Shown here piece by piece: positions 1 to 64,000 of a stretch of DNA of 64,000 nt; the stretch's first letter is position 1, and each line of letters begins with the position of its first letter. The notes beneath the pieces are model-generated. The model was given only the letters and a program-made list of their open reading frames with translations. It had not been told where the DNA came from and made no database searches. This stretch comes from Halorubrum sp. 2020YC2 (lineage in GTDB: Archaea; Halobacteriota; Halobacteria; Halobacteriales; Haloferacaceae), in assembly GCF_018623055.1 (NCBI RefSeq), contig NZ_CP076019.1:2356001-2420000 (forward strand), given 5' to 3'. Position numbers and translations under genes: made by a program.

Positions 1-51
1 CCGGCGTCGTGACCGACCGATTCTTGACCGCGCGGCCCCGACGCAACGGTA

Positions 52-1101
52 ATGCAGGGACCGCTGTGGACGGACACGCACGCGCCCGACCTCGACGAGA
101 TCCGGCAGGACGAGGCCCGCGACCGCCTGCGCCGGGCCGTCGACGAGCCGATGAACCTCGTCGTCCAGGGGCCGCCCGGGGTCGGGAAGACGGCGGCGGC
201 GCGGGCGCTCGCGGACGCGTCGCACGCCGACCCGGACGCCGACCTGATCGAGATCAACGTGGCCGACTTCTTCGGCCGGACGAAAAAGGAGATCCGGACG
301 GACCCGCGGTTCGAGGGGTTCCTCGAAGGGCGGAGCAGTATGGCGAAACGCGACATGATAAACCGCGTGCTGAAGGAGTCCGCGTCGTACGCGCCGATGT
401 CCGGCGAGTACAAGACGGTCCTGTTGGACAACGCGGAGGCGATCCGCGAGGACTTCCAGCAGGCGCTGCGCCGCGTGATGGAGAAGCACCACCGGACCAC
501 CCAGTTCGTGATCGCGACCCGCCAGCCCTCGAAGCTCATCGCCCCGATCCGGTCGCGCTGCTTCCCGGTCCGCGTGCGCTCCCCGACCACCGACGAGACG
601 ATCGACGTCCTCGAAACGATCTGCGACCGCGAGGGCGTCGAGTACGACGGCGACGGGCTGGAGTTCGTCGCCAGCGCGGCCGGCGGCGACCTCCGCGAGG
701 CGGTGCTCTCGGCGCAGGCGACCGCGGTCGAGGGCGACGAGGTCACCATGTCGACCGCCTACGAGACGCTGGGCGACGTGGGCGACGACGACGCGCTCCG
801 CGAGGCGCTCGCCAGCGCCCGCGACGGCGACCTGAAGGGCGCGCGCTCGACGCTCGACGACCTCCTCGACGAGGGGTACGACGGGCAGGAACTGCTCCGC
901 GAGACCCTCCGGGTCGCGCGCGCCGGCTCCGAGTACGGCGGCGACGACCTCGCGCGGCTCCACGCGCTCGCGGGCGAGGCCGACCTCGACCTCTCGGACG
1001 GGTTAGACGACACGACCCACCTCGTCCACCTGCTCGCGGCGTGGGCGGCCGGGCGAACCGAACTCTCGCCCGCGCTGCGGGACGCGGAGGTGGCGCCGTG
1101 A
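52..1101 (+). CDS. rfcC: Replication factor C small-subunit-like clamp loader ATPase (AAA+)
   Basis: The protein is a 349-aa AAA+ ATPase of the replication factor C small-subunit family, which helps load the PCNA sliding clamp at primer-template junctions. Walker A GPPGVGKT is at residues 40-47, the Walker B region LLDNAEA at 124-130 and the RFC-specific SRC motif at 168-170, where S and R act as sensor and arginine finger in the family. Walker B reads DNAE where most RFC subunits have DEAD/DEAE; I recall this variant from the second small subunit (RfcC) of haloarchaea, so it is probably a subunit-specific feature. The start ATG at 52 leaves no room for a longer N-terminus. Its stop overlaps the GTG start of the decarboxylase gene by four bases, so the two are probably co-transcribed. 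The subunit name is inferred; the family is clear. Confidence 0.88.
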   Translation: MQGPLWTDTHAPDLDEIRQDEARDRLRRAVDEPMNLVVQGPPGVGKTAAARALADASHADPDADLIEINVADFFGRTKKEIRTDPRFEGFLEGRSSMAKRDMINRVLKESASYAPMSGEYKTVLLDNAEAIREDFQQALRRVMEKHHRTTQFVIATRQPSKLIAPIRSRCFPVRVRSPTTDETIDVLETICDREGVEYDGDGLEFVASAAGGDLREAVLSAQATAVEGDEVTMSTAYETLGDVGDDDALREALASARDGDLKGARSTLDDLLDEGYDGQELLRETLRVARAGSEYGGDDLARLHALAGEADLDLSDGLDDTTHLVHLLAAWAAGRTELSPALRDAEVAP

Positions 1102-1739
1102 GTCGTGCGCCGCCGCTCTCCCGGCTCCTCCCGTTTCCGGTCGTCGACGCCGCGTGGGACCTCGCGCTCGTCCCGGCGCTCGCGGGCGCCGTCGCGCTGC
1201 CCCTCGTCCCGCCCCTCGGGGCCGCGCTCGTCGCGCTCGCCGTCGGCGTCCTCTGGTTCCACCGCGACCCCGAGCGCGACCCGCCGGCGGACGAGGAAAC
1301 GGTGCTCTCCCCGGCCGACGGAACGGTCTCGGTGGTGCGCGAGGAGGGCTCCCGGCTCCGGGTCGGCGTGTTCATGAACGTCACCGACGTCCACGTCAAC
1401 CGCGCGCCGCTCGCGGGCGAGGTCCGCGAGGTCCGCCACCGCCCCGGCGCGAACCGCCCGGCGTTCGACAAGGAGTCGGACCGCAACGAGCAGGTCGCGA
1501 TCGACTTCGGTGACTACGAACTGCTCGTCATCGCGGGCTGGTTCGCCCGGCGGATCCACCCGTCTGTCGAGCGCGGCGACCGGGTCGAGCGCGGCGACCG
1601 CGTCGGCCACGTCTCGTTCGGCTCGCGCGCGGACGTGGTGCTGCCTGCGGACGTGGGTCGCGAGGACCTGCTCGTCACGGAGGGTGACAGCGTGCGCGCG
1701 GGCGAGACGATCGTCGCGGAGCGGCCGGACGCGACGTAG
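1098..1739 (+). CDS. asd: Phosphatidylserine/archaetidylserine decarboxylase proenzyme
   Basis: A 213-aa pyruvoyl-dependent decarboxylase that would convert archaetidylserine to archaetidylethanolamine at the membrane. A hydrophobic N-terminal stretch spans about residues 21-53. SPADG is at 71-75 and the conserved DVHVNRAP block at 97-104. The GSR motif near the C-terminus places the self-cleavage serine at residue 176, which would become the pyruvoyl group of the small alpha chain. The length fits the short archaeal form of the family. I chose the GTG at 1098 because the hydrophobic segment begins soon after it and it overlaps the stop of the preceding rfc gene as GTGA. An in-frame upstream extension exists but is only a shadow of the rfc gene. 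The substrate is inferred from the ether lipids of haloarchaea. Confidence 0.88.
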   Translation: MSRAPPLSRLLPFPVVDAAWDLALVPALAGAVALPLVPPLGAALVALAVGVLWFHRDPERDPPADEETVLSPADGTVSVVREEGSRLRVGVFMNVTDVHVNRAPLAGEVREVRHRPGANRPAFDKESDRNEQVAIDFGDYELLVIAGWFARRIHPSVERGDRVERGDRVGHVSFGSRADVVLPADVGREDLLVTEGDSVRAGETIVAERPDAT

Positions 1740-1855
1740 GGCCTCGGAGCGGCGCGGGGTCCCGGAGCGACGTCGCGTCCCGGACGCCGACCCGCGCTGG
1801 CGACGCCAGAGTTCGGGCATACGCTTTTGTTTCACGGCGGTGACCAGTCCCGTGT

Positions 1856-2506
1856 ATGCCGGAAGAAACCATCCACGAGGCGAAGCGGCCCCGGACCCGA
1901 CAGGGACTGGCCACGTACCTCCGCCGGATCGCCCGCGCGCTGGGACGGGGCGAGCCGGTCCCGGTCGACGAGGCCGGAACGGTGACGGTCGACGCCGCCG
2001 CGACCGGCGACGTCGAGGTCGAACTCGAACGCGGCGACGGTACGGTCCACTTCGAGATCGAGATGGAGTGGCCCGACGAGGAGGCCGCCGTCGACGCGGC
2101 GGCGGCCGCGAGCAAGGCGGCGTTCGAGCTGTACGCCGACAGCGCCGACGACTACCGCTGGCGGCTCCGCCACGACAACGGGAACATCATCGCGGACGGC
2201 GGCGAGGGGTACGCCGACAAGCGCGACGCGAAGTCGGGGATCGAGAGCGTCCAGCGGAACGCGCCGGGCGCACACGTGATCGACGTCTCCCGAGACGAGG
2301 AGGCGCCCGGCGAGGGCGGCAGCGACGCGACCTTCGAGCTGTTCCGCGACAGCGCGGAGCAGTACCGCTGGCGGCTCCGCCACGACAACGGCAACGTCAT
2401 CGCCGACGGCGGACAGGGGTACGCCTCGAAGCAGAAGGCGAAACAGGGGCTCCGAAGCGTCAAGTCCAACGCGCCCGGCGCGGCCGTCGAGGAGACGGAC
2501 GAGTAG
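1856..2506 (+). CDS. Tandem DUF1508 (YegP-like) protein, HVO_2922 type
   Basis: A 216-aa protein with three parts. Residues 1-85 form a charged region containing alternating hydrophobic strands (HFEIEMEW at 65-72), resembling the amphi-Trp type domain found in haloarchaea. Residues 89-143 and 159-212 are two DUF1508 (YegP) repeats, each with the signature YRWRLRHDNGN followed by IADGG and a lysine-rich helix. The two repeats are nearly identical over their central strands, also at the DNA level, which points to internal duplication. DUF1508 domains form a small beta-beta-beta-alpha fold of unknown biochemical role. Start ATG at 1856; a possible TATA-like cttttgttt lies about 25 bases upstream. 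It is separated from neighbours by over 100 bases on each side and is probably a single-gene unit. Confidence 0.85.
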   Translation: MPEETIHEAKRPRTRQGLATYLRRIARALGRGEPVPVDEAGTVTVDAAATGDVEVELERGDGTVHFEIEMEWPDEEAAVDAAAAASKAAFELYADSADDYRWRLRHDNGNIIADGGEGYADKRDAKSGIESVQRNAPGAHVIDVSRDEEAPGEGGSDATFELFRDSAEQYRWRLRHDNGNVIADGGQGYASKQKAKQGLRSVKSNAPGAAVEETDE

Positions 2507-2613
2507 CCGTCGGCAGCCGTCCCCCTCTCGCGGCGGCCGCCCCCCTCTCGCGGCGGCCGCCCCAACCGCGGACCGCACCGCTTATTCGCCGGCCCTCACT
2601 ACCTCGGGCCGAC

Positions 2614-3789
2614 ATGGACGCGCTCGACGCCAAGTACCCGTTCTTCGCGAGCGCCCGCGAGGCGGTCGCGGGGGCCGCGGTGTCGCTGCCGGAGCTCGTC
2701 GCGGCCGACGCCCCGGCCGTTGAGCGCGCACGCGAGCGCGTCGAGCGCGCCCTCCTCGAAGGGACGGTCGCCTCCGAGAGCGGCGCGTTCCCCGGCGAGT
2801 CGGCGTACGACGCGCAGGCCGAACTGCTCTCGTACCCCATCGCACGGATCCTCATCTCGCTGCTCGACTCCGACCCCGCCATCGAGAAGTACGCCGCCGC
2901 GGAGGCGGCGACCGCCATGGAGCGGGTCCGCCGCGACCTCGACGCCGACGACGAGCTGCGGTCGGTGTCGTCCGCGACGGTCGCGCTCGACGACCTCCTC
3001 GCGGAGTTCGACCTCGCGGCCGCCGTGCGCCCCGACCCGACCTCCCCGGCCGGGGTCCGCGGCGGCGCGGCGGGCGGCGCGACCGCGGCAACCGGGAGCG
3101 GCGCCGGCCGAGATCCGGACCGCTACCGGATCGACGTCGGTCCCTACCTCCGGCTTACCTCGCCCGAGTGGGGCGACTCGTGGCGGCTCGTCAACCGCGC
3201 GCTCGCAGACGGCGCGGTCCGCGTCTCCCGCGACGAGCTGCTCGCGGCGCTGGAGGCCGCCGTGGAGGAGCGGGTCGCGGAGGGGTTACCCTTCGAGCTG
3301 GCGGCCGACGAGGGGATCGCGGAGGCGCTGGAGTCGCGCGTCGCTGACCTCCGGCGGCTGCTCTCCGAGCGCACGTACGCGGAGCCGCCGGACGTCGTCG
3401 CGCCCGCGCTGTTCCCACCGTGTATGACGAACCTGATCGAGAAGGCCGAGCGCGACGCCGCGCTCTCCGCGGCCGAGTCGTTCGCGCTGATGGCGTTCCT
3501 CGTCGGCATCGGGATGACCCCCGACGAGGTCGTCGCGTTCTGCGCGGACACGAGCCTCGACGCCGAGGGGATCCGCTACCAGACCGAGTACCTAACCGAC
3601 GAGCGGGGCACCCAGTACCCGCCGCCGACCTGCGAGACGCTCGCGAACTACGGGATCTGTCACAACGAGGACGACCACATGCGGGTCGCGGCCGACCCGC
3701 TCTCGTACTACGAGAAGCGGGTAGCCGCCGCCGACGAGGTGACCGACTGGCGGAGCGGTCGGGAGACGGACGAGCCGAGCGAGGCGTGA
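2614..3789 (+). CDS. priL: DNA primase large subunit PriL
   Basis: The 391-aa large (regulatory) subunit of archaeal/eukaryotic-type primase, which works with PriS to make RNA primers. The four cysteines that hold the family's 4Fe-4S cluster are present: C270 in FPPCMTNL, C310 in VAFCADT, C340 in PPPTCETL and C349 in GICHNEDD, in the usual C-terminal helical domain. The N-terminal half is a helical domain with an alanine/glycine-rich linker at about 143-166, which is expected in haloarchaea. The ATG at 2614 was chosen because MDALDAKYPFF matches the family N-terminus and the sequence upstream in the same frame is proline/arginine-rich shadow. The catalytic PriS gene is not in this window. Confidence 0.93.
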   Translation: MDALDAKYPFFASAREAVAGAAVSLPELVAADAPAVERARERVERALLEGTVASESGAFPGESAYDAQAELLSYPIARILISLLDSDPAIEKYAAAEAATAMERVRRDLDADDELRSVSSATVALDDLLAEFDLAAAVRPDPTSPAGVRGGAAGGATAATGSGAGRDPDRYRIDVGPYLRLTSPEWGDSWRLVNRALADGAVRVSRDELLAALEAAVEERVAEGLPFELAADEGIAEALESRVADLRRLLSERTYAEPPDVVAPALFPPCMTNLIEKAERDAALSAAESFALMAFLVGIGMTPDEVVAFCADTSLDAEGIRYQTEYLTDERGTQYPPPTCETLANYGICHNEDDHMRVAADPLSYYEKRVAAADEVTDWRSGRETDEPSEA

Positions 3790-3845
3790 CCTCGGCGCGC
3801 CGGCTCGGAAAACGGTACAGAAGAGCGAACGACGGTTCCGCGGGT

Positions 3846-4061
3846 CTACGACTCGTCGCCCGCGCGCATCAGGTACGTTCCGACGCCGGCCATCAGGAGG
3901 ACGAACCCGGACAGCAGCGCGATGAGCGCCATCGCTCCCGCCTCCGGGAGGACGGTCGATCCGCCGAACGTGACCCCGATGCCGACCAGCCCGACGATGA
4001 ACACCGCGGCCGCCGCCAGCGAGACCGTGATCTGCCGACGGAACTCCGCGTCGATTTCCAT
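3846..4061 (-). CDS. Small two-helix membrane protein of unknown function
   Basis: A 71-aa protein with a charged N-terminus (MEIDAEFRRQ) and two predicted membrane helices at about residues 12-32 and 41-66, joined by a short loop, then a short charged tail. I do not recognise a characterised family. Similar short two-helix proteins are common in haloarchaea. It stands between priL (convergent) and the minus-strand zinc-ribbon gene. The ATG at 4061 gives a compact protein and has no competing upstream start. Confidence 0.65.
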   Translation of the reverse strand: MEIDAEFRRQITVSLAAAAVFIVGLVGIGVTFGGSTVLPEAGAMALIALLSGFVLLMAGVGTYLMRAGDES

Positions 4062-4171
4062 GTTCGCGGCTTCCAGTCGCCGCTAAAAAAGGACTTCGAT
4101 GGACGCCCCGGCGTCGCCACCCGGTCCGAGCGCTGCCCCGCGGGGCGGTCCGCAGGGCGACGCCCGCCCGC

Positions 4172-4363
4172 TCACTTCGCTAGGTGCGTGATGTCTCGCC
4201 GCAGGGTGTACCCGCGCGGGACGCCGACGATTTCGAGACAGTCGTCGCACAGCACCCGTTCGTAGTCGCGGTTGGTTTCCTTCTCCAACAGGGAGACGTC
4301 CGCGAGCGGGAACACCGACTCGCACCGGTCGCACTCCGCCTTGTCGCCGTCGACGATCTTCAT
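4172..4363 (-). CDS. Small CxxC zinc-ribbon protein
   Basis: A 63-aa protein with two CxxC pairs, C11/C14 and C39/C42, spaced as in a zinc ribbon. Between them is a charged stretch, and after them a short basic tail ending DITHLAK. It probably binds one zinc ion; whether it contacts RNA, DNA or protein cannot be seen. It is on the same strand as the rpl1-rpl10-rpl12 genes, 127 bases downstream of rpl12, but has its own TATA element about 27 bases before the ATG, so it is probably transcribed separately as a leaderless mRNA. The ATG at 4363 is the only reasonable start. Confidence 0.75.
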   Translation of the reverse strand: MKIVDGDKAECDRCESVFPLADVSLLEKETNRDYERVLCDDCLEIVGVPRGYTLRRDITHLAK

Positions 4364-4383
4364 CGATTCCCCGTTTTCGAGAT

Positions 4384-4397
4384 CGATATATAAACTC
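4384..4397 (-). promoter_or_regulatory. TATA box for the zinc-ribbon gene
   Basis: The AT-rich island reads gtttatatatc on the minus strand. Its centre is about 27 bases upstream of the ATG at 4363, the spacing of an archaeal TATA box to the transcription start, so the mRNA should start at or very near the start codon. Confidence 0.55.
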
Positions 4398-4490
4398 GCG
4401 GACGGCGTTATCACTCCGGATAGCGGGTCGGATAAAAATCGGTGGTCGGGAGTCGCTCGACGCGGTCGGAAGGTCGGCGGTCGTCCGGCG

Positions 4491-4835
4491 TCAGCCGAAG
4501 AGCTCGCCGAGGCCCTCGCCGCCGTCGCCCTCGTCCTCGTCGTCGTCGTCCGCCTCGTCGGCGGCGTCGGCCTCGTCGGCCTCGTCGTCGTCGTCCGCCT
4601 CGTCGGCGGACGCGTCCGCGTCCGCGGAGCCGCCCGAGGCGGCGCCCGCGGCGGGGGCCGCGGCGGCCGTCTCGATGGCCTCCTCGATGTCGACGTCCTC
4701 CAGCGCGGCGACGAGCGCCTTGACGCGGGACTCCTCGACATCGACGCCGGCGGCTTCGAGTACGCCGGTGACGTTGTCTTCGTTGATCTCTTCGCCAGTC
4801 TCGTTCAGGATGAGCGCAGCGTAAACGTATTCCAT
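4491..4835 (-). CDS. rpl12: Ribosomal protein P1/L12 (stalk protein)
   Basis: A 114-aa acidic stalk protein of the archaeal P1 (aL12) family. Residues 1-60 form the helical dimerisation domain ([14 protein letters not shown] onward), followed by an alanine/glycine hinge at about 58-70 and an aspartate/glutamate-rich stretch. The C-terminal GLGELFG is the factor-binding tail that recruits elongation factors and shares its pattern with the end of L10. Several L12 dimers bind the helical spine of L10 encoded just upstream. It is the last gene of the L1-L10-L12 operon, 16 bases after the rpl10 stop codon. Confidence 0.95.
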
Positions 4836-4851
4836 TGGTGTGTACCTCGTG

Positions 4852-5901
4852 TTATCCGAACATCGCGCCGAGTCCGTCGCCGCCGTCGCCGCCGTCGTCG
4901 TCGTCGTCGGCGTCGTCAGCGTCGTCGGTCTCCTCGGCGTCTTCCGTGTCTTCGTCCGCCTGTTCCTCCTCGGCGTCGTCGTCGGCCGCCGGCTCAGTCG
5001 CCGGCGCGGCCTCGACGCCCTGAAGCTCCTCGGGGAGCGCCTCCTCGTCGTCGATCTGCGACGCGAGCGCGCGCAACTGGGCGTCGGCCTTCCCGATCAG
5101 GTCGGGCACGACGTCCGGGCTCTCGATCTCCGCGAACAGGCCGACGGACTTCGCCTCGCCGGACGCCTTCGCGAGAAGGGTGCCGGCGGTGGCGGCCGTC
5201 GGGTACGCGGCGTTGACGGAGAGGTTGCGCGCGGCGGCCGCGGCGGACTGGACGTCCGCGCGGTACTCGTCGACGTCGATTTCGAGCTCGTCCGGCTCGA
5301 AGAGGACGCCCTCGGAGTAGACGGCGCGCAGGTCGAGTCCGACCTCTTTCGGCTCGATGCCGAGCTCGACGAGGACGTTCGCGAGGTCGTCGTCGACGAC
5401 CTCGCCCTCCTCCAGCACGGTCGAGTCCTCGGTCACCTTGATCGAGCCGTCCTGAATGCGGGCGGCCGCGCCCACGGTCTGGAGCTCACCGACGAACGGT
5501 CCCGGGTCGACGCCGGTGTCGCCCTCGGGGATCACGATGTCGTTGGGGGCCACCTCGCCCGCGTTGATCGGGGCGGGGGTCTTCGAGGCTTCGAGCTGCT
5601 TGAAGAGGCCGAACGGGTTGTCGTTGGTGCCGACGAGCGCCACCTGACCGCTGACGTACTCGGTCAGCGCCTCGACGCCGTCGTCGACCTCCTCGAGCGC
5701 CCGGTTCGTGAGCGTGTTGCGGCTCATGCGGACGGCCGCCGAGCCGTGAAGCTCCCGGCGCATGGCCTGGAGCTGCCGGCTGGGGATGCCGGCCACGCCG
5801 ACGATCCCGACGGACTGGTAGGAGTCGATGAACTCGACGAGCTCAGCGACCTCCTCGCGTTTCCACTCGGGGATCGTCTCGGTCTTGCGGGCCGAGCTCA
5901 T
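4852..5901 (-). CDS. rpl10: Ribosomal protein P0/L10 (stalk base)
   Basis: A 349-aa archaeal L10 (P0). The N-terminal domain binds 23S rRNA at the stalk base ([13 protein letters not shown] near the start, then GIPSRQLQ), an insertion domain follows, then helices that bind L12 dimers at about 220-290. An alanine/acidic linker leads to the C-terminal DGLGAMFG, matching the factor-binding tail of L12. Its ATG overlaps the rpl1 stop as ATGA, so the two are translationally coupled. Confidence 0.95.
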
Positions 5902-6536
5902 ACGGGCACCTCCTTCGCGGGACCCATCGTGGTCTTCACGTAGATCCCGTCGATGTTGAGCGGGCCCTTCTCGAGGTCTGCTTCGAGTCGCCGGATGATG
6001 ACGTCGATGTTGTCCGAAATCGCGTCGGCGCCCATGTCCTCGGCGCCGACGCGGGTGTGGAACGTGCGCCGGTCGCGCGACCGGAGCTGCACCGTGTTCT
6101 TCATCCGGTTGACTGTGTCGACGATGTCGTCGTCCGGCTGCAGTGGGGTAGGCATCTTCCCGCGCGGACCGAGGACGGTACCGAGGTACCGACCGATGTC
6201 CTGCATCAGGTTGGCCTCCGCGACGAAGAAGTCGGTATCGTCGGCCAGGTCCTTTGCGCGGTCGTCGTCGTCTCCTAAGTCTTCGAGGTCGTCGCTGTCG
6301 AGCACTTCGTCAGCGACCTCCTCTGCGCGGACGGCGGTTTCGCCCTCCGCGAAGACGACGATCTGTGTCTCCTGCCCCGTTCCAGCCGGCAGCACGACGG
6401 ACTCGTCGATACGGTTCGACGGATCGTTGAGGTCGAGGTCTCGCAGATTGATCGCGATGTCCACGGTCTCGCGGAAGTTCCGCTCGGGCGCATCGTCGAG
6501 TGCGAGGGTTACGGCCTCTTGTATTGTGTCTGCCAT
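5898..6536 (-). CDS. rpl1: Ribosomal protein L1
   Basis: A 212-aa archaeal L1 protein, the rRNA-binding component of the L1 protuberance and, in archaea, a translational repressor of its own mRNA. Family landmarks include AVNLRD-like INLRDLDL, the central [11 protein letters not shown] block and the C-terminal [12 protein letters not shown]. The ATG at 6536 is preceded by a strong ribosome-binding site (GGAGGT, six bases before the ATG), unlike many leaderless genes around it. L11, which precedes L1 in some archaea, is not in this window. Confidence 0.95.
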
Positions 6537-6540
6537 TTTC

Positions 6541-6625
6541 ACCTCCGTAGTACGCAGGTCGCTCCTACGGGTCAGTGAAACAGGCGAAGCCTGTCTCATC
6601 GGAAAGTGGTTCATCGGAGGTTTAA
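6541..6625 (-). promoter_or_regulatory. Structured leader of the L1-L10-L12 mRNA (probable L1 feedback site)
   Basis: In mRNA sense the leader holds two perfect hairpins. The first is ACAGGC-TTC-GCCTGT at 6580-6594. The second pairs CCGTAG (6570-6565) with CTACGG (6550-6545), and its 3' arm runs into the GGAGGT ribosome-binding site at 6546-6541. A TATA-like TTTTAAA sits near 6620. In other archaea L1 represses its own operon by binding a leader structure that mimics its 23S rRNA site; this leader is in the right place and partly masks the ribosome-binding site. The hairpins are seen; the L1 binding is inferred. Confidence 0.6.
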
Positions 6626-6823
6626 AAGCGTCGAACCGCCGGTCGGCGTGTGAACCGGAGCCAGGGCCGCTCCGCGGCGGTCGCGCGGTCGAGTTGATGC
6701 CATCGTTCGACGCAGTTCGACCCCGGCCGGATTCGACGGGCGTCGAACGCGGAAACGTCGGATAGGGGAACCCTTTTGACGGCGCTTGCCGACCCACGAG
6801 GTAATGACGCAGGGTGGTCCGCC

Positions 6824-8374
6824 GTGACGATGGACGACCGCATCGAAGACCTCCGGGAGCGCCGCGAGCGCGCGGCGAAGGGCGGCGGCGAAGACCGGAT
6901 CCAGTCGCAACACGACAAGGGGAAGATGACCGCTCGCGAGCGGATCGACTACTTCCTCGACGACGGCACCTTCCACGAGTTCGACCGGTTCCGCACCCAC
7001 CGCAACCACACCTTCGGGATGGAGGAGAAACAGATCCCGGGCGACGGCGTGGTGACCGGCTACGGCGAGGTGAACGGCCGGAAGACGTTCGTGTTCGCGC
7101 ACGACTTCACCGTCTTCGGCGGGTCGCTGGGCGAGGTGTTCGCGGAGAAGGTGTGTAAGGTGATGGACAAGGCGATGGACGTGGGCGCGCCCGTCGTCGG
7201 CCTCAACGACTCCGCGGGCGCCCGCATTCAGGAGGGGGTCGCCTCGCTCGGCGGCTTCGCGGAGATATTCCGCCGCAACACGGAGGCCTCGGGCGTGATC
7301 CCCCAGATATCGGCCATCATGGGGCCGTGCGCCGGCGGCGCGGTGTACTCGCCCGCCATCACGGACTTCACGTTCATGGTGAAAGACACCTCGCATATGT
7401 TCATCACCGGACCGGACGTCATCGAGACGGTCACCGGCGAGGAGGTGAGCTTCGAGGAGCTGGGCGGCGCGGTCACCCACTCGTCGACCTCCGGCGTCGC
7501 GCACTTCGCGGAGGAGAGCGAGGAGGAGGCCCTCGACAACATCGCGCGGCTGCTCTCGTACCTCCCGGCGAACAACGTGGAGGACCCGCCCCGCGTCGAG
7601 CCGTGGGACGACCCGGAGCGCGCGGACGGCGAACTCGCGGAGATCGTCCCCGACGCCCCCCGGAAGCCGTACGACATGAAGGACGTGATCGGCAGCGTCA
7701 CGGACGAGGGCTCCTTCTTCGAGGTTCACGAGAACTTCGCGAAGAACGTCGTCGTCGGCTTCGCCCGGCTCGACGGGCACTCGGTCGGCGTCGTCGCGAA
7801 CAACCCCCGCGTGAACGCCGGCACGCTCGACATCGAGGCGAGCCAGAAGGGCGCGCGCTTCGTTCGCTTCTGTGACGCCTTTAACATCCCCATCGTCACC
7901 TTCGAGGACGTGCCCGGGTTCATGCCCGGCACCGACCAGGAGCACAACGGGATCATCCGCCACGGCGCGAAGCTGTTGTACGCCTTCTCGGAGGCGACCG
8001 TCCCCCTGCTCACCGTCATCACCCGGAAGGCGTACGGCGGGGCCTACTGCGTGATGTCGTCGAAGCACATCGGCGGCGACGTGAACTACGCGTGGCCGAC
8101 CGCCGAGATCGCGGTGATGGGACCGAAGGGCGCCGTCAACGTCCTCTACCGCGAGGAGCTGGCGGACGCGGACGACCCCGACGCGCGCCGACAGGAGCTC
8201 ATCGACGAGTACCGCGAGGAGTTCGCGAACCCCTACACCGCGGCCGACCGCGGCTTCGTCGACGACGTTATCGAGCCGACCGAGACGCGCGCGCGGCTCA
8301 TCGAGGACCTGAAGATGCTGAAGGGGAAGCGTTCGGACCAGCCCGCGAAGAAGCACGGCAACATCCCGATCTGA
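6824..8374 (+). CDS. pccB: Propionyl-CoA carboxylase carboxyltransferase subunit
   Basis: A 516-aa carboxyltransferase (beta) subunit that moves CO2 from carboxybiotin to propionyl-CoA, and perhaps acetyl-CoA. The N-terminal crotonase-fold domain has [12 protein letters not shown] from about residue 127 and the oxyanion block [11 protein letters not shown] near 166-176. The C-terminal domain has [17 protein letters not shown] near 361 and the AYGGAYCVM block. The family N-terminus [12 protein letters not shown] begins at the ATG at 6830; a GTG two codons earlier at 6824 would give the start VTMDDR, and I use it because related proteins often begin MTM. The gene overlaps pccX by one base, so both are made from one transcript. 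In haloarchaea this enzyme feeds the 3-hydroxypropionate/methylmalonyl route and PHBV synthesis. Confidence 0.93.
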
Positions 8375-8679
8375 TGGCGGCCGACGACGAATCGGCCCAC
8401 GGAGAACCCGCCGACGAAGCTCCCCCAGTCGCCGGCCTCTCGATCCCCGACGACGCCGGCGACGACGAGGCGGCCGCCATCGCCGCGGCGGTCGCGGCCC
8501 ACCTCCGGGACGGCGAACTCGCCGCCGCGGCCGCCGCGAGCGGCGCGGACGACGGCCGCGACGAGGACCGCTGGGGGCTCGCCGCCCGGATCGACCGGCT
8601 TCACCGCCGTCGGGTCCGCGTGCCCGCCGACGCGCCGGCGGACCCGTGGGCCGCGGCCGGTCGAAGCGACCGGTTCTGA
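8374..8679 (+). CDS. pccX: PccX-type small subunit of propionyl-CoA carboxylase
   Basis: A 101-aa alanine-rich protein whose ATG overlaps the pccB stop (TGATG). A predicted helix covers about residues 34-55 ([16 protein letters not shown]), and the C-terminus carries arginine-rich RIDRLHRRR followed by [14 protein letters not shown]. This matches the small third subunit PccX described from Haloferax mediterranei, which is required for carboxylase activity there; the gene order pccB-pccX supports it. Bacterial acyl-CoA carboxylases have a similar short epsilon subunit. The length, about 100 aa, is slightly above the roughly 84 aa I recall for the Haloferax protein because of an acidic N-terminal extension. 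Confidence 0.75.
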
Positions 8680-8911
8680 GCCGTCGTCCCGCAGCGCTGA
8701 CTCTCTCGGCTCGGCTGACCCACCCGTGGCTGGCCGCGTAGTCGACACGTCGAACGGAGTCGCCGGACGTGGAGGCGTCCGGCCGCGTACATTCCCCCCG
8801 ACGGCGCGGCGTCGGACCGTCGCGCCGTCGACCCGGCCCTGCCTCAGGGCGCGTTCGATGATACGCCCGCTGACATATATACCTGTGGTAACGTCTCTCT
8901 CGGTCGGTCGC

Positions 8912-9157
8912 TCAGCGCGCCTCCTCGTCGGCCGCGCCCTCATCCCCCGCCGCGGCGGTCGACTCGTCGCCGGGGCTCGCCGGTCCGCTTCGGCCGCCGA
9001 ACAGGCGGTTGAGCACCGCCGGGACGACGACCACGAAAGCGAGGAGCGCCCCGATCCGGATCGGCAGCGATGCGTCGGTGACGACCGTCAGCCCGAGGTA
9101 GACGGCGGCGCCGGCCAGCACCGACGGCAGCACGTACGGGTTTCCCGCGTCGAGCAT
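8912..9157 (-). CDS. Small membrane protein of unknown function
   Basis: An 81-aa protein with two hydrophobic helices at about residues 8-27 and 32-52, then a soluble acidic, alanine-rich tail. I do not recognise the family. It is transcribed divergently from pccA, with about 110 bases between the start codons. It probably sits in the cytoplasmic membrane; no function can be assigned. Confidence 0.55.
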   Translation of the reverse strand: MLDAGNPYVLPSVLAGAAVYLGLTVVTDASLPIRIGALLAFVVVVPAVLNRLFGGRSGPASPGDESTAAAGDEGAADEEAR

Positions 9158-9265
9158 ACCTCATCGTGGTGCCCGCGGTCCCCTTAACCTCCCGGCACGG
9201 ACCGAGCGTCCTTTTCGACACGGACCGACAGAGTTTGGTAGCAGTTCGTGGAAGAACCGACAGGA

Positions 9266-11152
9266 ATGTTCGATAAGGTTCTCGTGGCGAACCGCGGCGA
9301 GATCGCGGTCCGGGTGATGCGCGCCTGTGAGGAGCTCGGCGTCAACACCGTCGCCGTCTACAGCGACGCCGACAAGCACGGCGGCCACGTCCGGTACGCG
9401 GACGAGGCGTACAACGTCGGGCCCGCCCGCGCGGCCGACTCGTACCTCGACGGCGAGGCGGTCGTCGAGGCGGCGCGCTCGGCCGGCGCCGACGCGATCC
9501 ACCCCGGCTACGGCTTCCTCGCGGAGAACGCCGACTTCGCGGCCCGCGTCGAGGCCGCCGACGGGATCACGTGGGTCGGTCCGGAAAGCGACGCGATGGA
9601 GCGCCTCGGCGAGAAGACCCACGCGCGCCGCGTGATGGACGACGCCGACGTGCCGATCGTCCCCGGGACGACCGAGCCGGTCACCGAGGTCGAGGCCGTC
9701 ACGGACTTTGGCGACGAGCACGGCTACCCCGTCGCGATCAAGGCGGAGGGCGGCGGCGGCGGCCGCGGGATGAAGGTCGTCGAGAGCGCTGACGAGGCGG
9801 AGGAGGCGCTCGAATCCGCCAAACGCGAGGGCGAGGCGTACTTCTCGAACGACTCGGTGTACCTCGAACGCTACCTCCGGACCCCCCGCCACGTCGAGGT
9901 CCAGATCGTCGCGGACGACCCGGCGGCGTCCGACGACGCGGACGCCGACGCCCCGGTGACCGAGAGCGACGTCGTCCACCTCGGCGAGCGCGACTGCTCG
10001 CTCCAGCGCCGCCACCAGAAGGTGATCGAGGAGGGGCCCTCCCCCGCGCTCTCCGACGATCTGCGCGAGCAGATCGGCGAGGCCGCCCGCCGCGGCGTCG
10101 CCGCCGCCGACTACACCAACGCCGGCACGGTCGAGTTCCTCGTCGAGGAGGACCCCGACCGCGACCCGTCGGAGCCGCTCGGTCCCGACACCCCCTTCTA
10201 CTTCCTCGAAGTCAACACCCGAATTCAGGTCGAACACACCGTCACCGAGGAGCTGACGGGGATCGACATCGTCAAAGAGCAGCTCCGGGTCGCGAGCGGC
10301 GAGGGCCTCTCCGTCTCGCAGGGGGACGTGGAACTGGAGGGCCACGCCATCGAGTTCCGGATCAACGCCGAGGACGCCGCGAACGACTTCCAGCCCGCAA
10401 ACGAGGGGTCCCTGGAGACGTACGACCCGCCGGGCGGGATCGGCGTTCGCGTCGACGACGCGCTCCGGCAGGGCGACGAGTTGGTCACCGACTACGACTC
10501 GATGATCGCGAAGCTGATCGTCCGGGCCGGCGACCGCGAGGAGTGTCTCGCGCGGTCGAAGCGCGCGCTCGCGGAGTACGACCTGAAGGGCGTCGTCACC
10601 ATCGTCCCCTTCCACCGACTCATGCTCGACGACGAGCGCTTCGTCGACGGGACGCACACGACGAAGTACCTCGACGAGGAGCTGGACCGGGAGCTGGTCG
10701 CCGAGGCGCAGGAGAAGTGGGGGACCGAATCCTCGTCGAGCGGCGACGACGACGAGGAGGTGACCGAACGCGAGTTCACCGTCGAGGTGAACGGCAAGCG
10801 CTTCGACGTCGAGTTAGAAGAGCGCGGGGCGCCCGCCATCCCGGTCCCGGAGGGCGGCGGGAGCGGTGGCGGGCAGCAGCGCCCGCCGCAGGCGACGTCC
10901 GACGATGACGGCGACGACGCGGTCGACGTGGCCGAGGGCGGCGAGGCCGTTGAGGCGGAGATGCAGGGGACGATTCTCTCGGTCGACGTCGACGAGGGCG
11001 ACGAGGTCGCCGCCGGCGACGTGGTCTGCGTCCTCGAGGCGATGAAGATGGAAAACGACGTGGTCGCGGAGCGCGGCGGCACCGTCGCGAGCGTCCACGT
11101 CGACGAGGGCGACAGCGTCGACATGGGCGACGTGCTGATCGTACTGGAGTAA
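9266..11152 (+). CDS. pccA: Biotin carboxylase / biotin carrier subunit of acyl-CoA carboxylase
   Basis: A 628-aa protein joining biotin carboxylase and biotin carrier domains. It starts [17 protein letters not shown], the classic biotin-carboxylase N-terminus. The ATP-grasp glycine loop EGGGGGRGM is near residue 159, the active-site strand [10 protein letters not shown] is at 315-324, and a glycine/proline linker near 530-550 leads to the biotinyl domain, where EAMKMEND places the biotinylated lysine at K594, 34 residues from the end. A short acidic insert (about 212-225) is a halophilic loop. The ATG at 9266 was chosen over an upstream GTG at 9248 because it matches the family start. It pairs with pccB and pccX encoded 600 bases upstream to make the holoenzyme. 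Confidence 0.94.
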
Positions 11153-11178
11153 GATTACGCGTTTTTCGCGCGCGGTCG

Positions 11179-11600
11179 TTCATAAGTGAACGATACCACC
11201 GTGAGCGGTTCCGAAGTCTTAGCTACCTGTTTATAAATCGACGCTCCCGGACCGACGGTGAGAACCTCCAAAGCCCCAGCCGCGAGGCGGGCGCACGCTC
11301 GCTGCGCTCCTCGGTCGCTCACTTCGTTCGCTCCCTGCGGTGCTTGCGTCGTCATCAGAACGCTCCGCGTTCTGATTGGCTCACGAGAGCTCCGCTCTCG
11401 TGAACGCCTGTGCCCGCCTCGCGGCTGCCCCTTTGAGTCCCACCCCGCACAGCACCGCAACCGCGCCTCACGCCTCCCCAGCCTCGTCGGCCTCCCTCCG
11501 CTTCGCTCCGGTCGGCCGACTCCCTCGCGCGTGCGACTCGCGCCCTCCGGCCGCTCGCAGGCACGCGCCACCGCTCGTTTATTTATAAATAATCGGCGCT
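11179..11600. repeat. Dispersed structured non-coding repeat, copy A
   Basis: This fills the gap downstream of pccA; no credible gene is present. A degenerate unit near 11179 and a good one at 11230 (tttataaat) lead into the body. Stem 1 pairs 11277-11295 with 11409-11427 (19 bp, one G-T), stem 2 pairs 11486-11492 with 11514-11520, and stem 3 pairs 11527-11534 with 11561-11568. The loop of stem 1 holds two extra perfect hairpins with tcc loops (ATCAGAACGC/GCGTTCTGAT and TCACGAGAGC/GCTCTCGTGA). The end is AT-rich (tttatttataaata). Copies B (about 23963) and C (about 51044) share order, invariant boxes and pairing. Reading frames across it are arginine/serine-rich shadows. Confidence 0.8.
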
Positions 11601-11657
11601 GTCGCTCGCTCCGTTTAAATACCGTACCGTTGCCGAGGTTCTCGATGCGCGCTCCCG

Positions 11658-11885
11658 TTACCGCCCGCGCAGGCCCAGCAGTTCCCGCGTCTGATCTGGG
11701 GTCGCTACGGGCCGCCCGAGTTCCTCCGCGATCCGCGCCGCCCGCTTCACGAGCTGCTCGTTCGTCGCCAGTTCCCCCCGCTCGTAGTACCGGTTGTCCT
11801 CCAAGCCGACCCGGACGTGCCCCCCGAGCAGCAGCGACTGGGTCGTCATGGGGAGCTGATGTGGGCCGAACCCGATCACGGTCAA
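11658..11885 (-). pseudogene. 3' fragment of a BKACE (3-keto-5-aminohexanoate cleavage enzyme family) gene
   Basis: About 75 codons match the C-terminus of the BKACE/DUF849 family: a GFGPHQLPM block, then [17 protein letters not shown] and a final [12 protein letters not shown]. Full-length members are roughly 270-300 aa, so only the last quarter is here. Translation upstream hits a stop at 11886-11888, exactly at the right end of the TnpB element, and no other part of the gene lies on the far side of the element. The only possible start is a TTG at the junction, so it is unlikely to be expressed as a protein. The gene was probably truncated by the element or by a deletion next to it. Confidence 0.8.
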
Positions 11886-11888
11886 CTA

Positions 11889-11937
11889 CCCCTCCCTACT
11901 TCGCTCACCCTGACGGGTTCGCTCGTTGAGGGAGGGG
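11889..11937 (-). ncRNA. TnpB right-end hairpin, probable omega-RNA (reRNA) 3' scaffold
   Basis: A perfect 9-bp stem, CCCCTCCCT (11937-11929) with AGGGAGGGG (11897-11889) in minus-strand sense, encloses a 31-base loop and overlaps the last codons and stop of tnpB. In IS200/IS605 elements the guide RNA for TnpB is made from this end, with the guide read from flanking DNA immediately beyond it. Here the guide would be the minus-strand sequence from 11885 downwards, inside the truncated kce gene. The hairpin is seen; transcription and guide function are inferred from the family. Confidence 0.6.
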
Positions 11938-13161
11938 CTTGTCCGTGAACTCAGCCTCGAACCCGTCCGGGTGGGCGGTGAATCCGCCACTCGGCGTCAC
12001 CGTTCCAGACTTTAGGGCGAGTTGACTGTCGCCCGTCCGCCGAGACGACTGTTGGCCTCGACGGACGTACCGCATCCCGATGTTCTTCGCCGCATTGTAA
12101 TCCGCGTTCGCTTCCGACCCACACTTCACGCACCGGAACTTCGTGCGAGTTCGGCGATTCTCGTCTGCCGTGAATCCACACTCGGCGCACCGTTGCGACG
12201 TGTACGCCGAACCCACTTGCTTCACAGAGATGCCGACTGTTTCGGCTTTGTACGCCACTTGCTCGTACAGCGTTCGGAACGCCCACTTGTGCCCCCACGA
12301 CGCACCCGTTCGGTCGCGGATGTCAGTCAAGTCCTCGAACGCGATAACGTCGCACTCGTATCGAAGTGCTTCATCCACGATCGCGTTCGACGCTTGGTGA
12401 ACCACGTCACGAACGTATCGTCGTTCGCGTCCACTTGATTGTTCGAGCGTTCTATGGGCGCTTCGCGTACCTGTCTGTTGGAGTCCTGCACGGACTTTCT
12501 CGAACTCGCGGAGGTTGTGTGAGAGTTCGCGCCCATTAATGAATCGTGCTGTGCTGGTGACGGCGAGGTTTTCAATACCGAGGTCGACCCCGAGAACCGT
12601 TCCGTCCTCGGCGGTGTCTCGCTCAGTATCGGTATTGGGTCGACGGAAGCCGATGTGTAAAAAGTAGTCGCTGTCACGAGCGGTGAGTGTGCTTTCCGTG
12701 ACGCTCCAGTGGTCGGCGTCGAGGTACTGCCGTTGGTAGCCATCCTCGGCTTCAGGGAGCGCAAGGTCACATCGAACGCGACTCTCCGTCGTGGAGAGTG
12801 ACACTGTATCGTCATCGAACAGCGTCATCGTTCGAGTGTCGTACGTTACCGTGGGTGCGGTGAACGTGGGTTTGCTGGCCTGTTTGCCGTTCGAGCGGCG
12901 TTCGAGACAGCCGGTGATGGCTTGGGCGGCTTGGTGGGTGGCGAGGATCGCGTGCTGACTCCCGAGGTCGGTTTCTTCGCGCACGTCGTCGTAGGCGAGG
13001 GGTTGTACGTCGCTCTTGGCGTTACACTTCCCCCACGCCATGTCCGTGGCGAGTTGGCACCCACGCTTCCACTCGGAGATGGTTTCCTCAAGCAACTCGC
13101 GTTGCTCATCGTCTACCGAGAGGCGAGTGATTGCCGTCCGACGCACGTAGTCGTCTGCCAC
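11905..13161 (-). CDS. tnpB: TnpB RNA-guided endonuclease (lone, IS1341-type)
   Basis: A 418-aa TnpB with an apparently intact RuvC nuclease: D193 in GVDLGIENLAV, E276 in IAFEDL and D354 in ADYNAAKNIG. The zinc ribbon between the last two has C325/C328 and C344/C347. The N-terminal helical region and lysine/arginine-rich segments that hold the guide RNA are in place, so the protein looks functional, not decayed. The start is a GTG at 13161, about 28 bases downstream of a TATA box. Residues 380-418 are a C-terminal extension that overlaps the right-end hairpin, as expected if the RNA is embedded in the coding end. No TnpA is nearby. Confidence 0.93.
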   Translation of the reverse strand: MADDYVRRTAITRLSVDDEQRELLEETISEWKRGCQLATDMAWGKCNAKSDVQPLAYDDVREETDLGSQHAILATHQAAQAITGCLERRSNGKQASKPTFTAPTVTYDTRTMTLFDDDTVSLSTTESRVRCDLALPEAEDGYQRQYLDADHWSVTESTLTARDSDYFLHIGFRRPNTDTERDTAEDGTVLGVDLGIENLAVTSTARFINGRELSHNLREFEKVRAGLQQTGTRSAHRTLEQSSGRERRYVRDVVHQASNAIVDEALRYECDVIAFEDLTDIRDRTGASWGHKWAFRTLYEQVAYKAETVGISVKQVGSAYTSQRCAECGFTADENRRTRTKFRCVKCGSEANADYNAAKNIGMRYVRRGQQSSRRTGDSQLALKSGTVTPSGGFTAHPDGFEAEFTDKPLPQRANPSG

Positions 13162-13184
13162 AGTTTCAATGTGTGTGAGTGGCT

Positions 13185-13194
13185 ATTTATAAAC
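13185..13194 (-). promoter_or_regulatory. TATA box for tnpB
   Basis: The minus strand reads gtttataaat, centred about 28 bases upstream of the GTG at 13161. This fits a leaderless tnpB transcript. Confidence 0.55.
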
Positions 13195-13392
13195 TGGTGT
13201 TTGTGACAGATACGAACGCGCTCCTCCCCTCCCAACTCGCTCCCTTCGGTCGCTCCTTGAGGAAGGAGACTCCGCGCTACCGCTTCAGTTGAAACCACGC
13301 GTCCGGAGTTCCGACTCCGTTGGACGCGGCCCGCGCCGGTCCACCCCGATCCGACCGACGCTGTTTAACCGACCGCCCGAGAAGGGAACGGC

Positions 13393-13740
13393 ATGGAGCC
13401 GGTCGACGACTGGCGCGAGGCGATCGCGGAGGCCGGAGAGCTGACCGGCCCGATCGCCGCGGCCATCGTCGGGGACCACGGCGACCGCGGGCAGCGCGCG
13501 ATCGAGGCCGTCGGCGAGGGACGGGTGAAGGAGTACCGCGATTTCACCGTCGTCGTCGGCCACGAGGACGAGTACGTGATCGAGGACGGCGAGTGCACCT
13601 GCGCGGACGCGACGTACAACCTCGACCCCGACGACCCCGAGGAGCGCTGCTGGCACGCCATCGCGGCCGACGTGGCCGACGCGATCGGCGCCGTCGACCG
13701 CCACGACATGTGGTACTCCGAGGTCCGCGAGTTCCTGTGA
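13393..13740 (+). CDS. SWIM zinc-finger protein
   Basis: A 115-aa protein with the SWIM motif CxC...CxH: C68 and C70 in ECTCAD, then C86 and H88 in RCWHAIA. The N-terminal half is helical and the middle is a beta region (FTVVVGHEDEYVIEDG). SWIM domains bind DNA or protein, and in archaea some act with recombinase paralogues; nothing in this neighbourhood confirms such a partner. ATG at 13393 follows a TATA-like tgtttaacc near 13362. Haloarchaeal homologues of this size are familiar to me, but their function is not known. Confidence 0.75.
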   Translation: MEPVDDWREAIAEAGELTGPIAAAIVGDHGDRGQRAIEAVGEGRVKEYRDFTVVVGHEDEYVIEDGECTCADATYNLDPDDPEERCWHAIAADVADAIGAVDRHDMWYSEVREFL

Positions 13741-13931
13741 CGCTGGCGCGGTGCCCGGCCGCTCTCGGCGCCGCGCTCGCCGGCCCTCTCGGCGCCGCGA
13801 CCGCCGACCGTTCTCGACGCCGCGTCTTCCCATCGAAGCTGCCGCCGCTCGGCCGCGTGAAGCGGTCGTTTTCGCGACGCTCGGTCTGAGAGTCGAAAAC
13901 GTTTACAACGGCGGCCGGTCTCCCCTACGGT

Positions 13932-14402
13932 ATGGCGGACTGTCCACTCGCCGACGACTGCCCCAGCTTCGACGAACGGATCCAGGGCATGGGGTGTCAA
14001 CACTACGGCAACAAAGGCGGCGCGGAGTGGTGTAACCACTACGACATGCCGATATACGAGCTGAAACAGCAGCCGGTCCAGCCCGGCGAGGCGGTCGTCG
14101 TCGAGGTCGACGACATCCACGAGAGCGGCGCCGGCGTCGGGCGCACCGACGACGGCTTCATCGTCCTCGTCGACGGCGTCTTACCCCCGGCCCGCGCCGA
14201 GGTCAAGATCCACCGGGTGAAATCCAGCCACGCGACGGCGCAGGAAGTGATCGAGCGCCTCCCCGACGACCCGGACGAGGAGGAGACCGACGGCGACGTC
14301 GGAGACGCCGACGAGGGCGAGGACGCGGCCGACGAGCGGAGCCGCCGCGACCGCCCGGACCGCGAACGGCTCGGCAGCCGCGAGAACTTCTGGGGCAAGT
14401 GA
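13932..14402 (+). CDS. TRAM-domain protein with an N-terminal cysteine cluster
   Basis: A 156-aa protein. Residues 1-40 have four cysteines (C4, C10, C22, C34) and a histidine, which could bind zinc. Residues 50-110 form a TRAM domain (GEAVVVEVDDIHESGAGVGR then GFIVLVDGVLP), a beta-barrel that binds RNA and is found with tRNA and rRNA modification enzymes. The remainder is an acidic then arginine-rich disordered tail ending FWGK. No methylase or methylthiotransferase domain is attached, so it may be a small RNA chaperone like the stand-alone TRAM proteins of other archaea. The start is supported by a gtttacaac promoter element about 28 bases upstream. Confidence 0.82.
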   Translation: MADCPLADDCPSFDERIQGMGCQHYGNKGGAEWCNHYDMPIYELKQQPVQPGEAVVVEVDDIHESGAGVGRTDDGFIVLVDGVLPPARAEVKIHRVKSSHATAQEVIERLPDDPDEEETDGDVGDADEGEDAADERSRRDRPDRERLGSRENFWGK

Positions 14403-14515
14403 CGGCCTCCCGGGGCGGCCCCGCCCCACGGACAGTCCGGACGCCGTCGATTTCCGCGCGGCTCGACCGCGCGCGAAACCGCCGTTTTTTGACCGACCGG
14501 CCCGTCGGTGCCCAC

Positions 14516-15001
14516 ATGGTGGCAGACGACGAGCGGCCGGACCCGGCGGGCGTCGACGCCGACTCAATCTTAGAGCGAGGCGGCTTCGACGCCGACGAGA
14601 GCGTGCTCACTCGTCGGCAGGCCGAGGTGCTGGCGCTTCGCGAGCGCGGGCTCCGGCAGTCGGACATCGCGGACCGGCTCGGCACCTCCCGGGCGAACGT
14701 CTCAAGCGTCGAGGCGAGCGCCCGCGACAACGTCGAGCGCGCCCGCGAGACGGTCGCGTTCGCGGAGGCCCTGTCGGCGCCGGTCCGCGTCGAGATCGAG
14801 GCCGGGACCGACCTCTACGACGCGCCGAAGCGCGTGTACGACGCCTGCGACGAGGCCGGCGTGAAGGTGAACCAGACGGCGCCCGAACTGATGCGGGCGA
14901 TAGGCGACCGCGCGGGCGACGCGGTCCGCGGCCGCGAGGTCCGCCACCGACTGTTCGTCACGGTCGCGGCGGACGGCCAGATCCGGGTCCGACGGCCGTA
15001 A
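14516..15001 (+). CDS. Tfx-family DNA-binding regulator
   Basis: A 161-aa regulator of the archaeal Tfx family. The helix-turn-helix is at about 31-80 (LTRRQAEVLALRERGLRQSD, then IADRLGTSRANVSSVEASAR), which resembles sigma-factor and LuxR-type recognition helices. The C-terminal half (80-161) is the family-specific domain. Tfx of Methanothermobacter binds downstream of the fmd operon promoter, so molybdenum-enzyme regulation is one idea, and two molybdopterin enzymes are in this window, but no direct link is visible. Start ATG at 14516; a 15-residue acidic N-terminus precedes the HTH. Confidence 0.82.
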   Translation: MVADDERPDPAGVDADSILERGGFDADESVLTRRQAEVLALRERGLRQSDIADRLGTSRANVSSVEASARDNVERARETVAFAEALSAPVRVEIEAGTDLYDAPKRVYDACDEAGVKVNQTAPELMRAIGDRAGDAVRGREVRHRLFVTVAADGQIRVRRP

Positions 15002-15030
15002 CCCCGACTTCCGGTCGCTTCTCTCCGCGC

Positions 15031-16068
15031 TTACTCCCCGTCGATCCGCTCAGCGACGCCGACGAGCGTCGCGCCTCCGGTGACGGTCGCCTCGCGCGCG
15101 ACCGAGTACGCGATCCCGTCGCGGTCGGCGTGCGCGACTTGGAGGGTCTCGAACGTCGTCGGGTCGAACACCTCCCCGACCCGCGCCCCGTCCGCCACCC
15201 GGTCGCCGACGGCGAGGTCGGGTTCGGGAACGAACAGCCCCGAGTCCTCGGCTATCACCCGCCCGAGGTGGTTGCGCGCCACCGTCCCGTCCCACGGCTC
15301 GGGGTGGCCGTCGAGCAGCCCCTCGTGGCGAAGCACGCCGACCATTCCCCGGACGCCCGTCTCGACCGCCTCGGGGACGACCTCCTTGCTGTGGGCGAGT
15401 TCGGGCGTGACCGTCGGGATCCCCTCGCGCGTGGCGGCGACCCGGAGCTTCCCCGCGAATCCCCGCTCGTCCCACTCGGTGTCCGCGTCATCGCCGGCGG
15501 CCTCCGCGAGCAGGAGGTCGGTGCCGAACGCCTCCGCGAGCCCGCGGCAGGCGTCGTCGCCGCGCATGTACACCGTATGCGTCGCCATCGACGGCGACCC
15601 GGTGTGGAGGTCGACGATCGCGTCCGCCGCGCCCGCGAACCCCCAGAGCCGGGCCGCCATCCGCTCGTGGAGCGACCCCTCGTCGTCGCCGGGCCAACAG
15701 CGGTTCATGTTCGGCTGCCGCGAGTCGAGCGACTCCGGCGTCGTGTACGAGACGCGGTCGAAGGTGAGCGGGTCGGCCACGGGGACCGTCACGAGCGTCC
15801 CGGCGAGGTCGGCGGCCGACGGTCCGCTCGCGGCGTCCGATCCGTTGCCGACGAGCCGGTCGTGGAGCCGTCGGAGGACCGCGGCGCCGTTCACCTCGCG
15901 CCCGTGCTGGGCCGCCTGCGCGTACACCACGGGCGCGTCTCCCGGCGCGTCGAGTTCGGGACCGTCGTCGCCGTCGACGAGTTCGCCCTCGCCGTACGCG
16001 TGGACGGTCGTCCGGACCGGCACGCCCGAGGGGAGCCGCGCGAGGGTGAGGGTACGACTGGTGTGCAT
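15031..16068 (-). CDS. Succinylglutamate desuccinylase/aspartoacylase-family zinc hydrolase
   Basis: A 345-aa member of the AstE/AspA branch of the M14 zinc carboxypeptidase fold. Zinc ligands are visible as H55 and E58 in QHGREVN and H155 in VDLHTGS. The NMNRCWPG block at 121-128 corresponds to the substrate-binding NLNRxFPG motif. The C-terminal third (about 250-345) is the beta-barrel domain common in this family (EDSGLFVP, then GDRVADGARVGEVFDP). Substrate cannot be told from sequence; family members deacylate N-acyl amino acids or related amides. The gene is convergent with the Tfx gene and divergent from the MBL-fold gene. Confidence 0.82.
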   Translation of the reverse strand: MHTSRTLTLARLPSGVPVRTTVHAYGEGELVDGDDGPELDAPGDAPVVYAQAAQHGREVNGAAVLRRLHDRLVGNGSDAASGPSAADLAGTLVTVPVADPLTFDRVSYTTPESLDSRQPNMNRCWPGDDEGSLHERMAARLWGFAGAADAIVDLHTGSPSMATHTVYMRGDDACRGLAEAFGTDLLLAEAAGDDADTEWDERGFAGKLRVAATREGIPTVTPELAHSKEVVPEAVETGVRGMVGVLRHEGLLDGHPEPWDGTVARNHLGRVIAEDSGLFVPEPDLAVGDRVADGARVGEVFDPTTFETLQVAHADRDGIAYSVAREATVTGGATLVGVAERIDGE

Positions 16069-16194
16069 GCGTCCGGCTCGGGACGGCTCGGGGTTATACC
16101 TCCGGGGTGCGGTCGCGGCGACCCCGCGTCGCCGCCCGGTACCTTGTCCGCCGCGACCGCGGACGCTAAGGCCGTGGCCCGCGCACCGCGATCC

Positions 16195-17022
16195 ATGCGG
16201 GTCACCCTCCTCGGGACGGGCGACACGACGGGGACGCCGACCGTCGGCTGCGACTGCGACACCTGCGAACGGGCCCGCGAGCGCGGGGTGTCGCGGTCGC
16301 GCTTCTCCGTCCACGTCGCCAACGAGCGCACCGGCGAGTCGCTCCTCGTCGACTTCAGCCCCGACTTCAGACAGCAGTTCCTCGCCGCCGACGTTCCCCT
16401 CCCGGACGCCGGGCTGGTGACGCACATCCACTTCGACCACCTCGACGGGCTGGGGAACGTCTACCGCCTCGTCGACGGGCTCCCCGTCCACGCTCCCTCG
16501 GAGACCGACCCGGCGACCGACGAGAGCGTCGCGGAGACGATCCGCGACAAGTACGACTACCTCGAAGACCGGATCGGCGTCCACGCCCGCGACCCCTTCG
16601 AGCCGTTCGAGACCTGCGGGTTCGAGGTCCGGTTCGTCCCGGTCGACCACCCGCCGCTCCGCTGTTACGGCGTCGTGATCGAACAGCCCGAGACCGGGGC
16701 GAAGCTCTCGCTCACCGGCGACACCAGCTACGACGTCCCCGAGGCCTCTCGCGAGGCGCTCGCGGACTCGGACCTCCTGCTCGCCGACGCAATCGTCCCC
16801 GCGTCGCTCTGCGAGCACCACCCGATCGGGGGACGCCACGAGGGCCCCGACGGCGTCCCGCGGACGTTCGGCACGAAGCACATGACCCGGGAAGGGGCGC
16901 TCGCGCTCGCGGACGACCTCGACGCCGACCGGACGCGGCTCGTCCACCTCGCGCACTTCTACCCCGCCGACGAGGCGTTCGAAGAGCCGCTGGCGGTCGA
17001 CGGTGAGGTCTACGAGCTGTAG
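16195..17022 (+). CDS. MBL-fold metallohydrolase, PhnP-like
   Basis: A 275-aa metallo-beta-lactamase-fold hydrolase. The di-metal motif HIHFDH is at 77-82, and TGDTSYD and a late HLAH supply further ligands. Three cysteines near the N-terminus (C19, C21, C24 in GCDCDTCERA) resemble the extra zinc site of PhnP-type cyclic phosphodiesterases. PhnP hydrolyses cyclic ribose phosphates in phosphonate breakdown, but no C-P lyase genes are present here, so a more general phosphodiesterase or lipoate/octanoate-type role is possible. The ATG at 16195 starts directly with the first beta-strand (MRVTLLGTGDTTG), as in relatives. Confidence 0.82.
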   Translation: MRVTLLGTGDTTGTPTVGCDCDTCERARERGVSRSRFSVHVANERTGESLLVDFSPDFRQQFLAADVPLPDAGLVTHIHFDHLDGLGNVYRLVDGLPVHAPSETDPATDESVAETIRDKYDYLEDRIGVHARDPFEPFETCGFEVRFVPVDHPPLRCYGVVIEQPETGAKLSLTGDTSYDVPEASREALADSDLLLADAIVPASLCEHHPIGGRHEGPDGVPRTFGTKHMTREGALALADDLDADRTRLVHLAHFYPADEAFEEPLAVDGEVYEL

Positions 17023-17082
17023 CGGGGCGGACTCCCCTCGCGAACTGTAGCCTTTTGTCTCGGTAGCACGTACCACGCGTGA

Positions 17083-18201
17083 ATGGCCGCGACGGACCGA
17101 CTCCGGACCGCGCTCGACCGGCTGGAGCCGCCGCCGCGCGCGGTGGACTGGTCGCTGTTCGCGTTCGTCGCCGCCGAGGCGGCCACCGGGCTGGTCTCCT
17201 TTACCGTCGGCGTCCCCGAGGGGTGGCCGCTGTTCTGGCTCCACCGCGCGCTCGGCGTCGGGGTCGTCGTGCTGCTCGCGTGGAAGCTCTCCCGGGTCCG
17301 CCGCCGGCTCACCGACCCGACCCTGTGGCGACGGTCGACCGCGCTCTCCGTCCTGACGCTGGTCGCCGCCGTCGGCGCGCTCGCGACCGGCGTCGCGTGG
17401 GTGTTCGGTCTCGACGTGCGGCTCTCGTACTGGACCCTGCTGTCCGTCCACGTCGGCTTCGGCCTCGCCCTCGTCCCGCTCGTCGCCGCGCACGCGGCGA
17501 CCCGCTTCCGGCTCCCGCGCCGCGTCGACTTCGAGCGCCGGCGGACCGCCGTCCGCTACTTCGCGCTGCTGGCGGCCGGCGGCGCGACCTACCGGCTCCA
17601 GCAGGGGGTCAACGACGCGCTCGACACCGCCGGCGCCGACCGCCGGTTCACCGGCTCGCAGCCCCGCGAGGGCGCGGGCAACGGCGCCTTCCCGATAACC
17701 TCGTGGGTCGCGGACGACCCCGATCCGATCGACCGCGACGGCTACCGGTTGGCGGTCGAGGGGCTGGTGAGCGACCCCGTCGAACTGACCGCGGCGGACC
17801 TCGCGGCCGGCCACGAGACGGAGGCGCTGCTCGACTGTACGAGCGGCTGGTACACGGTTCAAGAGTGGAGCGGGGTCCGAGTCGGCGACCTGCTGGACGC
17901 GGCCGGCGGGCCGGAGGCGGCCGCCGGCGACGAGGAGGCGACCGACCGCGAGCCCGCCTACGTCCGGTTCACCTCCGTCACCGGCTACCGCTGGAGCCTC
18001 CCGCTGGCGGAGGCCGAGGACGCCCTGCTCGCCACGCACGTCGGCGGCGAGCGACTGAGCCACGGGCACGGTGCGCCGGCCCGGCTGGTGGCGCCCGACC
18101 GACGCGGGTTCCAGTGGGTGAAATGGGTGACGCGGGTGGAAGTCAGGTCGGAGTACGACCTCGGGCAGTGGGTGGTGACGCTGGTGAGCGGGTTCGACTG
18201 A
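17083..18201 (+). CDS. Membrane-anchored molybdopterin oxidoreductase (sulfite-oxidase fold), first copy
   Basis: A 372-aa protein with an N-terminal membrane part and a C-terminal sulfite-oxidase-type molybdopterin domain. Residues 22-142 hold about four helices with H54, H123 and H137 in positions that could ligate haem b. The catalytic domain starts near 200; C252 in LLDCTSGW is the expected molybdenum-ligating cysteine, followed by GVRVGDLLDAAG and SHGHGAPARLVAPDRRG. The domain layout suggests a YedY-like reductase fused to its membrane cytochrome-like partner. No Tat signal is visible, so which face of the membrane holds the catalytic domain is unclear. A second protein of the same fold is at 28688. 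Confidence 0.8.
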   Translation: MAATDRLRTALDRLEPPPRAVDWSLFAFVAAEAATGLVSFTVGVPEGWPLFWLHRALGVGVVVLLAWKLSRVRRRLTDPTLWRRSTALSVLTLVAAVGALATGVAWVFGLDVRLSYWTLLSVHVGFGLALVPLVAAHAATRFRLPRRVDFERRRTAVRYFALLAAGGATYRLQQGVNDALDTAGADRRFTGSQPREGAGNGAFPITSWVADDPDPIDRDGYRLAVEGLVSDPVELTAADLAAGHETEALLDCTSGWYTVQEWSGVRVGDLLDAAGGPEAAAGDEEATDREPAYVRFTSVTGYRWSLPLAEAEDALLATHVGGERLSHGHGAPARLVAPDRRGFQWVKWVTRVEVRSEYDLGQWVVTLVSGFD

Positions 18202-18207
18202 ACCCCC

Positions 18208-18600
18208 TCAGACGAAATCGACCTCGAGAGCGTCACGAATCCCATCGACGCTGAAGTCGGTGTCCGACACGGCGAGCCGTTCGTCCTGTGCGACGGCGGC
18301 CCCCGCGATGAAAGCGTCACGGGCCGCGAGGGGATCTCCCTGATCACGGAGCGCATCCTGAAGCACCGCCGCTTCGCGAGCGACCGCCGCCGAGGTGTCG
18401 ATCACATCTATCCAGTCCAGCGCCTCGTCGACCGCGCCGAGGTCCGTCGATCCCGTCTTGAACACCTCTCCTTGATACACTTCGAACAGCACGAGCGGCG
18501 GAGCGACCGCACGCTCGTCGGCGTGAGACTCGACATATTCGACGGCGGGGGATCGTCCGGCGAGGTAATCGATGAGGACGCTACTGTCGTACAGTGTCAC
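18208..18600 (-). CDS. vapC: VapC-type PIN-domain toxin
   Basis: A 130-aa PIN-domain ribonuclease. The acidic residues expected to bind magnesium are present: D5 in LYDSSVLIDYL, E40 in LVLFEVYQGE, D95 in AARDAFIAG and D113/D115 in VSDTDF. VapC toxins cut tRNA or rRNA when not held by VapB. The GTG start at 18600 overlaps the vapB stop codon (GTGA), so the two are translationally coupled; an upstream in-frame extension exists but lies inside vapB. The pair is convergent with the molybdopterin gene. Confidence 0.88.
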   Translation of the reverse strand: MTLYDSSVLIDYLAGRSPAVEYVESHADERAVAPPLVLFEVYQGEVFKTGSTDLGAVDEALDWIDVIDTSAAVAREAAVLQDALRDQGDPLAARDAFIAGAAVAQDERLAVSDTDFSVDGIRDALEVDFV

Positions 18601-18809
18601 CGCGAGTCGACCCCGCGTTTCATCTCCCGGCGTTTCTCTCGGGCGCGCTCCGGCGCGTCGGTTCCCTCCCACAGACCGGCCCCGGACCGCATATCCTCGC
18701 GGCGCTCGCGAAGCAACCGCGTCAGCAGGTCGTCGAAGGTCTCGTCGTCGCCTTTCAGCGACGCGAGTGCGGCGTGTGTCTCCTCGTCGACGCGGATGCT
18801 CTTGCTCAT
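18597..18809 (-). CDS. vapB: VapB-type antitoxin
   Basis: A 70-aa antitoxin. The first 35 residues (MSKSIRVDEETHAALASLK onward) look like the short DNA-binding fold of haloarchaeal VapB proteins; the rest is a charged helix rich in R, E and K that would wrap the toxin. It precedes vapC with a four-base overlap, and the promoter just upstream has a direct repeat that is a plausible binding site for the VapBC complex. Confidence 0.82.
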   Translation of the reverse strand: MSKSIRVDEETHAALASLKGDDETFDDLLTRLLRERREDMRSGAGLWEGTDAPERAREKRREMKRGVDSR

Positions 18810-18815
18810 ATCTGC

Positions 18816-18842
18816 TCGTATACTACCTCGTATACAATATCC
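18816..18842 (-). promoter_or_regulatory. vapBC promoter with a repeated GTATACGA box (candidate operator)
   Basis: In mRNA sense the region reads two copies of GTATACGA, 12 bases apart (18835-18828 and 18823-18816), each containing the palindrome GTATAC. The second box ends seven bases before the vapB ATG at 18809, so the boxes overlap the likely TATA element and transcription start. This is the expected place for autorepression by VapBC. The repeats are seen; the regulation is inferred. Confidence 0.5.
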
Positions 18843-18878
18843 TTTCGCCGCCGTTGCCGTTCGTACCGTCGATCAAGG

Positions 18879-21359
18879 CTATTCGTACTCGCTCCCGACG
18901 ACCTCGCGGATGCGCTCCGCGGTCACCGGGCCGACGCCGTCGACCTCCAGGAGGTCGTCCTCGGGCGCGGTCATCACGGCCTCGACGGTGCCGAAGTGTT
19001 CCAGCAGGGTGCGTGCCGTGACCGGGCCGATGTCCGCGATGGCGGAGACGACGTACTCCTGCTGTTCCGCGCGGGTCTTCGTCGTCTTCTCGCCGTGGAC
19101 GCTCACCTCGCGGTCGCGCGTCTCCTGCTCCCGTTTCGCGACCGTCGCGAGCAGTTCGGTGGTGTCCTCCTCGCCCTCGGTCCGGAGCACGCTCACGTCG
19201 AAGTCGACCGCGAGCGACGCGAGCGCGCCGCGGATCGCGTTCGGGTCGATGTCGCGCTGGCCGTAGAGATTCGTCCCCTCGACGACCATCACGGGGCGGG
19301 CGTAGGCGCGCGAGAGCTCGCCCACCTGCTCGAACATCGAGCGGTCGGCGTCGAGCATCGAGTCGACGAAGTCGGCCGCGGACTTGCGCTCGACGGCCAC
19401 GCGGTCGGAGAGCACGTAGTCGCCGACCGCGAGCGTCTCCAGCCGGGTGACGAGGCCGTCGCGCGTCGAGAGGTCCTTCGCGATGGAGGAGTCGAGCTCG
19501 CGCTGGTCGACGACGACCTCGACGCCCTCGTCGACGCCCGCGGTCGCGACGACGGCGTCGTCGCCGGCCGCCGCGTCCTCGTCGGTTTCGTCGGCCTCCG
19601 TCCCCTCGCTTTTCGCCTCGTCCCCGCCGGATCGGGCCTCCGCCGCGAAGTCGGTGAGTCCGGCGTCCCCGTCCTCGCTAGCCCCGTCGTCCTCTTCGTC
19701 GCTGTCCTCGTCGAGCGCCTCCGCGCCGGCGTCGACCTCGGCGTCCGCGTCACTCCCGTCTTCGGACCCCCCGCCGAACGCGTCGAGGCCGGCCTGTCCG
19801 TCGTCGCCGACGGTCTCCTCGATGTCGTCGGTGGCCTCCTTCAGCTCGGCCAGTTGGCTGGCCATCTTCTTCTCGCGGCGCCGCGAGATCCAGAAGAACG
19901 CCTCGTCGCGGGTGTCCTCGGCCATCAGGACGACGACCTTCCCCTCCGCCTGCCGGCCGGTCCGGCCCTTGCGCTGGATCGAGCGGATCGCGGTCGGGAC
20001 CGGTTCGTAGAAGCAGACGAGGTCGACCTCGGGGACGTCGAGCCCCTCCTCGGCGACCGACGTGGAGACGAGCACCTCGAACTCGCCCGACTTGAACTCG
20101 TCGAGCGCCTCCTGCTGCTGCTTCTGCGTCATCCCGTCGGAGCCCTCCTTGTCGCCCTGTCCGACGAATTTCCGTACGTCGAAGCTGGCGGAGAGGAACT
20201 CCACGAGCGCCTCGGCGGTGTCGCGCGACTCCGTGAAGAGGATGGCGCGCTCGCCCTCGTTGATACCGAGGGTTTCGGCCAAGAGGATCCGGGCCTTCGA
20301 GAACTTCGGGTGGAGCCCGTCGAACGACTCCGCCTTCCGCATCGCCTCGCGAACCTTGGGGTCCGCGACCATGCGCTGGCTCGCCTTCGACGCGCCCGAC
20401 GAGCGGGCGGCCTCGCGCTGGCGCTCGAAGTAGCGCCGGACGGACTCGACCGACTGGGTCTCGACCAGTTCGGTCGCGCGCCGGAGCTTCATCACCTCGG
20501 CGTGGGTGCTCATTCCCTTGTACCCGTCCGACTGGTCGTTGTCCATCATCTGCTTCAGCTGCCCCCGCATCTTGTTGAGGTCCTTCTGTGACAGGTCCGG
20601 GTTCGTCGTGTTCGTCACCCCCAGCCGTTTCAGCTTCTCTAACCGGTCGGTGATCACCTCGTTGAGCGCGTCGCGGATGTCTAAGACCTCGTCGGGGAGC
20701 GTCACCTGCTCCCACTGCACGTCGGTGTCGTGGGTGTACTCGTCGACGTCGGCGTCCTCCTCGGTCATCACCTCGACGTTCACGAGTCCGAGGTTCTCAC
20801 AGACCGTCTCGATCTCCTCGGTGTCGCCGCCGGGCGAGGCGGACATGCCGGTGACGAGCGGGTCGGCCGCGTCGGCGTGGTAGCGCTCCGCGATGTAGAC
20901 GTACGCGTAGTCGCCGGTAGCGCGGTGACACTCGTCGAAGGTGAGGTGGGTCACGTCGCGCAGCGAGATCCGGTTGCCGACGAGGTCGTTCTCGACGACC
21001 TGCGGGGTCGCGATCACGATCCGGGCGTCCTCGAACAGCGCGGCGCGGTCGTCGGGCTTCACGTCGCCGGTGAACACGACTATCTCGTCGTCCGGAACCG
21101 AGAGCGCCTCGCGGTAGAAGTCAGCGTGCTGCTGGACGAGGGGCTTGGTGGGGGCCAAAAACAGGGCCTTCCCGCCCGCCTCGTGGAGGCGCTCGGCGGT
21201 GACGAGCAGGCTGACCGTCGTCTTGCCGAGGCCGGTCGGCAGACAGACGAGGGTGTGTTCGTCGGCCGCGGCGTCGGCCAGCTGGAGCTGGTAGCGGCGT
21301 CGCTGGAGGAAGTCGTCGACGAGCAGGGGTCTGTCGATCCCGGCGGCCTCGGTCGCCAT
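18879..21359 (-). CDS. hef: Hef helicase/nuclease (XPF/FANCM family)
   Basis: An 826-aa archaeal Hef, which unwinds and cuts stalled or branched replication forks. The SF2 helicase part has motif I PTGLGKTT at 41-48 and motif II DECH at 142-145; motif VI is the QRKGRTGRQ block. An acidic linker (about 530-610), typical of haloarchaea, separates it from the ERCC4 nuclease domain with GDYVLSDR from 646 and catalytic ERK at 657-659, followed by a C-terminal double helix-hairpin-helix DNA-binding domain (about 770-825, IADIGPVTAR and VDGVGPVTAE). All active-site motifs are intact. In Haloferax, hef becomes essential when Holliday-junction resolvase is lost. Confidence 0.95.
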   Translation of the reverse strand: MATEAAGIDRPLLVDDFLQRRRYQLQLADAAADEHTLVCLPTGLGKTTVSLLVTAERLHEAGGKALFLAPTKPLVQQHADFYREALSVPDDEIVVFTGDVKPDDRAALFEDARIVIATPQVVENDLVGNRISLRDVTHLTFDECHRATGDYAYVYIAERYHADAADPLVTGMSASPGGDTEEIETVCENLGLVNVEVMTEEDADVDEYTHDTDVQWEQVTLPDEVLDIRDALNEVITDRLEKLKRLGVTNTTNPDLSQKDLNKMRGQLKQMMDNDQSDGYKGMSTHAEVMKLRRATELVETQSVESVRRYFERQREAARSSGASKASQRMVADPKVREAMRKAESFDGLHPKFSKARILLAETLGINEGERAILFTESRDTAEALVEFLSASFDVRKFVGQGDKEGSDGMTQKQQQEALDEFKSGEFEVLVSTSVAEEGLDVPEVDLVCFYEPVPTAIRSIQRKGRTGRQAEGKVVVLMAEDTRDEAFFWISRRREKKMASQLAELKEATDDIEETVGDDGQAGLDAFGGGSEDGSDADAEVDAGAEALDEDSDEEDDGASEDGDAGLTDFAAEARSGGDEAKSEGTEADETDEDAAAGDDAVVATAGVDEGVEVVVDQRELDSSIAKDLSTRDGLVTRLETLAVGDYVLSDRVAVERKSAADFVDSMLDADRSMFEQVGELSRAYARPVMVVEGTNLYGQRDIDPNAIRGALASLAVDFDVSVLRTEGEEDTTELLATVAKREQETRDREVSVHGEKTTKTRAEQQEYVVSAIADIGPVTARTLLEHFGTVEAVMTAPEDDLLEVDGVGPVTAERIREVVGSEYE

Positions 21360-21411
21360 CGGCGGTGCTTCGCCGCCGTCGGCCTAAAGCCTTCGCGAAG
21401 CGGGGTGAAAG

Positions 21412-21516
21412 TTATCCGTCTGTTGAGCGCTCCTCTCGGAGCTCTTCGGGGACGTCCTCGTCGACCAGCTGCGCCCACTCCGCCAGCCGGTCGCCGGATC
21501 TGCTTTGCGTGCTCAT
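21412..21516 (-). CDS. Possible 34-aa small protein upstream of hef
   Basis: A short frame encodes 34 residues beginning MSTQSRSGDRLAEWAQLVDE and ending REERSTDG, with a balanced, acidic, helix-forming composition like a real haloarchaeal protein. It ends 52 bases before the hef start on the same strand. AT-rich promoter-like stretches (ttaaat, gttaata) lie 30-60 bases upstream of its ATG at 21516. It could be a small co-transcribed protein or a leader peptide. I recognise no family. Confidence 0.4.
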   Translation of the reverse strand: MSTQSRSGDRLAEWAQLVDEDVPEELREERSTDG

Positions 21517-21690
21517 CAAGCGACGGATCTCCGTGACGCGTATTAACATTTACCCTGATTCTGCACGATTTAACATCGGTCGGCCGGCTCCGGCGTCGCC
21601 CCGGCGTCGGAGCGCGCGCTGCGGCGACACGCAGCGCCCCCGTCCGGCCCGACTCGCACGCCTTTTACCGCTCACGCGCCTCTGGCCGGC

Positions 21691-22158
21691 ATGAGCAAAC
21701 TCGACGAGTTCCTCGCGGGCGAGCGGCTCGACGACGTGGTCTTCTACGTGAGCGACGCGTACCTCGACGACGACTCCCGGCTCCGGAGCGTGGGCACCGA
21801 GACCGACGGCGGCGTCCGGCTGATCCTCGACGGCGAGACCGGCCGCTCCGCGTTCCAGGCGGGCACGGGCATGGGCGCGATGGAGTTCGCTAAGACGGCG
21901 ATGGGCGCCGACGGCGAGATCGCGCGCACCCTCGACGACGGGGTGTGCCCGTTCGCGAGCGACGGCGACGGGGGGGACGCGGGCGAGGGCCCCGACGGCG
22001 ACCACGGGATCCGGTTCGTCTTCGCGTTCGCGGAGGCGCAAAACGAGGAGGTCGGCGGGCTCTACGCCGAGGGCGACGTGGTCCACGCGTACGCCCACTG
22101 TACCTGCGGCGAGAGCTACTCGCACAAGTGGGTCATCGGCGACCGCGACGGCGAATAA
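21691..22158 (+). CDS. Haloarchaeal protein of unknown function (DUF5807-like)
   Basis: A 155-aa acidic protein starting MSKLDEFLAGERLDDVVFYV, with alternating strands and helices and no membrane segment. Near the C-terminus HCTCGESYSHKWVIGD gives a CxC pair and a histidine that may bind metal. I recall the family number as DUF5807, from memory. It lies between hef (divergent) and the acyl-CoA ligase (convergent), with a conventional ATG at 21691. Confidence 0.75.
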   Translation: MSKLDEFLAGERLDDVVFYVSDAYLDDDSRLRSVGTETDGGVRLILDGETGRSAFQAGTGMGAMEFAKTAMGADGEIARTLDDGVCPFASDGDGGDAGEGPDGDHGIRFVFAFAEAQNEEVGGLYAEGDVVHAYAHCTCGESYSHKWVIGDRDGE

Positions 22159-22207
22159 GATCGGCGGCGACCGCGACGGCGAAACGACGGCGGCGCTCTG
22201 TTCGGCG

Positions 22208-23860
22208 CTACTCCTCTTCGGGCGCGTCGTCTTCCGGCACCGCCCCATCGACGAGCGACTGGTCGCCGTACTGCTCGCGGAGGTCCTTCTTCGAGAACTT
22301 CCCGGTGGCGGTCTTGGGCACCTCGTCGATGAACTCCACCGCGTCCGGCACCCACCACTTGGGGTACTCGTCGCGGAGGCCGGTCTCGATCCGCTCGACG
22401 ATCTCCTCGCGGTCGACGCCGTCGGCCACGACGACGAACGCGACGGGGCGCTCCTGCCAGCGCTCGTGGGGGACGCCGACGACGGCCGCCTCGCTGACGC
22501 CGTCGTAGGCCATGATCGCGTTCTCCAACTCGACGCTGGAGATCCACTCGCCGCCGGACTTGATCACGTCTTTCGTGCGGTCGACGAGCTGCATGTAGCC
22601 GTCCTCGTCGACGGTGACCACGTCGCCGGTCTTCAGCCAGCCGTCGACGAACTCCTCCTCGTTGGCCTCGGGGCGCTTGAAGTACTCCTTCGTGACCCAC
22701 GGGCCGCGGATCCGGAGCTCTCCGAAGTCCTCGCCGTTCCACGGCACCTCCTCGCCGTCCTCGTCGATGACCTCGAACTCCAGGCCGGGGGCGACGAGCC
22801 CCTGCTTCGAGCGCTTGTTCACCTGCGTGTCGTAGTCAGCGTCGCGCAGGTCGTCTTTCAGGTGCGAGACGGTGCCGATGGGCGACAGCTCCGTCATCCC
22901 CCACGCGTGGAGCACCTCCACGTCGCGCTCGTCGTACCACTCGACCAGCGCCTTCGGCGCGGCCGCGCCGCCGATGATCACGGTGTCGAGCGTCGAGAGG
23001 TCGACGTCGTTGCCCTCCTCGATGTACTCGCGCACGCCGAGCCACACCGTCGGGACGCCCGCGGAGACGGTCACGCCCTCCTCCTCGATCAGCGCCGCGA
23101 GGTCCGCCGGGTCCGGCGAGGGACCGGGGTAGACGTGTTTCGCGCCCGCGGCGGCCGCGGTGAACGGCATCCCCCACGCGTTGACGTGGAACATGGGGAC
23201 GACGGGCATCACCACGTCGGAGTCCTCCATCGGGATCCCCTGCGGCGTCTGGGAGGCCATCGTGTGGCTCCACAGCATCGACTGGGTGTACTCGACGCCC
23301 TTCGGCTTCCCCGTCGTGCCGGAGGTGTAACAGAGGCCGGCGGGCTGGTCGCCGTCGAGGTCGGGCCAGTCGTACTCCGTCGAATGGTCCGCGATGAACT
23401 CCTCGTAAGCGGGGGCGTCGAGCGCGTCGATCCCCTCGGAGCCCATGGCGACGAAGTCGACGCCGTCGAACTCCTCGGCGCCCTCCGCGGCGCCCGCGAT
23501 CTTCTCGGCCAGCGACGGGTCGACGAAGATGATCTCGTCGTCGGCGTCGTCGACGATGTACCGGATGTGCTCGTCGGGCAGCAGCGGGTTGATCGTGTGG
23601 AGCTGCGCGCCCGTGTTCGGGACGCCGAAGTACGTCTCGAAGTGACGGGTGTTGTTCCAGCAGAACGTCGCGACGCGGTCGCCGCGCTCGATCCCGTGGT
23701 CGTCCAAGGCGTTCGCGAGCCGGGCCGTCCGGTCGGCGTACTCGGCGTAGGTGTGCCGCGTGCGCCCCTCGTGGGTGCGCGAGACGATCTCGGTGTCCGG
23801 GTACAGTCGCTCCGCGCGCCACATGAACGGTCGCAGGGTCTGAGCGTGTCCGCCTGGCAT
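22208..23860 (-). CDS. Acyl-CoA synthetase (medium/long-chain fatty-acid-CoA ligase family)
   Basis: A 550-aa AMP-forming ligase that activates a carboxylic acid to its CoA thioester. The ATP loop YTSGTTGKPKGV is at 178-189, the adenylation block WGMTELSP in the middle, and the C-terminal catalytic lysine region PKTATGKFSKKDL near 515-528. The size and layout match the haloarchaeal AlkK/FadD group, but the chain length of the substrate is not readable. I used the ATG at 23860 (MPGGHAQTLRPFMW) because it follows a GAGAGGT-like ribosome-binding site; a start three codons upstream is also possible. Structured repeat copy B lies immediately upstream. Confidence 0.87.
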   Translation of the reverse strand: MPGGHAQTLRPFMWRAERLYPDTEIVSRTHEGRTRHTYAEYADRTARLANALDDHGIERGDRVATFCWNNTRHFETYFGVPNTGAQLHTINPLLPDEHIRYIVDDADDEIIFVDPSLAEKIAGAAEGAEEFDGVDFVAMGSEGIDALDAPAYEEFIADHSTEYDWPDLDGDQPAGLCYTSGTTGKPKGVEYTQSMLWSHTMASQTPQGIPMEDSDVVMPVVPMFHVNAWGMPFTAAAAGAKHVYPGPSPDPADLAALIEEEGVTVSAGVPTVWLGVREYIEEGNDVDLSTLDTVIIGGAAAPKALVEWYDERDVEVLHAWGMTELSPIGTVSHLKDDLRDADYDTQVNKRSKQGLVAPGLEFEVIDEDGEEVPWNGEDFGELRIRGPWVTKEYFKRPEANEEEFVDGWLKTGDVVTVDEDGYMQLVDRTKDVIKSGGEWISSVELENAIMAYDGVSEAAVVGVPHERWQERPVAFVVVADGVDREEIVERIETGLRDEYPKWWVPDAVEFIDEVPKTATGKFSKKDLREQYGDQSLVDGAVPEDDAPEEE

Positions 23861-23962
23861 ACCTCTCACACGACGAGGTCGGGAACTATGAACGTTATCA
23901 TGATTGATCGTGATTATGTGATACGGGGATCCCGAGAACGCCCGTTCCGCCTCGACCGCTCA

Positions 23963-24430
23963 GTTATAACTGGCTGAGTGCGGATCGCCGGTAAGCGCCT
24001 CCGAAATCCCGGCTGCTCGCTTATAAATAGACGCTCGACGCGAACGCCGCCGAAGCCCCAGCCGCTCGGCCGTACGATGGTAGCTCTTATAAATAGACGC
24101 TCGACACGAACACCGCCGAAGCCCCAGCCGGGAGGCGGGCGCACGCTCGCCGCGCTCCTCGGTCGCTCACTTCGTTCGCTCCCTGCGGTGCTCGCGTCGC
24201 CTGCGCCCGCCTCCCGGCTGCCCCTTCGAGTCCCGCCCCGCACCGCACAGCACCTCACGCCTCCCCAGCCTCGTCGGCCGGTCTCCGCTTCGCTCCGACC
24301 GGCCGACTCCAGCGAGGGACCGAAGGTCCCTCTGGCAGCCGGCGCGTAGCGCCGGCGACCTCGCGCGGTGCCGTTCGCGGCCGCCGGAGGCGGTCGCTCA
24401 CGGGCACGCGCCACCGCACAGAAACTATTT
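23963..24430. repeat. Dispersed structured non-coding repeat, copy B
   Basis: Fills the 580-base gap between the acyl-CoA ligase start and the metX end; no credible gene is present. Three TATA-bearing units start at 23963 (degenerate), 24020 and 24086, the last two each followed by cgccgaagccccagccg. Stem 1 pairs 24125-24143 with 24202-24220 (19 bp, perfect). Stem 2 pairs 24273-24283 with 24297-24307 (11 bp, perfect). A double-hairpin cassette at 24312-24359 follows, then a stem 3 with one bulge whose right arm lies in ggcacgcgcc near 24402-24413. It ends AT-rich (ctatttaaaag, about 24425). The unit-to-body order runs along the plus strand, as in copies A and C. Confidence 0.82.
24312..24359 (+). 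repeat. 48-bp double-hairpin cassette, forward in copy B
   Basis: Two perfect hairpins sit side by side: GAGGGACC-gaa-GGTCCCTC and GCCGGCGC-gta-GCGCCGGC. The reverse complement of 51534-51581 in copy C matches this stretch at 46 of 48 positions, so the cassette is inverted between the two copies. Copy A lacks it. Confidence 0.8.
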
Positions 24431-24441
24431 AAAAGAAACAG

Positions 24442-25740
24442 TTATCCCCGAAACAGGCTCGCGTGGACCGGTGCGTGGTCGGAATTCGGTCGGGGGTCGT
24501 CGCCGTCGTCGTCGCCCTCGTCGGAGACGGCGCGGCCGTCGACGCCGTCCGTGAGGAAGTCTCGGACCGGCGGACCGACGTGTTCCGGCTCGACGAGGAA
24601 CGCGTCGTGGCCGTGGTCGGAGTCGACGACGTGGTGCGCGACCGGCACGTCGACCTCGCGGAAGGCGTCCGCGAGCGACGCGGACTGCTCGACGGTGAAG
24701 TGCCAGTCGGCGGTGAAGCTCACGAGGAGGGCCTCGCCCTCGAAGGCGGCGAGCGCGTCGGCGTCGGCGCCGTGTCCCGCGGCGAGGTCGTACTCGTCCA
24801 TCGCGCGCGTCAGGTAGAGGTAGCTGTTCGCGTCGAAGCGGTCGCCAAAGCCCTCCGCCTGGTAGTCGAGGTACGACTCCACCTCGCGGTACGGGAAGAA
24901 GCCGGCCGTCGGCTCCGGCGGTAAGCCGAGGTCGCCGTCCTCGCGCGTGAGCGAGTCGCGGCCGGCCGACCGCCGCCCGAACTTGCGCTCCATCGACGCC
25001 TTCGAGAGGTACATGACGTGCCCGATCTGGCGGGCGATCGCGAGCCCCTCCGTCGGGTCCGGGCGGTCGTCGCCGTAGTAGTTCCCTTCGTTCCAGTCCG
25101 CGTCGGCGCGGATCGCGCGGCGGGCGACCGCGTCGAGCGCGAGACACTGCGCGTCGAGGCGCCCGGCGGTCGCGATGGCGACCACGCGGTCGACGTCGTC
25201 CGGGTAGCGCTTCGCCCACTCCAAGGCGTTCATCCCGCCGACGCTCCCGCCGACGACGGCGCGGAGCCGCCCCACGCCGAGGTGGTCGAGCAGGCGGCGC
25301 TGCGCGCGCGCCCAGTCCTCGACCTGGACCGGCGGGAACGCGGTCCCCCACCGGTCGTGGTCCGGCTCCTCGCGGAGGTCGAGGTCCGCGGGCCGCTCGC
25401 TGGCGGGACCGGTCGTCCCGTAACAGGAGCCGGGGACGTTCGCGCAGACGACGTAGTGCTCGGTCGTGTCGATGGCCTTCCCCGGGCCGACGACGTCGTC
25501 CCACCACGCGCGGGCCTGCCCGGCCTGTCCGGCTCCCGTCGTCTCCGCGTCGCGCTCCGGCTCCGGCGACCGCGCGACGTTCTGGCTCCCGGTGAGCGCG
25601 TGACAGATTAACACGACGTTGTCGCCGTCGAACTCGCCGTGGGTCTCGTAAGCCACCTCGAAGTCGGGGACGGACTGCCCGCACTCGAAGGTGAACTCCC
25701 CGAGCGAGGCGACGCCGTGGTCTGTCGGGACGGCGCTCAT
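24442..25740 (-). CDS. metX: Homoserine O-acetyltransferase
   Basis: A 432-aa alpha/beta-hydrolase that acetylates homoserine with acetyl-CoA, the first step in the direct-sulfhydrylation route to methionine. The nucleophile is S166 in [14 protein letters not shown]. The substrate block [12 protein letters not shown] at about 101-112 and the late [10 protein letters not shown] with the catalytic histidine are present. A haloarchaeal acidic tail follows. It starts 4 bases after the metY stop, so metY-metX is an operon on the minus strand. Some MetX enzymes use succinyl-CoA; the residues here do not let me exclude that. Confidence 0.9.
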
Positions 25741-25744
25741 CGGT

Positions 25745-27073
25745 TCACGCCCCGTCCCCGCTCGCGACCCCCTCGTCTCCGGCCCGCTCCGTCGCGGCGC
25801 GCTCGCCCGCGGCCAGCCCCGCGTCGAGGTCGGCTATCACGTCTTCGGGGTCCTCGATGCCCACCGAGAGGCGGAGCATCTCCGGATGGACGCCCGCGAG
25901 CCGCTGTTGTGCCTCGTCCATCTGCGCGTGCGTCGTCGAGGCCGGGTGGATGACGAGCGTCTTCGCGTCGCCGATGTTCGCGAGGAAACTCGTCAGGTCG
26001 ACCGACTCGCAGAACGTCTTGGCGGCCGCGTACCCGCCGTCGGCGCCGAAGGTAACCATCCCGCCGAAGCCGTCGAGGTACTCCGCGGCGTTCTCGTGGC
26101 TCCGGTGGTCCTCGAAGCCGGGGTAGCTCACCCAGTCGACGCGGTCGTCGTCCCGGAGGAACTCGGCCACCTCCCGCGCGTTCTCGCAGTGGCGCTCCAT
26201 CCGCAGCGGGAGCGTGTTCAGCCCCTGTATCGTCTGCCACGCGTCGAAGGGCGACTGCTGGCCGCCGGTGGGGCGCACGCCGCGCTGGCGGGCGACGTTG
26301 GCGAACGCGGCGTCACCGAACTGCTCGACAAAGTCGATCGGGTAGGCGGGCGACTCGCCGTCGAGTTCCTCGTAGTCGGCGTCCGGGTGGCCCCACGGGA
26401 ATCGTCCGCCGTCGACGACGACCCCGCCGACCGTCGTGCCGTTGCCCGTGATCCACTTCGTCGTCGACTCCCAGGTGATGTCGGCACCGTGTTCGATCGG
26501 CCGACAGCAGTACGGCGTCGCGAACGTGTTGTCGACGACGAGCGGCACCGCGTTCTCGTGGGCGACCGCCGCGAGGCGCTCGAAGTCGGGCGTGACGAGC
26601 GAGGGGTTCGCGATCGTCTCGACGTGGACGAACGCGGTGTCGCCGTCGATCGCCTCCTCGTAGGCCTCGTAGTCGAGCGTGTCGACGAGCCGGACCTCGA
26701 TCCCGCGCCGGTCCGCGATGCTCGTGAGGTACGCGGCCGTCCCGCCGTACATCTCGGAGCTGGCGACGACGTTGTCGCCCGCGCTCGCGAGGACGGTCGT
26801 GATCGCGTCGAACGCGGCCATCCCCGACCCCGTCGCGACCGCGTCCGACCCGCCGGAGAGGTCCGCGAGCCGCTCCTCTAAGACGTTCACCGTCGGGTTC
26901 GAGAGCCGGGAGTAGATGTGGCCCTCCGCCCGGAGCGTGTACAGCTCCGCCGCCGTGTCCGCGTCGTCGAAGACGTACGAGGTCGTCTGGTGGATCGGCG
27001 TCGCGCGGGCGCCGGTGGCCGAATCGGGCTCGGCGCCGGCGTGGAGACTCCGGGTGTTGAACCCACGTGTCAT
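25745..27073 (-). CDS. metY: O-acetylhomoserine sulfhydrylase (aminocarboxypropyltransferase)
   Basis: A 442-aa PLP enzyme of the Cys/Met metabolism family that makes homocysteine from O-acetylhomoserine and sulfide. The PLP lysine is K206 in [10 protein letters not shown], with D181 in [10 protein letters not shown] contacting the PLP ring. The N-terminus [13 protein letters not shown] and the insertion after 210 are typical of the MetY subgroup and separate it from cystathionine synthases. It is the first gene of the metY-metX operon and has its own TATA element about 30 bases upstream of the ATG. Confidence 0.92.
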
Positions 27074-27097
27074 GTTTGTAGCTCATACGTCTACGCA

Positions 27098-27108
27098 CTT
27101 CTATAACC
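27098..27108 (-). promoter_or_regulatory. TATA box for metY-metX
   Basis: The minus strand reads ggttatagaag, centred about 30 bases before the metY ATG at 27073. A leaderless or nearly leaderless mRNA is expected. Confidence 0.5.
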
Positions 27109-27243
27109 GTCAGTTACGGCAATTGATGCCCCTTCGGCTCGCCGTCCGCGTCGCCCGGACCGCTCGCGCCGCGGACGGCACGCGCCTCTCCCGCGTCCCG
27201 CCGAAGCGTGCGTTTATGACCGATCGGGCGCCAACCGGTGGTA

Positions 27244-28662
27244 ATGGCAGTCGCCGCCCCCGTCCCCGACCTCGAAGCCCGCGCGACCGACTGCGCCGAC
27301 CGCCTGCGCGAGGCCGGTCGGGTGCTGCTCGCCTCGCACATCGACGCCGACGGGATCACGAGCGCCGCGATAGCGTCCACCGCGCTCGCCCGGGCCGGAA
27401 TCGACCACGAGGTCGTCTTCGAGAAACAGCTTGACGCCGACTCGATCGCCGGCATCGCCGCCCGCGAGTTCGACGTGGTGCTCTTCACCGACTTCGGCTC
27501 CGGCCAGCTCGACCTCATCGCGGACCACGAGGACCGCGGCGACTTCGTCCCCGTCATCGCTGACCACCACCGGCCCGCCGACCGCGACACGCGGTACCAC
27601 CTCAATCCCCTGCTCGAAGGGATCGACGGCGCGAGCGAGCTGTCGGGCGCCGGCGCGAGCTACCTCCTCGCCCGCGCGCTGGAGGGGCCGGACGGCGACA
27701 ACCGCGACCTCGCCGCGCTCGCGGTCGTCGGCGCGGTCGGTGACATGCAGGACTCCGACGGCGGGCTCGTCGGCGCCAACGAGTCGATCGTCGCGGACGG
27801 CGTCGACGCCGGCGTCCTCGAGGCGCGGACCGACCTCGACCTGTACGGCAGACAGACCCGCCCGCTCCCCAAGCTCTTGGAGTACGCCTCCGACGTGAAG
27901 ATTCCGGGCGTCTCGAACGACGAGGCGGGGGCCATCTCCTTCCTCACCGACCTCGACGTCGACGTGAAACGCGACGGGGAGTGGCGGCGCTGGGTCGACC
28001 TCGACGGCGAGGAGCGGCGGACCCTCGCGTCGGCGCTGATGCGCCGCGCGGTCGCCTCGGGCGTCCCGTCAGACCGGATCGAGGCGCTCGTCGGCACCTC
28101 CTACACGCTGGTCGACGAGGAGCCCGGCACCGAACTCCGCGACGTCAGCGAGTTCTCCACCCTCCTCAACGCGACCGCCCGTTACGAGCGCGGCGACGTG
28201 GGCCTCGCGGTGTGTCTCGGTGACCGCGGCGACGCGCTCGCGGAGGCGCGCCGGCTCCTCCGCACCCACCGACAGAACCTCTCCGAGGGGCTTCAGTGGG
28301 TCAAAAACGAGGGCGTCACCCACGAGGACCACCTCCAGTGGTTCGACGCGGGGTCGCGCATCCGCGAGACCATCGTCGGCATCGTCGCCGGCATGGCGGT
28401 CGGCTCCCCCGCGGTCGACCGTTCGAAGCCGGTGATCGCCTTCGCGGAGGAGAGCGCCGAGGCGCTGAAGGTCTCCTCGCGCGGCTCGCACGCGCTCGTC
28501 CGGCAAGGCCTCGACCTCTCGGCGGTGATGCGCGAGGCGAGTCAGTCGGTCGGCGGCGACGGCGGCGGCCACGACGTGGCCGCGGGCGCGACTATCCCGA
28601 CCGACGAGCGGGACGCGTTCCTCGCCGAGGCGGACCGGATCGTCGGCGAGCAGCTCTCCTGA
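27244..28662 (+). CDS. RecJ/GAN-like DHH-family nuclease or phosphoesterase
   Basis: A 472-aa protein of the DHH/DHHA1 superfamily. Motif I SHIDADGITS is at about 31-40, the DHH triad at 107-109 in IADHHRP, and the C-terminal DHHA1 signature GGGHDVAAGA at 440-449. In archaea such proteins act as single-stranded DNA exonucleases, some bound to the GINS complex (GAN), a Cdc45-related role. All metal-binding motifs needed for catalysis appear intact. The ATG at 27244 gives the natural N-terminus; a GTG two codons upstream is less likely. It is divergent from metY and convergent with the molybdopterin gene. Confidence 0.85.
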   Translation: MAVAAPVPDLEARATDCADRLREAGRVLLASHIDADGITSAAIASTALARAGIDHEVVFEKQLDADSIAGIAAREFDVVLFTDFGSGQLDLIADHEDRGDFVPVIADHHRPADRDTRYHLNPLLEGIDGASELSGAGASYLLARALEGPDGDNRDLAALAVVGAVGDMQDSDGGLVGANESIVADGVDAGVLEARTDLDLYGRQTRPLPKLLEYASDVKIPGVSNDEAGAISFLTDLDVDVKRDGEWRRWVDLDGEERRTLASALMRRAVASGVPSDRIEALVGTSYTLVDEEPGTELRDVSEFSTLLNATARYERGDVGLAVCLGDRGDALAEARRLLRTHRQNLSEGLQWVKNEGVTHEDHLQWFDAGSRIRETIVGIVAGMAVGSPAVDRSKPVIAFAEESAEALKVSSRGSHALVRQGLDLSAVMREASQSVGGDGGGHDVAAGATIPTDERDAFLAEADRIVGEQLS

Positions 28663-28687
28663 GCGGTCGCGGAACCACGCTCGCCCG

Positions 28688-30205
28688 TCAGCCGACCGTC
28701 CGTCGAACCCACCCCGACGCGCCGCTCGGCACGGGGCCGGACGCCTCCCGCGTCTGGCGCGTCCCCTCGCCGTCGACCGCGCGGACAACGACCTCGTGTT
28801 CCCCGCCGGGCTCGAAGACGTGGCGCCACTGCCGCCAGACGTCCGCGTCGGGCAGGGGATCGGAGAGGTCGGCGTCGGTCCAGGAGTTGCCCCCGTCGGT
28901 CGAGACCTCGACGTGCTCGACGCCGGGACTCCCGGCGTATGCGTGGCCGGCCAGTTCGATCCGGCCGTCGTCGAGCTCCGTGATCCCCTCGTCCCAGAGC
29001 TTGGCGACGGTGGTCACCTCGCCGGTGCCCTCCCAGCCGCGCTCCTCCCAGTAGCCGTCGTCCTCGACGTTCAGGAGTTCGATCTCCGTGAGCCACTTCA
29101 GGTTCGTCTCGCCCCAATGGCCCGGGATCAGCACCCGGACCGGGTGGCCGTGGCTGGTCGGAAGCTCCCGCCCGTTCATTCCCCACGCGAGGAACCCCTC
29201 CGCGAGGACGTCGACCGGGAACTGGACGTAGTACCCGTCCTCGCCGCGCAGCATGGCGCAGTTACAGTCGCCCTGCGGGTCCACGGATTCGAGCAGCGGC
29301 CGGATCGGCGTCCCCGTCCAGACGGCGTTCCCGATGCGGCGGCCGTTCAGGTCCTCGCCCACGCACCGCAGCGTCACAGCGCGGTTCTCGACGGGGCGGT
29401 CGATCAGCTCGTCGAGGTCGACTGTCCGCTCGCTCCCGGTCTCGCCGGTGAACGTCACCGACCACTCGTCGGCGGTGACCTCCGGGTCGAACTCCGCGAT
29501 GTCGACGTTGTAGAACTCGCCGATCGGCGTCACCATCCTCTGGTGACCGTCGCTCTCGAACGCCAGCGAGGCCGAGTCGAGTTCCTGGAGCCGCGCGCCC
29601 GCGCCCTCCGACCGCGGGGCGTCGGCGAGGGGGTCGTCCCCCGACGCGAGCGCCTGACGGCCCACCGCGGTCGCGGCGACGAACCCGAGCGCCCCGGCGA
29701 CGACCGCAAGGGTCCGGCGGCGCACCGCGTCGACGACGGCCGGCGCGTCCCTCACAGTGCCGGTGTCGCCTCCGGACGGTGCCGCGGACGGAGGCAACCA
29801 GCCCGCCCCGACGACGGCTGCCGCGGAGAGCGCCGCGGCCACCGCTCCAGCCGAGGGTCCAGTCAGCCCGGCGGCGAGCAGCCACGAACCGCCGCCGGCG
29901 ACGGCGATGCCAGCCGCTCGCCGGTCCGTGCGCGTGGCGAGCAGAAGTCCGGCGAACGCGACTGCTCCGAACAGCCCCACCACCGCCGCGAACGCCAGCG
30001 CGATGTGGATCAGGTGTCCCGCCTCACCGAGGGTCTCGATCGCGAGCGTCACCACCGGTCCCGGCGTCAGGTTGACAACGGCCTGGTCGACCGGTCTGAC
30101 GACGAACGACGGCGTCCACCCCGCGAAGAGGTACGAGCTAGCGACCGCCGCCACGCCGGCAGCCGCGGCGAGGAGCACATCTCGACGCTCGGTAACGTTG
30201 ATCAC
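28688..30205 (-). CDS. Membrane-anchored molybdopterin oxidoreductase (sulfite-oxidase fold), second copy
   Basis: A 505-aa protein with about five hydrophobic helices in residues 1-180 and then a sulfite-oxidase-fold molybdopterin domain from about 230. Using the GTG start at 30205, the molybdenum cysteine is C281 in VTLRCVGEDLNG. Downstream are HGHPVRVLIPGHWGE and the Mo-co dimerisation domain (about 390-505), ending VRRTVG. Unlike the copy at 17083 it has the second, immunoglobulin-like dimerisation domain, as in sulfite oxidases. The start is a GTG; a further TTG-initiated extension to 30250 is unlikely. Substrate unknown; sulfite or sulfoxide are guesses. Confidence 0.82.
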   Translation of the reverse strand: MINVTERRDVLLAAAAGVAAVASSYLFAGWTPSFVVRPVDQAVVNLTPGPVVTLAIETLGEAGHLIHIALAFAAVVGLFGAVAFAGLLLATRTDRRAAGIAVAGGGSWLLAAGLTGPSAGAVAAALSAAAVVGAGWLPPSAAPSGGDTGTVRDAPAVVDAVRRRTLAVVAGALGFVAATAVGRQALASGDDPLADAPRSEGAGARLQELDSASLAFESDGHQRMVTPIGEFYNVDIAEFDPEVTADEWSVTFTGETGSERTVDLDELIDRPVENRAVTLRCVGEDLNGRRIGNAVWTGTPIRPLLESVDPQGDCNCAMLRGEDGYYVQFPVDVLAEGFLAWGMNGRELPTSHGHPVRVLIPGHWGETNLKWLTEIELLNVEDDGYWEERGWEGTGEVTTVAKLWDEGITELDDGRIELAGHAYAGSPGVEHVEVSTDGGNSWTDADLSDPLPDADVWRQWRHVFEPGGEHEVVVRAVDGEGTRQTREASGPVPSGASGWVRRTVG

Positions 30206-30353
30206 GATACAAGTTCGGTTCACAGCTACTTGAACCACCTCCTCGAACAAAGCGTGTCGACCGTCATCGACGAAGAATATCTCGCGGTGACCGCGGGCGT
30301 GCGCTATCGAGGCGGAAGACGAGAGAAATCGCGGCGAGGCGGTCGGCGTCGCG

Positions 30354-30917
30354 TCAGGCCTCGCCTAGGTCGCGGAACATCGCTCGGTAGTCGTCGGTCG
30401 ACAGCGACTCGCCGAGCTCGTCGATGTCGGCGTCTAAGTCCTCCAGCCGCTCGACGAGTTCGGCGTACGCCTCGTTCCCCTCGCGCTGCGCGGCCGGCTT
30501 CTGCGAGCTGAGCACCGCGCGCTTGCTGGCGAGCGCGGCGGCTTCCTGGATGAGGTCGTCGTACTCGTTGCGCGTCAGGAGCGTGTCGATGGCCCCGAGC
30601 AGATTCGAGCGGCTCACCGGCTTGGTGAGGTACAGGTCGAACCCCATGTCGATGATGTCGAAGTCGGGCTCGACCGCGGTGACCATCGCCACCCGACAGT
30701 CGTACCCCTGCTCCCGAATGTGTTCCAAGACGTCGTCGCCGCTCCCGTCCGGGAGCCGGCGGTCGAGGAGCACCACGTCGACGGCGGCGTCGACCCGGTC
30801 GATCGCCTCGGCGGCGGTCTCGGCGACGTCGACGTCGTACCGCTCCTCTAAGAAGCCGGCGTACAGCGCCGCGATGTCGGGCTCGTCCTCCACGACGAGT
30901 ATCGACGGGTCGCTCAC
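30354..30917 (-). CDS. Response regulator with receiver and HalX domains
   Basis: A 187-aa response regulator. The receiver has the acidic pocket at E10/D11, the phosphoacceptor D52 in VVLLDRRLP, T80 and K99. The C-terminal part (about 110-185) is the HalX domain, a haloarchaeal helical output of unknown action. There is no DNA-binding helix-turn-helix. I chose the GTG at 30917 (VSDPSILVVEDE) because the receiver fold begins directly after it. It is divergent from the RecA-fold ATPase gene at 31062, with about 145 bases between start codons. Its partner kinase is not in the window. Confidence 0.87.
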   Translation of the reverse strand: MSDPSILVVEDEPDIAALYAGFLEERYDVDVAETAAEAIDRVDAAVDVVLLDRRLPDGSGDDVLEHIREQGYDCRVAMVTAVEPDFDIIDMGFDLYLTKPVSRSNLLGAIDTLLTRNEYDDLIQEAAALASKRAVLSSQKPAAQREGNEAYAELVERLEDLDADIDELGESLSTDDYRAMFRDLGEA

Positions 30918-31027
30918 CGTCGACCACCGCCGGGAGCGACGTGACACGCTTCACCGGACATACACGAACGAGCGGCATGTCGAGAGATAAAACTGTCGCC
31001 GTCCGTTCGTCCGATGTACCGAACCGT

Positions 31028-31040
31028 CTTTTATATACTC
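31028..31040 (+). promoter_or_regulatory. TATA box for the RecA-fold ATPase gene
   Basis: cttttatatactc is centred about 28 bases before the ATG at 31062, which fits a leaderless transcript and supports that ATG over the in-frame ATGs at 31014 and 31050. Confidence 0.55.
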
Positions 31041-31061
31041 CGGCCGCCAATGGAGGGACGA

Positions 31062-31793
31062 ATGTCAGAACTCGTCTCCACCGGGGTCGAGGGGCTCGAC
31101 TCCATTCTCACCGGCGGTATCACCGAGCGGTCGACGGTCCTCGTCTCCGGGAACCCGGGCACCGGCAAGAGCATCTTCGGCATCCAGTACCTCCATCACG
31201 GCGTCTCCGAACACGACGAGCGCGGCGTGTACGTCTCCTTCGAGGAGGACGAGGCCGACATCCGCGGCGCGGCCGAGTCCGTCGGCTTCGAGGGGTTCGA
31301 CGAGATGGTCGACGACGGCGACATCGTCATCTTAGACAAACGCGAGATGCTCCGAGAGACCGACTTCTCGACCGCGGTCGACCGCCTGCTCGACACCGTC
31401 GAGGACGGCGAGTTCGACCGCCTCGTCCTCGACTCGCTGTCGATGTTCCAGCTGTTCTTCGACGCCGAACAGGAGAAGCGCACGTACCTGCTGAAGTTCT
31501 CGGACATCCTCAAGGCGAACGGGCTCACCTCGCTGCTCATCAACGAGCAGGGCGCCGTCTTCCCCGACACCGAGGTCGGCTTGGAGAACTTCCTCACGGA
31601 CGGGAACATCTACTTCATCCAGACGCCGACCGACTCCGGCGTCAACCGCTACGTCTGGGTGGCGAAGATGCGGAAACAGGACATCGATACCGACATCTTC
31701 CCGATGGAGATCGGGCAGGGGGGAATCACGGTCCACGAGCGCGCGGGCGGGTTCTCGATGATGGGCCGGTCCGACGACCAGCCGTCGTTCTGA
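31062..31793 (+). CDS. RecA-superfamily (KaiC/RAD55-like) ATPase
   Basis: A 243-aa single-domain RecA-fold ATPase. Walker A GNPGTGKS is at 30-37, the catalytic glutamates are in VSFEED near 61, and Walker B is LVLDSLSMF with D124. It has the same fold as the archaellum ATPase ArlH (44761) and KaiC, but is shorter at the C-terminus. Proteins of this group in haloarchaea often sit with signal-transduction or gas-vesicle genes; here the neighbours are a HalX regulator and the archaellum island, so a signalling role is possible but not shown. The start is set by the TATA box 28 bases upstream. Confidence 0.82.
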   Translation: MSELVSTGVEGLDSILTGGITERSTVLVSGNPGTGKSIFGIQYLHHGVSEHDERGVYVSFEEDEADIRGAAESVGFEGFDEMVDDGDIVILDKREMLRETDFSTAVDRLLDTVEDGEFDRLVLDSLSMFQLFFDAEQEKRTYLLKFSDILKANGLTSLLINEQGAVFPDTEVGLENFLTDGNIYFIQTPTDSGVNRYVWVAKMRKQDIDTDIFPMEIGQGGITVHERAGGFSMMGRSDDQPSF

Positions 31794-31820
31794 CGGTTGG
31801 GTCGCCGGCCGCCCGCCTCG

Positions 31821-32159
31821 TCACTCCCGCGACGAGAGGTCGCGCCAGACGTCGTCGAGGCGGTTCTTCACCGCCGACCGCTCCTCGACCTCGACGGTGA
31901 GCCCGTCGCGGAAGTCGACCTCGACCCCGTCCACCTTCCGGCGGTACACCTTCACGCGCCGGTGCTCGTCCGAGAGCGGGCGGTCGTGTAGCTCGAGGAG
32001 GTCCGCCTCCTCCAGCTCGTTGATCCGTCGGTAACACGTCGCGATCGGGACGTCCAACTGGTCGCTGAGGTCCTGCGCCGACTTCGCCTCGCCCGTCGCC
32101 GTCAGGATGTCTGTGTTGTATTTGTTACCGAGTACGGTGATCAGATCGTCCCCCACCAT
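31821..32159 (-). CDS. Winged-helix transcription regulator (ArsR/TrmB-like)
   Basis: A 112-aa single-domain winged helix: helices near residues 5-18, 26-36 (SAQDLSDQLDV) and the recognition helix at 39-53 (IATCYRRINELEEADLLE), followed by a wing with RVKVYRR and a charged C-terminus. This pattern occurs in haloarchaeal regulators next to the DUF7521-type membrane protein that follows here at 32359, so the pair may form a unit. It has no metal-binding cysteine cluster, so the signal it senses is unknown. It is convergent with the RecA-fold ATPase gene. Confidence 0.72.
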   Translation of the reverse strand: MVGDDLITVLGNKYNTDILTATGEAKSAQDLSDQLDVPIATCYRRINELEEADLLELHDRPLSDEHRRVKVYRRKVDGVEVDFRDGLTVEVEERSAVKNRLDDVWRDLSSRE

Positions 32160-32358
32160 TCACGTTATCGAGATTGATTTTTATGACTTATAATGGTACC
32201 GGTGATTAGCCGAATCAGCGAACGCGTCCCGATTCGGCGTGCGGGGAGGGATCACGCCGTTTCACCGACGCGCTTCGGGGACGCCTTCCGACGAACCGTA
32301 TTATCGGCGCTGATACGCGCTCCCGTGGGTTTATCACCGGCGTTCGAGCAGGGTGTGT

Positions 32359-32697
32359 ATGGAGCTCATCGAGGGGTTGTACCTGATGACGACCACCGTG
32401 CTGGCCGGCGCGAGCGCGACGCTCGTCGCGTTCGCCGTCGCGGCGTATCGGTCGTCCGGTCGCACGGCGATGGCGTACCTCGCGGTCGGCTTCGGACTCG
32501 TCGTCGTCGCGGCGGTCGGAACGCCCGCGGCCGCCTTTCGGACGGGATTCGGGAACGCCGAGGCGCTGCTCTTGATCAACACCGGGCTGCTCGCGGCGTC
32601 GATGGCGCTCGTCGCCGGGAGCCTCGCCGTCTACGAACCGGGCACACAGGAGTTCGTGATCCCCGAGTCGGAGCTGTCGCGCCTGCGCGAGCGGTAG
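32359..32697 (+). CDS. Three-helix membrane protein, DUF7521-like
   Basis: A 112-aa protein with three predicted membrane helices at about 10-32, 40-62 and 70-92 and a short soluble tail ending RLRER. It matches the haloarchaeal DUF7521 family (number from memory), which is frequently next to a small winged-helix regulator, as here (31821-32159, divergent). ATG at 32359, two codons after a GTG that could also start translation. Function unknown. Confidence 0.65.
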   Translation: MELIEGLYLMTTTVLAGASATLVAFAVAAYRSSGRTAMAYLAVGFGLVVVAAVGTPAAAFRTGFGNAEALLLINTGLLAASMALVAGSLAVYEPGTQEFVIPESELSRLRER

Positions 32698-32917
32698 CGC
32701 CGATCACGGCCGGTCGACCGTCCCGAGCCGCCATCGAGTCGACTCTGCCGATCCCGATACCTAGGAGCGTACGTCCCCCCGACGCACTTTTGATCTCTCG
32801 ACCCATATTGATCTCGATGACAGACGGCTGTCGAGACGAGGGCGTGAGTTCGGACGCACCGGCTACCCCGTGGCGGCGCCGACCAACCGACCCGCCGCGA
32901 CGCTCGGAGCGCCGACG

Positions 32918-33514
32918 ATGACGACCGCCGACGCTCGCGAAGGTCGTTCGACGGTCGCTCGCCTCTCCGACCTCGCCGCGCGCGCTGGCGTCGGCGCCGG
33001 GGTCACGGTACTCGTGAGCGTCCTGCCGGTCGTCGGCCTGCTCGCGCCCGCGGTCGGCGCCGGCGTGGCGAGTTGGACCGACGAGTCGGAGGCGCCCCGC
33101 GGCCCGCGGATCGGCGCTGCGACGGGCGCGCTGGTCGCGCTGCTCTCGCTGCCGGTGACCTTCTTCGCGGTCTGGGTCGCCGCCGCGGTGTCGCCCGCGG
33201 CGACCGTCGGGGTCCTCGCGCTCACGCTGTTCGGCGCGGCGTACGTCGTCGGCAGCGGCGCGCTCGGCGGGTACCTCGCTGACCGGATCGCCGCGGAGCG
33301 CGACGCGTCGAACGAACGCGCCGATCGCGAGGTGCCCCAGACACCGCTCCAGCGACTCAAACACCGCTACGTTGAGGGAGAACTCTCCGACGCGGAGTTC
33401 GAGCGCCGCCTCGATCGACTCCTTGCGGCCGACCGTCAGGGGGACCGCGCCGAATCGCGGTCTCGGCCAGAATCTACCGACTCGCTGGCGCGCGAACCCG
33501 AACGCGAGCGCTGA
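32918..33514 (+). CDS. Membrane protein with a C-terminal SHOCT-like helix pair
   Basis: A 198-aa protein. Two to three hydrophobic segments occupy residues 20-115. After a charged linker, residues 140-170 (PLQRLKHRYVEGELSDAEFE, then RRLDRLL) match the SHOCT motif found at the ends of many prokaryotic membrane proteins, which may mediate oligomerisation. The ATG at 32918 is preferred over the GTG at 32870, because it directly precedes the hydrophobic region. Function unknown. Confidence 0.62.
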   Translation: MTTADAREGRSTVARLSDLAARAGVGAGVTVLVSVLPVVGLLAPAVGAGVASWTDESEAPRGPRIGAATGALVALLSLPVTFFAVWVAAAVSPAATVGVLALTLFGAAYVVGSGALGGYLADRIAAERDASNERADREVPQTPLQRLKHRYVEGELSDAEFERRLDRLLAADRQGDRAESRSRPESTDSLAREPERER

Positions 33515-33871
33515 GACCGTTTCCCTCGCCCCGACTGTCCTCGTTTCGAAGTCACCCTCCGAGGCGTCGGTACCACTAACCGCTGGTCCTTCGGTTGGTC
33601 TCGACTGTCTGACCGCCACCTCGGTCGTCGGGCTCCCGACGCTCGGCCGCGTCAGGAACGCACGCCTCGTTACGCGCTAGATCCAGAACTGATATCGCCA
33701 CGCCGGAATAGTTGATACATTCTGTAATTATATGTCTAAAACAAATCCGAAAACCGCACGACGTGAGATGTTTATCAACTCGGATAACCGGGAACGTGAT
33801 CTTAAGTAGGAAATCCCCAACGCTATCGATAACGCCCGCCGGGCAGGCCGGGGGCCAACGCAACACAACCA
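33515..33871 (+). promoter_or_regulatory. Gene-free region and archaellin promoter
   Basis: About 355 bases without a supportable gene. The last 180 bases are much more AT-rich than the chromosome average. Two TATA-like stretches, tgtttatca near 33768 and cttaagta at 33801-33808, could start the archaellin transcript with a leader of about 40-75 bases. Frames across it on the minus strand look like shadows. I see no tRNA or repeat here. Confidence 0.4.
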
Positions 33872-34483
33872 ATGTTCGAAGCAATCACGGACGAGGAACA
33901 ACGCGGTCAAGTGGGGATCGGGACGCTCATCGTGTTCATCGCGATGGTGCTGGTGGCGGCGATCGCCGCCGGCGTCCTGATCAACACGGCCGGGTTCCTC
34001 CAGACGCAAGCGGAAGCAACGGGCGAAGAGAGTACACAGCAGGTCAGCGACCGGCTCCAAGTCGTGAGCCAGTCCGGGACGTTCGACGATAGTGTAGGTG
34101 ATAACGGTCAGATCGTTGAACTGGACTTCGTGCTCGCTCAGTCGCCGGGTGCGTCCAATATCGACTTGAGTGAAACCTCGGTCGAACTCATCGGGGAAAG
34201 TGGACAGGAAACGTTCACGCTCAGTACAGACTCTGATGGAACTGGTATTGACATGTTCAAAGGAGACAACAATGTCGTCTTCACCGATACTAGTGATCGA
34301 GCGCAGGTAACGCTCGGGCTTGACGACACTAGTTCAGATGTCGATAACAACGCCGGTGACAGCGCCTACGTTCTCGAGGAAGGCGACTCGATGACGATAA
34401 CGTTCACCACCGCGAGCGGTGCGACGACAACCACCGAGATCCGCGTGCCAAGCACCGTCGTTAGCGACTCAGTGAGGCTGTAA
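33872..34483 (+). CDS. arlA1: Archaellin (major filament protein), first copy
   Basis: A 203-aa archaellin. The class III signal peptide [12 protein letters not shown] is cut by PibD before the conserved [18 protein letters not shown], which forms the filament core helix up to about residue 38. The remainder is a beta-rich surface domain with a high Ser/Thr/Gly/Asp content and several N-glycosylation-type sequons. It is followed after two bases by a second archaellin gene; the first 133 bases of both are nearly identical. The DNA coding for the exposed part (34070-34450) is less GC-rich than surrounding genes, as is common for such variable domains. Confidence 0.95.
33903..34035 (+). repeat. 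Near-identical 133-bp block shared by the two archaellin genes (copy 1)
   Basis: Aligned to 34517-34649 (offset exactly 614 bases) I count two mismatches in 133 bases. It covers the filament-core codons and a little of the signal peptide. It could let the two genes exchange sequence by recombination or gene conversion. Confidence 0.85.
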
Positions 34484-34485
34484 CA

Positions 34486-35469
34486 ATGTTCGAATTTATC
34501 ACTAACCCCGAGGAGCGCGGTCAGGTGGGGATCGGGACGCTCATCGTGTTCATCGCGATGGTGCTGGTGGCGGCGATCGCCGCCGGCGTCCTGATCAACA
34601 CGGCCGGGTTCCTCCAGACGCAAGCGGAGGCAACGGGCGAAGAGAGTACTGACCTCGTCTCCGAACGGATCGACGTGACGAGCGAGGTCGGTATCGTTGG
34701 TAGTGAGGCAAACGGCGAACTGAGCGAGATTCGTCTGAGTGTCTCGGGCGCACCCGGTGCCGATCAAATCGATCTGAGCGAAACGACGATCCAAGCTGTT
34801 GGTCCTGGTGGGCAAGAGAATCTCGTGTTCGTTTCCAGTACTGGAAGTGGAAACACGCAACTGAGTACTAGTGAATCCATTGAGGACGGTATTACTCCTT
34901 CTGTCACGGTTGATACGGTTGATGAAACTGAAATTGACGACATCAGTAGTGGTGACTCCGCAACCCTTCGATTTGAAACCGAAGGTGAGTCTGCGGAAGT
35001 TACTGATAGCGTCGAAAACCTCGGTGGGACGGTGTTCGGCCTCGATGGTACAGCTGGTGACGCCACCTTACAAGCCAGCAATGACCAGTTGACCGAAGGC
35101 GAGGAGGTCACGATCACTCTCGAGGATGGCTCGGGTAACACTCTCATTCAGGACACCGAGACAGTTGCGGCTTCTGGTAGTGGATCGAGTTTTGAGATAG
35201 TCAACGAGGTAGCCAGTATTGACGGACTCAGTGCCAACGAGTTCGCTGTTGGCTCTGATGGTAGTTTCGAGTCGACACCGGTGCTTGATGAAGAGAACGA
35301 CTACACGATCCTGATCAACCCTGACGCTGGGGCGTTCGCAGACACGGGGCCCTTCGGGGAAGGACAGAGTGCCACGCTCGACATCGTCTCGCCCGCCGGT
35401 GCGACGACGAGCGTCGAACTCCGCGCACCTGACCTGTTCAACAAGGACGGCGAAGCGGTCCGGCTCTAA
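34486..35469 (+). CDS. arlA2: Archaellin, second (longer) copy
   Basis: A 327-aa archaellin with the same core ([12 protein letters not shown], then [14 protein letters not shown]) and a much larger variable domain than the first copy. The exposed part (about residues 60-300) is unrelated in detail to that of the first copy and its DNA is markedly less GC-rich. The C-terminal 40 residues again resemble archaellins ([13 protein letters not shown]). Possible roles are a minor filament type or phase variant. It is likely co-transcribed with arlA1. Confidence 0.93.
34517..34649 (+). repeat. Near-identical 133-bp block shared by the two archaellin genes (copy 2)
   Basis: Partner of 33903-34035. 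Together they flank the whole variable part of the first archaellin, so recombination between them could delete it and join the first promoter to the second variable domain. Confidence 0.85.
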
Positions 35470-35552
35470 CGAGCCTCGAATCACCCGCTAACCGCTTCGG
35501 CGGAACCGATCCGCCCGGAACACCTATCTTCTCGCGCGTTCACGGCGTTACC

Positions 35553-36323
35553 ATGAGCGACCGCGACGCACCGGCCGCCGACCCCGACGCGCCGCCGGCC
35601 GACCCCGACGAACTCGACTTCACCGACGACGAGAACGTCGTCGAGATCGAGGAGGGCCGGTACGTCGTCGGGACGAACGGCCGGCCCAACGTCGGTCGAT
35701 CGCGAGGCGGCGGACGGGAGCGGCCGCCGGACGACGCCTCCGGGTTCACCGCCGCGGAGCCAGCGAACGCGGACGAGCGCCGACCCGCGGGCGACGACCC
35801 CCGAGCGAGCGCAGCCGGTCCCGGCGTCGGCGAACGCGGCCAGCGGCAGGGCGACCAGCAAGGCGGCGCCGGCGGACGAGGACAGGCCCGCGGAGCCGGG
35901 CAGGACGGCGGCCAGGGACGCGCAGGGTCGAATTCGGGAGGACGCCAGCCGCCGACCGGCGCGGACGCGGTCGACCGGCAGGCGGTGAGCCGGTGGCTGG
36001 CGACCTCCTTCGACGGCGACGGCTTCGACTACGGCATCGACGCGACGCTCCACGCGAACGGCGACACCACCCGCCAGCGGATGGTGTCGAACGACGTGAC
36101 GGCGACGTTCGACACGCTGATATCCTGGTTCGCGTCGAACGCCGGCCCAAGTTCGCCGACGCCGGAGGCGATCGGCCTGCTGCTCGCGGCCTCCGAGACG
36201 ACGGTGGATATTCCGCCGGTGATGATAAAACGGTTCGCGGCGAGTCAGGGGCTCTCCGCGAGCGATAGCATTGGCGACTTGGTGCGCGCCGCCGAGGACG
36301 CGGGCGGCTTCCGGATCGACTGA
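35553..36323 (+). CDS. Haloarchaeal motility-island protein of unknown function (DUF7500-like)
   Basis: A 256-aa protein in two parts. Residues 1-140 are low complexity: an acidic stretch and then a Gln/Gly/Arg-rich stretch that is probably disordered. Residues 140-256 form a compact helical domain (AVSRWLATSFDGDGFDYGID, later VMIKRFAASQGLSASDSIGD). I recall similar proteins in the archaellum gene clusters of haloarchaea, possibly DUF7500 (number from memory). Its position right after the archaellins suggests a motility or surface role, but no motif shows a reaction. Confidence 0.65.
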   Translation: MSDRDAPAADPDAPPADPDELDFTDDENVVEIEEGRYVVGTNGRPNVGRSRGGGRERPPDDASGFTAAEPANADERRPAGDDPRASAAGPGVGERGQRQGDQQGGAGGRGQARGAGQDGGQGRAGSNSGGRQPPTGADAVDRQAVSRWLATSFDGDGFDYGIDATLHANGDTTRQRMVSNDVTATFDTLISWFASNAGPSSPTPEAIGLLLAASETTVDIPPVMIKRFAASQGLSASDSIGDLVRAAEDAGGFRID

Positions 36324-36334
36324 CCCGAGGAGAA

Positions 36335-36775
36335 TTATAACAGGAACAGCAGCGCGACGCCGATCAGCGCGAATACCGCGTACAGCCCCACCATCACTTC
36401 ACGTTTCAGCGAGTTCCCGAGCGGCTCGGCGGTGAGCCGCCGGATCGGCGGGAGGATCGCGATCCCGGCGAGGATCAGCGGGAAGGCGCCGACCGCCGGG
36501 ACGAGGGTGAGCGCGACGACGACCGTTCCGTACCCGACGACGTAACAGCCGCGCCGCCAGAGCTGCTCGCGGTCGCTGAGGTCGGCCATGTCCGCGAACC
36601 CGTCGGGCCCGCCCCCGTCGCTGCCGCCGCCTCCACTGCCCGCGACCTGTTCCGCCTGTCGCTGGACGTACTCGTCTAACTCCTGGGCCGCGTCCTCCGT
36701 CTGCGGGGCGCCGCACTGCGCGCAGTATCGGGCCTCGTCGTCTATCGACGCCTCACAGCGGGGACACGATGGCAT
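36335..36775 (-). CDS. Zinc-ribbon membrane protein
   Basis: A 146-aa protein with an N-terminal zinc ribbon (C4, C7, C18, C21; MPSCPRCEAS and ARYCAQCG), a glycine-rich linker at about 50-65, and two or three hydrophobic helices in residues 78-146. The ATG at 36775 starts right at the zinc ribbon; the in-frame upstream extension is arginine-rich shadow. Function unknown. It is convergent with the DUF7500-like gene and divergent from the surface-protein gene at 36992. Confidence 0.7.
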   Translation of the reverse strand: MPSCPRCEASIDDEARYCAQCGAPQTEDAAQELDEYVQRQAEQVAGSGGGGSDGGGPDGFADMADLSDREQLWRRGCYVVGYGTVVVALTLVPAVGAFPLILAGIAILPPIRRLTAEPLGNSLKREVMVGLYAVFALIGVALLFLL

Positions 36776-36991
36776 CCTGTTCGGAAGCGCGCTCGCGTCG
36801 GGCTTAATTCTTCGGGAGACGAGTCGGCGGCGACACCGCCTACGTCCCCCGATTTCTGTCTCCAAGGGGGTTCGGCGCGCGCTGCGGTTCTCCTCGTTGA
36901 TAATCCGGGGAGTATGCTTTAGTCGTCGACCCGCGGAGCCGAGGACGAACGACGCGGGCCGCCGACCGGCGGCCCACGCGCTGACCATACG

Positions 36992-39406
36992 ATGTCACGG
37001 ACACTCTCGCGATCCCCGACGAACGCCCACTCGCCCTCCGCCGCGCAGTCGACCGAGACGGCGACCGCTCCCGGCCGGTCCGACCGACGCCGACGAGCTC
37101 GCCGACTCGCGCGCCGTGTCGCGTGGCTCCTCTGTGCCGCGCTCGTCGCGTCGCTGCTCGTTGCCGGCGCTCCCTCGGTCGGGGCCGTCCCGGCGGACGG
37201 CGCCCCCGCGAGCGACGCGCCGGGAATCGATCGCGGCGCGACTTCGGCGGCGATCGACGCGGACGCCCTCGGGGGTGCGCCGGCGCAGGCGAACGCCTCC
37301 TTCAGCCGGGAGATATACGAGACGACCGCCGGCGCCCCCGTCGAGTTCACCGTCCTCGTCGAGGAAGAAACGTACCTCCTCGTCGGTGGGAACCGCCTGA
37401 GCGACTCCGGCGCGTCGGTGGGATTCACCGACGTGATCAGACTGGACCCCGGTGGTGAGAGCCGGATGGACGTGACGCTCAACACCCGCGTCGCCGGCAC
37501 GGGAGCGGAGTACGTCTCCGCGTCGGGCGATGGGGAGGCGACCAGCTGTTCGGTCAGCTCCTGCCCGGGTCTTAGTTTCAACGACGAGAACGGCGACAAC
37601 TTCGGCGGCCTCTCGGACCTCTCTACCGCGACCGGTGCCGGGGGGCTGTCCCGACCGCTCGCCACGGAGCGGTACCGGCTCGCAGCCGTCGAGAACGCCA
37701 CCTTCACGGTCACCGGCGACGGCGTCGTTTCCCCGGCAGCCTCTGCGGCGCGGTCGAACGTCCTCGTGGTCGAGTCGGAGCGGTACCTCGGTGAGGAGGT
37801 CGACCTGTTCACCACAATGCCAGCTGAGTCGGACGAGTCGATCGAGTCCCTCGGCGCGCTCCGGAGCGACGGCCTCGAACGGTCGGCCGTCACGAAGGGC
37901 GACCGCCTCGTGATCGGCTTCGAGGCGGCCGGGATCTGGGGAGCGCTGTCGCACGTCGCGAACGACGGCGGCGGACCCGTTACCGCGGGCGGGAACGCGA
38001 GCGGCGAGGTTCTGCGGGACCTCCTCGCAGAGGAAGAGGGAATCGACCTCCGGATCGAACACACTAACCCCGGTCGAAACCGCGAGCCGACCCGGATCGA
38101 CCCGTCGGTGCTCGAAGACGCCACGGTGCTGTTCGAGTCGCCCGAGGAGATCGAGGCCGCGTCGGCCGACCCGAGCGCCGGCCGGTTCTACCTCGTGATC
38201 GACACGAGCGACGACAACGCGATCGGCGAGCGGCTCGACCCCGGCGAGGAGTACCGCGTCACGTTTGAACTGGCCGGCGAACGGGGCGAGCGGTACCGGT
38301 TCGCGGACGACCCCGATGGGCCGTTCGACGCCGCCTCGGTCGAGGACGACTCGACACCGGAGCAGTTCCCGTACTTCGCTACAGACGAGGCCGGCGTCTC
38401 GGTCGAGACGACGTTCTCGATCCAAGAGCGGTATATCGAGTACGATCACCACACCGATGACGGCGAACTATTCGCCGACGGCGGCGAGATCACCGGGACC
38501 ACGACCCTGCTGCCGGCGACCGAACTGAACGCCGAGTTCACGTACGACGGGGGCGATAGACCGCAGCTGTCCGAATCGACGGTCTCAATCGACGACGACG
38601 GCAACTTCAGCGCCGACCTCGGTCTCTCCGGCGCACCGCCCGGGGACCGTGTCCTGTTCGAGCTCCGCGACGACTCCGGGCTGCGCGACAGCCGGACGGT
38701 CATCATCACCGCCGACGCCGCGGACCCGCACCACCTGCGCCTGACGAACACGACGACGAACTTCACGGTGACCCGCGAGGAGTCGTTGTCTTCCCTGTCG
38801 ACGACGATCCGAAACGTCGGCGCGGTGGAGGATCGCCGAAAGCTGTCACTCGACGTCGCCGACGGCGAGATCGTCGAGGAGCGCTATGTGACGGTGGGGC
38901 CGGACGCGCCGCGCAACGAGACCTTCGACGGCGTCGACGCCGACCTCGAACCGGGGACGTATCCGTACACGCTCGCGATCGACGGGGACCGGATCAACGG
39001 GACCGTGATAGTCGAGGACGATCCGGCGGTGACGCGCATCGACTCGGACGGGAACGGCACGTCGGAAGCGAGCGAGCCCGACGGGAACGGTTCAGTCTCC
39101 GATTCGAACCCCGGAGGGGAAGAGTCGACGACCGACAACGGCTCCGATTCCGCGGAGAACTCCACGAGTTCCGCGACGAGCGACGGCCCGAACAACGGAA
39201 CCGAACCGGCCGAAACGAACGCGACCGACGGGACGGAATCGGTTGACGACGCCGGGTCCGGAAACGGCTCCGAGAACAACCCGCCCTCGCAGACCCCACC
39301 CACCGACGAGCCGACGACCTTCCTCCCGTTCGGGATCGGCACCCGAGAGACGCTCGTCGGTACGGTTGTCGTCGGCGCGATCCACATCCTCGGACACTGG
39401 GTGTAA
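36992..39406 (+). CDS. Large exported surface glycoprotein-like protein
   Basis: An 804-aa protein. An arginine-rich N-terminus and hydrophobic segment (RRVAWLLCAALVASLLVAGA, about 41-60) serve as signal peptide. The body is made of beta-rich domains resembling the BGTF/CARDB type surface domains of haloarchaea, and ends with a Ser/Thr/Asn/Glu-rich linker (about 690-770) carrying many NxS/T glycosylation sequons (NGT, NGS, NST, NAT). The last 23 residues (IGTRETLVGTVVVGAIHILG then HWV) are a hydrophobic anchor but lack the PGF motif. It sits inside the motility island between the archaellins and cheY, which is unusual for a surface protein. Function unknown. Confidence 0.72.
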   Translation: MSRTLSRSPTNAHSPSAAQSTETATAPGRSDRRRRARRLARRVAWLLCAALVASLLVAGAPSVGAVPADGAPASDAPGIDRGATSAAIDADALGGAPAQANASFSREIYETTAGAPVEFTVLVEEETYLLVGGNRLSDSGASVGFTDVIRLDPGGESRMDVTLNTRVAGTGAEYVSASGDGEATSCSVSSCPGLSFNDENGDNFGGLSDLSTATGAGGLSRPLATERYRLAAVENATFTVTGDGVVSPAASAARSNVLVVESERYLGEEVDLFTTMPAESDESIESLGALRSDGLERSAVTKGDRLVIGFEAAGIWGALSHVANDGGGPVTAGGNASGEVLRDLLAEEEGIDLRIEHTNPGRNREPTRIDPSVLEDATVLFESPEEIEAASADPSAGRFYLVIDTSDDNAIGERLDPGEEYRVTFELAGERGERYRFADDPDGPFDAASVEDDSTPEQFPYFATDEAGVSVETTFSIQERYIEYDHHTDDGELFADGGEITGTTTLLPATELNAEFTYDGGDRPQLSESTVSIDDDGNFSADLGLSGAPPGDRVLFELRDDSGLRDSRTVIITADAADPHHLRLTNTTTNFTVTREESLSSLSTTIRNVGAVEDRRKLSLDVADGEIVEERYVTVGPDAPRNETFDGVDADLEPGTYPYTLAIDGDRINGTVIVEDDPAVTRIDSDGNGTSEASEPDGNGSVSDSNPGGEESTTDNGSDSAENSTSSATSDGPNNGTEPAETNATDGTESVDDAGSGNGSENNPPSQTPPTDEPTTFLPFGIGTRETLVGTVVVGAIHILGHWV

Positions 39407-39498
39407 GGCTCGGTTTCCTCCGGCGTCCCGCTCTGTTCTCATCGCTGAGAACCGCGGGGGAGCGATTAAGTGATCGCTGTGCCCCAATCCAGACAACA

Positions 39499-39855
39499 AT
39501 GGCTACGCGGGTACTCATCGCCGACGACTCGGAGTTCATGCGGAACCTCCTCCGGGAGATCCTCGAAGGCGAGTTCGAGATCGTCGGCGAGGCGGAGAAC
39601 GGCGTGGAGGCGGTCAACATGTACGAGGAGCACGGGCCGGACCTCGTGATGATGGACATCGTGATGCCGATCCGCGACGGGATCGAGGCGACGACGGAGA
39701 TCCTCGAAGACAACCCGGACGCGACGGTGATCATGTGTACCAGCGTCGGGCAGGAGGAGAAAATGAAGGCGGCGATCAAGGCGGGCGCGGAGGGGTACAT
39801 CACGAAGCCGTTCCAGAAGCCGAACGTACTCGACGCGATCGGCTCGGCGGTATAA
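39499..39855 (+). CDS. cheY: Chemotaxis response regulator CheY
   Basis: A 118-aa single-domain receiver. The acidic pair D9/D10, phosphoacceptor D53 in LVMMDIVMP, T81 and K103 in ITKPFQKP are in place. In haloarchaea phosphorylated CheY reaches the archaellum motor through CheF and the ArlCE complex encoded downstream. Its stop overlaps the start of the CheC gene (TAATG), so cheY-cheC-cheD is an operon. No cheA, cheB, cheR, cheW or receptor gene is in this window. Confidence 0.95.
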   Translation: MATRVLIADDSEFMRNLLREILEGEFEIVGEAENGVEAVNMYEEHGPDLVMMDIVMPIRDGIEATTEILEDNPDATVIMCTSVGQEEKMKAAIKAGAEGYITKPFQKPNVLDAIGSAV

Positions 39856-41045
39856 TGCGGGTCGACGTCCGCGCGCTCGGCGCCTGTAACCGCCTCGCGG
39901 AGCAGGGGGCGAAACAGGCCGCCGGCGCGCTCTCGGATCTCACCGGGACCGACCTCGCGGTGGAGGTGACGGGCGCGAGCGTCGCCAGCGGCGAGGACCT
40001 CGCGGAGGCGTTCGCGGGCCGGGAGTCGATCGGCGTCAGCGTCGGGCTCCGCGGGGGTCTGGACGGCGAGGCGGTCCTCGCGTTCGACGCCGTCAACGCC
40101 GACGCCCTGCTCTCGCTGCTCCCCGGCGGGGCGTCGATGGAGCGGAGCGCGGTGACGGAGGTCGGCAACATCGCGCTCGGCGGCTTCCTCGACGGGTGGG
40201 CGAACTACCTCGGGAAGGGGATCGACATGTCGCCGCCGCGGTACTTCGAGGCGGACGGCGCGGCGGTACTGCCGGACGGGGCGCTCGCGGGCGACGGCGT
40301 GTTCCTCTTCGAGAGCCGCCTGGACGCGACGACGACGGACCTCGACTTCTCCATCTACATGCTGCCCGACTCGGGCCCGTTCCGCGACCTCATCGTCGGG
40401 AAGACGGCGCCCGCGGCGGCGGCCGGCGGCGAGGCCGACGGCGGCACGACTAGCACGGCGGTGCCCTACGAGTCGCTGTCGACGTTCTCGTCGCTGGCGA
40501 AGAAGGGGTCGGCCAACGCCGCCGACAACATCGCGATGATGACCGGGTTAGAGACGAGCGTCGACGTGAGTCGGCTCCGGTTCGTCCCGCTCGCGGACGT
40601 GCCCGCGGAGGTCGGTACCCAACCGCACGCGGGTACGGTGTTCGAGCTTCAGGGGCAGCCGAGCGGCTACCTCGCGATCCTGTTCGAGGAGTCCTCGGCG
40701 GCGGCCGTCGCGGACGCGATGCTCCCGATGGACCCCGACGAGCCGCTGGGCGACATGGCCGAGAACGCGCTCTGCGAGCTGGGTAACGTGATGACGAGCG
40801 GGTTCATCGACGGGTGGGCGAACGTGCTCGGCACGACGATCACCCACTCGCCGCCGGAGTTCGTCCACGACATCGGTGCGTCGACGATCAGCCCGCTCGT
40901 CGCGAAGCTGAGCGAGCGGCAGGACTACGGGTTCGTGATCGACACCGCGATCCGGACGGAGGGGATCCAAGCGCGCTGCGACGTGTACGCGCTCCCCGAC
41001 GAGCGCGAACTAGCTCGGGCACTCGACCGCCTTTCCGAGTCGTGA
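39855..41045 (+). CDS. cheC: Double-domain CheC-family CheY-P phosphatase
   Basis: A 396-aa protein made of two CheC-like halves. The phosphatase ExxN motif occurs in each: E102/N105 in TEVGNIALGGF and E308/N311 in CELGNVMTSGF, both followed by an aromatic DGWAN block. Both halves may be active. CheC proteins dephosphorylate CheY-P and bind CheD, whose gene follows with a four-base overlap. At 396 aa it is about twice the length of a single CheC; fused double forms exist in haloarchaea. Confidence 0.85.
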   Translation: MRVDVRALGACNRLAEQGAKQAAGALSDLTGTDLAVEVTGASVASGEDLAEAFAGRESIGVSVGLRGGLDGEAVLAFDAVNADALLSLLPGGASMERSAVTEVGNIALGGFLDGWANYLGKGIDMSPPRYFEADGAAVLPDGALAGDGVFLFESRLDATTTDLDFSIYMLPDSGPFRDLIVGKTAPAAAAGGEADGGTTSTAVPYESLSTFSSLAKKGSANAADNIAMMTGLETSVDVSRLRFVPLADVPAEVGTQPHAGTVFELQGQPSGYLAILFEESSAAAVADAMLPMDPDEPLGDMAENALCELGNVMTSGFIDGWANVLGTTITHSPPEFVHDIGASTISPLVAKLSERQDYGFVIDTAIRTEGIQARCDVYALPDERELARALDRLSES

Positions 41046-41629
41046 CCCGCTCGCTCTCCGACGATCGGCCGGACGACCCGGCGGACCGAACGGGGAGCGG
41101 TAGGGACGCCGTCTCGGACGCGGAGTCGGAGACGGTCACCGGCGGCCCGGCCGCGGACGGGAACGGACGGATCAAAGTCGGAGTGGGTGAACTCGCGGTC
41201 ACGAGCGACGACGCGACCCTGACGACCAGCGGGCTCGGCTCCTGCGTCGCGGTCGCGCTCGTCGACGAGCGGGCGGGAGTTCGCGGGCTCCTCCACGCCA
41301 TGCTGCCCGCGGCGGACGGGCGGACCACCGCCGCCTCGCGGCCCGCGAAGTACGTCGACACCGGTGTCGACTCGCTGATCGCGGCGCTCGACGACGCCGG
41401 GGCCGACCCCCGACGGCTGAAGGCGCGGGTCGCGGGCGGCGCCGAGATGCTCGACCTCACCGACGCGGTCGGCCCGCGGAACGTCGAGCGGGTCGGCGAG
41501 GTGCTCGACGCGGCCGGCGTTCCGATCGTTGCCAGCGACGTCGGTGACGCGGTCGGGCGGACGGTCCGGTTCGGACCGAACGGTCGGCTCGTTATCCGTG
41601 CCGCGGACGGGTTCGAACGGGCGATCTGA
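41042..41629 (+). CDS. cheD: Chemoreceptor glutamine deamidase CheD
   Basis: A 195-aa CheD that deamidates receptor glutamines and interacts with CheC. Catalytic C68 in GLGSCVAVAL and H85 in GLLHAMLP are present. The first 40 residues are an acidic extension not found in bacterial CheD. The GTG start at 41042 overlaps the cheC stop (GTGA), and it may be that the real start is downstream, but no good alternative is visible. Confidence 0.88.
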   Translation: MTRSLSDDRPDDPADRTGSGRDAVSDAESETVTGGPAADGNGRIKVGVGELAVTSDDATLTTSGLGSCVAVALVDERAGVRGLLHAMLPAADGRTTAASRPAKYVDTGVDSLIAALDDAGADPRRLKARVAGGAEMLDLTDAVGPRNVERVGEVLDAAGVPIVASDVGDAVGRTVRFGPNGRLVIRAADGFERAI

Positions 41630-41779
41630 CCGCGGATCGGTCCCCCGTTCGAATTCTCGAAATCAGCTAATTACCCCGATCTGAGCCTTCTATCGGGTTA
41701 TTTCGCTTCGTGGCGTGCTTTCTCACGGTTGATATTTTGAGGGGTGAATTGAAGTAGCTTCTGCGGGTCGTACACGGTA

Positions 41780-43801
41780 ATGGGCCTCGAACTACCGGTG
41801 TGGGGAGCTCCAACCGCCGCTTGGGCAGTCGCCACGCTGGGGCTCGTCGGTGCGAGCGTCCTCGACAGGTTCCTCGACGACGACGGATCCGACGACGACG
41901 GTTCCGGTGGTATGGGCGGCGACGACGATCCCTTCGGCGGTGACATGGGCGGCGGTGACATGGGCGGCGGTGACATGGGCGGCGGAGGGATGGGCGGCGG
42001 CATGGGCGGCGACGGTGGTGGAGGCGGCGACGACGGCTTCGACGACTTCGACGGGATGGACGAGTGGGACGACGAGTTCGACGACGGCGGCGGTGGCGGC
42101 GGGGGTGGCGGTGCCGCCACCGACGAGCTCGAGAACCGGCTCGACGAGCTGGAAAACGAGGTCGCCTCCCTCTCCTCGACCGTCTCGACGGTCCGCTCGG
42201 AGAACGAGGAGATCTCCGCCGCGGTCGACGACATCGAGGAGGACGTCCGCAACCTCCTCGACATCTACGAGATGGTCACCCGCGGCATCAACCCGTTCGT
42301 CGACGACGGCGGCGGCTTCGACAGCGTCGCCGGCGGCGGCGAGGGGTCGTTCGGCATCTTCGACGACGACGAGGGCACCGAAGAGGAGGACCTCGACGAG
42401 GACGTCGCGAACGCGGACGCGGACGGGTTCTTCGACGACGACCTCCTCGACGAGGGGGAAGAGGAGGCCGACGAGTTCGACGAGTTCGACGACGACGCCG
42501 AGGGCGACGGCTTCGACGACCTCGACGACGGCGGATTCGACGACCTCGACGACGGCGGATTCGACGACCTCGACGACGGCGGATTCGACGACCTCGACGA
42601 CGCCGAGGAACTGGACGACGACAGCACGGACGACGCCGCGTCCGAGACCGAAACGGTGGACGACGGAGACGACATGAACGACGATGGAAAGAGCTTCAGC
42701 GAACTGAAAGAAGAGTACGACTCCGGGGAGGCCGACTGGGCCGAGGAGGGCGACGACGGCGCGGACGACGACCCGTTCGAGGACGGGGACGACTCCTTTG
42801 CCGACCCCGGCGACGAAACGGACTCGTTCGACGACGAGCCCGCCGACGACCTCGGCGGTGGCGACTTCGGGGGCGACGACTTCGGTGGTGACGACCTCGG
42901 TGGCGGCGCCGAGGACGACGGCTTCGACAACTTCGACGAACCGGCGGACCCGGAGCCCGCCGGCGGCGCGCCGGACCCCGAACCGTCGGGGGGCGCCGAG
43001 CCGGAGCCGGCGCCGGACCCCGAACCGTCGGGGGGCGCCGAGCCGGAGCCGGCGCCCGACCGCCGCCCCGGCGGCGACCCCGCGGAGGCCTCCGGCGGCT
43101 TCGAGTACGTCGGTGAGGACGACCTCTCCGCCGGGAACGGCCGCGGCAAGCCGTACCTCACGGAGCTGCCGGGCGACTACGTGGGCGACCTCCTCGTGAT
43201 GGAGTGGCTGGAGTTCCTCGTCTCCGAGAGCGACGTCACCGACGCGGTGCGCGCGATCAACTACTACGAACGCATCGAGTGGATCGGGCCCGACGCCGCC
43301 GCGCGGCTCCGGGACTTCCTCTCCGGGTTCGGCACGATCGATCGCAACCTCGTCGACCGGCCGGGAACCGACCGGCTCGTCCGCGAACACCACACCCGCA
43401 GCCTCCGCTACGTGACCCAGCTCAACGGCACCAGCAGCCACACGGTGCTTCTGGACCGCTGGGACGACCTCGCCGGCGGCTCGCTCGTCGGCGGCGGCTC
43501 GCCCGTCGGCGGTCGCCGCGGCGGCCGTCGCGGCGGTCGCGCCGATTCCGGTCGCAACGGTCGCAACGGCCGCACCGAACCGAAGCGGAACGGCCACGAC
43601 GAGCCCGGCCGGGGGGACGCGCCCGACGAGCGCGAGCGACGCACGAACGGTACCGATCACGGCGCCGACGCGGCGGACCGCCGCGACGGGCACCGCGACG
43701 ACCGTCGCGATCGGAACGGTTCCACGCGACCGATGAACGACCCGAATCCCCGTTCCGACCGCGCCGATCCGGCCGACGGAGGGTGGGGAGATGGGCGTTA
43801 G
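41780..43801 (+). CDS. arlCE: Archaellum protein ArlC/ArlE fusion (FlaCE)
   Basis: A 673-aa archaellum component that links the motor to the chemotaxis output (CheF/CheY). After a hydrophobic start (10-28) come Gly/Met/Asp repeats (42-75), a FlaC-like coiled coil at about 115-175 (LENRLDELENEVASLSS), and a long acidic tract with four FDDLDDGG repeats (about 248-274). A PEPSGGAEPEPAPD repeat follows, then the conserved FlaD/E domain (about 455-560, ELPGDYVGDLLVMEWLEFL). The last 100 residues are Arg/Gly/Asp-rich. The family is often 400-500 aa; the extra length is low-complexity sequence. Confidence 0.87.
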   Translation: MGLELPVWGAPTAAWAVATLGLVGASVLDRFLDDDGSDDDGSGGMGGDDDPFGGDMGGGDMGGGDMGGGGMGGGMGGDGGGGGDDGFDDFDGMDEWDDEFDDGGGGGGGGGAATDELENRLDELENEVASLSSTVSTVRSENEEISAAVDDIEEDVRNLLDIYEMVTRGINPFVDDGGGFDSVAGGGEGSFGIFDDDEGTEEEDLDEDVANADADGFFDDDLLDEGEEEADEFDEFDDDAEGDGFDDLDDGGFDDLDDGGFDDLDDGGFDDLDDAEELDDDSTDDAASETETVDDGDDMNDDGKSFSELKEEYDSGEADWAEEGDDGADDDPFEDGDDSFADPGDETDSFDDEPADDLGGGDFGGDDFGGDDLGGGAEDDGFDNFDEPADPEPAGGAPDPEPSGGAEPEPAPDPEPSGGAEPEPAPDRRPGGDPAEASGGFEYVGEDDLSAGNGRGKPYLTELPGDYVGDLLVMEWLEFLVSESDVTDAVRAINYYERIEWIGPDAAARLRDFLSGFGTIDRNLVDRPGTDRLVREHHTRSLRYVTQLNGTSSHTVLLDRWDDLAGGSLVGGGSPVGGRRGGRRGGRADSGRNGRNGRTEPKRNGHDEPGRGDAPDERERRTNGTDHGADAADRRDGHRDDRRDRNGSTRPMNDPNPRSDRADPADGGWGDGR

Positions 43802-44264
43802 CGTCTCCGCGTCCACGGCAATCATCGTCGCGGGGCTGTTCTTCGCGTTCACGACCTTCTACCCCGTGGCGGCCAACGGGCTCGACCGCGTCTCCGACGC
43901 CACGCACGGCGTCAACGAGCGCGCGCTCGAACGGCAGAACACCGACTTCTCGGTGACGAACGCGACGTTCGACACGAGCACCGACACCCTCACCCTCAAC
44001 GCCACCAACGAGGGGTCGGTCGGGCTGGTCGCCGGCGACGCGACGCTCGTCGTCGGCAACGAGTACGTCGACGTGGGGGGAGCGAACGCGTCCACGACCG
44101 TCGACGGCGACGGCGACACCGCGCTCTGGCTCGGTGACGAGACGCTCTCGGTGACCGTCGAACAGACCGACACGGCGACGGAGATCGGGGACGGCACCCG
44201 GGTCGTCCTCGTCGTCGAGTCCGGCGTCCGCGACGCCGCTACCGTGACGGAGGTGGGGGCGTAG
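43791..44264 (+). CDS. arlF: Archaellum stator protein ArlF
   Basis: A 157-aa ArlF (FlaF). A hydrophobic N-terminal helix (about 3-24, VSASTAIIVAGLFFAFTTFY) anchors it in the membrane, and a beta-sandwich domain lies outside, where ArlF binds the S-layer. The start overlaps the end of arlCE by 11 bases, and arlG follows without a gap, so these are one transcript. Confidence 0.88.
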   Translation: MGVSVSASTAIIVAGLFFAFTTFYPVAANGLDRVSDATHGVNERALERQNTDFSVTNATFDTSTDTLTLNATNEGSVGLVAGDATLVVGNEYVDVGGANASTTVDGDGDTALWLGDETLSVTVEQTDTATEIGDGTRVVLVVESGVRDAATVTEVGA

Positions 44265-44759
44265 ATGGCCAGCGTTCCCGTCTCCCACCTCATCCTGTTC
44301 ATCGCGAGCCTGGTGATCGCCGCGGGCGTCGTCGGCACGGTCACCACCGGGGTCGATCGCGTGAGCGCGGCCGTCGACGACGCCGGGCTCGACGCCACCG
44401 AACAGCTCCGGACCGACGTGACGGTCATCTCGGACGCCGGCGCGGGGGTGTACAACGCGACTGAGGGGAACGTGACGCTGCTGATAAAGAACACCGGCAC
44501 CTATCGGCTCGCGCCCGACGGATCGGACCTCAACGTCGTCTTCGACGGCTCCTACGTCCGGCCGAACGCGATCTCCGGGACGCTTGTCTCCGCCGACGGC
44601 GGGAACGCGTGGGGTCGCGGCGACGTGCTCCGGCTCACGATCAGCGTCAACGACATCGACGGCGTGAACGACGGACTCGCCGACGGCGACCACCGGGTGT
44701 TCCTCTCGGTGAACGGCGACGAGGAGCTGTTCCAGTTCCGCGTGGAGGGGGGGAACTGA
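44265..44759 (+). CDS. arlG: Archaellum stator protein ArlG
   Basis: A 164-aa ArlG (FlaG) with an N-terminal membrane helix (SHLILFIASLVIAAGVVGTV) and an extracytoplasmic beta-domain. ArlG forms filaments capped by ArlF and works as stator. Its ATG follows the arlF stop directly and its own stop is one base before arlH. Confidence 0.88.
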   Translation: MASVPVSHLILFIASLVIAAGVVGTVTTGVDRVSAAVDDAGLDATEQLRTDVTVISDAGAGVYNATEGNVTLLIKNTGTYRLAPDGSDLNVVFDGSYVRPNAISGTLVSADGGNAWGRGDVLRLTISVNDIDGVNDGLADGDHRVFLSVNGDEELFQFRVEGGN

Positions 44760-44760
44760 G

Positions 44761-45510
44761 ATGCCGCACGACAACCTGCTCTCCTTGGGCCTCGGCGAGC
44801 GCGACCGGCTCAACAAGGAGCTGGGCGGCGGCATCCCGCGCGGGAGCATCGTCCTCATGGAGGGCGACTACGGGGCCGGCAAGAGCGCCATCTCGCAGCG
44901 GTTCGCCTACGGGCTCGTTCAGGAGGGCGCGTCGGTGACGATGATGTCGACCGAGCTGACCGTCCGCGGGTTCATCGACCAGATGCACTCGCTGGAGTAC
45001 GACATGGTGAAGCCGCTCCTCCAAGAGGAGCTGCTCTTCCTCCACGCCGACTTCGACTCCGGCGGGGCGTTCTCCGACGGCGACGGCGAGCGCAAGGAGC
45101 TGCTCAAGCGGCTGATGGACGCGGAGGCGATGTGGAACTCCGACGTCGTCTTCCTCGACACGTTCGACGCCATCTTCCGGAACGACCCCACCTTCGAGGC
45201 GCTCGTCCGGAAGAACGAGGAGCGGCAGGCCGCCCTAGAGATCATCTCCTTCTTCCGCGAGATCATCTCGCAGGGGAAGGTGGTGGTGCTCACCGTCGAC
45301 CCCTCGGCCGTCGACGACGAGGCCATCGGCCCGTTCCGCTCCATCGCCGACGTGTTCCTCGAACTGGAGATGATCGAGGTCGGCAACGACATCCGCCGCC
45401 AGATCAACGTGAAGCGGTTCGCGGGCATGGGCGAACAGGTCGGTGACACGATCGGGTTCTCGGTCCGCTCCGGAACCGGCATCGTGATAGAGAGCCGTAG
45501 CGTCGCCTAA
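44761..45510 (+). CDS. arlH: Archaellum ATPase ArlH
   Basis: A 249-aa RecA-fold protein of the KaiC family. Walker A GDYGAGKS is at 35-42 and Walker B VVFLDTFDAIF has D133. ArlH forms a ring under ArlI/ArlJ, and nucleotide binding controls assembly and perhaps switching. The gene follows arlG by one base. Confidence 0.93.
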   Translation: MPHDNLLSLGLGERDRLNKELGGGIPRGSIVLMEGDYGAGKSAISQRFAYGLVQEGASVTMMSTELTVRGFIDQMHSLEYDMVKPLLQEELLFLHADFDSGGAFSDGDGERKELLKRLMDAEAMWNSDVVFLDTFDAIFRNDPTFEALVRKNEERQAALEIISFFREIISQGKVVVLTVDPSAVDDEAIGPFRSIADVFLELEMIEVGNDIRRQINVKRFAGMGEQVGDTIGFSVRSGTGIVIESRSVA

Positions 45511-45578
45511 CACATGACCAGCAGACGCACAGTCGGTCCGCGCGGCCGGACCGCGACCATCGCGACGCGGGGTGAGAG

Positions 45579-47252
45579 ATGACCGAACACGGCACAGCCA
45601 AACCGTCCGACGAGCTCCGGAAGGCGGCCATGCGGCGGCCGCACCTCCGGGAGCACCTCCGCGAGTTCAAACAGATCACCGGGGAGTTCCCGCAGTTCAT
45701 CGAGGAGCCGAAAGACGAGTACGAGTCCGACCGGCCGAACGTCATCTATCCCGTCGGCGGCCCCATCTACAGCCACATCTACGGCGACCTCGGGCAGGAC
45801 ACGAAGTACTACGCCATCGAGCCGGAGCTGTCCGGCCCGCAGGCGGAGATCCTCAACGAGGTGAAAAACCGACTCCTCACGGCCAGCGGGCAGCACACCG
45901 CCCCGGACAACGAGGCGGAGTACGACGATCTCATCGAGGAGTTGTTAGAGGAGGTGACCCACATCGACGAGCAGAACGGCGGCCTCCGCGGTAACCTCTC
46001 GAAGATTCTCAGCATGGGGAAGCTCTCCGTCACGGAGGAGACCTACGAGAATATCCGCTACCGGCTCAACCGCGACATCGTCGGACTCGGCCCCCTCGAA
46101 CCGATCATGCGTGACCCGGCCAACGAGGACATTCACGTCATCGGTCCCAAGGAGTGTCACGTCGACCACGGCACCTACGGAATGTTAGAGACGACCGTCG
46201 ACTTCGGCACGCCACAGGAGTTCGACAACTGGCTGCGCAACATGGGCGAGCGGATGGGCGACCCCCTCTCTGACTCCGACCCGATCGTCGACTCCACGCT
46301 CCCCGACGGCTCCCGTATCAACATCATCTACTCCGACGACGTCTCTCTGAAAGGGTCCTCGCTCACGATCCGGCAGGGCGACGAGGTGCCGCTATCGATC
46401 AACCAGATCACGCACTGGGGAACGCTCTCGCCGCAGCTTTCGGCGTACCTCTGGCTCTGTCTGGAGAACGAGCAGACGGTGTTCGTGGTCGGGGAGACGG
46501 CGTCCGGTAAGACGACGACGCTGAACGCGATCCTCTCGTATATCCCCGACGACTCGAAGATCTACACCGCGGAGGACACCGCCGAGGTCATCCCGCCGCA
46601 CAACACCTGGCAGCAGCTGCTGACCCGCGAGGGGGGCGACGAGGGGTCCACCGACGTGGACATGTTCGACCTGGTCGCTGCCGCGCTGCGGTCGCGCCCC
46701 GACTACATCATCGTGGGCGAGGTGCGGGGCGCCGAGGGGCGCATGGCGTTCCAGGCGGCCCAGACGGGTCACCCGGTCATGCTGACGTTCCACGCGTCCG
46801 ACATCGTCTCGATGATCCAGCGGTTCACCTCCGAGCCGATCAACGTCCCCGAGACGTTCATGGACAACGCCGACGTGGCGCTGTTCCAGAACCGGGTGAA
46901 ACAGGGCGATGACGTGCTCCGTCGGGTGACGAGCGTCCAGGAGATCGAGGGGTACTCCAAGGAGATGGAGGGGGTCGTCACCCGCGAGGTGTTCAGCTGG
47001 GACCCCGTCGAAGACGACATCGTCTTCCAGGGGATGAACAACTCCTACGTGCTCGAAGAGCAGATCGCGACCCTGCTGGGGTACGCCGACACCCGCGACA
47101 TCTACGACGACCTCGAGTTCCGCGCGGAGCTGATCGAGCGGATGATCCAGGAGGGTATCTTAGGCTACCACGAGGTGAACGACGCGATCAACTCCTTCCA
47201 GCGCGACGGCGTCGAGGGGCTCCCCTTCGACATGCACCGGAACACGAGGTAG
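45579..47252 (+). CDS. arlI: Archaellum motor ATPase ArlI
   Basis: A 557-aa hexameric secretion ATPase (type II/IV superfamily) that powers filament assembly and rotation. Walker A GETASGKT is at 305-312 and the Walker B glutamate is E381 in YIIVGEVRGAEG, with the AEDTAEV Asp box between them. The N-terminal 260 residues form the helical/PAS-like part that contacts ArlJ. It starts 68 bases after arlH. Confidence 0.95.
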   Translation: MTEHGTAKPSDELRKAAMRRPHLREHLREFKQITGEFPQFIEEPKDEYESDRPNVIYPVGGPIYSHIYGDLGQDTKYYAIEPELSGPQAEILNEVKNRLLTASGQHTAPDNEAEYDDLIEELLEEVTHIDEQNGGLRGNLSKILSMGKLSVTEETYENIRYRLNRDIVGLGPLEPIMRDPANEDIHVIGPKECHVDHGTYGMLETTVDFGTPQEFDNWLRNMGERMGDPLSDSDPIVDSTLPDGSRINIIYSDDVSLKGSSLTIRQGDEVPLSINQITHWGTLSPQLSAYLWLCLENEQTVFVVGETASGKTTTLNAILSYIPDDSKIYTAEDTAEVIPPHNTWQQLLTREGGDEGSTDVDMFDLVAAALRSRPDYIIVGEVRGAEGRMAFQAAQTGHPVMLTFHASDIVSMIQRFTSEPINVPETFMDNADVALFQNRVKQGDDVLRRVTSVQEIEGYSKEMEGVVTREVFSWDPVEDDIVFQGMNNSYVLEEQIATLLGYADTRDIYDDLEFRAELIERMIQEGILGYHEVNDAINSFQRDGVEGLPFDMHRNTR

Positions 47253-47304
47253 CGACGATGGAGGCGAGTCACCGAGGAGTCACCGCGGCGGAGGGGCGCT
47301 GACG

Positions 47305-49041
47305 ATGGCGGTCAAGGAGGTGGGCAACGGGCTCGCGACCGCCGCCGAGCTGACCTCCGAGGTCATGGAGTCGTACGACCAGCTCGACATCTCCAAGCGG
47401 AAGTACGTCGGGCTGGTGTTGATTCCGGCCGTGCTGATCTTCCTCGCGAGCGTCGTCGGCCTGGTCGCGCTCCCGCTCCCCTTCCCCGCCCTGGTCCCGA
47501 TCCCGATGTTCGGCGGGCTCGTCCTGTTCTCGGCCGTCATCTACCCGAAGATCTACCTCTCCAGTCTGGAGACGAAGATCGACAACCAGCTACACCTCGT
47601 GATGACCCACATGACGGTGCTGTCGACGACGAACATCGACCGAATGGAGGTGTTCCGGACGCTGGCGAAAGAGGAGGAGTACGGCGTCGCCGCCGAGGAG
47701 ATCGGTCGCGTCGTCCACCTCGTCGACACGTGGAACCAGAGCCTCGACGACGCCTGTCGTCGCCGGGCTCAGGAGGTCCCCTCCGACGCGATGGCCGACT
47801 TCTTCGACCGCCTCGGTTACACGATGGGCGCGGGGCAGTCCTTAGAGGAGTTCCTCGTCTCCGAGCAGGACGTGATGCTCGCGCAGTACGAGACCCGCTA
47901 CGAGTCCGCGCTCTCGAACCTGGAGGTGATGAAGGACCTGTACATGTCGATGATCCTCTCGATGACGTTCGCCTTGGTGTTCGCCGTCGTCCTCCCGATC
48001 CTCACCGGCAACGACCCGACGGCGACGGTCGCGGCCGTCATCGTCCTCTTCGTCTTCGTCCAGCTCGGGTTCTACGCGATGATCCGCGCGACGTCGCCGT
48101 ACGACCCCATCTGGTACCACCCGGACGAGCGGGCGCCCGGCGACCTGAAGCTGTGGGGCTCGCTGATCGGCGGCGGCGCCTGCTCGTTCCTGCTCATCGG
48201 GATCACGGCCGCCGGGATGTTCGGGTACGGTCCCGGGCTGCCCGGCCTCCTCTTCTTCGTCGACGACGTCCGGCTGCCGCTGTACCTTGCGGTCCCCATC
48301 TCGCCGCTCTTCATTACCGGAGTGGTCCTCCGGAACGAGGAGCAGGCGATCACCGCCCGGGACGGCGAGTTCCCCTCGTTCGTGCGCGCGCTGGGCGCGA
48401 CCGAGAGCGCGAAGCAGTCGACGACGACCGACGTGCTGACGACGCTGCGCGACAAGAACTTCGGGGAGCTCTCCGAGTCGATCGAGCGGCTCTACCGTCG
48501 GCTCAACATGCGGATCAGCACCGAGGGCGCGTGGCGGGCGTTCACGCGAGACACGCGCTCGTACCTCATTCAGAAGTTCTCCGAGATGTACCTCGTCGGC
48601 AGACAGATGGGCGGCGACCCGAAGATGCTCGGCGAGCTGATCTCGAAGAACATGAACGCCGTCAACCAGCTCCGCGAGCAGCGCAGACAGGCGGCGATGA
48701 CGTTCATCGGACTGCTGTACGGGATCACGGCGGCGGCGACGTTCGCCTTCTTCATCGGCTTAGAGGTCGTCGCCATCCTGGCCGACCTGACCGCCGACTT
48801 CGGGCTCGAAGAGATGGACATGGCCCAGATCGTCTACCCCAGCGCCTACGACATCCCGCTCATCGAGTACCTCCTCCTCACCGTCGTGCTGTTCAACGCG
48901 GCGCTCTCTTCGCAGATGATCCGCCGGATCGACGGCGGGAACCCCGCGAACGGCTACATCCACTTCGTCCTCCTGACGTGGCTCGGATCGGTTACCGCCA
49001 TCGCGACCCGGACGCTCGTCAACGCCATCCTGTCGATCTGA
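47305..49041 (+). CDS. arlJ: Archaellum membrane platform protein ArlJ
   Basis: A 578-aa polytopic membrane protein of the TadC/PilC family, the only membrane component of the archaellum platform. Two T2SF-type cytoplasmic domains (about 75-190 and 355-460) alternate with groups of helices (about 35-75, 208-340, 463-578). It is the last gene of the arl operon; the prepilin peptidase PibD is not in the window. Confidence 0.93.
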   Translation: MAVKEVGNGLATAAELTSEVMESYDQLDISKRKYVGLVLIPAVLIFLASVVGLVALPLPFPALVPIPMFGGLVLFSAVIYPKIYLSSLETKIDNQLHLVMTHMTVLSTTNIDRMEVFRTLAKEEEYGVAAEEIGRVVHLVDTWNQSLDDACRRRAQEVPSDAMADFFDRLGYTMGAGQSLEEFLVSEQDVMLAQYETRYESALSNLEVMKDLYMSMILSMTFALVFAVVLPILTGNDPTATVAAVIVLFVFVQLGFYAMIRATSPYDPIWYHPDERAPGDLKLWGSLIGGGACSFLLIGITAAGMFGYGPGLPGLLFFVDDVRLPLYLAVPISPLFITGVVLRNEEQAITARDGEFPSFVRALGATESAKQSTTTDVLTTLRDKNFGELSESIERLYRRLNMRISTEGAWRAFTRDTRSYLIQKFSEMYLVGRQMGGDPKMLGELISKNMNAVNQLREQRRQAAMTFIGLLYGITAAATFAFFIGLEVVAILADLTADFGLEEMDMAQIVYPSAYDIPLIEYLLLTVVLFNAALSSQMIRRIDGGNPANGYIHFVLLTWLGSVTAIATRTLVNAILSI

Positions 49042-49070
49042 CGCGCGGTGTCGTTCCGCGCTCGTCCGGC

Positions 49071-50009
49071 CTACTCATCGAACAGCGTCGGCTCGGGGAC
49101 CGCCTCGTCGGCCGCGTCGCGCCACGAGCGCGACGGCGCCCACCCGAACAGCCGTGCCGCCCGCCCGATCGCGTAGGCGCCGCGGTCGTCGCCCTCGTCG
49201 AGCGCGCTCCCGTCGACCGCGCAACCGTCGGGAACCTCGCCGTACGACTCTCGGAGCAGGTCGAGCAGCGGGCGACCGAGCGCGTTGTCGGCCGCGACGC
49301 AGTTGACCGCCTCGTGGGTGCCGGGGGCCACGATAGGGTCCTCACCGAGGAGGTCCGCGAGCGCGGCCGCGACGAGGTCGGCCACGTCGCGGACGTCGAC
49401 GTACGACCAGAAGTTGCCGGCGCCCGCGTCGAGGCCGCTCACGTACTCGTCGGCGCGGCAGGCGTACGCACCGGGGTACTGGATCCACGACGGGCGGAGC
49501 GAGACGGCCGGCACGTCGTGGCGGCGCGCGACCGCGCCCGCCGCCGCCTCCGCGGTCACCTTCGAGAGCCCGTACGGGTCTTCCGGCTGGAGCGGGTGGG
49601 CCTCCGTGATCGGTAGCTCCTCCGGGAACGGCGTCGGGTCGGCGAAGAAGAAGCCGTAGGCGCCGTCGCTGGAGGCCTGAACGATCGGGGCGTCGGCTCG
49701 GCCGGCGGCGTCGAGGACGTTCTTGGCGGCGAGCGCGTTCGTCTCGAACACCCGGCCCTCGGGGTGGGTGCCGGCGACTGGGATCGCGGCCCAGTGGACG
49801 ACCGCGTCGGGGTCGACGGCGGCGACGACGTCGAGCGCCTGATCGCGCTCCGCGAGGTCGGCCGCGCGGAACGAGACGTTCGGGGCGGGGTCGACGCCGA
49901 GCCCGGGGTGGTCGTAATCGACGACGACGACCTCGTAGTCGCCGGCGAGGCGGTCGACGACCCAGCGCCCGGAGGCGCCGCGGCCGCCGGTGACGAGGAC
50001 TGTCTCCAT
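49071..50009 (-). CDS. NAD-dependent epimerase/dehydratase family protein
   Basis: A 312-aa short-chain (extended) dehydrogenase-fold protein. The nucleotide-binding GGRGASG is at 8-14, and the catalytic Y146 and K150 are in DPYGLSKVTAE with a serine pair at 113-114. Such proteins act on nucleotide sugars or related substrates; the specific substrate is not visible. The start at 50009 (METVLVTGG) matches the family. It is convergent with arlJ. Confidence 0.82.
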   Translation of the reverse strand: METVLVTGGRGASGRWVVDRLAGDYEVVVVDYDHPGLGVDPAPNVSFRAADLAERDQALDVVAAVDPDAVVHWAAIPVAGTHPEGRVFETNALAAKNVLDAAGRADAPIVQASSDGAYGFFFADPTPFPEELPITEAHPLQPEDPYGLSKVTAEAAAGAVARRHDVPAVSLRPSWIQYPGAYACRADEYVSGLDAGAGNFWSYVDVRDVADLVAAALADLLGEDPIVAPGTHEAVNCVAADNALGRPLLDLLRESYGEVPDGCAVDGSALDEGDDRGAYAIGRAARLFGWAPSRSWRDAADEAVPEPTLFDE

Positions 50010-50141
50010 GCGTCGGCGTCGGCGTCGGGGGGCAAAAGCGCACCGTTGCGGCGGAAACCGCACCGCCGCGGACGGGTCGGGGCGGGTCGGGCCGCCCCCG
50101 GCTCCGGCAGGCTTTAACGCGCCGAGCGGTAACTTACGGGT

Positions 50142-51011
50142 ATGGATTGGAAGACAGACTGGGGGTTGCGTGGACGGATGGCGTTCACGATGTTCCTCCT
50201 GTTCGCCCTCTACGTCGTGTTCGTCGGAGCCCTGACGGTGTACTTCGGCGACTTTCTGTTCCCGCTGGTCATGCTCGGCGGGTTCTCGGTCGCCCAGTAC
50301 TTCTTCAGCGACAAGCTGGCGCTGCGGAGCATGGGCGCCCGCGAGGTCGACCCCGACGAGTACCCGGACCTCCACCGCCGCGTCGAGCGGCTGAGCCAGC
50401 AGGCCGACCTGCCGAAGCCGACCGTCGCGGTCGCGAACACGCAGGTGCCGAACGCGTTCGCCACCGGCCGGAACAAGAAGAACGCCACCGTCGCGGTGAC
50501 AACGGGACTTCTGGAGAGCCTCGACGAGGACGAGCTCGACGGCGTGCTCGCCCACGAGCTCGCCCACGTCAAGAACCGCGACGTGATGGTGATGACCATC
50601 GCCTCGTTCCTCTCGACTATCGCCTTCTTCATCGTGCGGTGGGGGTGGCTGCTGGGCGGCGATAACCGGCAGGGAGCGCCCGTCATCGTCGCGATTCTGG
50701 TGTCGCTCGTGGTGTGGGTGGTCTCGTTCCTCCTGATCCGCGCGCTCTCGCGCTACCGCGAGTACTCCGCGGACCGCGGCGCGGCGCTTATCACGGGCAA
50801 GCCCGGCGCGCTCGCCTCGGCGCTGATGACCATCGACGGCCGGATGGACAAGGTCCCCAAGGAGGACCTCCGCGAGGAGGCGGAGATGAACGCGTTCTTC
50901 ATCATCCCGATCAAGGCCGGCTTCGTCGGGAAGGTCGCTTCGACGCACCCGTCGACGGAGCGTCGGATCGAGAAGCTCCGCGATCTGGAAAAGGAGATGG
51001 AAACGGCCTGA
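50142..51011 (+). CDS. htpX: HtpX-family membrane zinc metalloprotease
   Basis: A 289-aa membrane protease of the M48B family for damaged membrane proteins. Two N-terminal helices (about 16-55) precede the zinc site HELAH with H138, E139 and H142, and a later EYSADRGAA supplies the third ligand. More helices follow at about 148-190. The ATG at 50142 gives the charged start MDWKTDWGLRG typical of the family. It has its own promoter region between it and the divergent epimerase gene. Confidence 0.92.
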   Translation: MDWKTDWGLRGRMAFTMFLLFALYVVFVGALTVYFGDFLFPLVMLGGFSVAQYFFSDKLALRSMGAREVDPDEYPDLHRRVERLSQQADLPKPTVAVANTQVPNAFATGRNKKNATVAVTTGLLESLDEDELDGVLAHELAHVKNRDVMVMTIASFLSTIAFFIVRWGWLLGGDNRQGAPVIVAILVSLVVWVVSFLLIRALSRYREYSADRGAALITGKPGALASALMTIDGRMDKVPKEDLREEAEMNAFFIIPIKAGFVGKVASTHPSTERRIEKLRDLEKEMETA

Positions 51012-51043
51012 TACGGATCTGGCTCGGAGTTTTCACTCGGTTG

Positions 51044-51271
51044 TTTATAAGTCGTTGAGTGCGGCTTGACGACGAACACCGTCGAATCCTCAGTCGCTCA
51101 TTTATAAATCATCAAGAGCAGATCGGTGACGCACACCGCCGAAGCCCCAGCCGCCTACTTATAAATCGTTGACCGTGGCTTGACGACGCACACTTCCAAA
51201 GCCCCAGCTGCTTGTTTATAAACTGTTGAGGCCGGACCGGTGACGCACACCGCCGAAGCCCCAGTCGCGAG
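51044..51271 (+). repeat. 57-bp tandem repeat (four units) at the front of copy C
   Basis: Units at 51044, 51101, 51158 and 51215 each begin (t/c)ttataa(g/a)(t/c) and continue with a variable middle. Units 2-4 then have a conserved block like ccgccgaagccccag; unit 1 has a decayed version (ccgtcgaatcctcag). The period is exactly 57. The opening looks like a haloarchaeal TATA box, so each unit could be a promoter or a protein-binding site. Confidence 0.8.
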
Positions 51272-51533
51272 GCCGGCGCACGCTTGTTGCGCTCCTCGTC
51301 GCTCGCGTTGCTCGCTCCTGCGGTGCTTACGTCGCCTGCGCCGCCCTCGCGACTGCCCCTTCGAGTCCCGCCCCTCCGGAAGACGTTCCTGCTCGCTTCG
51401 CTGCGCGGGCTGCGACTTCCGTGCTCCCGCTCGCCACGCTCTCGGGAACGCACACCGACCGCACCTCACGCCTCCCCAACCTCGTCGACGGTCCTCCGCT
51501 TCGCTCCGGACCGTCGACTCCCTCGCGCGTGCT

Positions 51534-51581
51534 GTCGCCGGCGCTTCGCGCCGGCTTCCAGAGGGACCTTCGGTCCCTCGC
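51534..51581 (-). repeat. 48-bp double-hairpin cassette, inverted in copy C
   Basis: The reverse complement matches 24312-24359 with two differences in 48 bases. It lies inside stem 3 of copy C but before stem 3 in copy B, so it may be a mobile or invertible piece. Confidence 0.8.
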
Positions 51582-51669
51582 GGCTCGGCCGCGGGGCGGC
51601 CTCTCAGGCACGCGCCACCGGCTCGTTCCTTTATAAGTAATCGCGGGAGAGTCGCGCCGCTGGTCGTTG

Positions 51670-52065
51670 CGAGCGGACTGAGGGGAGTAAGCCCCCTTCG
51701 GTTCGTCCCGACATTCGGCTGAGCGTCCGCGCCGCGGCCGGACTACCTTGTGGCGCGGACTTGCACCGGCGAGGATTCGCCGTTCCATCCGTTCCCGCCC
51801 GTCGATCCTCATCGGGTTAACTCCCTTCCCTTGTGGGTCGGTTCGCACGAATCACGGGTCGGGGCGGGGGGTGTCGTTGCTGTTCCAGAGCCAGCCGTCT
51901 CCGACTCCGGGCGTGTGCCCGGTCGCCTGTCCGGCCGGTGGGGGGACTTTCCTCATGCCAGAGGCACGGGAGTCGGGCTCCCTCTGTCCGGTCGAAGCTT
52001 TGCCGGCCGGCGAATTAAGCGGTTCGGTCGGGCGGCTCGTTCGGCAGACGCCGCGAACCCCGCGA
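51670..52065 (-). ncRNA. rnpB: RNase P RNA
   Basis: In minus-strand sense the universal box GAGGAAAGTCC is at 51954-51944. It pairs (AAG-T-CCCCC, with the T bulged) with GGGGGCTT at 51696-51689; this is helix P4 with its conserved bulged U, the hallmark of RNase P RNA. Near the ends, CCCGAC (52032-52027) pairs with GTCGGG (51712-51707), consistent with P2. In between are GAACAGCAACGACAC and GGTGCAAGTCC blocks, which look like conserved archaeal regions. RNase P trims tRNA 5' ends. The exact 5' and 3' ends are uncertain by about 20 bases; no TATA box is obvious. Confidence 0.9.
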
Positions 52066-52117
52066 GAACGGTGCCACAAGGGAAGCGTTCAAGTCGTCAG
52101 CAACGTAATAGACTCTC

Positions 52118-52720
52118 ATGTCCGAGGCTCAGACCGTTCAGCTGTCGTACGACGACGGTGCACGAGCGGTCGAACTCGCGCGGGAGGCGGTCGAGTCGTT
52201 CGTCCAACACGGACAACGCGAACAACCCGGAAGCATGCGCGAGGCGTTCTACGCCCGCACCGGCGCCTTCGTTCGCCTCCAGTCGACCCGCGGACGCGGC
52301 CGCCTCCGCGGCTGCGCCGGCGCGTGGGAAACTTCGGACCAGCTCGGCCACGCCATCGTCGAGGCCGCCATCAAGGCGGCCTCGGACGACTCCTGCGGCT
52401 CCGAGGTGGAGCCGAAGGAGCTGGACAACATCACCGTCTCCGTCTTCGTCGTCTCGAACACCCTCCTCACGAACGACCCCCTCGCCGACCTCGACGTCGG
52501 CACCCACGGCGTCGCCGTCGACAGCGGCAACGCCCACGGCTGGCTCTACCCGACCGTCCCCGTCGAGAACGGCTGGTCCGGCGCCGAGTTCCTCTCGCGC
52601 GCCTGCCGGAAGGCGAAGCTCTCGCCCACCGCCTGGCAGGAGGAGGACACGATGGTGACGCTCATCGAGGGCCAGGTGTTCCGAGAGCGCGCCGACGGCG
52701 GCGCCGTCGAGGAGCTGTAG
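52118..52720 (+). CDS. AMMECR1-family protein
   Basis: A 200-aa protein of the conserved AMMECR1 (TIGR00296) family. Landmarks are the RGCAGAWET block near 67-75 (family consensus LRGCIG), VSVFVVSNTL, and VENGWSGAEFLSRACRKA. The biochemical role of the family is unknown; archaeal members are often near Memo-type genes, which is not the case here. It is divergent from the RNase P RNA gene. The ATG at 52118 fits the usual N-terminus. Confidence 0.88.
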   Translation: MSEAQTVQLSYDDGARAVELAREAVESFVQHGQREQPGSMREAFYARTGAFVRLQSTRGRGRLRGCAGAWETSDQLGHAIVEAAIKAASDDSCGSEVEPKELDNITVSVFVVSNTLLTNDPLADLDVGTHGVAVDSGNAHGWLYPTVPVENGWSGAEFLSRACRKAKLSPTAWQEEDTMVTLIEGQVFRERADGGAVEEL

Positions 52721-52796
52721 CGACCGCGCCGCAGTCGACCCGCACCGCTTCTCCGTTCCGCGCGCCGGTCCCGTAGCCGACCGCCGTTCCGGACCG

Positions 52797-53954
52797 CTAC
52801 TCCGCCCCGTACCCTACCGCCTCCGCGTCCGCGAGCGCCCGCTCCGTCGCCGCCGACAGGTCGAAGGCGTCGCCGTCGACGACCTCGCCGTCCCGGACCA
52901 CGGGTTCCATGAGCGGCTCCGCGCCATCGGGTCCCGAGCGGGCCGCCAGCCCGACCGCGTGGGCGCCGTCCGCGGTGCGGTACACCTCCTTCGCGCCCGA
53001 GAGCTTCCCCCGCTTGGCCGCCGGGTCGCCGTCGACGGCGACGAGGTCGAGCGCGAAGTCGACGGGGTCCGCGTTGGAGACGTGGCCGCCCACGCCGAAC
53101 CCGTCGACGACGTCGCGGAGTTCGCGGAGGTCGGCGGGCCCGAGCCCGCCGGAGACGTACACGTCCACGTCCCCGCGACCGCGCGCGTCGAGCTCCCACT
53201 GCACCTCGCGGACGATGTGCCGGAAGTCGCCGCGCCGGGAGCCGGTCGTGTCGAGGCGGACGCCGTCGAGGTCGTCGCCCAGCGTCTCGACCGCGCGGAG
53301 CACCTCGTCGACCTCGTCGGAGTAGGTGTCACACAGCGCGATCCGCGGCGCGTCCGCCGGGACGCCCTCGTCGTAGGCGCGCCAAGCGGCCTCCTGTTCG
53401 CCGCGGCCGAAGCAGATGGCGAGCGCGTGCGGCATCGTCCCGGACGCCTCGCGACCGATCACCTCGCCGGCGGCGACGTGCGAGAAGCCGTCGAAGCCGC
53501 CCACGAGCGCCGAGCGCTCGACCGCCGCCGTCATCGCGGGGTGGACGTGGCGCGCGCCGAAGGAGAGCACCGACGCGTCCGGCGCGGCGACCCGGCAGTC
53601 GAGCGCCGCCGTCGCCATCCCGGACGCGTGCGAGAGGAAGCCGAGGAGGGAGGTCTCCAGCCGTGCGAACGCGAGGTACGGGCCCTCGATCCGCATCACG
53701 GGCCCGCCGTCGAACAGCCGCCCCTCCGGGACCGCGTCCACGTCGACGTCGCGGCCGGCGAGCAGTTCGACGGCGTTGCCGAGGCCGGCGAACAGCTCGA
53801 ACTCCCTGTCCGGGAACTGGTCCGCGGTCACCTCCGCCACCACGCGGGGGTTCCGGCCCGCCGCCTCCAGCGCGGCCTCGGTCCGCTCGAAGTACGCGTC
53901 GGTCGCGCGCCCCTCTCGGACCGCGGCCGCGTCGACGATGTCGAACTCGCTCAT
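52797..53954 (-). CDS. pncB: Nicotinate phosphoribosyltransferase
   Basis: A 385-aa type II phosphoribosyltransferase that makes nicotinate mononucleotide from nicotinate and PRPP for NAD salvage. Landmarks are FSFGARHVHP-like LSFGARHVHPA, VRLDTTGSRRGDF and the PRPP/barrel motif DVYVSGGLGPADL. The C-terminal domain (about 280-385) is the family-typical alpha/beta extension. The ATG at 53954 (MSEFDIVDAAAVREGR) matches relatives. It may work with the nicotinamidase-like hydrolase encoded at 56028. Confidence 0.87.
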   Translation of the reverse strand: MSEFDIVDAAAVREGRATDAYFERTEAALEAAGRNPRVVAEVTADQFPDREFELFAGLGNAVELLAGRDVDVDAVPEGRLFDGGPVMRIEGPYLAFARLETSLLGFLSHASGMATAALDCRVAAPDASVLSFGARHVHPAMTAAVERSALVGGFDGFSHVAAGEVIGREASGTMPHALAICFGRGEQEAAWRAYDEGVPADAPRIALCDTYSDEVDEVLRAVETLGDDLDGVRLDTTGSRRGDFRHIVREVQWELDARGRGDVDVYVSGGLGPADLRELRDVVDGFGVGGHVSNADPVDFALDLVAVDGDPAAKRGKLSGAKEVYRTADGAHAVGLAARSGPDGAEPLMEPVVRDGEVVDGDAFDLSAATERALADAEAVGYGAE

Positions 53955-54078
53955 GGTCGACCGTTCGGCCGCGGGGACGAAAAGCCACCCGTGTCGCGCC
54001 GCTCCCGCGCTGATCCCGCGTCGCGCCGCTCCTCCTGTCCGCTCTCTCCGCCGCCGCTCCGAACCGGGGAGCGCCGGA

Positions 54079-55869
54079 CTACGCCGAGCGTCGCGCGAAG
54101 AGCGCGAGCGCGACGACGAGGGCGACGAGCGCCGCCGCGACGCCGAATCCGGGCGTGCTGGCATCGGTGTTACTGTCGTTGCCCTCGTCGTCGCTCCCGT
54201 TCTCACCGCTGGCGTCGTCCCCGTTCGTGCCGTTTCCGTCGCCGTCGTCTCCGTCCGTGTCGCTCCCGTCGCCGCCGCTCCCGTCGGTCCCGTCCGCGTC
54301 CGGCAGCGCGAGGTCAGCGTCCGGGCGGAGTTCGAGGACGCCCTCCGGCGAGGGCGCGTGGGTCACCGTCACGCTCGTCCCGTCGCGCTCGACGCCGTAC
54401 GCGCCGGGGAAGTCGGCGTCGTCGCCGTCGTCGATCGCGTACACGCTCCCGTCATCGTACTCGCGGTCGCCGTGGGCCGTCAGCATCCGGACGTAGGCGT
54501 CGCGGAACGCCGCGGCGTCCGCCTCGGTCTGCCACTCGGTCGCCCAGACGTACCCGTCGCGGTCGCCGTTCCGGTAGGGGTACAGCTCGTCGCCCGCCCA
54601 CCCGTCCGTCACGGGGTGCTCGTAGTTGTAGGCGCGTCGCGTCTGGAGTTCGGGCTCCGCGTCGAGGTGGATCTGGACGTTCTCCCGGACGCTCGCTCCC
54701 GGCTCCAAGACGGGGTACCGGTACTCGAAGCTCTGGTACCAGAACATCACGAACATCGACGCCTCGCCCGCGGTCTCCGCGCCCTCGACCCCCTGGTCCG
54801 CGTAGGTCTCCCACCCGCCGGTCGCGGCGTCCTCGAAGCTGACGGTGCCCTCCTCGTAGTCGGGGTTCCGGTGGATGACCTCCGCCGTCGACGCGGGCGG
54901 GTCGTTCATCGTCTCGTTGACGGCCGCCCACCCGCCCTCGTCGACGAGCTCGCGGACGTACAGCGCGCCGTCGCCGTACGGCTGGAGGACGGTCTGGAGG
55001 ATGCCGAGGTTGATCCCGGCGGAGCCGCCGCCCCCACCCCCGCCGCCCTCGGACGCCTCGGCGCAGGTCCAGTTGTCCGCGCAGCGGGCGGCGTACCGCT
55101 CCTCGACGTGGACCGCCTCCCCCTCGACGATCCCGTCGACCGCGAGGTCGCCGTCCTGCGTGACGCCGAGGTAGCGCGGGTCGGTGAGGTCGTGGTACTG
55201 GTCTTGCATCGCGTGGAGCAGCTCGTGCGCGAGCGTCGAGGGATCGATGTCCGGGGACTCGCCGTCCGGCACGACGATGACGATCCGGTCTTCGGCCGGC
55301 GAGTAGAAGCCGGAGACCGCGCCGCCGAACACCGAGTCGATCTCGCCGTTGGCGTCCGTCCCCTCCCCGACGACGAACAGCGCCTCCCACACCTGGTCGT
55401 TCCAGCGCCGGAACGCCTCGGAGCCGTTGTCCCCGCTCGCGGTGTCGTTGGCGTACTCGCTCCGCGAGACGGTCTCGACCGGCACGTCCTCCTTGAACGG
55501 GCGCTGCCGGACATGCTCGACGCGCGCCATCGTCAGGTCGGTCAGCGCCGCCAACTGCGTCTCGTTGAGCCCGTCCGTCGACTCGAAGTCGACCGACTCC
55601 TCGTAGTGGGTCCCGTTCCAGCAGCCCACCAGGTCGGTACCGTCCCCGGGACCGCACTCGGCGGCGGACGCGGAGGGAACGCCCCCCGGCGGCGCCGGGC
55701 CGCCGCCGACCGCCTCGGCGGGAGCGGCGGCGTCCGACGCGGCGGGACCGACGCCGGCGGCCGGCGCGGCGGCCGGCGCGGCGGCGGCGCCGGCGGTGAA
55801 CGCGACACACAGGACGGCGACCGCGGCGACGGCGGCGGCCGCGGTCGAGAGGGTGAGAGCCCGTCGCAT
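54079..55869 (-). CDS. Hvo_1808-type PGF-CTERM surface protein with a metalloprotease motif
   Basis: A 596-aa exported protein. The N-terminal hydrophobic signal (about 5-31) is followed by an alanine/proline-rich linker. The zinc-protease motif HELLH is at 215-219 in STLAHELLHAMQDQ, and EGEAVHVEE downstream may give a third ligand. A long acidic Asp/Gly/Asn linker (about 520-570) precedes the C-terminal PGF motif TPGFGVAAALV with a hydrophobic segment and RR, which is cut and lipid-anchored by archaeosortase in the family. It is similar to the Hvo_1808 family of haloarchaeal surface proteins; its target is unknown. Confidence 0.83.
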   Translation of the reverse strand: MRRALTLSTAAAAVAAVAVLCVAFTAGAAAAPAAAPAAGVGPAASDAAAPAEAVGGGPAPPGGVPSASAAECGPGDGTDLVGCWNGTHYEESVDFESTDGLNETQLAALTDLTMARVEHVRQRPFKEDVPVETVSRSEYANDTASGDNGSEAFRRWNDQVWEALFVVGEGTDANGEIDSVFGGAVSGFYSPAEDRIVIVVPDGESPDIDPSTLAHELLHAMQDQYHDLTDPRYLGVTQDGDLAVDGIVEGEAVHVEERYAARCADNWTCAEASEGGGGGGGGSAGINLGILQTVLQPYGDGALYVRELVDEGGWAAVNETMNDPPASTAEVIHRNPDYEEGTVSFEDAATGGWETYADQGVEGAETAGEASMFVMFWYQSFEYRYPVLEPGASVRENVQIHLDAEPELQTRRAYNYEHPVTDGWAGDELYPYRNGDRDGYVWATEWQTEADAAAFRDAYVRMLTAHGDREYDDGSVYAIDDGDDADFPGAYGVERDGTSVTVTHAPSPEGVLELRPDADLALPDADGTDGSGGDGSDTDGDDGDGNGTNGDDASGENGSDDEGNDSNTDASTPGFGVAAALVALVVALALFARRSA

Positions 55870-56027
55870 ACGGATCGCATCGGCCGCCCCGGTAAGTAGT
55901 CTGTCGGTTCCTTCGGCGCCGCGGCCGGCGGATTTTTCGGTACGGCCCGCCCCTCGCGGACCCGACCCGGTCGGCGTGGCCGAGGATCGGACGACGCTTT
56001 TTGAGGAGCGCGCTCCAACGCCTCGGC

Positions 56028-56606
56028 ATGCCGTTCGATCCGGCCGAGACAGCGGTGGTCGTCGTCGACATGCAAAACGGCTTCTGTCACCCGGAGGGGA
56101 GCCTCTACGCCGGGCCGAGCGAGGCGGCGGTCGACCCGGTGACGGCGCTCGTCGACCGCGCCCGCGACGCCGGCGCGTCCGTCGTCTACACTCGCGACGT
56201 CCACCCGCCCGACCAGTTCGAGGACACCCACTACTACGATGAGTTCGACCGGTGGGGCGAGCACGTCGTCGAGGGGTCGTGGGACGCCGAACTCGTCGAC
56301 GACCTCGACGTGCGCGACGGCGACCACGTCGTCGAGAAGCACACCTACGACGCCTTCTACAACACCGACTTGGAGGGGTACCTCGACGCGCACGGAATCT
56401 CTGACCTCCTGATCTGCGGGACGCTCGCGAACGTCTGCGTCCTCCACACCGCGGGGAGCGCGGGGCTCCGCGACTACCGCCCGGTCGTCGTCGAGGACGC
56501 GCTCGGCTACATCACCGAGGAGCACCGCGAGTACGCCGTCGACCACGCGGACTGGCTGTTCGGCGAGACGGCGACCCGCGACGGGGTCGCGTTCGGCTCC
56601 GAGTAG
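56028..56606 (+). CDS. pncA: Nicotinamidase/isochorismatase-family hydrolase
   Basis: A 192-aa cysteine hydrolase. The catalytic triad is D14 in VVVDMQNGF, K104 in VVEKHTYDAF and C137 in GTLANVCVLH, with cis-peptide residues next to it. Family members hydrolyse nicotinamide to nicotinate, or similar amides. Proximity to the nicotinate phosphoribosyltransferase (52797) suggests a nicotinamidase. The start at 56028 gives the short N-terminus MPFDPAETAVVVVD. Confidence 0.82.
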   Translation: MPFDPAETAVVVVDMQNGFCHPEGSLYAGPSEAAVDPVTALVDRARDAGASVVYTRDVHPPDQFEDTHYYDEFDRWGEHVVEGSWDAELVDDLDVRDGDHVVEKHTYDAFYNTDLEGYLDAHGISDLLICGTLANVCVLHTAGSAGLRDYRPVVVEDALGYITEEHREYAVDHADWLFGETATRDGVAFGSE

Positions 56607-56678
56607 CCCCCGACAATCGATTATCACGCGCGACAACCGGCGTGTAACCCTTTTTACCGCTCGCCGGAACCGCGGGGT

Positions 56679-57239
56679 ATGGACATCTCTCGGCGGGGCG
56701 TGCTCGGCGGTCTCGGCGCGGCCTGCGCGGTCGGCGCCGTCGGCTTCGCGGGCGCGGCGCAGGTGACGGACGGCGAGGCGCTCGAAGGCGTCGGCGGCGA
56801 CGGTCCCGGACCGGCGGGGGACGCCGCCGCCGACGAGGACGACTCCCGCCCGTCGTCGGCCGCCGTCGACCCCGACGCGCCGTTCGTCGCCCGCGTGACC
56901 GGCGACGACGGAACCGAGTCGCGCCTGTTCGACGCGAGCGACCTCGACCGCGTCAAGGGCGTCTTCTCGCAGGACGGCGAGTACCTCGTTCAGGTCGTGC
57001 TCACCGACGCGGGCGTCGAGTCCTTCCGCGAGCGCCTCGACGAGGCCGGCGCGACCGACGACCCGACCGCGTTCGTCGTGTCGATGTCGCTCGACGGGAC
57101 TGAGGTCCGGCGCGTCGAACTCGACCGGGAGACGGTCGACTCGCTCACCGGTTCCGACTGGGAGGGCGTGTTGACGCTCCCCTTCGGTGAGGAGTCGGTC
57201 GCCCGGTCCGTGTACGACCGACTGGCCGACGACGACTGA
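56679..57239 (+). CDS. Tat-exported protein with a SecD-like domain
   Basis: A 186-aa protein. The N-terminus MDISRRGVLGGLG, followed by a hydrophobic stretch, looks like a Tat signal. After an acidic linker (about 35-62), residues 66-184 form an alpha/beta domain (VQVVLTDAGVESFRERLDE) that resembles the periplasmic first domain of SecD proteins. I do not know its function. Its stop codon lies inside the first unit of a 26-bp tandem repeat. Confidence 0.72.
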   Translation: MDISRRGVLGGLGAACAVGAVGFAGAAQVTDGEALEGVGGDGPGPAGDAAADEDDSRPSSAAVDPDAPFVARVTGDDGTESRLFDASDLDRVKGVFSQDGEYLVQVVLTDAGVESFRERLDEAGATDDPTAFVVSMSLDGTEVRRVELDRETVDSLTGSDWEGVLTLPFGEESVARSVYDRLADDD

Positions 57240-57343
57240 AGCGTCGCCCCCACACGGACGACTGAAGCGTCGCCCCCGCACAGACGACTGAAGCGTCGCC
57301 CCCACACGGACGACTGAAGCGTCGCCCCCACACGGACGACTGA
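57231..57343. repeat. 26-bp tandem repeat (four full units and a part)
   Basis: Units start at 57231, 57257, 57283 and 57309, with a nine-base fragment at 57335. The unit is gacgactgaagcgtcgcccc followed by six variable bases. Units 1, 3 and 4 are identical; unit 2 differs at four bases, two of them in its last two positions. The first unit includes the last codons and stop of the Tat-protein gene, so the array may have grown from the gene's 3' end. Confidence 0.95.
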
Positions 57344-57406
57344 CTAGTTAGGGTCCGCGGCGCGAGCGGGAGACAGCGTTTTGATCCTCGAGTCCGTACC
57401 CCGGCC

Positions 57407-57538
57407 GTGAGCGACGGAACCGCGGAGGACGGCGGTCGGCCCTGTCCGGTCTGTGAGACGCCGATGTACCACCGGCACTGTAAGTACGTCTGCCCGGCTC
57501 ACGGCGTCGTTTACGACTGTAGCGACACGTTCTACTGA
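57407..57538 (+). CDS. Small zinc-finger protein, HVO_2523-like
   Basis: A 43-aa protein with five cysteines and three histidines: C13/C16, H22, H24, C25, C29, H32, C38. The sequence CPVCETPMYHRHCKYVC is similar to the haloarchaeal HVO_2523-type micro zinc finger family. It starts with GTG at 57407 and ends CSDTFY. These very small proteins are abundant in haloarchaea and probably bind one or two zinc ions; roles are mostly unknown. It is between the 26-bp repeat and crtB. Confidence 0.75.
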   Translation: MSDGTAEDGGRPCPVCETPMYHRHCKYVCPAHGVVYDCSDTFY

Positions 57539-57698
57539 CCCGACGGGACCGCTCGCGGCCCGGGCCGGTCGCCGGAATTGCCCGACGCGGCCGCGGACCG
57601 AACTGTGTCGTGCGAACTGTTATGTTCTTGGAGACCGATTTTTCAGCTATGATGGGCGACCCGTACGTGACCCTCCTTGCCGACCCTCCGAGGTCAGC

Positions 57699-58664
57699 AT
57701 GGTAGAGCAAAACCAGGTTGCCCGGAGCAAGCGGATCCAGCGCCGCACCGGGAAGACGTTCCACGTCGCCACCCGGCTGCTGCCGAAGCGGATCCGCCAT
57801 CCGACGTACGTGTTGTACGGGTTCTTCCGGACCGCAGACGAGGTCGTCGACGCCGCGGACACCGCACCGCCGGCCGAGCAGCGGGCCGAACTCGACCGAC
57901 TCCGGGCGGCCGCGCTGGGCGAGGAGCCGACCGACGACCCCGTGTTGGAGGCGTTCGCGGAGGTGGTCGAGCGAAACGGCATCCCCGACGAGGACGTCCA
58001 CTCGTTCGTGGACGCGATGGCGAGCGACATCGACACCGACCGGTACGAGACGTACGCGGACCTCGAGACGTACATGGACGGCTCCGCGGCCGCCGTCGGG
58101 CGGATGATGACGGCGATCATGGACCTCGACCCCGAGGCGGAGGCAAGGGCCCTCCCGCACGCCACGAAGCTGGGCGAGGCGTTCCAGATGACGAACTTCC
58201 TCCGGGACGTCCGCGAGGACGTCGTCGAGCGCGACCGGATCTACCTCCCGCTGGAGACGCTCCGCCGCCACGGGGTGAGCGAGGAGCAGATCCTCGACTT
58301 GGAGTTCGACGAGGACGTCGCGGCCGCGGTCCGCGAGGAGATGACCCGCACCGAGCGTCTCTACGAGGAAGGCGTCGCGGGCATCAAGTACCTCCCCGAG
58401 GACTGCCAGCTCGCGGTGCTGCTCGCCGCGGTGCTGTACGTCGACCACCACCGCCTCATCCGCAACCGGGGCTACGACACCGTCTCGACCACCCCGGAAC
58501 TGTCCTTCACCCGGAAAATATCGCTGCTCGTCCGCACCCGCTGGAAGTGGCAGTGGAACCGGGACCCGGAAGCGGTGTTCTACGACATGTGTACCGACTT
58601 CGACCCCGGTCGCGAGCGCCACGGGCACGACCCGCACAGCGCCGGCGTCCCGCAGACGGACTGA
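57699..58664 (+). CDS. crtB: Phytoene/squalene synthase family protein (CrtB)
   Basis: A 321-aa trans-isoprenyl synthase, which couples two geranylgeranyl diphosphates to phytoene, the first step to bacterioruberin. The first aspartate motif is FRTADEVVDAAD with D47 and D51, the second is NFLRDVREDVVERDR with D170 and D174. Magnesium-diphosphate binding residues are all present. The ATG at 57699 was chosen because the family begins near YVLYGFFRTADE at residue 37. A small membrane protein gene follows by six bases. Confidence 0.92.
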   Translation: MVEQNQVARSKRIQRRTGKTFHVATRLLPKRIRHPTYVLYGFFRTADEVVDAADTAPPAEQRAELDRLRAAALGEEPTDDPVLEAFAEVVERNGIPDEDVHSFVDAMASDIDTDRYETYADLETYMDGSAAAVGRMMTAIMDLDPEAEARALPHATKLGEAFQMTNFLRDVREDVVERDRIYLPLETLRRHGVSEEQILDLEFDEDVAAAVREEMTRTERLYEEGVAGIKYLPEDCQLAVLLAAVLYVDHHRLIRNRGYDTVSTTPELSFTRKISLLVRTRWKWQWNRDPEAVFYDMCTDFDPGRERHGHDPHSAGVPQTD

Positions 58665-58670
58665 GCCCGG

Positions 58671-58880
58671 ATGGACCGCTCCCGGTTCGTCGCCCTCGCC
58701 GTCGGCGCGTTCGGACTCGTGTTCGTCTCCTTCCTGATCCGCGGCACGACGCGACTGGTGGCGCCATACGGGGTCGCCGTCGCGGTGTCGGCCCCCGTCT
58801 TCTTCATGGCGGCGGCGCTGCTGGTCGCCCTCTTCGTCCTCGCGGTTCTCGACGCCACCGGGATCCGCCCGCTGGAGTGA
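58671..58880 (+). CDS. Small membrane protein downstream of crtB
   Basis: A 69-aa protein with two hydrophobic helices (about 5-24 and 34-62). It starts six bases after crtB, so it is probably co-transcribed with it. I do not recognise the family; a link to carotenoid metabolism is only suggested by position. Confidence 0.6.
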   Translation: MDRSRFVALAVGAFGLVFVSFLIRGTTRLVAPYGVAVAVSAPVFFMAAALLVALFVLAVLDATGIRPLE

Positions 58881-59008
58881 GTCGGGCGCGGCCGGGGCCG
58901 CCCGGTCATCGCCGTCGTCGACCGAGCGGCGCGGTTCGGCCGAGTCCACCGACCGACGCGCGCCGGCCGAGTCGGAACGCCCTTGCCCCGCCGCCCCCGT
59001 GTACTCGT

Positions 59009-60286
59009 ATGGACGTACGAACCGTCGCTGACCTCTCGCCGGCCGAGCGGCGCGCCCTCTTCGAGCGCGATGCCGGCGTCGAGGGGGTCCGCGAGGACGT
59101 GCGGGGCATCGTCGAGCGGGTCCGCGAGGAGGGCGACGTCGCGGTCCGCGAGTTCGCGGAGGAGTTCGATGGGGTCGCCGTCGGCAACGTCGACGTGACG
59201 GACGACGCGGCGCGGGCACACGACGAACTGGCCGACGCGGACGACCCGGTCCTCGACGCGGTGCGGGAGGCGGCCGCGAACGTGCGCGAGTTCCACGAGC
59301 GGCAGCGCCCCGAGGACTGGCGCGACGACTTCGGCGGCCGCGAGCTGGGCCGCCGCTTCCGCCCCATCGACCGCGTCGGGGTGTACGTGCCCGGCGGCGC
59401 GGCCGCGTACCCCTCCAGCGCGCTGATGGGGATCGTCCCCGCGGTCGTCGCCGGCGTCGACCACGTCGCGGTCGCGACCCCGCCGGCCGAGGAGCTGAAC
59501 CCGGTCACCCTCGCGGCGATCCACGAGGCTGGCGCCGACGCGGTGTATCAGGTCGGCGGCGCGCAGGCCATCGCCGCGCTCGCGTACGGGACGGAGACGG
59601 TGACGCGGATCCAGAAGGTCGTCGGCCCGGGCAACAAGTGGGTCACCGCCGCCAAGTCGATCGTACAGGGCGACGTGGAGATCGACTTCCTCGCCGGCCC
59701 GAGCGAGGTGCTCGTCCTCGCGGACGGGACCGCGGACCCCGAGTTGGTCGCAGCGGATCTGGTCGCGCAGGCCGAACACGACCCGAACGCCTCCGTCGTC
59801 GCGGTCACCGACGACGCCGACCTCGCGGACGCCGTGGCCGAGGCGGTCGAGGCGCAGGCGGCCGAGCGCGAGCGCGAGGAGACGATCCGGGCCGCGCTCG
59901 ACAACGAGGCGTCCGGCGTCCTCCACGCGCGCTCGATGCCGGAGGCCGTGCTGTTCGCGGAGGAGTACGCGGCCGAGCACCTCTCGATCGTGGCCGACGA
60001 CGACGAGGCGCTCTTAGACCGGATCACGAACGCCGGCTCCGTCTTCCTCGGCCCGTACTCCCCAGTCGCGGCCGGTGACTACGCGGCCGGGACGAACCAC
60101 GTGCTGCCGACGAACGGCGGCGCGAAGCGGTACGGCGGGCTCTCCGTGGACACCTTCCTCCGGTCGTCGACGGTCCAGCGGCTCGACCGCGACGCGCTTG
60201 CGAACCTCTCGGAGACGGTCACGTCGCTCGCGGAGGCCGAGGGGTTAGAGGCCCACGCCGAGAGCGTCCGAAAGCGGTTCGAGTAG
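59009..60286 (+). CDS. hisD: Histidinol dehydrogenase
   Basis: A 425-aa zinc enzyme for the last two steps of histidine synthesis, oxidising histidinol to histidine with NAD. Landmarks are GVYVPGGAAAYPSSALM, GGAQAIAALAYGT, VGPGNKWVTAAK, the AEHDPNAS block with a catalytic histidine, and GTNHVLPT near the C-terminus. Length matches the family. The ATG at 59009 begins MDVRTVADLS. Confidence 0.94.
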   Translation: MDVRTVADLSPAERRALFERDAGVEGVREDVRGIVERVREEGDVAVREFAEEFDGVAVGNVDVTDDAARAHDELADADDPVLDAVREAAANVREFHERQRPEDWRDDFGGRELGRRFRPIDRVGVYVPGGAAAYPSSALMGIVPAVVAGVDHVAVATPPAEELNPVTLAAIHEAGADAVYQVGGAQAIAALAYGTETVTRIQKVVGPGNKWVTAAKSIVQGDVEIDFLAGPSEVLVLADGTADPELVAADLVAQAEHDPNASVVAVTDDADLADAVAEAVEAQAAEREREETIRAALDNEASGVLHARSMPEAVLFAEEYAAEHLSIVADDDEALLDRITNAGSVFLGPYSPVAAGDYAAGTNHVLPTNGGAKRYGGLSVDTFLRSSTVQRLDRDALANLSETVTSLAEAEGLEAHAESVRKRFE

Positions 60287-60340
60287 GATCGGATCCCCCG
60301 ACCCACCGGCGACGCCGCGGTTCCGCCCGGACTCGTCGGT

Positions 60341-60350
60341 GAATATATAA
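60341..60350 (+). promoter_or_regulatory. Possible TATA box for the phn operon
   Basis: gaatatataa lies about 140 bases before the phnD ATG. A second AT-rich stretch (tctatattcg) at 60431-60440 is closer, about 50 bases before it. Which is used is unclear; a Pho-type box is not recognised. Confidence 0.35.
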
Positions 60351-60486
60351 CGGATCATACGGCTCACCGTCGTCCGTAGCGGTCAGAACCACACCGGTCC
60401 GCTCGGGTTCGGAACGTGTCGATACAATCGTCTATATTCGGCTCATAGCAGGCTTCTTTCCCTCGAAAAGGCGTTTTCAATTCGTA

Positions 60487-61692
60487 ATGGTGAAAGAAAG
60501 CGGCCAACGGTGGGAGTCGAGTTCGCGGCGTAAGTTCATCCTGGCCGGCGGGGCGGTCGGGATAGCCGGTCTGGCGGGCTGTTCCGGCGGGAGCGGCGAC
60601 GGCGAGGCCGGGGCGGGCCTCGATTCGGGTAGCGAGGACGGCGGCGACGGCGGCGACGGCGGATCGAGCGACCCGATGCTCACGAACGCCTCGGAGTTCG
60701 ATCCCGCCGAGCCCAACTGGGAGGAGAACAACTACCTGATGACGGCGGTCTCGGAGAACGACTACTTCCAGGGGAGCCAGACGGACCTGGAGAACATGCG
60801 GAATCAGGACGTCGAGGAGATAGCTCACGGCAGCCCGCCACGGGAGCTGCCCGACGACGAGAGCGAGTGGGTCGACCCCGACCCACTCATTTTCGTGGAC
60901 AAGCCCGGCGAGTCCGGCCAGACGCAGTACCAGGATACCATCCAGCCGCTGCTGGACCGGCTTGAGGAGACGACGGGCCGGACGGTCGAGTGGCAGCCCG
61001 TCGACTCCAACGCGGCGACGGTCGAGTCGTTCCGGGCGGGGCGCGGACATCTGGGCGACATCTCGACCGGAACGTCCGCCTTCGGGGTCAACCTCGGCGG
61101 CGTCGTTCCGTTCGCGGTCCCGATAAGTCCCTCCGGACAGTTCGGCTACCGGCTGCTGGCGATCACCCGCGACGACGAGGACGACATCCAGTCCGTCAAC
61201 GACTTCGCGCGTGACGATATCACAGTCACGCACTCTGAGCCGGCGTCGAACTCCGGTAACCAGGCGCCGTCGGCGCTTTTCGACCAGTCCTTCGACGTGA
61301 CGGCCGGAGAGGACTACGAGAGGGAGTTCTCGGGCGGCCACGACCAGACCGCCCGCGGCATCGCGGCCGGCGACTACGATGCCGGACCGATCTGTAGCAC
61401 CTGCGTCGATGACCTCATCGGGTCGACAGAGGACATCGACTACGACGATTTCAAGGTGGTCTGGGCGAGCAACCCGTTCCCGCCGGGTCCGATGGTCCAC
61501 CGATACGACCTCCACCCGGACATCGTCGAAGGGATCAAGGAGGCGACCATCGGGACCGACTGGACGGACACCGAGTACGCCGAAAACACCGGTGAGGCCG
61601 AGTACGTCGAAATCGACTACAAGAACGTCTTCAACGACATCCTGATCATCCAGCGGTACAACGGCGTCGAGTACGAGAGCGGGAACCTGTAA
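60487..61692 (+). CDS. phnD: Phosphonate/phosphate ABC transporter substrate-binding lipoprotein (PhnD)
   Basis: A 401-aa binding protein. RRKFILAGG at 14-22 and the hydrophobic stretch that follows form a Tat signal, and the lipobox LAGC places the lipid-modified cysteine at C32. An acidic glycine/serine linker (33-60) is followed by a two-domain PhnD fold ([42 protein letters not shown]). Probable ligands are phosphonates or related phosphorus compounds. It leads a four-gene transporter operon with three bases to phnC. Confidence 0.87.
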
Positions 61693-61694
61693 CG

Positions 61695-62543
61695 ATGCTC
61701 GAAACGGAGAACCTCGGAAAGACGTACCAGACCGGCGACGAAGCGCTCAGCGACATCTCCGTGCGGATCGACGGCCGCGAGGTCGTGGCGATGATCGGCC
61801 CGAGCGGGGCCGGAAAGAGCACGTTCGTCCGATGTATCAACCGCTTGGTCGAGCCGACGACGGGGAGCGTCCGCCTCGACGACACGGAGCTGACCGCGCT
61901 GGACGACGACGGGCTGCGGGACGCGCGCCGGAACATCGGCATGGTGTTCCAGGAGTACAACCTCGTCGAGCGGCTCACCGTGATGGAGAACGTGCTCTCC
62001 GGTCGGCTCGGCTACGTCTCGAACTGGGCCGCGCTCCGACGGAACTTCCCGCCGGAGGACGTCGAGCGGGCCTACGAGCTGCTGGAGCTCGTCGGGCTCG
62101 ACGGCATGGAGGACAAGCGGGTCGACGAGCTCTCCGGCGGGCAGCGCCAGCGCGTCGGCATCGCGAGGGCGGTCGTCCAGGAGCCGAAGATCCTGCTGGC
62201 CGACGAGCCGACCTCGAGCCTCGACCCCGAGACCTCCCGCGACGTGATGGAGCTGCTCACCGACATCGCCGAGGACCGCGACGTGCCCGTACTGATCAAC
62301 ATCCACGAGGTCGACCTCGCGGAGGCGTACGCGGACCGAATCCTCGGGCTCCACGCCGGCGAGCTCGTCTTTGACGGGCCGGCGAGCGACCTCTCCGACG
62401 AGTCGAAGGGCGTCATCTACCGGGGGGAGGAGCCGCCGGAGTCGGCCGCGACGGACCCGGACTGGCTGTCGGGTCCGGACGACGAGTCGAGCGCGCGGAA
62501 CGGGCAGGACGCCGGTTCCGACCGCCTGCCCGCGGAGGACTGA
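61695..62543 (+). CDS. phnC: Phosphonate ABC transporter ATP-binding protein
   Basis: A 282-aa ABC ATPase. Walker [10 protein letters not shown] is at 35-43, the signature LSGGQ at 145-149 and Walker B LLADE at 166-170. About 40 residues at the C-terminus form an acidic tail. It matches PhnC in size and in gene order phnD-phnC-phnE, and starts two bases after the phnD stop. Confidence 0.92.
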
Positions 62544-62546
62544 CCT

Positions 62547-63383
62547 GTGGCGACCGAGTCGTCCTCGCCGGCGGGGTCGACGGGCGCGGCCGACCGGCGG
62601 ACGTGGCGGCGCCCGACCGCGTTCCGGAACCGGTACACGAAGTGGGCGGTGTACGGGGCCGTCCTCGCGCTGATCGCGTGGTCGGTCGCGAGCCTGCGGA
62701 TCACGCCCGGCCGCTTCCTCTCCGGAATCGGGTACGGCTACGAGCTGATCGACTCGATGCTGCCACCCGAGACCGGCAGCGAATACACGCTCAGGCTGTT
62801 TGACCGCATGATCGAGACGATCGCGATGGCGATGGTCGCGACCGTCGCCGGGATCGCGATCAGCCTCCCGGTGGCGTTCGGGGCGGCCGAGAACATCTCG
62901 CCGAAGCCGACCTACTACCTCAGTCGCGGTATCATCAGCGCCACGCGCGCCATCGACGGGCTGATCGTCGCGATCATCGCCGTCATCGCGCTCGGGTTCG
63001 GCCCGCTCGCGGGGATCGTCGCGATCAGCTTCAAAACGATAGGCTTCTTCTCGAAGCTGTTCGCCGAGGACTTAGAGGACATCGACATGGGAGGTGTCGA
63101 GGCAGTCCGGGCGACCGGCGCCTCTCGGTTCCAGAGCCTCGTCTACGGGGTCATCCCGCAGGTCGTTCCGCGGTTCGCCGGGCTCGCCGTGTACCGGTGG
63201 GACATCAACATCCGGTCGTCGACGATCGTCGGGATCGTCGGCGCCGGCGGGATCGGCGTCCTCCTCCAGCGAGCCTACCAACGGTACGAGTACGACTACG
63301 TGGCGGCGATCCTCGTTGCGATCATCGCCGTGGTCCTCGTCGCCGAGTTCGTGAGCGCCGTCGTCAGACGGAGGGTCCAGTGA
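62547..63383 (+). CDS. phnE: Phosphonate ABC transporter permease
   Basis: A 278-aa permease with about six helices. The EAA-like loop reads GGVEAVRATGASRFQSLVYG (about 183-202), the place where it contacts the ATPase. It starts with GTG at 62547, three bases after phnC, and its TGA overlaps the ATG of the second permease. Confidence 0.9.
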   Translation: MATESSSPAGSTGAADRRTWRRPTAFRNRYTKWAVYGAVLALIAWSVASLRITPGRFLSGIGYGYELIDSMLPPETGSEYTLRLFDRMIETIAMAMVATVAGIAISLPVAFGAAENISPKPTYYLSRGIISATRAIDGLIVAIIAVIALGFGPLAGIVAISFKTIGFFSKLFAEDLEDIDMGGVEAVRATGASRFQSLVYGVIPQVVPRFAGLAVYRWDINIRSSTIVGIVGAGGIGVLLQRAYQRYEYDYVAAILVAIIAVVLVAEFVSAVVRRRVQ

Positions 63384-64000
63384 TGGCGGGCGCCACGCGC
63401 GAGTGGAGCCGGTTCGACGCGAGAGAGCGGCTCTTCCGGATCGGTGGTGCGCTCGTCGCCGTCGCCGTCGTTGTCGCTTCGTGGGAGTGGCTCGACATGA
63501 GCCTCCAGTACGTGACCTCCGCGCCGGCGCAGGTCGGCGACCTCTTCGGACGGATGGTCCCGCCGGACTGGGGGTACCTGCCGAACGCGGTCGGCCCGCT
63601 CGCCGAGACGATACAGATAGCCGTCGTCGGGACGATTGCGGCGGTGGCGATGGCGGCCCCGGTCGCGTACATCACCGCCGAGAACACGACGCCGAACCGG
63701 GCTACGTACGCGCTCGGGAAGCTTATCGTCACCGTCTCGCGGTCGGTCCACACGATCGTCTGGGCGCTGCTGTTCGTCGTGATGTTCGGGCCGGGCGCGC
63801 TCGCGGGGACCGTCGCGACCGCCGTCCGGTCGATCGGGTTCCTCGCGAAGCTCCTCGGCGAGGAGATCGAGGAGATCGACTTCGGACAGGTGGAAGGAGT
63901 GCGCGCGACCGGCGCGAGCCCCGCTCAGCTGCTGATCTACGGGATCGTCCCGCAGATCAAGCCGGCGCTGGTCGGGCTCAGCGTGTACCGCTGGGACATC
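63383..64000 (+). CDS. phnE: Second phosphonate ABC transporter permease (partial, runs off the window)
   Basis: The first 206 codons of a second permease are visible; the frame is still open at the window end. It begins MAGATREWSRFDARERLF, with a hydrophobic helix at about 20-35, further helices, and the EAA-like loop GVRATGASPAQLLIYG near the end of what is seen. It is a PhnE paralogue; together the two probably form a heterodimeric channel. Confidence 0.9.
   Translation, partial: MAGATREWSRFDARERLFRIGGALVAVAVVVASWEWLDMSLQYVTSAPAQVGDLFGRMVPPDWGYLPNAVGPLAETIQIAVVGTIAAVAMAAPVAYITAENTTPNRATYALGKLIVTVSRSVHTIVWALLFVVMFGPGALAGTVATAVRSIGFLAKLLGEEIEEIDFGQVEGVRATGASPAQLLIYGIVPQIKPALVGLSVYRWDI

What the first reader, a model, noticed from the sequence alone, without database searches (positions are those of the whole stretch)
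51044..51271. 57-bp units, each starting with a TATA-like box, in front of the structured element
Copy C has four units with an exact 57-base period (51044, 51101, 51158, 51215). Copies A and B have fewer, partly decayed units: two of B's are 57 apart, the next is 66. Each clear unit carries ttataaa/t and about 25-40 bases later gccgaagccccagccg or a close variant, and the last unit's ccccag runs into stem 1. The arrangement could be repeated promoters, a binding array for a protein, or a copy-number-variable head of a mobile element. The number of units differs between copies.
Basis: partly seen in the sequence, partly recalled or inferred. Interest (0 to 1): 0.7.

Follow-up and report, generated by a model that had tools for sequence, protein, structure and literature searches.

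The report
Hairpin-edge repeats in a Halorubrum element

Summary
The four 57-bp units are real, exactly where stated, and far beyond chance. They are the left edge of a dispersed, intergenic, palindrome-rich element: 151 copies in this Halorubrum genome, 9 to 194 in each of 52 genomes of the genus, almost none in most sister genera. Each element is n unit(s), then stem 1, an invariant 20-nt block (CTCACRCCTCCCCAGCCTCG), hairpin 3, hairpin 4 and often an AT box. Unit number varies between elements (1-6 in this genome) and between species at 17 of 28 shared sites. In 29 of 30 arrays the near-identical (young) units lie against stem 1 and decayed ones lie distally, so arrays appear to grow beside the hairpin. 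The constant half of the unit is the 5' base of stem 1. The TATA-like box is absent from about 30% of stem-adjacent units here and most in some species, so 'repeated promoters' cannot be the defining role. Elements are site-stable but can disperse: one 98%-identical pair lies at unrelated sites. No Rfam match, none in phages or viral contigs, no published description found. Best reading: a new archaeal variant of composite intergenic repeats (BOX/BIME-like). Biological role unknown; A.C mismatches outnumber G.T, pointing to the minus strand as the structured one.

The parts
51044..51100 (+). unit 1 (most distal, most decayed), 57 bp, TTTATAA box
51101..51157 (+). unit 2, 57 bp, TTTATAA box
51158..51214 (+). 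unit 3, 57 bp, CTTATAA box
51215..51271 (+). unit 4 (stem-adjacent), TTTATAA box; its 3' third is the 5' base of stem 1
51253..51369 (.). stem 1: CAAAG/CTTTG-type helix, CCC/CCC internal loop (invariant in 106/106 own copies), long covarying helix, apical domain
51376..51449 (.). optional hairpin module (GGAAGACGTTCC...), also seen in replicons of other haloarchaea
51465..51484 (+). invariant block CTCACGCCTCCCCAACCTCG (family consensus CTCACRCCTCCCCAGCCTCG)
51484..51518 (.). hairpin 3, covarying stem
51526..51615 (.). hairpin 4 region, here carrying two inserted hairpin modules
51607..51620 (+). conserved 3' end GGCACGCGCCACCG
51630..51636 (.). 3' AT box TTTATAA; such boxes cluster in the first 20 nt after the element's end
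11209..11595 (+). copy A of the element
23949..24416 (+). copy B of the element (unit boxes 57 and 66 apart)

Best explanation
The units are the growing edge of a composite, palindrome-rich, intergenic dispersed repeat of Halorubrum. SHOWN: the unit contains the 5' base of stem 1; the arrays vary in number, and their youngest units lie against the hairpin. INFERRED: replication pauses at stem 1 and slips by one unit, adding a copy next to the stem while older copies decay outwards; template switching between the arms keeps them complementary and occasionally inverts the apical domain; ectopic recombination replaces part of the content of resident copies, and rare copying moves an element to a new intergenic site. 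The TATA-like box is an optional passenger of the unit's variable half. The invariant 20-nt block is probably a recognition sequence for a protein or strand-specific process not identified here.
For: Family size and range: 151 copies, all 52 genus genomes, reversed-pattern control 0 in nearly all genomes. 0 of 115 sampled copies lies inside a called gene; convergent gene pairs 44/115 versus 39/279 in element-free pairs, p=3e-7. Growth polarity: stem-proximal unit pair more alike than distal pair in 29/30 arrays, p=6e-8. Unit counts differ at 17/28 orthologous sites. Stem 1 covariation: 98.7% of cells paired, 14 of 24 pairs with changes on both sides, 0/500 shuffles reach the score. Apical domain inverted in 5 of 45 G151 copies; arm homogenisation and spacer inversion are published effects of template switching between inverted repeats (PMC8604942). 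Site retention in the same orientation at 30 of 34 sites. Recent copying: 98% identity over 547 bp at two unrelated sites, no target duplication visible. Intermolecular gene conversion is efficient in the haloarchaeon Haloferax volcanii (PMC8223754, PMC11276520).
Against: No exact termini, target duplication or mobilising enzyme was found. At site b the flanks of the copied segment may belong to the donor site, so the copied unit may be larger than the element. Slippage and template switching are inferred from pattern, not observed. Ordinary intergenic DNA diverges about as much as element regions between the two species (0.846 versus 0.839), so content replacement is only partly supported: about 7 of 28 sites change stem class (read off).
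Confidence: 0.68

Rival explanations
1. The element is a multicopy structured RNA gene read from the minus strand: a TATA box at the right-hand end drives a G-rich RNA (hairpin 4, hairpin 3, invariant block, stem 1) that ends in the unit array.
For: Helices covary around nearly invariant unpaired blocks. A.C exceeds G.T on the plus strand, i.e. G.U is tolerated on the minus strand: 59:21 in stem 1, 28:6 in hairpin 3, unique stems. AT boxes cluster just outside the right end: 59 of 98 in the first 20 nt versus 9, 14, 2, 2, 0 in the next bins.
Against: 37 of 101 copies lack the right-hand box. The predicted start would fall inside hairpin 4. The apical domain is inverted in some copies. A hairpin scan of the right-hand region as a whole showed no wobble bias. 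No Rfam match. A strand-biased mutation process could give the same asymmetry.
Confidence: 0.25
2. Each unit is a promoter; the array is a stack of promoters firing rightwards into stem 1.
For: The box lies about 36 bp before the conserved block, so a start about 26 nt downstream would fall at GAACACC just before stem 1. In the Halorubrum virus HF2, 56-58-bp intergenic repeats are proven promoters with the TATA at -26 (PMC8707807).
Against: Box missing in 32/105 stem-adjacent units here, 29/45 in G151, 8/9 in G108; box-less 54- and 51-bp units amplify too. The HF2 repeats share size and an AT box only; their reported motifs were not seen in these units, and blastn against phages gave no match.
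Confidence: 0.12
3. The unit array is a binding array for a protein (nucleoid, replication or regulatory).
For: Regular spacing, a conserved half-unit, enrichment between convergent genes.
Against: Most elements have only one or two units, counts drift freely between close species, and the conserved half is explained by its role in stem 1.
Confidence: 0.1
4. The element is a degenerate IS200/IS605 derivative (PATE) moved by a Y1 transposase.
For: Near-terminal palindromes, no visible target duplication, strand asymmetry; PATEs are common in another haloarchaeon (PMC3119063); Y1 transposase genes exist in 41 of 51 genomes.
Against: Genomes with no Y1_Tnp match carry many copies: G105 130, G119 125, G133 110, G123 108. 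No full-length parent element was found.
Confidence: 0.12

Closest known systems
BOX elements of Streptococcus pneumoniae (boxA-boxB(n)-boxC)
   Same: About 125 intergenic copies, composite, variable number of an internal tandem module, predicted stem-loops, over-represented between convergent genes, length varies between genomes (PMC3049150)
   Different: No sequence relation known; here the tandem module is at one edge and includes the base of the hairpin, growth is polar, and several covarying hairpins surround an invariant block; archaeal host
BrickBuilt MITE of Porphyromonas gingivalis
   Same: Intergenic element carrying a minisatellite; segments with promoter capability (PMC4596501)
   Different: 23-bp units, inverted-repeat ends, 19 copies; no inverted-repeat ends found here
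PATEs of Haloquadratum walsbyi
   Same: Haloarchaeal, transposase-free, near-terminal palindromes, no target duplication (PMC3119063)
   Different: No tandem unit array mentioned in the passages read; tied to IS605 ends; here abundance does not follow Y1 transposase presence
HF2 class I intergenic repeats (Halorubrum virus)
   Same: 56-58 bp with a TATA box (PMC8707807)
   Different: Dispersed single promoters in a virus, no hairpin described; no blastn match of our element in phages

Membership tests
Composite intergenic repeats of the BOX/BIME kind | many intergenic copies built of sub-modules in regular order | tested here: met
   151 copies; 0 of 115 sampled copies inside genes; constant module order
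Composite intergenic repeats of the BOX/BIME kind | variable number of a tandem sub-module | tested here: met
   1-6 units in own genome; differs at 17/28 orthologous sites
BOX (the named family) | homology to boxA/B/C | not tested
   pneumococcal BOX sequences were not compared
MITE | terminal inverted repeats and target-site duplication | tested here: not met
   no TIR or TSD at the ends of the 98%-identical pair; true termini uncertain
PATE / IS200-IS605 derivative | ends matching an IS605-type transposon | not tested
   no IS605 ends were extracted for comparison
PATE / IS200-IS605 derivative | a Y1 transposase in host genomes | tested here: inconclusive
   absent from 10 of 51 genomes, including several with over 100 copies
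Known structured RNA family (Rfam 15) | covariance-model match | tested here: not met
   no match above gathering score; best weak matches E=0.014 and 0.16
Archaeal promoter array | TATA box in every unit | tested here: not met
   73/105 own, 16/45 G151, 1/9 G108 stem-adjacent units
Archaeal promoter array | transcription start at the unit | not testable with these tools
   no expression data available

The most novel reading that the evidence does not exclude
The elements form a genus-wide family of up to about 190 structured minus-strand RNAs (or folded single-stranded DNAs) per genome whose own folded strand drives their dispersal and the addition of units at its 3' edge: a SINE-like, non-coding, structure-guided mobile family in archaea.
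Probability: 0.06. Interest if true: 0.9.

Novelty: new variant of a known kind. Interest (0 to 1): 0.55.

Why it matters
It describes a major, apparently unreported repeat family of a widely studied archaeal genus (151 copies in a 3.06-Mb genome) and offers a clean natural record of tandem-repeat growth beside a hairpin, with palindrome arms that stay complementary while sequences change. The 20-nt block, 94-100% conserved at 19 of 20 positions across species and found unchanged in another genus, asks for a specific recognising factor. Unit counts could also serve as typing markers.

Tried and rejected
Coding on either strand: rejected; in every frame 30-71% of unit bodies contain a stop, although unit lengths are mostly multiples of 3 (unexplained). 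Strict location between convergent genes: rejected, only enriched. First wobble count on loosely found hairpins of the right-hand region gave no bias; counting the properly anchored hairpin 3 did. The argument that rare G.U pairs exclude RNA was dropped: RNase P RNA of the same genome also has only about 3% G.U. Complete turnover of element content between species was toned down after the control on ordinary intergenic DNA. Exact empty sites: E1302786 is absent in G151 but the junction is not clean. Plasmids: only short module matches in 10 records, one of them Halorubrum; the number of Halorubrum plasmids searched was not established, so absence from plasmids is not claimed.

Full report
OBSERVATION. 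The four units at 51044, 51101, 51158 and 51215 exist exactly as described. Lag-57 identity is 0.684, against at most 0.422 for any lag 40-79 in 2000 dinucleotide shuffles. The array lies between htpX (peptidase M48, 50142-51011, +) and the archaeal RNase P RNA (51676-51988, -). The next gene after it encodes an AMMECR1 protein.

FAMILY. A 501-bp query from this place finds dozens of relatives in the same genome. The unpaired block CTCACGCCTCCCCAGCCTCG (at most 2 mismatches) occurs 151 times in this 3.06-Mb genome, and 9 to 194 times in each of the 52 genomes of the genus. In the rest of the family it is nearly absent, except for one genome of another genus (G062, 98 copies), a variant form in G021 (14) and G169 (9). 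The reversed control pattern gives 0 in nearly all genomes. Neighbouring named species at the htpX locus are all Halorubrum or relatives. G151, used below, is probably H. trapanicum DSM 12287, because its contig 3 has the same length, 354315, as that strain's contig.

ANATOMY. From 108 fetched stretches plus the window: one to six units; stem 1, made of a CAAAG/CTTTG helix, a CCC/CCC internal loop that is invariant in 106/106 own copies, and a long variable helix; a linker ending CTTTGAGTCCC; sometimes an extra hairpin module; the invariant block; hairpin 3; ACTCCCTCGCG; hairpin 4; GGCACGCGCCACCGCA; and often an AT box. When elements are found through another block, the invariant block is 94-100% conserved at 19 of 20 positions in 193 copies. 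Stem 1 in 47 equal-length copies: 98.7% of cells form standard pairs, 14 of 24 pairs change on both sides, and 0/500 shuffles reach the covariation score.

UNITS. Spacing is 57 bp in 79 of 103 steps of this genome; other unit families measure 48, 51, 54, 60, 63 or 66 bp. The stem-adjacent half (GAACACCTCCAAAGCCCCAGCCGC) is conserved and contains the 5' base of stem 1; the half with the TATA-like box is variable and in many units lacks the box. Identical units lie next to stem 1 and diverged ones farther away: the proximal pair is more alike than the distal pair in 29 of 30 arrays, p=6e-8. At 28 orthologous sites comparable between this genome and G151, unit counts differ at 17, e.g. 5 versus 1 at three sites.

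SITES AND MOVEMENT. None of 115 sampled copies lies inside a called gene; 44 lie between convergent genes, 57 between tandem, 14 between divergent ones. Against element-free neighbours convergent sites are enriched (p=3e-7) and divergent ones slightly depleted (p=0.046). In 400 kb of G151, chosen for carrying elements and therefore biased towards presence, 30 of 34 comparable sites hold an element in the same orientation. One pair in this genome is 98% identical over 547 bp with unrelated flanks: a recent copying event. At one of these two sites, relatives lack the element or carry it inverted. Stem arms at orthologous sites differ at 5.1 of 20 positions against 6.5 for random copies, and about 7 of 28 sites change stem class; since ordinary intergenic DNA also diverges by about 15%, replacement of content is only partly supported. 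Five of 45 G151 copies have the apical domain of stem 1 inverted. Together with near-perfect arms this matches published effects of template switching between inverted repeats (PMC8604942).

STRAND. In unique stems, A.C pairs exceed G.T pairs: 59:21 in stem 1 (29:8 outside the unit part) and 28:6 in hairpin 3. On the minus strand these are G.U/G.T wobbles, so the minus strand looks like the structured one. An AT box follows the right-hand end within 20 nt in 59 of 98 copies, far more than in later bins. This keeps a minus-strand RNA, or folded minus-strand DNA, open. It does not prove it: 37 of 101 copies lack the box and strand-biased mutation is possible.

MECHANISM. The best-supported account is hairpin-side replication slippage for unit number, template switching for the palindromes, ectopic recombination for part of the content, and rare copying to new intergenic sites. 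The pattern is shown; the molecular steps are inferred. Efficient intermolecular gene conversion is documented in Haloferax volcanii (PMC8223754, PMC11276520).

COMPARISON. In kind it resembles pneumococcal BOX elements (PMC3049150) and the BrickBuilt MITE (PMC4596501). The defining features of a MITE (terminal inverted repeats, target duplication) were not found. IS605-derived PATEs (PMC3119063) remain possible, but copy number does not follow Y1 transposase presence. There is no Rfam match, no match in phages or viral contigs, and no description in the searched literature, which holds only open-licence papers.

Noticed in passing
window 57231-57343: Tandem repeat of 26 bp x 4.3 (GACGACTGAAGCGTCGCCCCCACACG, 95% matches), lying mostly between two called genes.
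   Followed up: no
window 51361-51451 and 51512-51586: Two optional hairpin modules of copy C match, at 78-89% identity, stretches without listed genes in replicons of other haloarchaeal genera: they seem to be separate small palindromic families nested in the element.
   Followed up: partly
all unit arrays: Unit spacings other than 57 are multiples of 3 in 25 of 30 array-steps although no reading frame is kept open; unit families share ancestry, so the steps are not all independent.
   Followed up: partly
L287, L291, L297, L298, L304: Apical domain of stem 1 inverted in five G151 copies and none of about 140 copies elsewhere.
   Followed up: partly
L012 and L023 (htpX downstream region): Elements lacking stem 1, as if it had been deleted between short direct repeats at its base.
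   Followed up: no
L237-L261, region after the gene ending at genome position 1396574: A gene-end spacer that holds quite different inserts in each close species (HTH gene, other ORFs, the element in either orientation): an insertion hot spot.
   Followed up: partly
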